From positions 261-8,833 of the forward strand of contig PMBQ01000225.1 in the NCBI GenBank assembly GCA_003152955.1: a stretch of 8,573 nucleotides of DNA, given 5' to 3'. The notes under the pieces are model-generated. The model made no database searches, had not been told where the DNA came from, and saw only the letters and a program-made list of their open reading frames with translations. A program made the position numbers and the translations under genes. This stretch comes from Candidatus Bathyarchaeota archaeon. Lineage in GTDB: Archaea; Thermoproteota; Bathyarchaeia; 40CM-2-53-6; FEN-987. This document shows positions 1-8,573 of this stretch, piece after piece (position 1 is the first letter of the stretch; the number at the start of each line of letters is the position of its first letter).

Positions 1-120
1 GGAATCGCAGGGTTTCTCGGGTCCGAGCCTCGTGATTTGAACACCCTGGTGACCCGTGCCGATACTGCTCTCTACGCAGCCAAGCACAAAGGACGTGACC
101 GAATAGAATTTGCAGACTAG
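1..120 (+). CDS. GGDEF-domain protein (probable diguanylate cyclase), C-terminal fragment
   Basis: The first 39 codons of the window read in frame 1 to a TAG at 118-120 and form the end of a GGDEF domain. The diagnostic piece is RADTALYAAKHKGRDR at about residues 19-34, matching the conserved RAD-x-ALY-x-AK-x-x-GR(D/N) tail of the family. GGDEF domains condense two GTP molecules into cyclic di-GMP, a cytoplasmic second messenger. The catalytic GG(D/E)EF loop and any sensory domain lie upstream of the window, so enzymatic activity cannot be judged. The gene is partial only because the window cuts it; there is no sign of decay. It converges on the receiver-domain gene to its right, with 183 bp between their ends. 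It is most likely host flank. Confidence 0.9.
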   Translation, partial: GIAGFLGSEPRDLNTLVTRADTALYAAKHKGRDRIEFAD

Positions 121-303
121 ACCCTGTTGCCCGCCCGCGATAGCAAATGTTAGATGGTGTCCGCGCCACGACAAGATTGTACGGCACTTGTAGAGAGTAA
201 CTTCGCAGCACAGTCGTCGTTGTAATCGCCTGCAACAATTGTGTGAAACTGTGCGACAATTCCTGTCGACTGAAAGAAATTGCATTCGTTATGGCTGGAC
301 TGA

Positions 304-738
304 CTACCCTACTTCTGTCCAGTTGAAGAGCACTCGTTCCGTGGGAGTGAACTTTTCCACGGCTTCGACCCACGCAGTCAGCATCCCCAAATCAATGGGC
401 TTTTCAAATACCGCGCAGCCTAGGCTGGACGCTCGCGCTCGGTCTGAGTCGGTAAAGACTCCGGACATCAAAGCAAAATACCTTTGCTTGCAGCCTTTAC
501 TTATCAACTCCTCAACAAAGTCGATGCCGTTCCTTCCTGGCATGTTCACATCGGAGATGATTATGTCAGAACATATGGTGCCGATTGGACACGGGCATCT
601 TAAAGAGATATGGAGGGGACACAGGTCAGGATAAGGAAAGGTAAACACCTCATACTTACGTCTATCGAAGAATAGCCACAGCATAGAGCGTACGACCTCA
701 TCATCCTCGAAAATCACCGCGCGCCTTATCACTGCCAA
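304..738 (-). CDS. Single-domain response regulator (CheY-like receiver) with cysteine-rich insertion
   Basis: A 144-residue stand-alone receiver domain. Visible family residues are the acidic pair D12/D13 in FEDDE, the phospho-acceptor D63 in IIISDVNMPG, the switch Ser S92 in ALMSG and the conserved Lys K113 in FEKP. It should be phosphorylated by a histidine kinase, but no kinase or output domain is present here, so its partner is unknown. Between beta-strand 2 and the phospho-acceptor strand it carries a loop longer than usual with four cysteines (C40, C48, C50, C57), which could bind metal or sense redox. The start is uncertain: TTG at 736-738 has an AGGGG 8 nt upstream, and GTG at 730-732 has AAAGG 9 nt upstream. 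The sequence MIRRAVIFEDD from the GTG looks more typical. It is transcribed in the same direction as polB but lies 150 bp beyond its end, so it is probably a separate unit. Confidence 0.87.
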   Translation of the reverse strand: MAVIRRAVIFEDDEVVRSMLWLFFDRRKYEVFTFPYPDLCPLHISLRCPCPIGTICSDIIISDVNMPGRNGIDFVEELISKGCKQRYFALMSGVFTDSDRARASSLGCAVFEKPIDLGMLTAWVEAVEKFTPTERVLFNWTEVG

Positions 739-747
739 CAGCCTTTC

Positions 748-764
748 CCCTAACTAACGTAGGG
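748..764 (-). promoter_or_regulatory. Small hairpin overlapping the ribosome binding site of the response regulator
   Basis: Read on the minus strand, CCCTA (760-764) pairs with TAGGG (748-752) across a 7-nt loop. The downstream arm is part of the purine-rich ribosome binding stretch (TAGGGGAAAGG) before the receiver gene. Such a stem could partly hide the Shine-Dalgarno sequence. It is only 5 bp long, so this is a weak prediction. Confidence 0.25.
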
Positions 765-795
765 ACAATCTACAAAGGCTGTAGTACATGAGTAT

Positions 796-888
796 GTGAC
801 ATGGCTTACACAGTCTCGTGATGTTCCATACATCCCAGTCTGGGGCGTCAGTTCTGAAAAGCCTATTGCCATAACACCGCCATGTCAC
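796..888. repeat. 10-bp perfect inverted repeat flanking the 3' end of polB
   Basis: GTGACATGGC at 796-805 is repeated in inverted orientation as GCCATGTCAC at 879-888, immediately before the polB stop codon, with 73 bp between the arms. The core ACATGGC is the same heptamer found twice in the divergent promoter region (4967-4973 and 5000-5006). The arms are too far apart for a terminator. They could be binding sites for an element-encoded protein, or chance. The surrounding 739-888 stretch contains no gene. Confidence 0.4.
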
Positions 889-3855
889 TCATTGACCACC
901 GCGCTCTAGTTCCTCCACCGCCTGAGCAAGCTTTGTCCGCGTTTCAGGGTGAATGCGTTCACTGCGAAAGAAACGATCAATAGCATGTTGCGAGGCTCCA
1001 GACTCGCGCCTGAGTAATTTCTTTGAAAAGCGACTCGCTCTAAGTATCAAAGCTGCATCTGCGGGGCGTGTGTTTGCTGTTTTACGTGGATAATATTTGA
1101 CGGGTCCTGCGTTGTCGAAGACGCTGATATCTTCACCCTCTTGCGATCTTCTCTCAATTTCCTTACCGATCGGGATGAATGGCGTAATAGCTTCAATGGG
1201 ACGGCGCAAGAGAAGCCCCCGCGTATAGACATTACAGAATCCTCCGTCGGGGGAAAGAGATTTGTCTTCTGGATGAAGGAAATGTCGCCAGATAACGCTA
1301 GAAAGAGTCTGTGGCGCGACAGTTTTTCCATGGTATTCGCTTCCCAGGATTACTGTTTCCCCGCTGTGAATCTCTATGTATTCCCTCGTTAACCAGTCTT
1401 CTGGATGTTTGCTGGCAGGCGCAACTAGTGTGCAATCTGGCGTAGGCTGAATCAGTATCGGTGAAAGTGCGAAGTTGTAGGGCTTGGCAACTCCCGGATC
1501 ACGCTTCCTTAAAGCTTTCAAGACATTCGGAGTTGTGATCCTTACTCGCATTACAGCGGGTAAATTGTCAAACCACAATTGGCGTGAGATGAGCGCATTT
1601 TCAAGATCTTTGTCATCTTTGAAATGATCACTTAATAGACGCTCCCACACCTCAACGATCCACCGGGGATAATTGGTGTCGTGATCTTTGCAGTCGGCTG
1701 GCGTGTAACGGCTCCGCTTGTCCGGTACATAAACGATCCCCAATCCATGTTCGCTTGGTTTGATGATTTCCAGGTTATTCATTTTGCGTGTGTAAACGAC
1801 GTAGCGTTTAGCGGATACTGCCAGCCCGTACAGTTGATGCTGGTTCCCCCTGCGGTCGTTATTGCAATCCTCTACCTTCAGAATATCTGTGACGATATTT
1901 AGGTCGTACGGATTCAAGCTGTTGAGCTTCGCGCAAATTTGTTTTACTTGTTTCCATGTGATCGCTTTGACAGCAGGGGTTCCGTCTGGAAAATTGTGTT
2001 GGCCGCCTGGACACGGAAAGAGCCCACCTTTTTTCGACGCTACGAAGAACATCGAATCCGTGTCCGTGAGTAGATACGTTCCGCCCAGATCCTTGGCCAT
2101 ACATTCCAAAATCGTCAATATCAACCGACCACCAGCGGTAATCAACGCGGCTGCTGGAGGAAACTGCCATTTGCCTGGACGTTCAACAACAAAGGTTGTC
2201 TGATCGAACTTGTATTCACCAGAAAACACATCTAATCGCTTGGCATCGTTTTTGCCAAATTCATTCTTATTCAGTTCCGCGAAAATCCCATAGAGCGCAT
2301 TGGCAATGATCTTCAAAAGCAAATAGTGAGGGTGCGACTTCGGAAGGTTTTTTCGTTCCTCTATCACAACGCGAAAGAAGTCGTCTTTCACAGGGTCGAT
2401 TTTCCTGTTACCGATGGTCGTCGGCTTCATGCCTTCTTGCACACTATGCGGAACAATTCGGAATGCTTCGATGATTTGCGGGGAGACCCCTTTCGCAAGC
2501 CTAGATGCAGCTAAATCGGGACCTGCATACCAAATCCGTTCTGTTGAAGTGAGCGGATTCAAGCCGATATTTGTCTCGCCGGACTCGCCATAGAGGGCAC
2601 GAATTGGAAGAATATCGCCCGATGGCTTCACGGAAGCGAAGAATGCAAGACGGGGCCATAGCGATGGATCAAGAATTGTTTGAGTATCGACGCCATTTAG
2701 AATGCTACGCGCCTCTTCGGTACAGTCCTCCACCTCTACATTGGCCGCAATCAATAGGGGCCACAAGCGGAGCAGTCCGGCAACAGACGGATATTCAGAC
2801 GTTGTGTCGCAGACCACAATCGGTACTTCCTCATGCCGAATCCGGATTTCGCTACGACCACCGTAGTAAGCTTGCATACACTTACCCAAAATATGGTCCG
2901 GCAGGTCAAACTTCTGCGATGGTTGCTCAACCTCCATTTTGTCGAGAAACGCTTTTGTGATACTCGCCGCGCTCATGGCTCCTTCGGGCGGAAGGTCTAT
3001 CGGAAATCCGTCATACTCGCGTTTCATGGCATTGAGTAGCGCAACTGTTCGTTCCGTATCGCGCCGACCGTATGCCAACTCCTTCTCTGTAACGCACCCC
3101 GTTGGTTCGTGATCGAATTTTCCTTCAAGCCCAAAAGAGCTAAGGAATCCGTCGAGCGTCATATGCCTATTGCGTAATGCCCATCCTAGGACGGACAGAT
3201 CAAGAAAGCGCCCGCGATAAATCGTACGGTTGTTCGGATCACCCCCACCAAAACTGATAAACGCTGAACGCGAATCCTTTGGTTTCAATCTTAGCTTCGG
3301 CTTGAATTTGTCCGGCTTGCCCTGGTAATTCCAAAACACCATGGACCATCCAGTGTTTTTATTGCGAGCCTCCCGATACTCCAGTGCCAATCGGCTAAGG
3401 TCAAACGGGGCATTAAAGCAAACAATAACCGAGCCAGCCTGAACAGCCGTCCAGAACTCACCGTCTACAAACACTGTACGAGATTGCACGAGGACGTCTT
3501 CTGGGCAGCCGTCTTCTACATCAGCTCTCTGGTTCTTCGCGTATTTCTTAATCAGTTCGATTGATTTCGGATCGAGGAAGTCTGCATACACAAGACCCTC
3601 GCGCTGACAGTAATAGGTGTCTTGCTTTCGCTCACAAAATCGCCACCAGAGAAAATTAAGATCCTGTCGGATATCCGTTGTCGTTTCACAATCGAATACG
3701 AGCGCATAGTTAGCCCATTTTTTTCGTAGCCTTCCCTCGCCTTCTTTGCGCGGTTTCTCATTCCTTACACGCGTGTGAGAGCGAACAAAGACTGGCGTTT
3801 TTTCTGGCGGAACCCTTCTTGGTTGGTGCTTCTCTTCTATAGATTTGTCGAGCAT
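889..3855 (-). CDS. polB: Family B DNA polymerase with 3'-5' exonuclease and C-terminal HTH
   Basis: This 988-residue protein probably replicates the element. The exonuclease domain is complete: Exo I VFDCETTTD (D55, E57), Exo II NAPFD (N148, D152) and Exo III YGRRD (Y262, D266). The polymerase domain shows motif A DTTSEYPS (D350), motif B KIIANALYG (K515, N519, Y522, G523), motif C DTDS (D598, D600) and the downstream SAKRY lysine (K683). All catalytic positions are present, so activity is expected. The last 45 residues (RRESGASQHAIDRFF onwards) resemble a repressor-type HTH, which is unusual in a polymerase. The spacing of about 165 residues between motifs A and B does not settle whether it is protein-primed. 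ATG 3853-3855 is preferred because AGGA lies 9 nt upstream; the in-frame TTG at 3862-3864 abuts that AGGA directly. It starts 11 bp after the HNH stop and is probably co-transcribed with it. Confidence 0.9.
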   Translation of the reverse strand: MLDKSIEEKHQPRRVPPEKTPVFVRSHTRVRNEKPRKEGEGRLRKKWANYALVFDCETTTDIRQDLNFLWWRFCERKQDTYYCQREGLVYADFLDPKSIELIKKYAKNQRADVEDGCPEDVLVQSRTVFVDGEFWTAVQAGSVIVCFNAPFDLSRLALEYREARNKNTGWSMVFWNYQGKPDKFKPKLRLKPKDSRSAFISFGGGDPNNRTIYRGRFLDLSVLGWALRNRHMTLDGFLSSFGLEGKFDHEPTGCVTEKELAYGRRDTERTVALLNAMKREYDGFPIDLPPEGAMSAASITKAFLDKMEVEQPSQKFDLPDHILGKCMQAYYGGRSEIRIRHEEVPIVVCDTTSEYPSVAGLLRLWPLLIAANVEVEDCTEEARSILNGVDTQTILDPSLWPRLAFFASVKPSGDILPIRALYGESGETNIGLNPLTSTERIWYAGPDLAASRLAKGVSPQIIEAFRIVPHSVQEGMKPTTIGNRKIDPVKDDFFRVVIEERKNLPKSHPHYLLLKIIANALYGIFAELNKNEFGKNDAKRLDVFSGEYKFDQTTFVVERPGKWQFPPAAALITAGGRLILTILECMAKDLGGTYLLTDTDSMFFVASKKGGLFPCPGGQHNFPDGTPAVKAITWKQVKQICAKLNSLNPYDLNIVTDILKVEDCNNDRRGNQHQLYGLAVSAKRYVVYTRKMNNLEIIKPSEHGLGIVYVPDKRSRYTPADCKDHDTNYPRWIVEVWERLLSDHFKDDKDLENALISRQLWFDNLPAVMRVRITTPNVLKALRKRDPGVAKPYNFALSPILIQPTPDCTLVAPASKHPEDWLTREYIEIHSGETVILGSEYHGKTVAPQTLSSVIWRHFLHPEDKSLSPDGGFCNVYTRGLLLRRPIEAITPFIPIGKEIERRSQEGEDISVFDNAGPVKYYPRKTANTRPADAALILRASRFSKKLLRRESGASQHAIDRFFRSERIHPETRTKLAQAVEELERGGQ

Positions 3856-3866
3856 CAGTCTCAATC

Positions 3867-4307
3867 CTACCGTTGTGCTGTAACAGGTAAGTTGGACAAT
3901 AATAACGCTTGTGCCTTGCGACGAAGAGAAGCTGCCCTTGCCTGAGAAGCGTCAATAATCAGATTAATTGGAATATTGGGTTCGCGCTGCAATAGTTCTG
4001 CCTGTGAATCCTCATCTTCGGCCAACAACAGCAAGTACCGACAGAGCTGTTCAATCTCTGATTCGGCCACATCGTGCTGGCCATTCTTGGTGAGTTCTTT
4101 GATGTCCCTGCTAGCTTCCAACCTCCGATGGCAATTGCGGCAAACAACCCTTTTGAATTTCACATCCAGTAGGCGGGTAACTGGATGATCTTCTTCGAAA
4201 CAAAACAAATCCGTTTCAGCACAGTAGAAACACCGAGACGGGTTCCCCAACTGCTTACGGCGCATTTCCATGCGCCGAGCCCGCGCGATGGGGTAGGGAT
4301 TCTTCAT
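3867..4307 (-). CDS. HNH endonuclease
   Basis: A 146-residue protein with a compact HNH/zinc-finger nuclease motif. The cysteine pairs C26-F-Y-C29 and C56-R-N-C59 would hold a structural zinc. EEDHP (H41) supplies the first catalytic histidine, and N58 and H60 in CRNCHRRLE supply the rest. The remaining C-terminal half is helical and charged with no recognised domain. HNH nucleases cut DNA using one divalent metal, and casposons often carry one of unknown exact role, perhaps nicking during excision or acting on host DNA. Its ATG overlaps the TGA of the upstream HTH gene in an ATGA (4304-4307), suggesting translational coupling, and polB follows closely. The family assignment is firm; the substrate is unknown. 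Confidence 0.88.
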   Translation of the reverse strand: MKNPYPIARARRMEMRRKQLGNPSRCFYCAETDLFCFEEDHPVTRLLDVKFKRVVCRNCHRRLEASRDIKELTKNGQHDVAESEIEQLCRYLLLLAEDEDSQAELLQREPNIPINLIIDASQARAASLRRKAQALLLSNLPVTAQR

Positions 4308-4900
4308 GCAGCAACGTCTGGGCTCGTGTAAAGGGTATCGAGATGGCCAACTACACCTGCTTGCGCAAGGGAGGAAAGCAGCTTGTAGTCGCTAATCAGT
4401 TCGTGGCCACCAACTTTTTTCCCGCGAAACTGTTCCAAAGCCGATGGGTCATCAATTCCCCGGAGTACGCGAAAAACGATCGCACGGTGGCGACCGGCAA
4501 GTTCGCGTTGCCGGGAACCGCGTGCTGTTACGGTTAGGCTTCCCTCGCGGGTCAAAACCTGTACATCAGCCGAGTATCGGTCGGTAGGCTTAACTCGAAT
4601 GCGCCCGCTCAGTCGATGCTTAATAAGTGCATTGGGTACCAATTTCCGCACTGCTCTCAGAGTGGTTCCCTCAGCCCGCGCCGCCCCGGAGATTGATTTC
4701 GCTTCCCCCCGCCGGACCCGATTGAGGGCAGCAAGAACGCGTACCTTTTCAGCTTGTTCACGCAGAGAAGAACTAGGGTCGGACTTCTTTGCTGGCTTAA
4801 GTGAGCGGGGGCGTGACGGGTGCTTAGCATTCTGCCGCAACACTTGCTTCGAACCCTTTGTATTAGCCTTTTTTCTTCGTCTAATCTTTAATTTTCGCAT
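4304..4900 (-). CDS. Basic HTH DNA-binding protein (probable regulator of the module)
   Basis: A 198-residue protein whose first 45 residues are strongly basic (RRRKK, KHPSRPRSLKPAKK) and probably disordered. A helix-turn-helix follows at about residues 55-90 (SISGAARAEGTTLRAVRKL). The C-terminal part (GSRQRELAGRHRAIVFRVL, ALEQFRGKKV) resembles a conserved but uncharacterised bacterial family that I know only as hypothetical proteins. It is the first gene of the minus-strand arm, directly beside the repeat-rich divergent region, so autoregulation of both arms or binding to element DNA is a reasonable inference. The ATG at 4898-4900 is chosen because CGAGG (4909-4913) sits 8 nt upstream. An in-frame ATG at 4925-4927 would add nine residues but lacks a ribosome binding site. 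The stop overlaps the HNH start by 4 bp. Confidence 0.75.
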   Translation of the reverse strand: MRKLKIRRRKKANTKGSKQVLRQNAKHPSRPRSLKPAKKSDPSSSLREQAEKVRVLAALNRVRRGEAKSISGAARAEGTTLRAVRKLVPNALIKHRLSGRIRVKPTDRYSADVQVLTREGSLTVTARGSRQRELAGRHRAIVFRVLRGIDDPSALEQFRGKKVGGHELISDYKLLSSLAQAGVVGHLDTLYTSPDVAA

Positions 4901-4908
4901 ATAATCAA

Positions 4909-4913
4909 CCTCG
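4909..4913 (-). promoter_or_regulatory. Ribosome binding site deciding the start of the HTH gene
   Basis: On the minus strand CGAGG stands 8 nt before ATG 4898-4900. This favours that ATG over the in-frame one 27 nt upstream, which has only AT-rich sequence before it. Confidence 0.55.
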
Positions 4914-4932
4914 AAGTTGTTTAACATGCGAA

Positions 4933-4948
4933 ATGTAACACATTACAT
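4933..4948. promoter_or_regulatory. Palindromic operator candidate ATGTAA-n4-TTACAT
   Basis: A perfect 6-4-6 inverted repeat (ATGTAA CACA TTACAT) lies in the likely 5' leader of the HTH-HNH-polB arm. Related shorter palindromes occur at 4993-5002 (TGTAATTACA) and 5026-5036 (ATGTA-T-TACAT). A dimeric HTH protein is the kind of factor expected to bind such a site. Confidence 0.45.
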
Positions 4949-4977
4949 ATGAATAGCTTGCAACATACATGGCAAGT

Positions 4978-5008
4978 ATTAAATACATACATTGTAATTA
5001 CATGGCAA
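4978..5008 (-). promoter_or_regulatory. Candidate promoter for the HTH-HNH-polB arm
   Basis: On the minus strand TTGCCA (5003-5008) and TTTAAT (4978-4983) each match the sigma-70 boxes at five of six positions, with a long 19-bp spacer. The -35 box is embedded in the middle TACATGGCAA repeat. This is a by-eye prediction only. Confidence 0.3.
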
Positions 5009-5020
5009 TATATATAGAAT
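4993..5020 (+). promoter_or_regulatory. Candidate promoter for the coiled-coil protein and cas1 arm
   Basis: TTGTAA (4993-4998, four of six matches to the -35 consensus) and TAGAAT (5015-5020, five of six to the -10) are 16 bp apart. They lie 26 bp before the start codon of the first plus-strand gene. The middle TACATGG repeat occupies the spacer, which is a classic operator position. Confidence 0.35.
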
Positions 5021-5045
5021 TGTTTATGTATTACATGGAGATAAC

Positions 5046-6065
5046 ATGAATGGATATATGGATAACACGGCGGACAATTTTATGGCTCTTCTCACCGATG
5101 AGAAGCCAGAGCCTCAACGGGGTCGCCCCATCGCAATCGATGACGGGACACTTTGGGGCGCACGAGATCATCTCGTCTGGCTGTTTGAGGAAACTTGGGC
5201 TGATGTTGGAGAACGGGTTCCCTGGATTAAGAAACCAGCGGATGTTCTCGATGCGATACGGGTCTGGAATGACCCAAACAAATCTTGCAATCAGCATCAC
5301 ATAGCCAAAAGCCTTCTGAGACCATCCTCGACGCCTGCCACCGCCAAGTGGTTGACTGTCACGCGTCGTCAGCTGGGGGAATTGAATAAGGCCGTTCGGA
5401 ATGCATCCGAAGCCCGAGAGGAATGCCGTCGGGCTCTGGAGAAAGCGGAGCGCGCCTTAAGTGATGATTTATCGATGAACGACAAATCAAAAGTTCAAGA
5501 CCAGATATTAAGACGCAGTCAGAAGCTTGCCGCGTCAGAGGCGGAATATTCGGCGATATCGAAACAACTAAATGATGTTCGTGATCTCTTGCTTGATGGC
5601 GAGGCGTCCTTTGCGCGGGATGAATTCGTTCGGTTCTGCAAAAGCAACCGTTATCGGCTAACACCTCTGAACATCGCAAATGCGTTAGCCGGATTACCGC
5701 ACATCGGCTGGAGACAATCGGCCCAAAGATGCAAAAAGCATCCTGCCCCCGGTGCAGATGGTCTATCGATGCAGATTTTCAGGTCTATCGAACGCATCGT
5801 TCGATCTAACGCACGACGGTCCAACCTTGTTGAACATGCCGAACAATGGCTGAAAGACAAGAAAACTAAGAAATCGCTTGGAGTATCGGAGCTGCGGAAG
5901 AAATGGTACTACCTGCGCTGGTCCATCAAAACTGTACTCGAATCGAGTCCACCCGTATCCACGCGAGACCTACCGTTTGCGATAGCGCGAGAGTATTGGA
6001 AGCGTGTCAGTCGGCCCTCGAATGTGGATCTGCTGTTTGAGGAAGAAGAACGCATTGTGAAATAA
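5046..6065 (+). CDS. Uncharacterised coiled-coil protein encoded before cas1
   Basis: A 339-residue protein I cannot assign to a named family. Residues about 105-185 are rich in Ala, Glu, Arg and Lys with heptad-like spacing and probably form a coiled coil. They are followed by a compact, apparently conserved-looking core (YRLTPLNIANALAGLPHIGW, about 203-222) and a basic stretch (WLKDKKTKKSLGVSELRKKW, about 268-287). The C-terminus is acidic (FEEEE). There is no signal peptide or membrane segment, so it should be cytoplasmic, and the basic region may contact DNA. The ATG at 5046 follows GGAG (5037-5040) with 5-nt spacing. The stop is only 40 bp before the cas1 ATG, so the two are probably one operon, suggesting a Cas1 partner or a replication accessory such as a terminal protein. 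Both ideas are inference. Confidence 0.8.
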   Translation: MNGYMDNTADNFMALLTDEKPEPQRGRPIAIDDGTLWGARDHLVWLFEETWADVGERVPWIKKPADVLDAIRVWNDPNKSCNQHHIAKSLLRPSSTPATAKWLTVTRRQLGELNKAVRNASEAREECRRALEKAERALSDDLSMNDKSKVQDQILRRSQKLAASEAEYSAISKQLNDVRDLLLDGEASFARDEFVRFCKSNRYRLTPLNIANALAGLPHIGWRQSAQRCKKHPAPGADGLSMQIFRSIERIVRSNARRSNLVEHAEQWLKDKKTKKSLGVSELRKKWYYLRWSIKTVLESSPPVSTRDLPFAIAREYWKRVSRPSNVDLLFEEEERIVK

Positions 6066-6105
6066 GCCTGGAATTCTCGCACTGTGCTAGGCCTTGGAGG
6101 ACAGT

Positions 6106-7644
6106 ATGGCCTCAATTGATGTATCACTAGCAAACATTCATCCTCGACAAGGGGTAATTACCCTATATGGGTACGGAACTTCCGTCCGCGTTGATCGCGG
6201 ACATCTCATTCTTGAGGACGGGATCGGGACGGACCGCCGACAAGCCCGCTTTCCACGTGTTGGACATGGTCTGCGACGTCTCATCGTGATCGGCTCAGAC
6301 GGCATGGTTTCCTTTGCCGCACTCCGCTGGTTAGCCGATCAGGAAGCGAGCTTTGTAATGCTTGAACGCGATGGCACAGTTCTTACTACGACCGGCCCAG
6401 TTCGATCTTCGGACTCCAAGCTCCGTCGGGCTCAATCCCTCGCCATTTCCAATGGAGCTGCCCTGCGAATCGCGCGGGAGTTAATCGGCAAGAAGCTAGT
6501 TGGACAAGAACAAGTCGCGCGACACAAGCTACTTGATTGTAAAACTGCGGACCTGATTGCACATTTCAAAGCTGATCTACCCAACGCTGACAGCATCTCC
6601 AAAGTTCGACTGATTGAGTCTCAAGCTGCCCGCGCGTATTGGTCAGCATGGAGCACATTACCAATTAACTTCCCTAAGAATGACCTGCCGCGCGTCCCTG
6701 AACATTGGCGTAGTTTCGGAACGCGGGTCTCGCCGTTGACGGGATCACCCAGACTCGCCGCAAATCCGCCGAACGCAATCCTTAATTACCTTTATTGCGT
6801 ATTGGAGTCTGAGGCTCGGCTCGCAGCTGCTGCATTGGGACTTGATCCCGGTTTAGGCGTTCTGCATGTTGATACTCCAGCTCGGGACAGTCTCGCTTGC
6901 GATCTTATGGAGCCGGTTCGCCCGAACGTCGATTCGTACTTGCTGGATTGGATTACAAAACAACCATTGAAGCGGGAGTGGTTCTTCGAACAGAGAGACG
7001 GCAACTGTCGATTGATGGGTCCCTTCGCCGTACGTCTATCTGAAACAGCAGCTATCTGGAGATCGGCGGTTGCTCCGATAGCGGAATGGGCAACTAAACA
7101 ATTCTGGTCAACGACACATAAGCGAACACAGAGCAATTTAGCGCCTACACACTTAACGCAGAGAAACAGACGCAAAGCTAAAGGCATGTCATCGGATAAA
7201 ATCGCGCCAATCGTACCCCAAATAGAAAATCTCTGCCCTGGCTGCGGGAAAATAATCCAGAATAGAAGTGCAAGTTGCTCAGATTGTGCGGTCTGTGACG
7301 CAACCAGGAACATGCTGAATGCTGCACGGATTGGACGTAGGACAGCAAACAGTCCTGAAGCCCGATTAAAACGTTCGAATACTCAGCGTAAGAATGCCTT
7401 AGCACAACATTCGTGGAAGCCATCGGACCAGCCTTCATGGCTCACACCAAAACTGTTCTGGCAGAAAATTCAGCCCCTGCTCTCAAACATTCCAACTTCC
7501 ATTATTCGGTCATCTATCGGAGTCTCCAGATGGTATGCGGGGAATATTCGAAAAGGCTACCGCCCCCATCCGAGGCACTGGGAGGCGCTAGCGCGATTGG
7601 TGGGGATGTCTATCGATCAGAAAACTCAAGCTGATCTTCTGTAA
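6106..7644 (+). CDS. cas1: Solo Cas1 integrase (casposase-like) with C-terminal zinc ribbon and HTH
   Basis: This 512-residue protein is clearly Cas1. After the beta-rich N-terminal domain (about 1-100) comes the helical catalytic domain with the metal-binding residues E171 (ESQAARAYW), H254 (GVLHVD), and D266 and E269 (ACDLMEPVRP). All are present, so DNA integrase activity is expected. Beyond the usual end of Cas1 (about 330 residues) it adds a basic linker, a four-cysteine zinc ribbon (C377, C380, C391, C394) and an HTH-like segment (GVSRWYAGNIRKGYRPHPRH, about 472-491). There is no Cas2 gene or CRISPR array nearby. With PolB and HNH in the divergent arm it most resembles a casposase, which joins element ends to target DNA. 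ATG 6106 is chosen because GGAGG (6096-6100) lies 5 nt upstream; the in-frame TTG at 6094 overlaps that site. Confidence 0.9.
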   Translation: MASIDVSLANIHPRQGVITLYGYGTSVRVDRGHLILEDGIGTDRRQARFPRVGHGLRRLIVIGSDGMVSFAALRWLADQEASFVMLERDGTVLTTTGPVRSSDSKLRRAQSLAISNGAALRIARELIGKKLVGQEQVARHKLLDCKTADLIAHFKADLPNADSISKVRLIESQAARAYWSAWSTLPINFPKNDLPRVPEHWRSFGTRVSPLTGSPRLAANPPNAILNYLYCVLESEARLAAAALGLDPGLGVLHVDTPARDSLACDLMEPVRPNVDSYLLDWITKQPLKREWFFEQRDGNCRLMGPFAVRLSETAAIWRSAVAPIAEWATKQFWSTTHKRTQSNLAPTHLTQRNRRKAKGMSSDKIAPIVPQIENLCPGCGKIIQNRSASCSDCAVCDATRNMLNAARIGRRTANSPEARLKRSNTQRKNALAQHSWKPSDQPSWLTPKLFWQKIQPLLSNIPTSIIRSSIGVSRWYAGNIRKGYRPHPRHWEALARLVGMSIDQKTQADLL

Positions 7645-7698
7645 GACTAATCAGCGATTTGGGAGTACACTGTTTTCGATTTTCCGTTAGGAGGCTCT

Positions 7699-8016
7699 AT
7701 GAAACGACCCCTTTCGGCCCTGTTTCTTACTATAGTTTTACTCTCGCAGATTCTCGTTACCCAAACCCATACTGCCTCAACATCTCAAAACAACTCTGCT
7801 TCCAGCAGCGCGAGTAATCACAACAAGCCGCCGAAACCAAAGTGTACAGACAATGGGACATATGTGAATAGTCAGGGCCAGACGGTCAAACGGCCTGAGA
7901 ACTGCTCCGGGCCCCCAGCTGGAGCGACTGCCCAGTGTCGGGATGGAACGTACAGCTTCAGCAGGAGTCGTCGTGGAACCTGTTCACATCATGGGGGTGT
8001 AGCAAAATGGCTATGA
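7699..8016 (+). CDS. Secreted small DUF3761-type protein
   Basis: A 105-residue protein with a clear N-terminal signal peptide (MKR followed by a hydrophobic run to about residue 20, then TQTHTA), so it should be exported. A low-complexity Ser/Asn linker (about 26-45) follows, and then the C-terminal block ATAQCRDGTYSFSRSRRGTC with SHHGGVAKWL, which is the hallmark of DUF3761, a small exported family of unknown function. Four cysteines in the mature part (in PKCTD, ENCSG, QCRDG and GTCSH) could form two disulfides. Its ATG has a perfect AGGAGG (7689-7694) 4 nt upstream. It starts 54 bp after cas1 on the same strand. Its function does not fit the module, so it is more likely host flank or passenger than a working part. 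Confidence 0.82.
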   Translation: MKRPLSALFLTIVLLSQILVTQTHTASTSQNNSASSSASNHNKPPKPKCTDNGTYVNSQGQTVKRPENCSGPPAGATAQCRDGTYSFSRSRRGTCSHHGGVAKWL

Positions 8017-8031
8017 AGAAGTTCTGGCCGA

Positions 8032-8037
8032 TATAAT
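8032..8037 (+). promoter_or_regulatory. Candidate -10 box for the proteasome-like gene
   Basis: A perfect TATAAT lies about 70 bp before the ATG at 8109, just after the DUF3761 stop. No good -35 box is visible at the right distance, so this remains tentative. Confidence 0.35.
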
Positions 8038-8054
8038 GCGAAATCGCGTTACTG

Positions 8055-8069
8055 TTCGGAGTCTCCGAA
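8055..8069 (+). terminator. Short perfect hairpin between DUF3761 gene and the next gene
   Basis: TTCGGA pairs with TCCGAA around a 3-nt loop, and TCTTAT follows. The stem is short and the following T run is poor, so it is a weak terminator at best. It could instead be a leader hairpin or a palindromic operator for the gene at 8109. Confidence 0.3.
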
Positions 8070-8108
8070 TCTTATGAGCATTTGCCATAATTCTGCGGTG
8101 TTGCTGAC

Positions 8109-8573
8109 ATGACAGCTGAAATCGCAATCATCAACAAGAATGCTGTGGCATTGGCCGCAGATAGCGCCGTTACTTTACGCGATCCAGATAATTCGAAGAT
8201 ATACAACACGGCTAACAAGTTGTTCATGTTGTCGAAATTTGAACCAGTTGGGATCATGGTATTCGGGTCCGCCGAATTCATGTCAGTCCCTTGGGAAACA
8301 ATAATCAAGATGTATCGCGCAGACTTGGGAACTAAGAGTTTTTCGAAGTTAAGCAACTATTCAGAACATTTTTTTCATTTCTTGGAGACGAATGCACTCC
8401 TGTTTTCGGAAGAACGCCAGACAGCGGCGTTCCGGTCTGCAATATCGACGATGTTCAGGAGAATCCGCTGGCAGATAGATGAAGAAGTGAAGTCAGCGAT
8501 TGGAAAAGGCCCTATAACAGACCAGGATGTTGAACAGATATGCAAAAAGAACATTAACGAGTATTACGCTAAC
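8109..8573 (+). CDS. Proteasome-like Ntn-hydrolase family protein, N-terminal part
   Basis: An open frame of 155 codons running off the window end. The N-terminus, MTAEIAIINKNAVALAADSA, closely resembles the first strands of proteasome beta and HslV-type N-terminal nucleophile hydrolases. Removing Met would expose Thr2 as residue 1. D18 then falls exactly at position 17, the conserved Asp of the family (the ADS motif), and K37 in NKLFML is near the expected Lys33 position. Conserved bacterial proteins of this kind are usually annotated as hypothetical; substrate and assembly are unknown to me. The frame upstream is closed by TAA at 8088-8090, so ATG 8109 is the only reasonable start, with a weak GGTG before it. 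It is probably a host gene. Confidence 0.7.
   Translation, partial: MTAEIAIINKNAVALAADSAVTLRDPDNSKIYNTANKLFMLSKFEPVGIMVFGSAEFMSVPWETIIKMYRADLGTKSFSKLSNYSEHFFHFLETNALLFSEERQTAAFRSAISTMFRRIRWQIDEEVKSAIGKGPITDQDVEQICKKNINEYYAN

Follow-up and report, generated by a model that had tools for sequence, protein, structure and literature searches.

A casposon core from a large acidobacterial family of elements with a putative promoter target

Casposons, transposons mobilised by an enzyme related to the Cas1 of CRISPR systems and proposed to have given rise to CRISPR adaptation, form a class known by its gene set, its ends and its target duplication, and CRISPR-Cas adaptation itself combines Cas1-Cas2 with a leader and a repeat. 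In the parts of the original survey that are cited here, bacterial casposons are printed from four taxa only, none of them acidobacterial (Krupovic et al., 2014; PMC4046053). The element MetMaz-C1 of Methanosarcina mazei is reported in the cited passage with a terminal inverted repeat (TIR) that begins GGGATATAGG and a target-site duplication (TSD) of 14 bp (PMC10359463), and tandem use of one target has already been printed for the same species, as far as the cited passage goes (PMC9939771). The casposase of A. boonei is described, in the section used here, as reading a leader motif together with the leader-TSD border and as largely insensitive to the far part of the duplication (PMC6614799).

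The locus compared here lies in a stretch of 8,573 nucleotides, analysed as a whole and referred to as the window. It is very probable that the window holds the core of a casposon from a large acidobacterial family that moves by the mechanism, and into the promoter target, proposed below; the assignment to casposons is well supported. In gene content the element is close to casposon family 3, beside which it is set by description: Cas1, PolB (a B-family DNA polymerase), HNH and HTH proteins and TIRs are shared, the printed duplications of that family have a median of 15, and the Cas1 of AceAut-C1 likewise has C-terminal zinc-binding and HTH regions, which in the window are matches below cut-off; unlike the elements studied here, however, family 3 has no promoter target in the passages cited (PMC4046053). 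With the methanogen casposons (families 2 and 4), the family shares the 14-bp duplication and GGGATA start of the TIR seen in MetMaz-C1 (PMC10359463) as well as an HTH-like end of Cas1 (PMC4046053) and repeated, tandem use of a single site, whereas the archaeal Cas1 proteins form a separate clade (100/100) with 25-27% identity to that of the window (3 rows), and the targets printed for them in the cited passages are related to tRNAs rather than promoters. The target layout of the A. boonei casposase is also shared, namely a 14-bp duplication, a leader motif with its border and a free far part (PMC6614799, as cited above), although in the elements described here the border reads TTGAC and a -10-like element lies within the leader. 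With CRISPR-Cas adaptation they have in common the Cas1 family, the copying of a short repeat with every insertion and a leader-directed polarity; they differ in inserting as wholes of 10-17 kb, not as spacers, and in that Cas2 was not found with the PF09827 model in 19 of 20 carriers, mostly drafts. No acidobacterial carrier of a casposon was found in the open-licence literature, where "casposon" and "Acidobacteri" co-occur only through a reference, and no promoter target for casposons was found in the open-licence literature searched, mostly at the level of listings and passages. Acidobacterial carriers and the promoter target are the aspects that appear to be new.

Gene core of the window

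The five open reading frames (ORFs) predicted by an earlier sequence-only reading, which had described a casposon-like module with a solo Cas1, PolB, an HNH nuclease, an HTH protein and a gene of unknown kind, are all present between positions 889 and 7,644 and form two divergent arms. That reading had called the centre repeat-rich; the divergent arms stand, but the region between them (4928..5045) is A+T-rich, with a few short repeats around ACATGG and nothing larger. A regulatory role of this region may be supposed.

The left arm, on the reverse strand, ends with PolB (889..3864, 991 aa). Its Pfam match is weak (DNA_pol_B_2, 26.1 bits against a cut-off of 25.8) and it matches phrog_1907 with an E-value of 9.9e-12. 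Residues of the exonuclease and polymerase motifs are invariant across 32 aligned sequences, that of the window included. In Foldseek, a PolB structure model of low quality (pLDDT 54, so indicative only) ranks Pol alpha and archaeal PolB at the top and gives further short matches to HTH proteins (50-58 columns, E >1), which probably concern the C-terminal helices; the C-terminal helical domain is thus probably HTH-like. A CACTCATTGACC-like sequence lies at the PolB stop in the window and in a few related loci.

Upstream of PolB, on the same strand, lie an HNH-like nuclease (3867..4307), which has a CxxC / EEDH / CRNCH pattern and matches a PHROG endonuclease at E 0.0074, and a small protein of a conserved family (4304..4927), which has no Pfam match and owes the label HTH-like to the sequence-only reading. 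Both labels are tentative, being drawn from weak matches, a residue pattern and a conserved place. Homologues of the HNH-like protein, 66-68% identical, occur in 2 of the 19 bounded elements described below (G421 and G002); the HTH-like family is found in all 19 by clustering and in 17 by direct blastp, and a PolB homologue in every one.

On the forward strand, the right arm opens with a mostly helical protein of 339 aa (5046..6065), for which no solved fold was retrieved at E <= 0.001 (model pLDDT 57, too poor). The sequence-only reading had taken this extra gene before cas1 as a possible mark of a distinct family; the gene is there, but its slot is filled by varying genes among relatives, with homologues of the 339-aa protein at only 2 of the 24 other loci compared.

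The product of 6094..7644 is a Cas1 integrase (casposase) whose identity as Cas1 is beyond doubt: it matches PF01867 at 1.9e-40, and its best solved relatives are 4n06 and the casposase 6opm, which we take to be that of M. mazei. Residues E175, H258 and D270, presumably the catalytic triad, are invariant in 12 aligned Cas1 sequences that include three archaeal casposase relatives and two CRISPR Cas1; together with the PolB motifs, they agree with the earlier statement that the catalytic residues are present. The C-terminus contains zinc-ribbon-like and HTH-like regions, seen as a small zinc-finger match at residues 370-396 and an HTH_3 match at 475-508, neither of which reaches its curated cut-off. 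In a tree of 42 proteins, including 10 CRISPR rows and 11 archaeal rows (the latter called casposases by similarity to 6opm), the Cas1 of the window is nested in an acidobacterial clade (100/100) beside those of G715 and G435 (99/95), both of which come from bounded elements. Nine of the 10 CRISPR rows stand apart from this clade (100/98), whereas 4n06 joins it weakly (91/69), and the window protein is not inside a CRISPR subtype clade. The 11 archaeal rows form a clade of their own (100/100), so that the window Cas1, 25-27% identical to three of them, is likewise not within the methanogen casposase clade (casposon family 2).

Ends, duplications and distribution of the related elements

Protein searches returned 824 relatives of PolB and 5991 matches to Cas1, the latter possibly including CRISPR Cas1. 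The few organisms named among the best 120 of the 824 and the best 120 of the 5991 are Candidatus Sulfotelmatobacter, Terriglobales or Acidobacteria. Of the genomes sampled from Acidobacteriota, 7 of 396 have a PolB match, as do 50 of 397 from the order of one carrier; some of these matches are fragments. No PolB relatives were found in phage or plasmid records and no relatives in viral contigs, and the Cas1 matches in plasmid records are only of low identity and annotated as CRISPR (5 plasmids). These named relatives of PolB and Cas1 and their distribution among genomes suggest an acidobacterial affiliation for the window sequence. A subset of the PolB-matching genomes was taken further; 38 module loci were mapped, and the ends of 26 were tested, the other 12 being L047, L055, L066, L068, L070, L071, L073, L074 and L076-L079.

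In one genus, extending the search outward from the module revealed inverted repeats of 39-42 bp on either side of it in G421 and G002. Each of these TIR sequences is present in exactly two copies per assembly, one per strand, around the module, with exact 14-bp direct repeats directly outside; a third pair of 14-bp repeats lies at the ends of two G718 contigs. When TIRs and duplications were sought blindly, 19 of the 26 related loci proved to have TIRs and an exact 14-bp TSD. Their TIRs start with GGG, and at least 19 of the first 24 bases are equal in 18 of the 19 bounded loci, G086b needing a one-base shift. In a crossed control that combined left and right flanks from different loci, the count was 0 of 650, as against 18 of 26 for own pairs. 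Among the seven loci at which no TIR/TSD pair was found, two (G001 and G551) lie on contigs that are 10.6 and 15.0 kb long. Together with the nesting of the window Cas1 among those of bounded elements, these ends support the casposon-like nature proposed from the sequence.

The bounded elements span 9,858-17,215 bp (n=19). The stretch from 889 to 7,644, previously delimited as the module, is thus the core of the element and not the whole, relatives being 9.9-17.2 kb long. Ends near the core genes had also been considered; nothing convincing was present in the 800 bp next to the stop codons of PolB and Cas1, and the true ends are mostly kilobases off. As regards an empty site, the TIRs and duplications of the relatives were in place at 19 of 26 loci, but a clean empty site was not obtained by joining the G421 flanks: relatives align across the junction, but the upstream flank is itself TIR-like.

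Promoter sequences at the targets and stacked copies

Each target was reconstructed by removing the element and one duplication, and oriented by the likeness of its TSD to CGTTTGAC, without consulting the leader. TTGAC stands at the TSD edge in 15 of 19 sites. A TA...T hexamer follows 17-18 bp beyond it in 14 of these 15, compared with 59 of 1950 TTGAC in the same stretches (insertion sites included), and a -10-like TA...T is found at 16 of the 19 sites overall. Some sites depart from this pattern: G509 has no TTGAC or -10-like match, G476 has TTGTC and no -10-like match, G002 has TTGACA and no TA...T, and G422 (TTGCG) and G235 (TTGAG) have a -10-like element without TTGAC. The sites are not all independent, since they include six valS, two tRNA-Gln and two radical-SAM gene promoters.

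The genes downstream are valS (six sites), thrS, rplU, a kinase gene and a radical-SAM gene (two sites), of which two valS and one each of thrS, rplU, kinase and radical-SAM were named by NCBIfam and the rest by like sequence; in addition, ARAGORN identified tRNA-Gln twice and tRNA-Ala once. The 3' ends of tRNAs were considered as a target and rejected, a tRNA lying within 600 bp downstream at only 3 of 19 sites, and there behind the promoter. Both orientations occur, 11 elements having their Cas1 side and eight their PolB side towards the promoter. The cores of L059 and L060 are 84% identical over 6.5 kb with unlike cargo; the idea that these two sit at unrelated places was dropped, as the flanking DNA in which they differ is cargo and each faces a tRNA-Gln promoter. 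Presence and absence, which the sequence-only reading had proposed to compare among related genomes, could be followed on relatives, in which the promoters of different genes are used. At the valS promoter, 11 of 19 genomes from the genus of G421 show a TIR-like end at precisely the predicted position, including the bounded G510b, and occupancy of this place varies between relatives because several of the other eight genomes look empty. Related acidobacterial elements thus appear to sit mostly in gene promoters, as far as promoters can be read from sequence alone, and their insertion appears to rebuild the promoters of valS, thrS, rplU, tRNA and other genes.

In the mechanism that we propose, Cas1 would join the TIR ends to the two target strands 14 bp apart, and repair would then duplicate those 14 bp; the polymerase would copy or fill the element, and the HTH-like and HNH-like proteins may assist in target choice or preparation. 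Preference would be for the -35 box of a sigma-70-type promoter, with insertion just after TTGAC. As the duplication includes TTGAC, a whole -35/-10 pair would remain in front of the downstream gene; the same promoter could be used again by the next insertion, and elements would therefore pile up on its far side as an array. Promoter targeting is here deduced from sequence, and a short sequence taste for GTCAA beside the leader, which by chance falls in promoters and involves no recognition of the promoter or RNA polymerase, is a possible, if doubtful, explanation of the -35 pattern. Such a taste would agree with the short leader motif and leader-TSD border that the A. boonei casposase is described, in the section cited, as reading (PMC6614799), and with the fact that, counting one site per target gene (n=12), only TSD+3 to +5 exceed 0.8 bit (TSD+1 and +2 reach 0.78 bit each). 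However, a -10-like element stands at 17-18 bp in 14 of 15 TTGAC sites and at only 3% of all TTGAC, so that TTGAC alone is insufficient.

Under the promoter reading, the surroundings of the elements are polarised. A TIR-like sequence adjoins the duplication on its far side in 9 of the 19 elements and on its promoter side in none of them (threshold 21/34; background 99th percentile 20, n=1547, maximum 33), which is the polarity expected if new copies land beside the promoter. In G086, two stacked elements, one of 5.3 kb that yielded no Cas1 match and one of 16.4 kb that contains the module, are bounded by three identical 14-bp repeats; G430 likewise has three identical repeats. It seems rather likely that, for acidobacterial casposons, sigma-70 promoters (mostly those of translation genes) play the part of a CRISPR-like leader, that each insertion rebuilds the promoter and pushes older elements upstream into polarised repeat-element-repeat-element-leader arrays, with the geometry of a CRISPR array and transposons in the place of spacers, and that the lineage of G715 took up a type I-C effector and a CRISPR array without Cas2. 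With its 19 bounded copies, the family offers a target that is sharp and can be tested, copies that are stacked, cargo of a defence-like kind and a single copy with CRISPR-Cas, and it may serve as a bacterial system in which to study how CRISPR-like insertion of DNA picks its place. Leader reading by Cas1 without Cas2, and whether polarised array growth preceded CRISPR, become testable.

The window copy, cargo and CRISPR-Cas

No TIR was found in the window, where the best TIR-like match is 20/36 and shuffles give 20-22, as the window ends within the element. In the 19 bounded elements, the distance to the TIR is at least 1623 bp from Cas1 and at least 272 bp from PolB; the window offers 929 and 888 bp, respectively. 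Because the smallest distance from Cas1 is 1623 bp, the stretch 7645-8573 is probably inside the element. On the forward strand, it contains a gene for a DUF3761 protein (7699..8016; PF12587, 1.4e-25), a probable cargo gene with a homologue (62.5% over 104 aa) within the bounded element of G488, and an open-ended ORF (8109..8573), possibly cargo, with no homologue found in the 19 bounded elements. On the other side, the reverse-strand gene for a response-regulator receiver protein (304..738; PF00072, 2e-7), also without a homologue found in the 19 bounded elements, is possible cargo and could also be outside the element, because one element has a PolB-to-TIR distance of just 272 bp.

That the window copy is a decayed or stranded casposon, immobile in a family that is itself mobile, is unlikely. 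Its ends lie beyond the window, and decay is common in the family, because PolB or Cas1 is split in several related copies; nevertheless, its five core genes are open and their motif residues intact.

The elements carry diverse passengers. A scan of 20 hand-chosen ORFs out of 116 listed brought out defence-like cargo: a HEC-01 pair, GmrSD, Eco57I-type methylases, NACHT and FRG. It is very improbable that another enzyme moves the TIR-bounded element, with Cas1 and PolB as passengers or in some other role. An ORF of G476 reads tyrosine-recombinase-like from its sequence, and 20 of the 116 listed cargo ORFs were scanned, which leaves some room for such an enzyme. Among ORFs of at least 80 aa, however, only three families (those of PolB, the HTH protein and Cas1) are shared by all 19 elements, no other recombinase family being universal to them, and the M. 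mazei casposon is also printed, in the passage cited, with a 14-bp duplication beside a GGGATA-type TIR (PMC10359463).

The G715 element holds, within its TIRs, a type I-C operon (Cas5, Cas8c, Cas7 and Cas3) and six perfect 32-nt repeats; the one Cas1 match in this assembly is the casposase, and no PF09827 Cas2 was found in it. Among the eight window ORFs scanned there was no match to a Cas2 model, and PF09827 was detected in 1 of 20 carrier genomes, which are mostly drafts, with a model that misses the E. coli control Cas2 and that some Cas2 types escape; the sequence-only reading had named a Cas1 firmly inside CRISPR-associated clades, with an array and Cas2 elsewhere in the genome and no variation of the module between relatives, as evidence against it, and neither the tree nor this count points that way. 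That the window holds a remnant of a CRISPR adaptation module, or that its solo Cas1 is linked to a CRISPR array far away, is a negligible prospect: the domain does match CRISPR Cas1 models and an array does lie inside the G715 element, but PF09827 was detected in only one of the 20 carrier genomes, and the Cas1 forms a separate clade in the tree and is linked to PolB and TIRs. Compared with the related loci collected here, the G715 spacers gave self matches and one 16-base match in G331 (L060, L175) at E 0.007. The genomes of G430 and G331, each with a bounded copy, are mostly one long contig.

CRISPR-Cas genes and casposons

One casposon bounded by terminal inverted repeats (TIRs), in the relative genome G715, contains a type I-C effector set, composed of Cas5, Cas8c, Cas7 and Cas3, together with a CRISPR array of six 32-nt repeats, all perfect (contig G715:C25, 7578-13468, corresponding to loci L065:7578-12400 and L160:1-1068). 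No Cas2 (model PF09827) was found in the G715 assembly, across which the casposase, i.e., the casposon Cas1, is the sole Cas1 match. Another casposon carrier genome, G001, additionally encodes a Cas1 of the CRISPR kind on contig C30; it falls with the type I-C proteins and adjoins Cas2.

Insertion upstream of valS

In 11 of 19 relatives from the genus of G421 (among loci L081-L103), the -35 box in front of valS coincides precisely with a TIR-like end in the promoter, and the place upstream of valS, judged from sequence, is a casposon hot spot. Beside valS on contig G086:C27 (L049, L135 and L136), three identical 14-bp repeats frame two elements, a 16.4-kb casposon and one of 5.3 kb that gave no Cas1 match, the latter being a stacked casposon that is probably non-autonomous.

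Polymerase genes and an RNA near a casposon

A CACTCATTGACC-like sequence is located at or shortly behind the stop codon of the B-family DNA polymerase (PolB) gene, at 876-897 in the window and likewise in loci L047, L050, L053 and L078. In the relative P0227, the HNH-like protein and PolB form a single fusion, with the HNH-like part first. Finally, an Acido-Lenti-1 RNA (Rfam RF01687) is found close to a casposon (L002:18330-18375).
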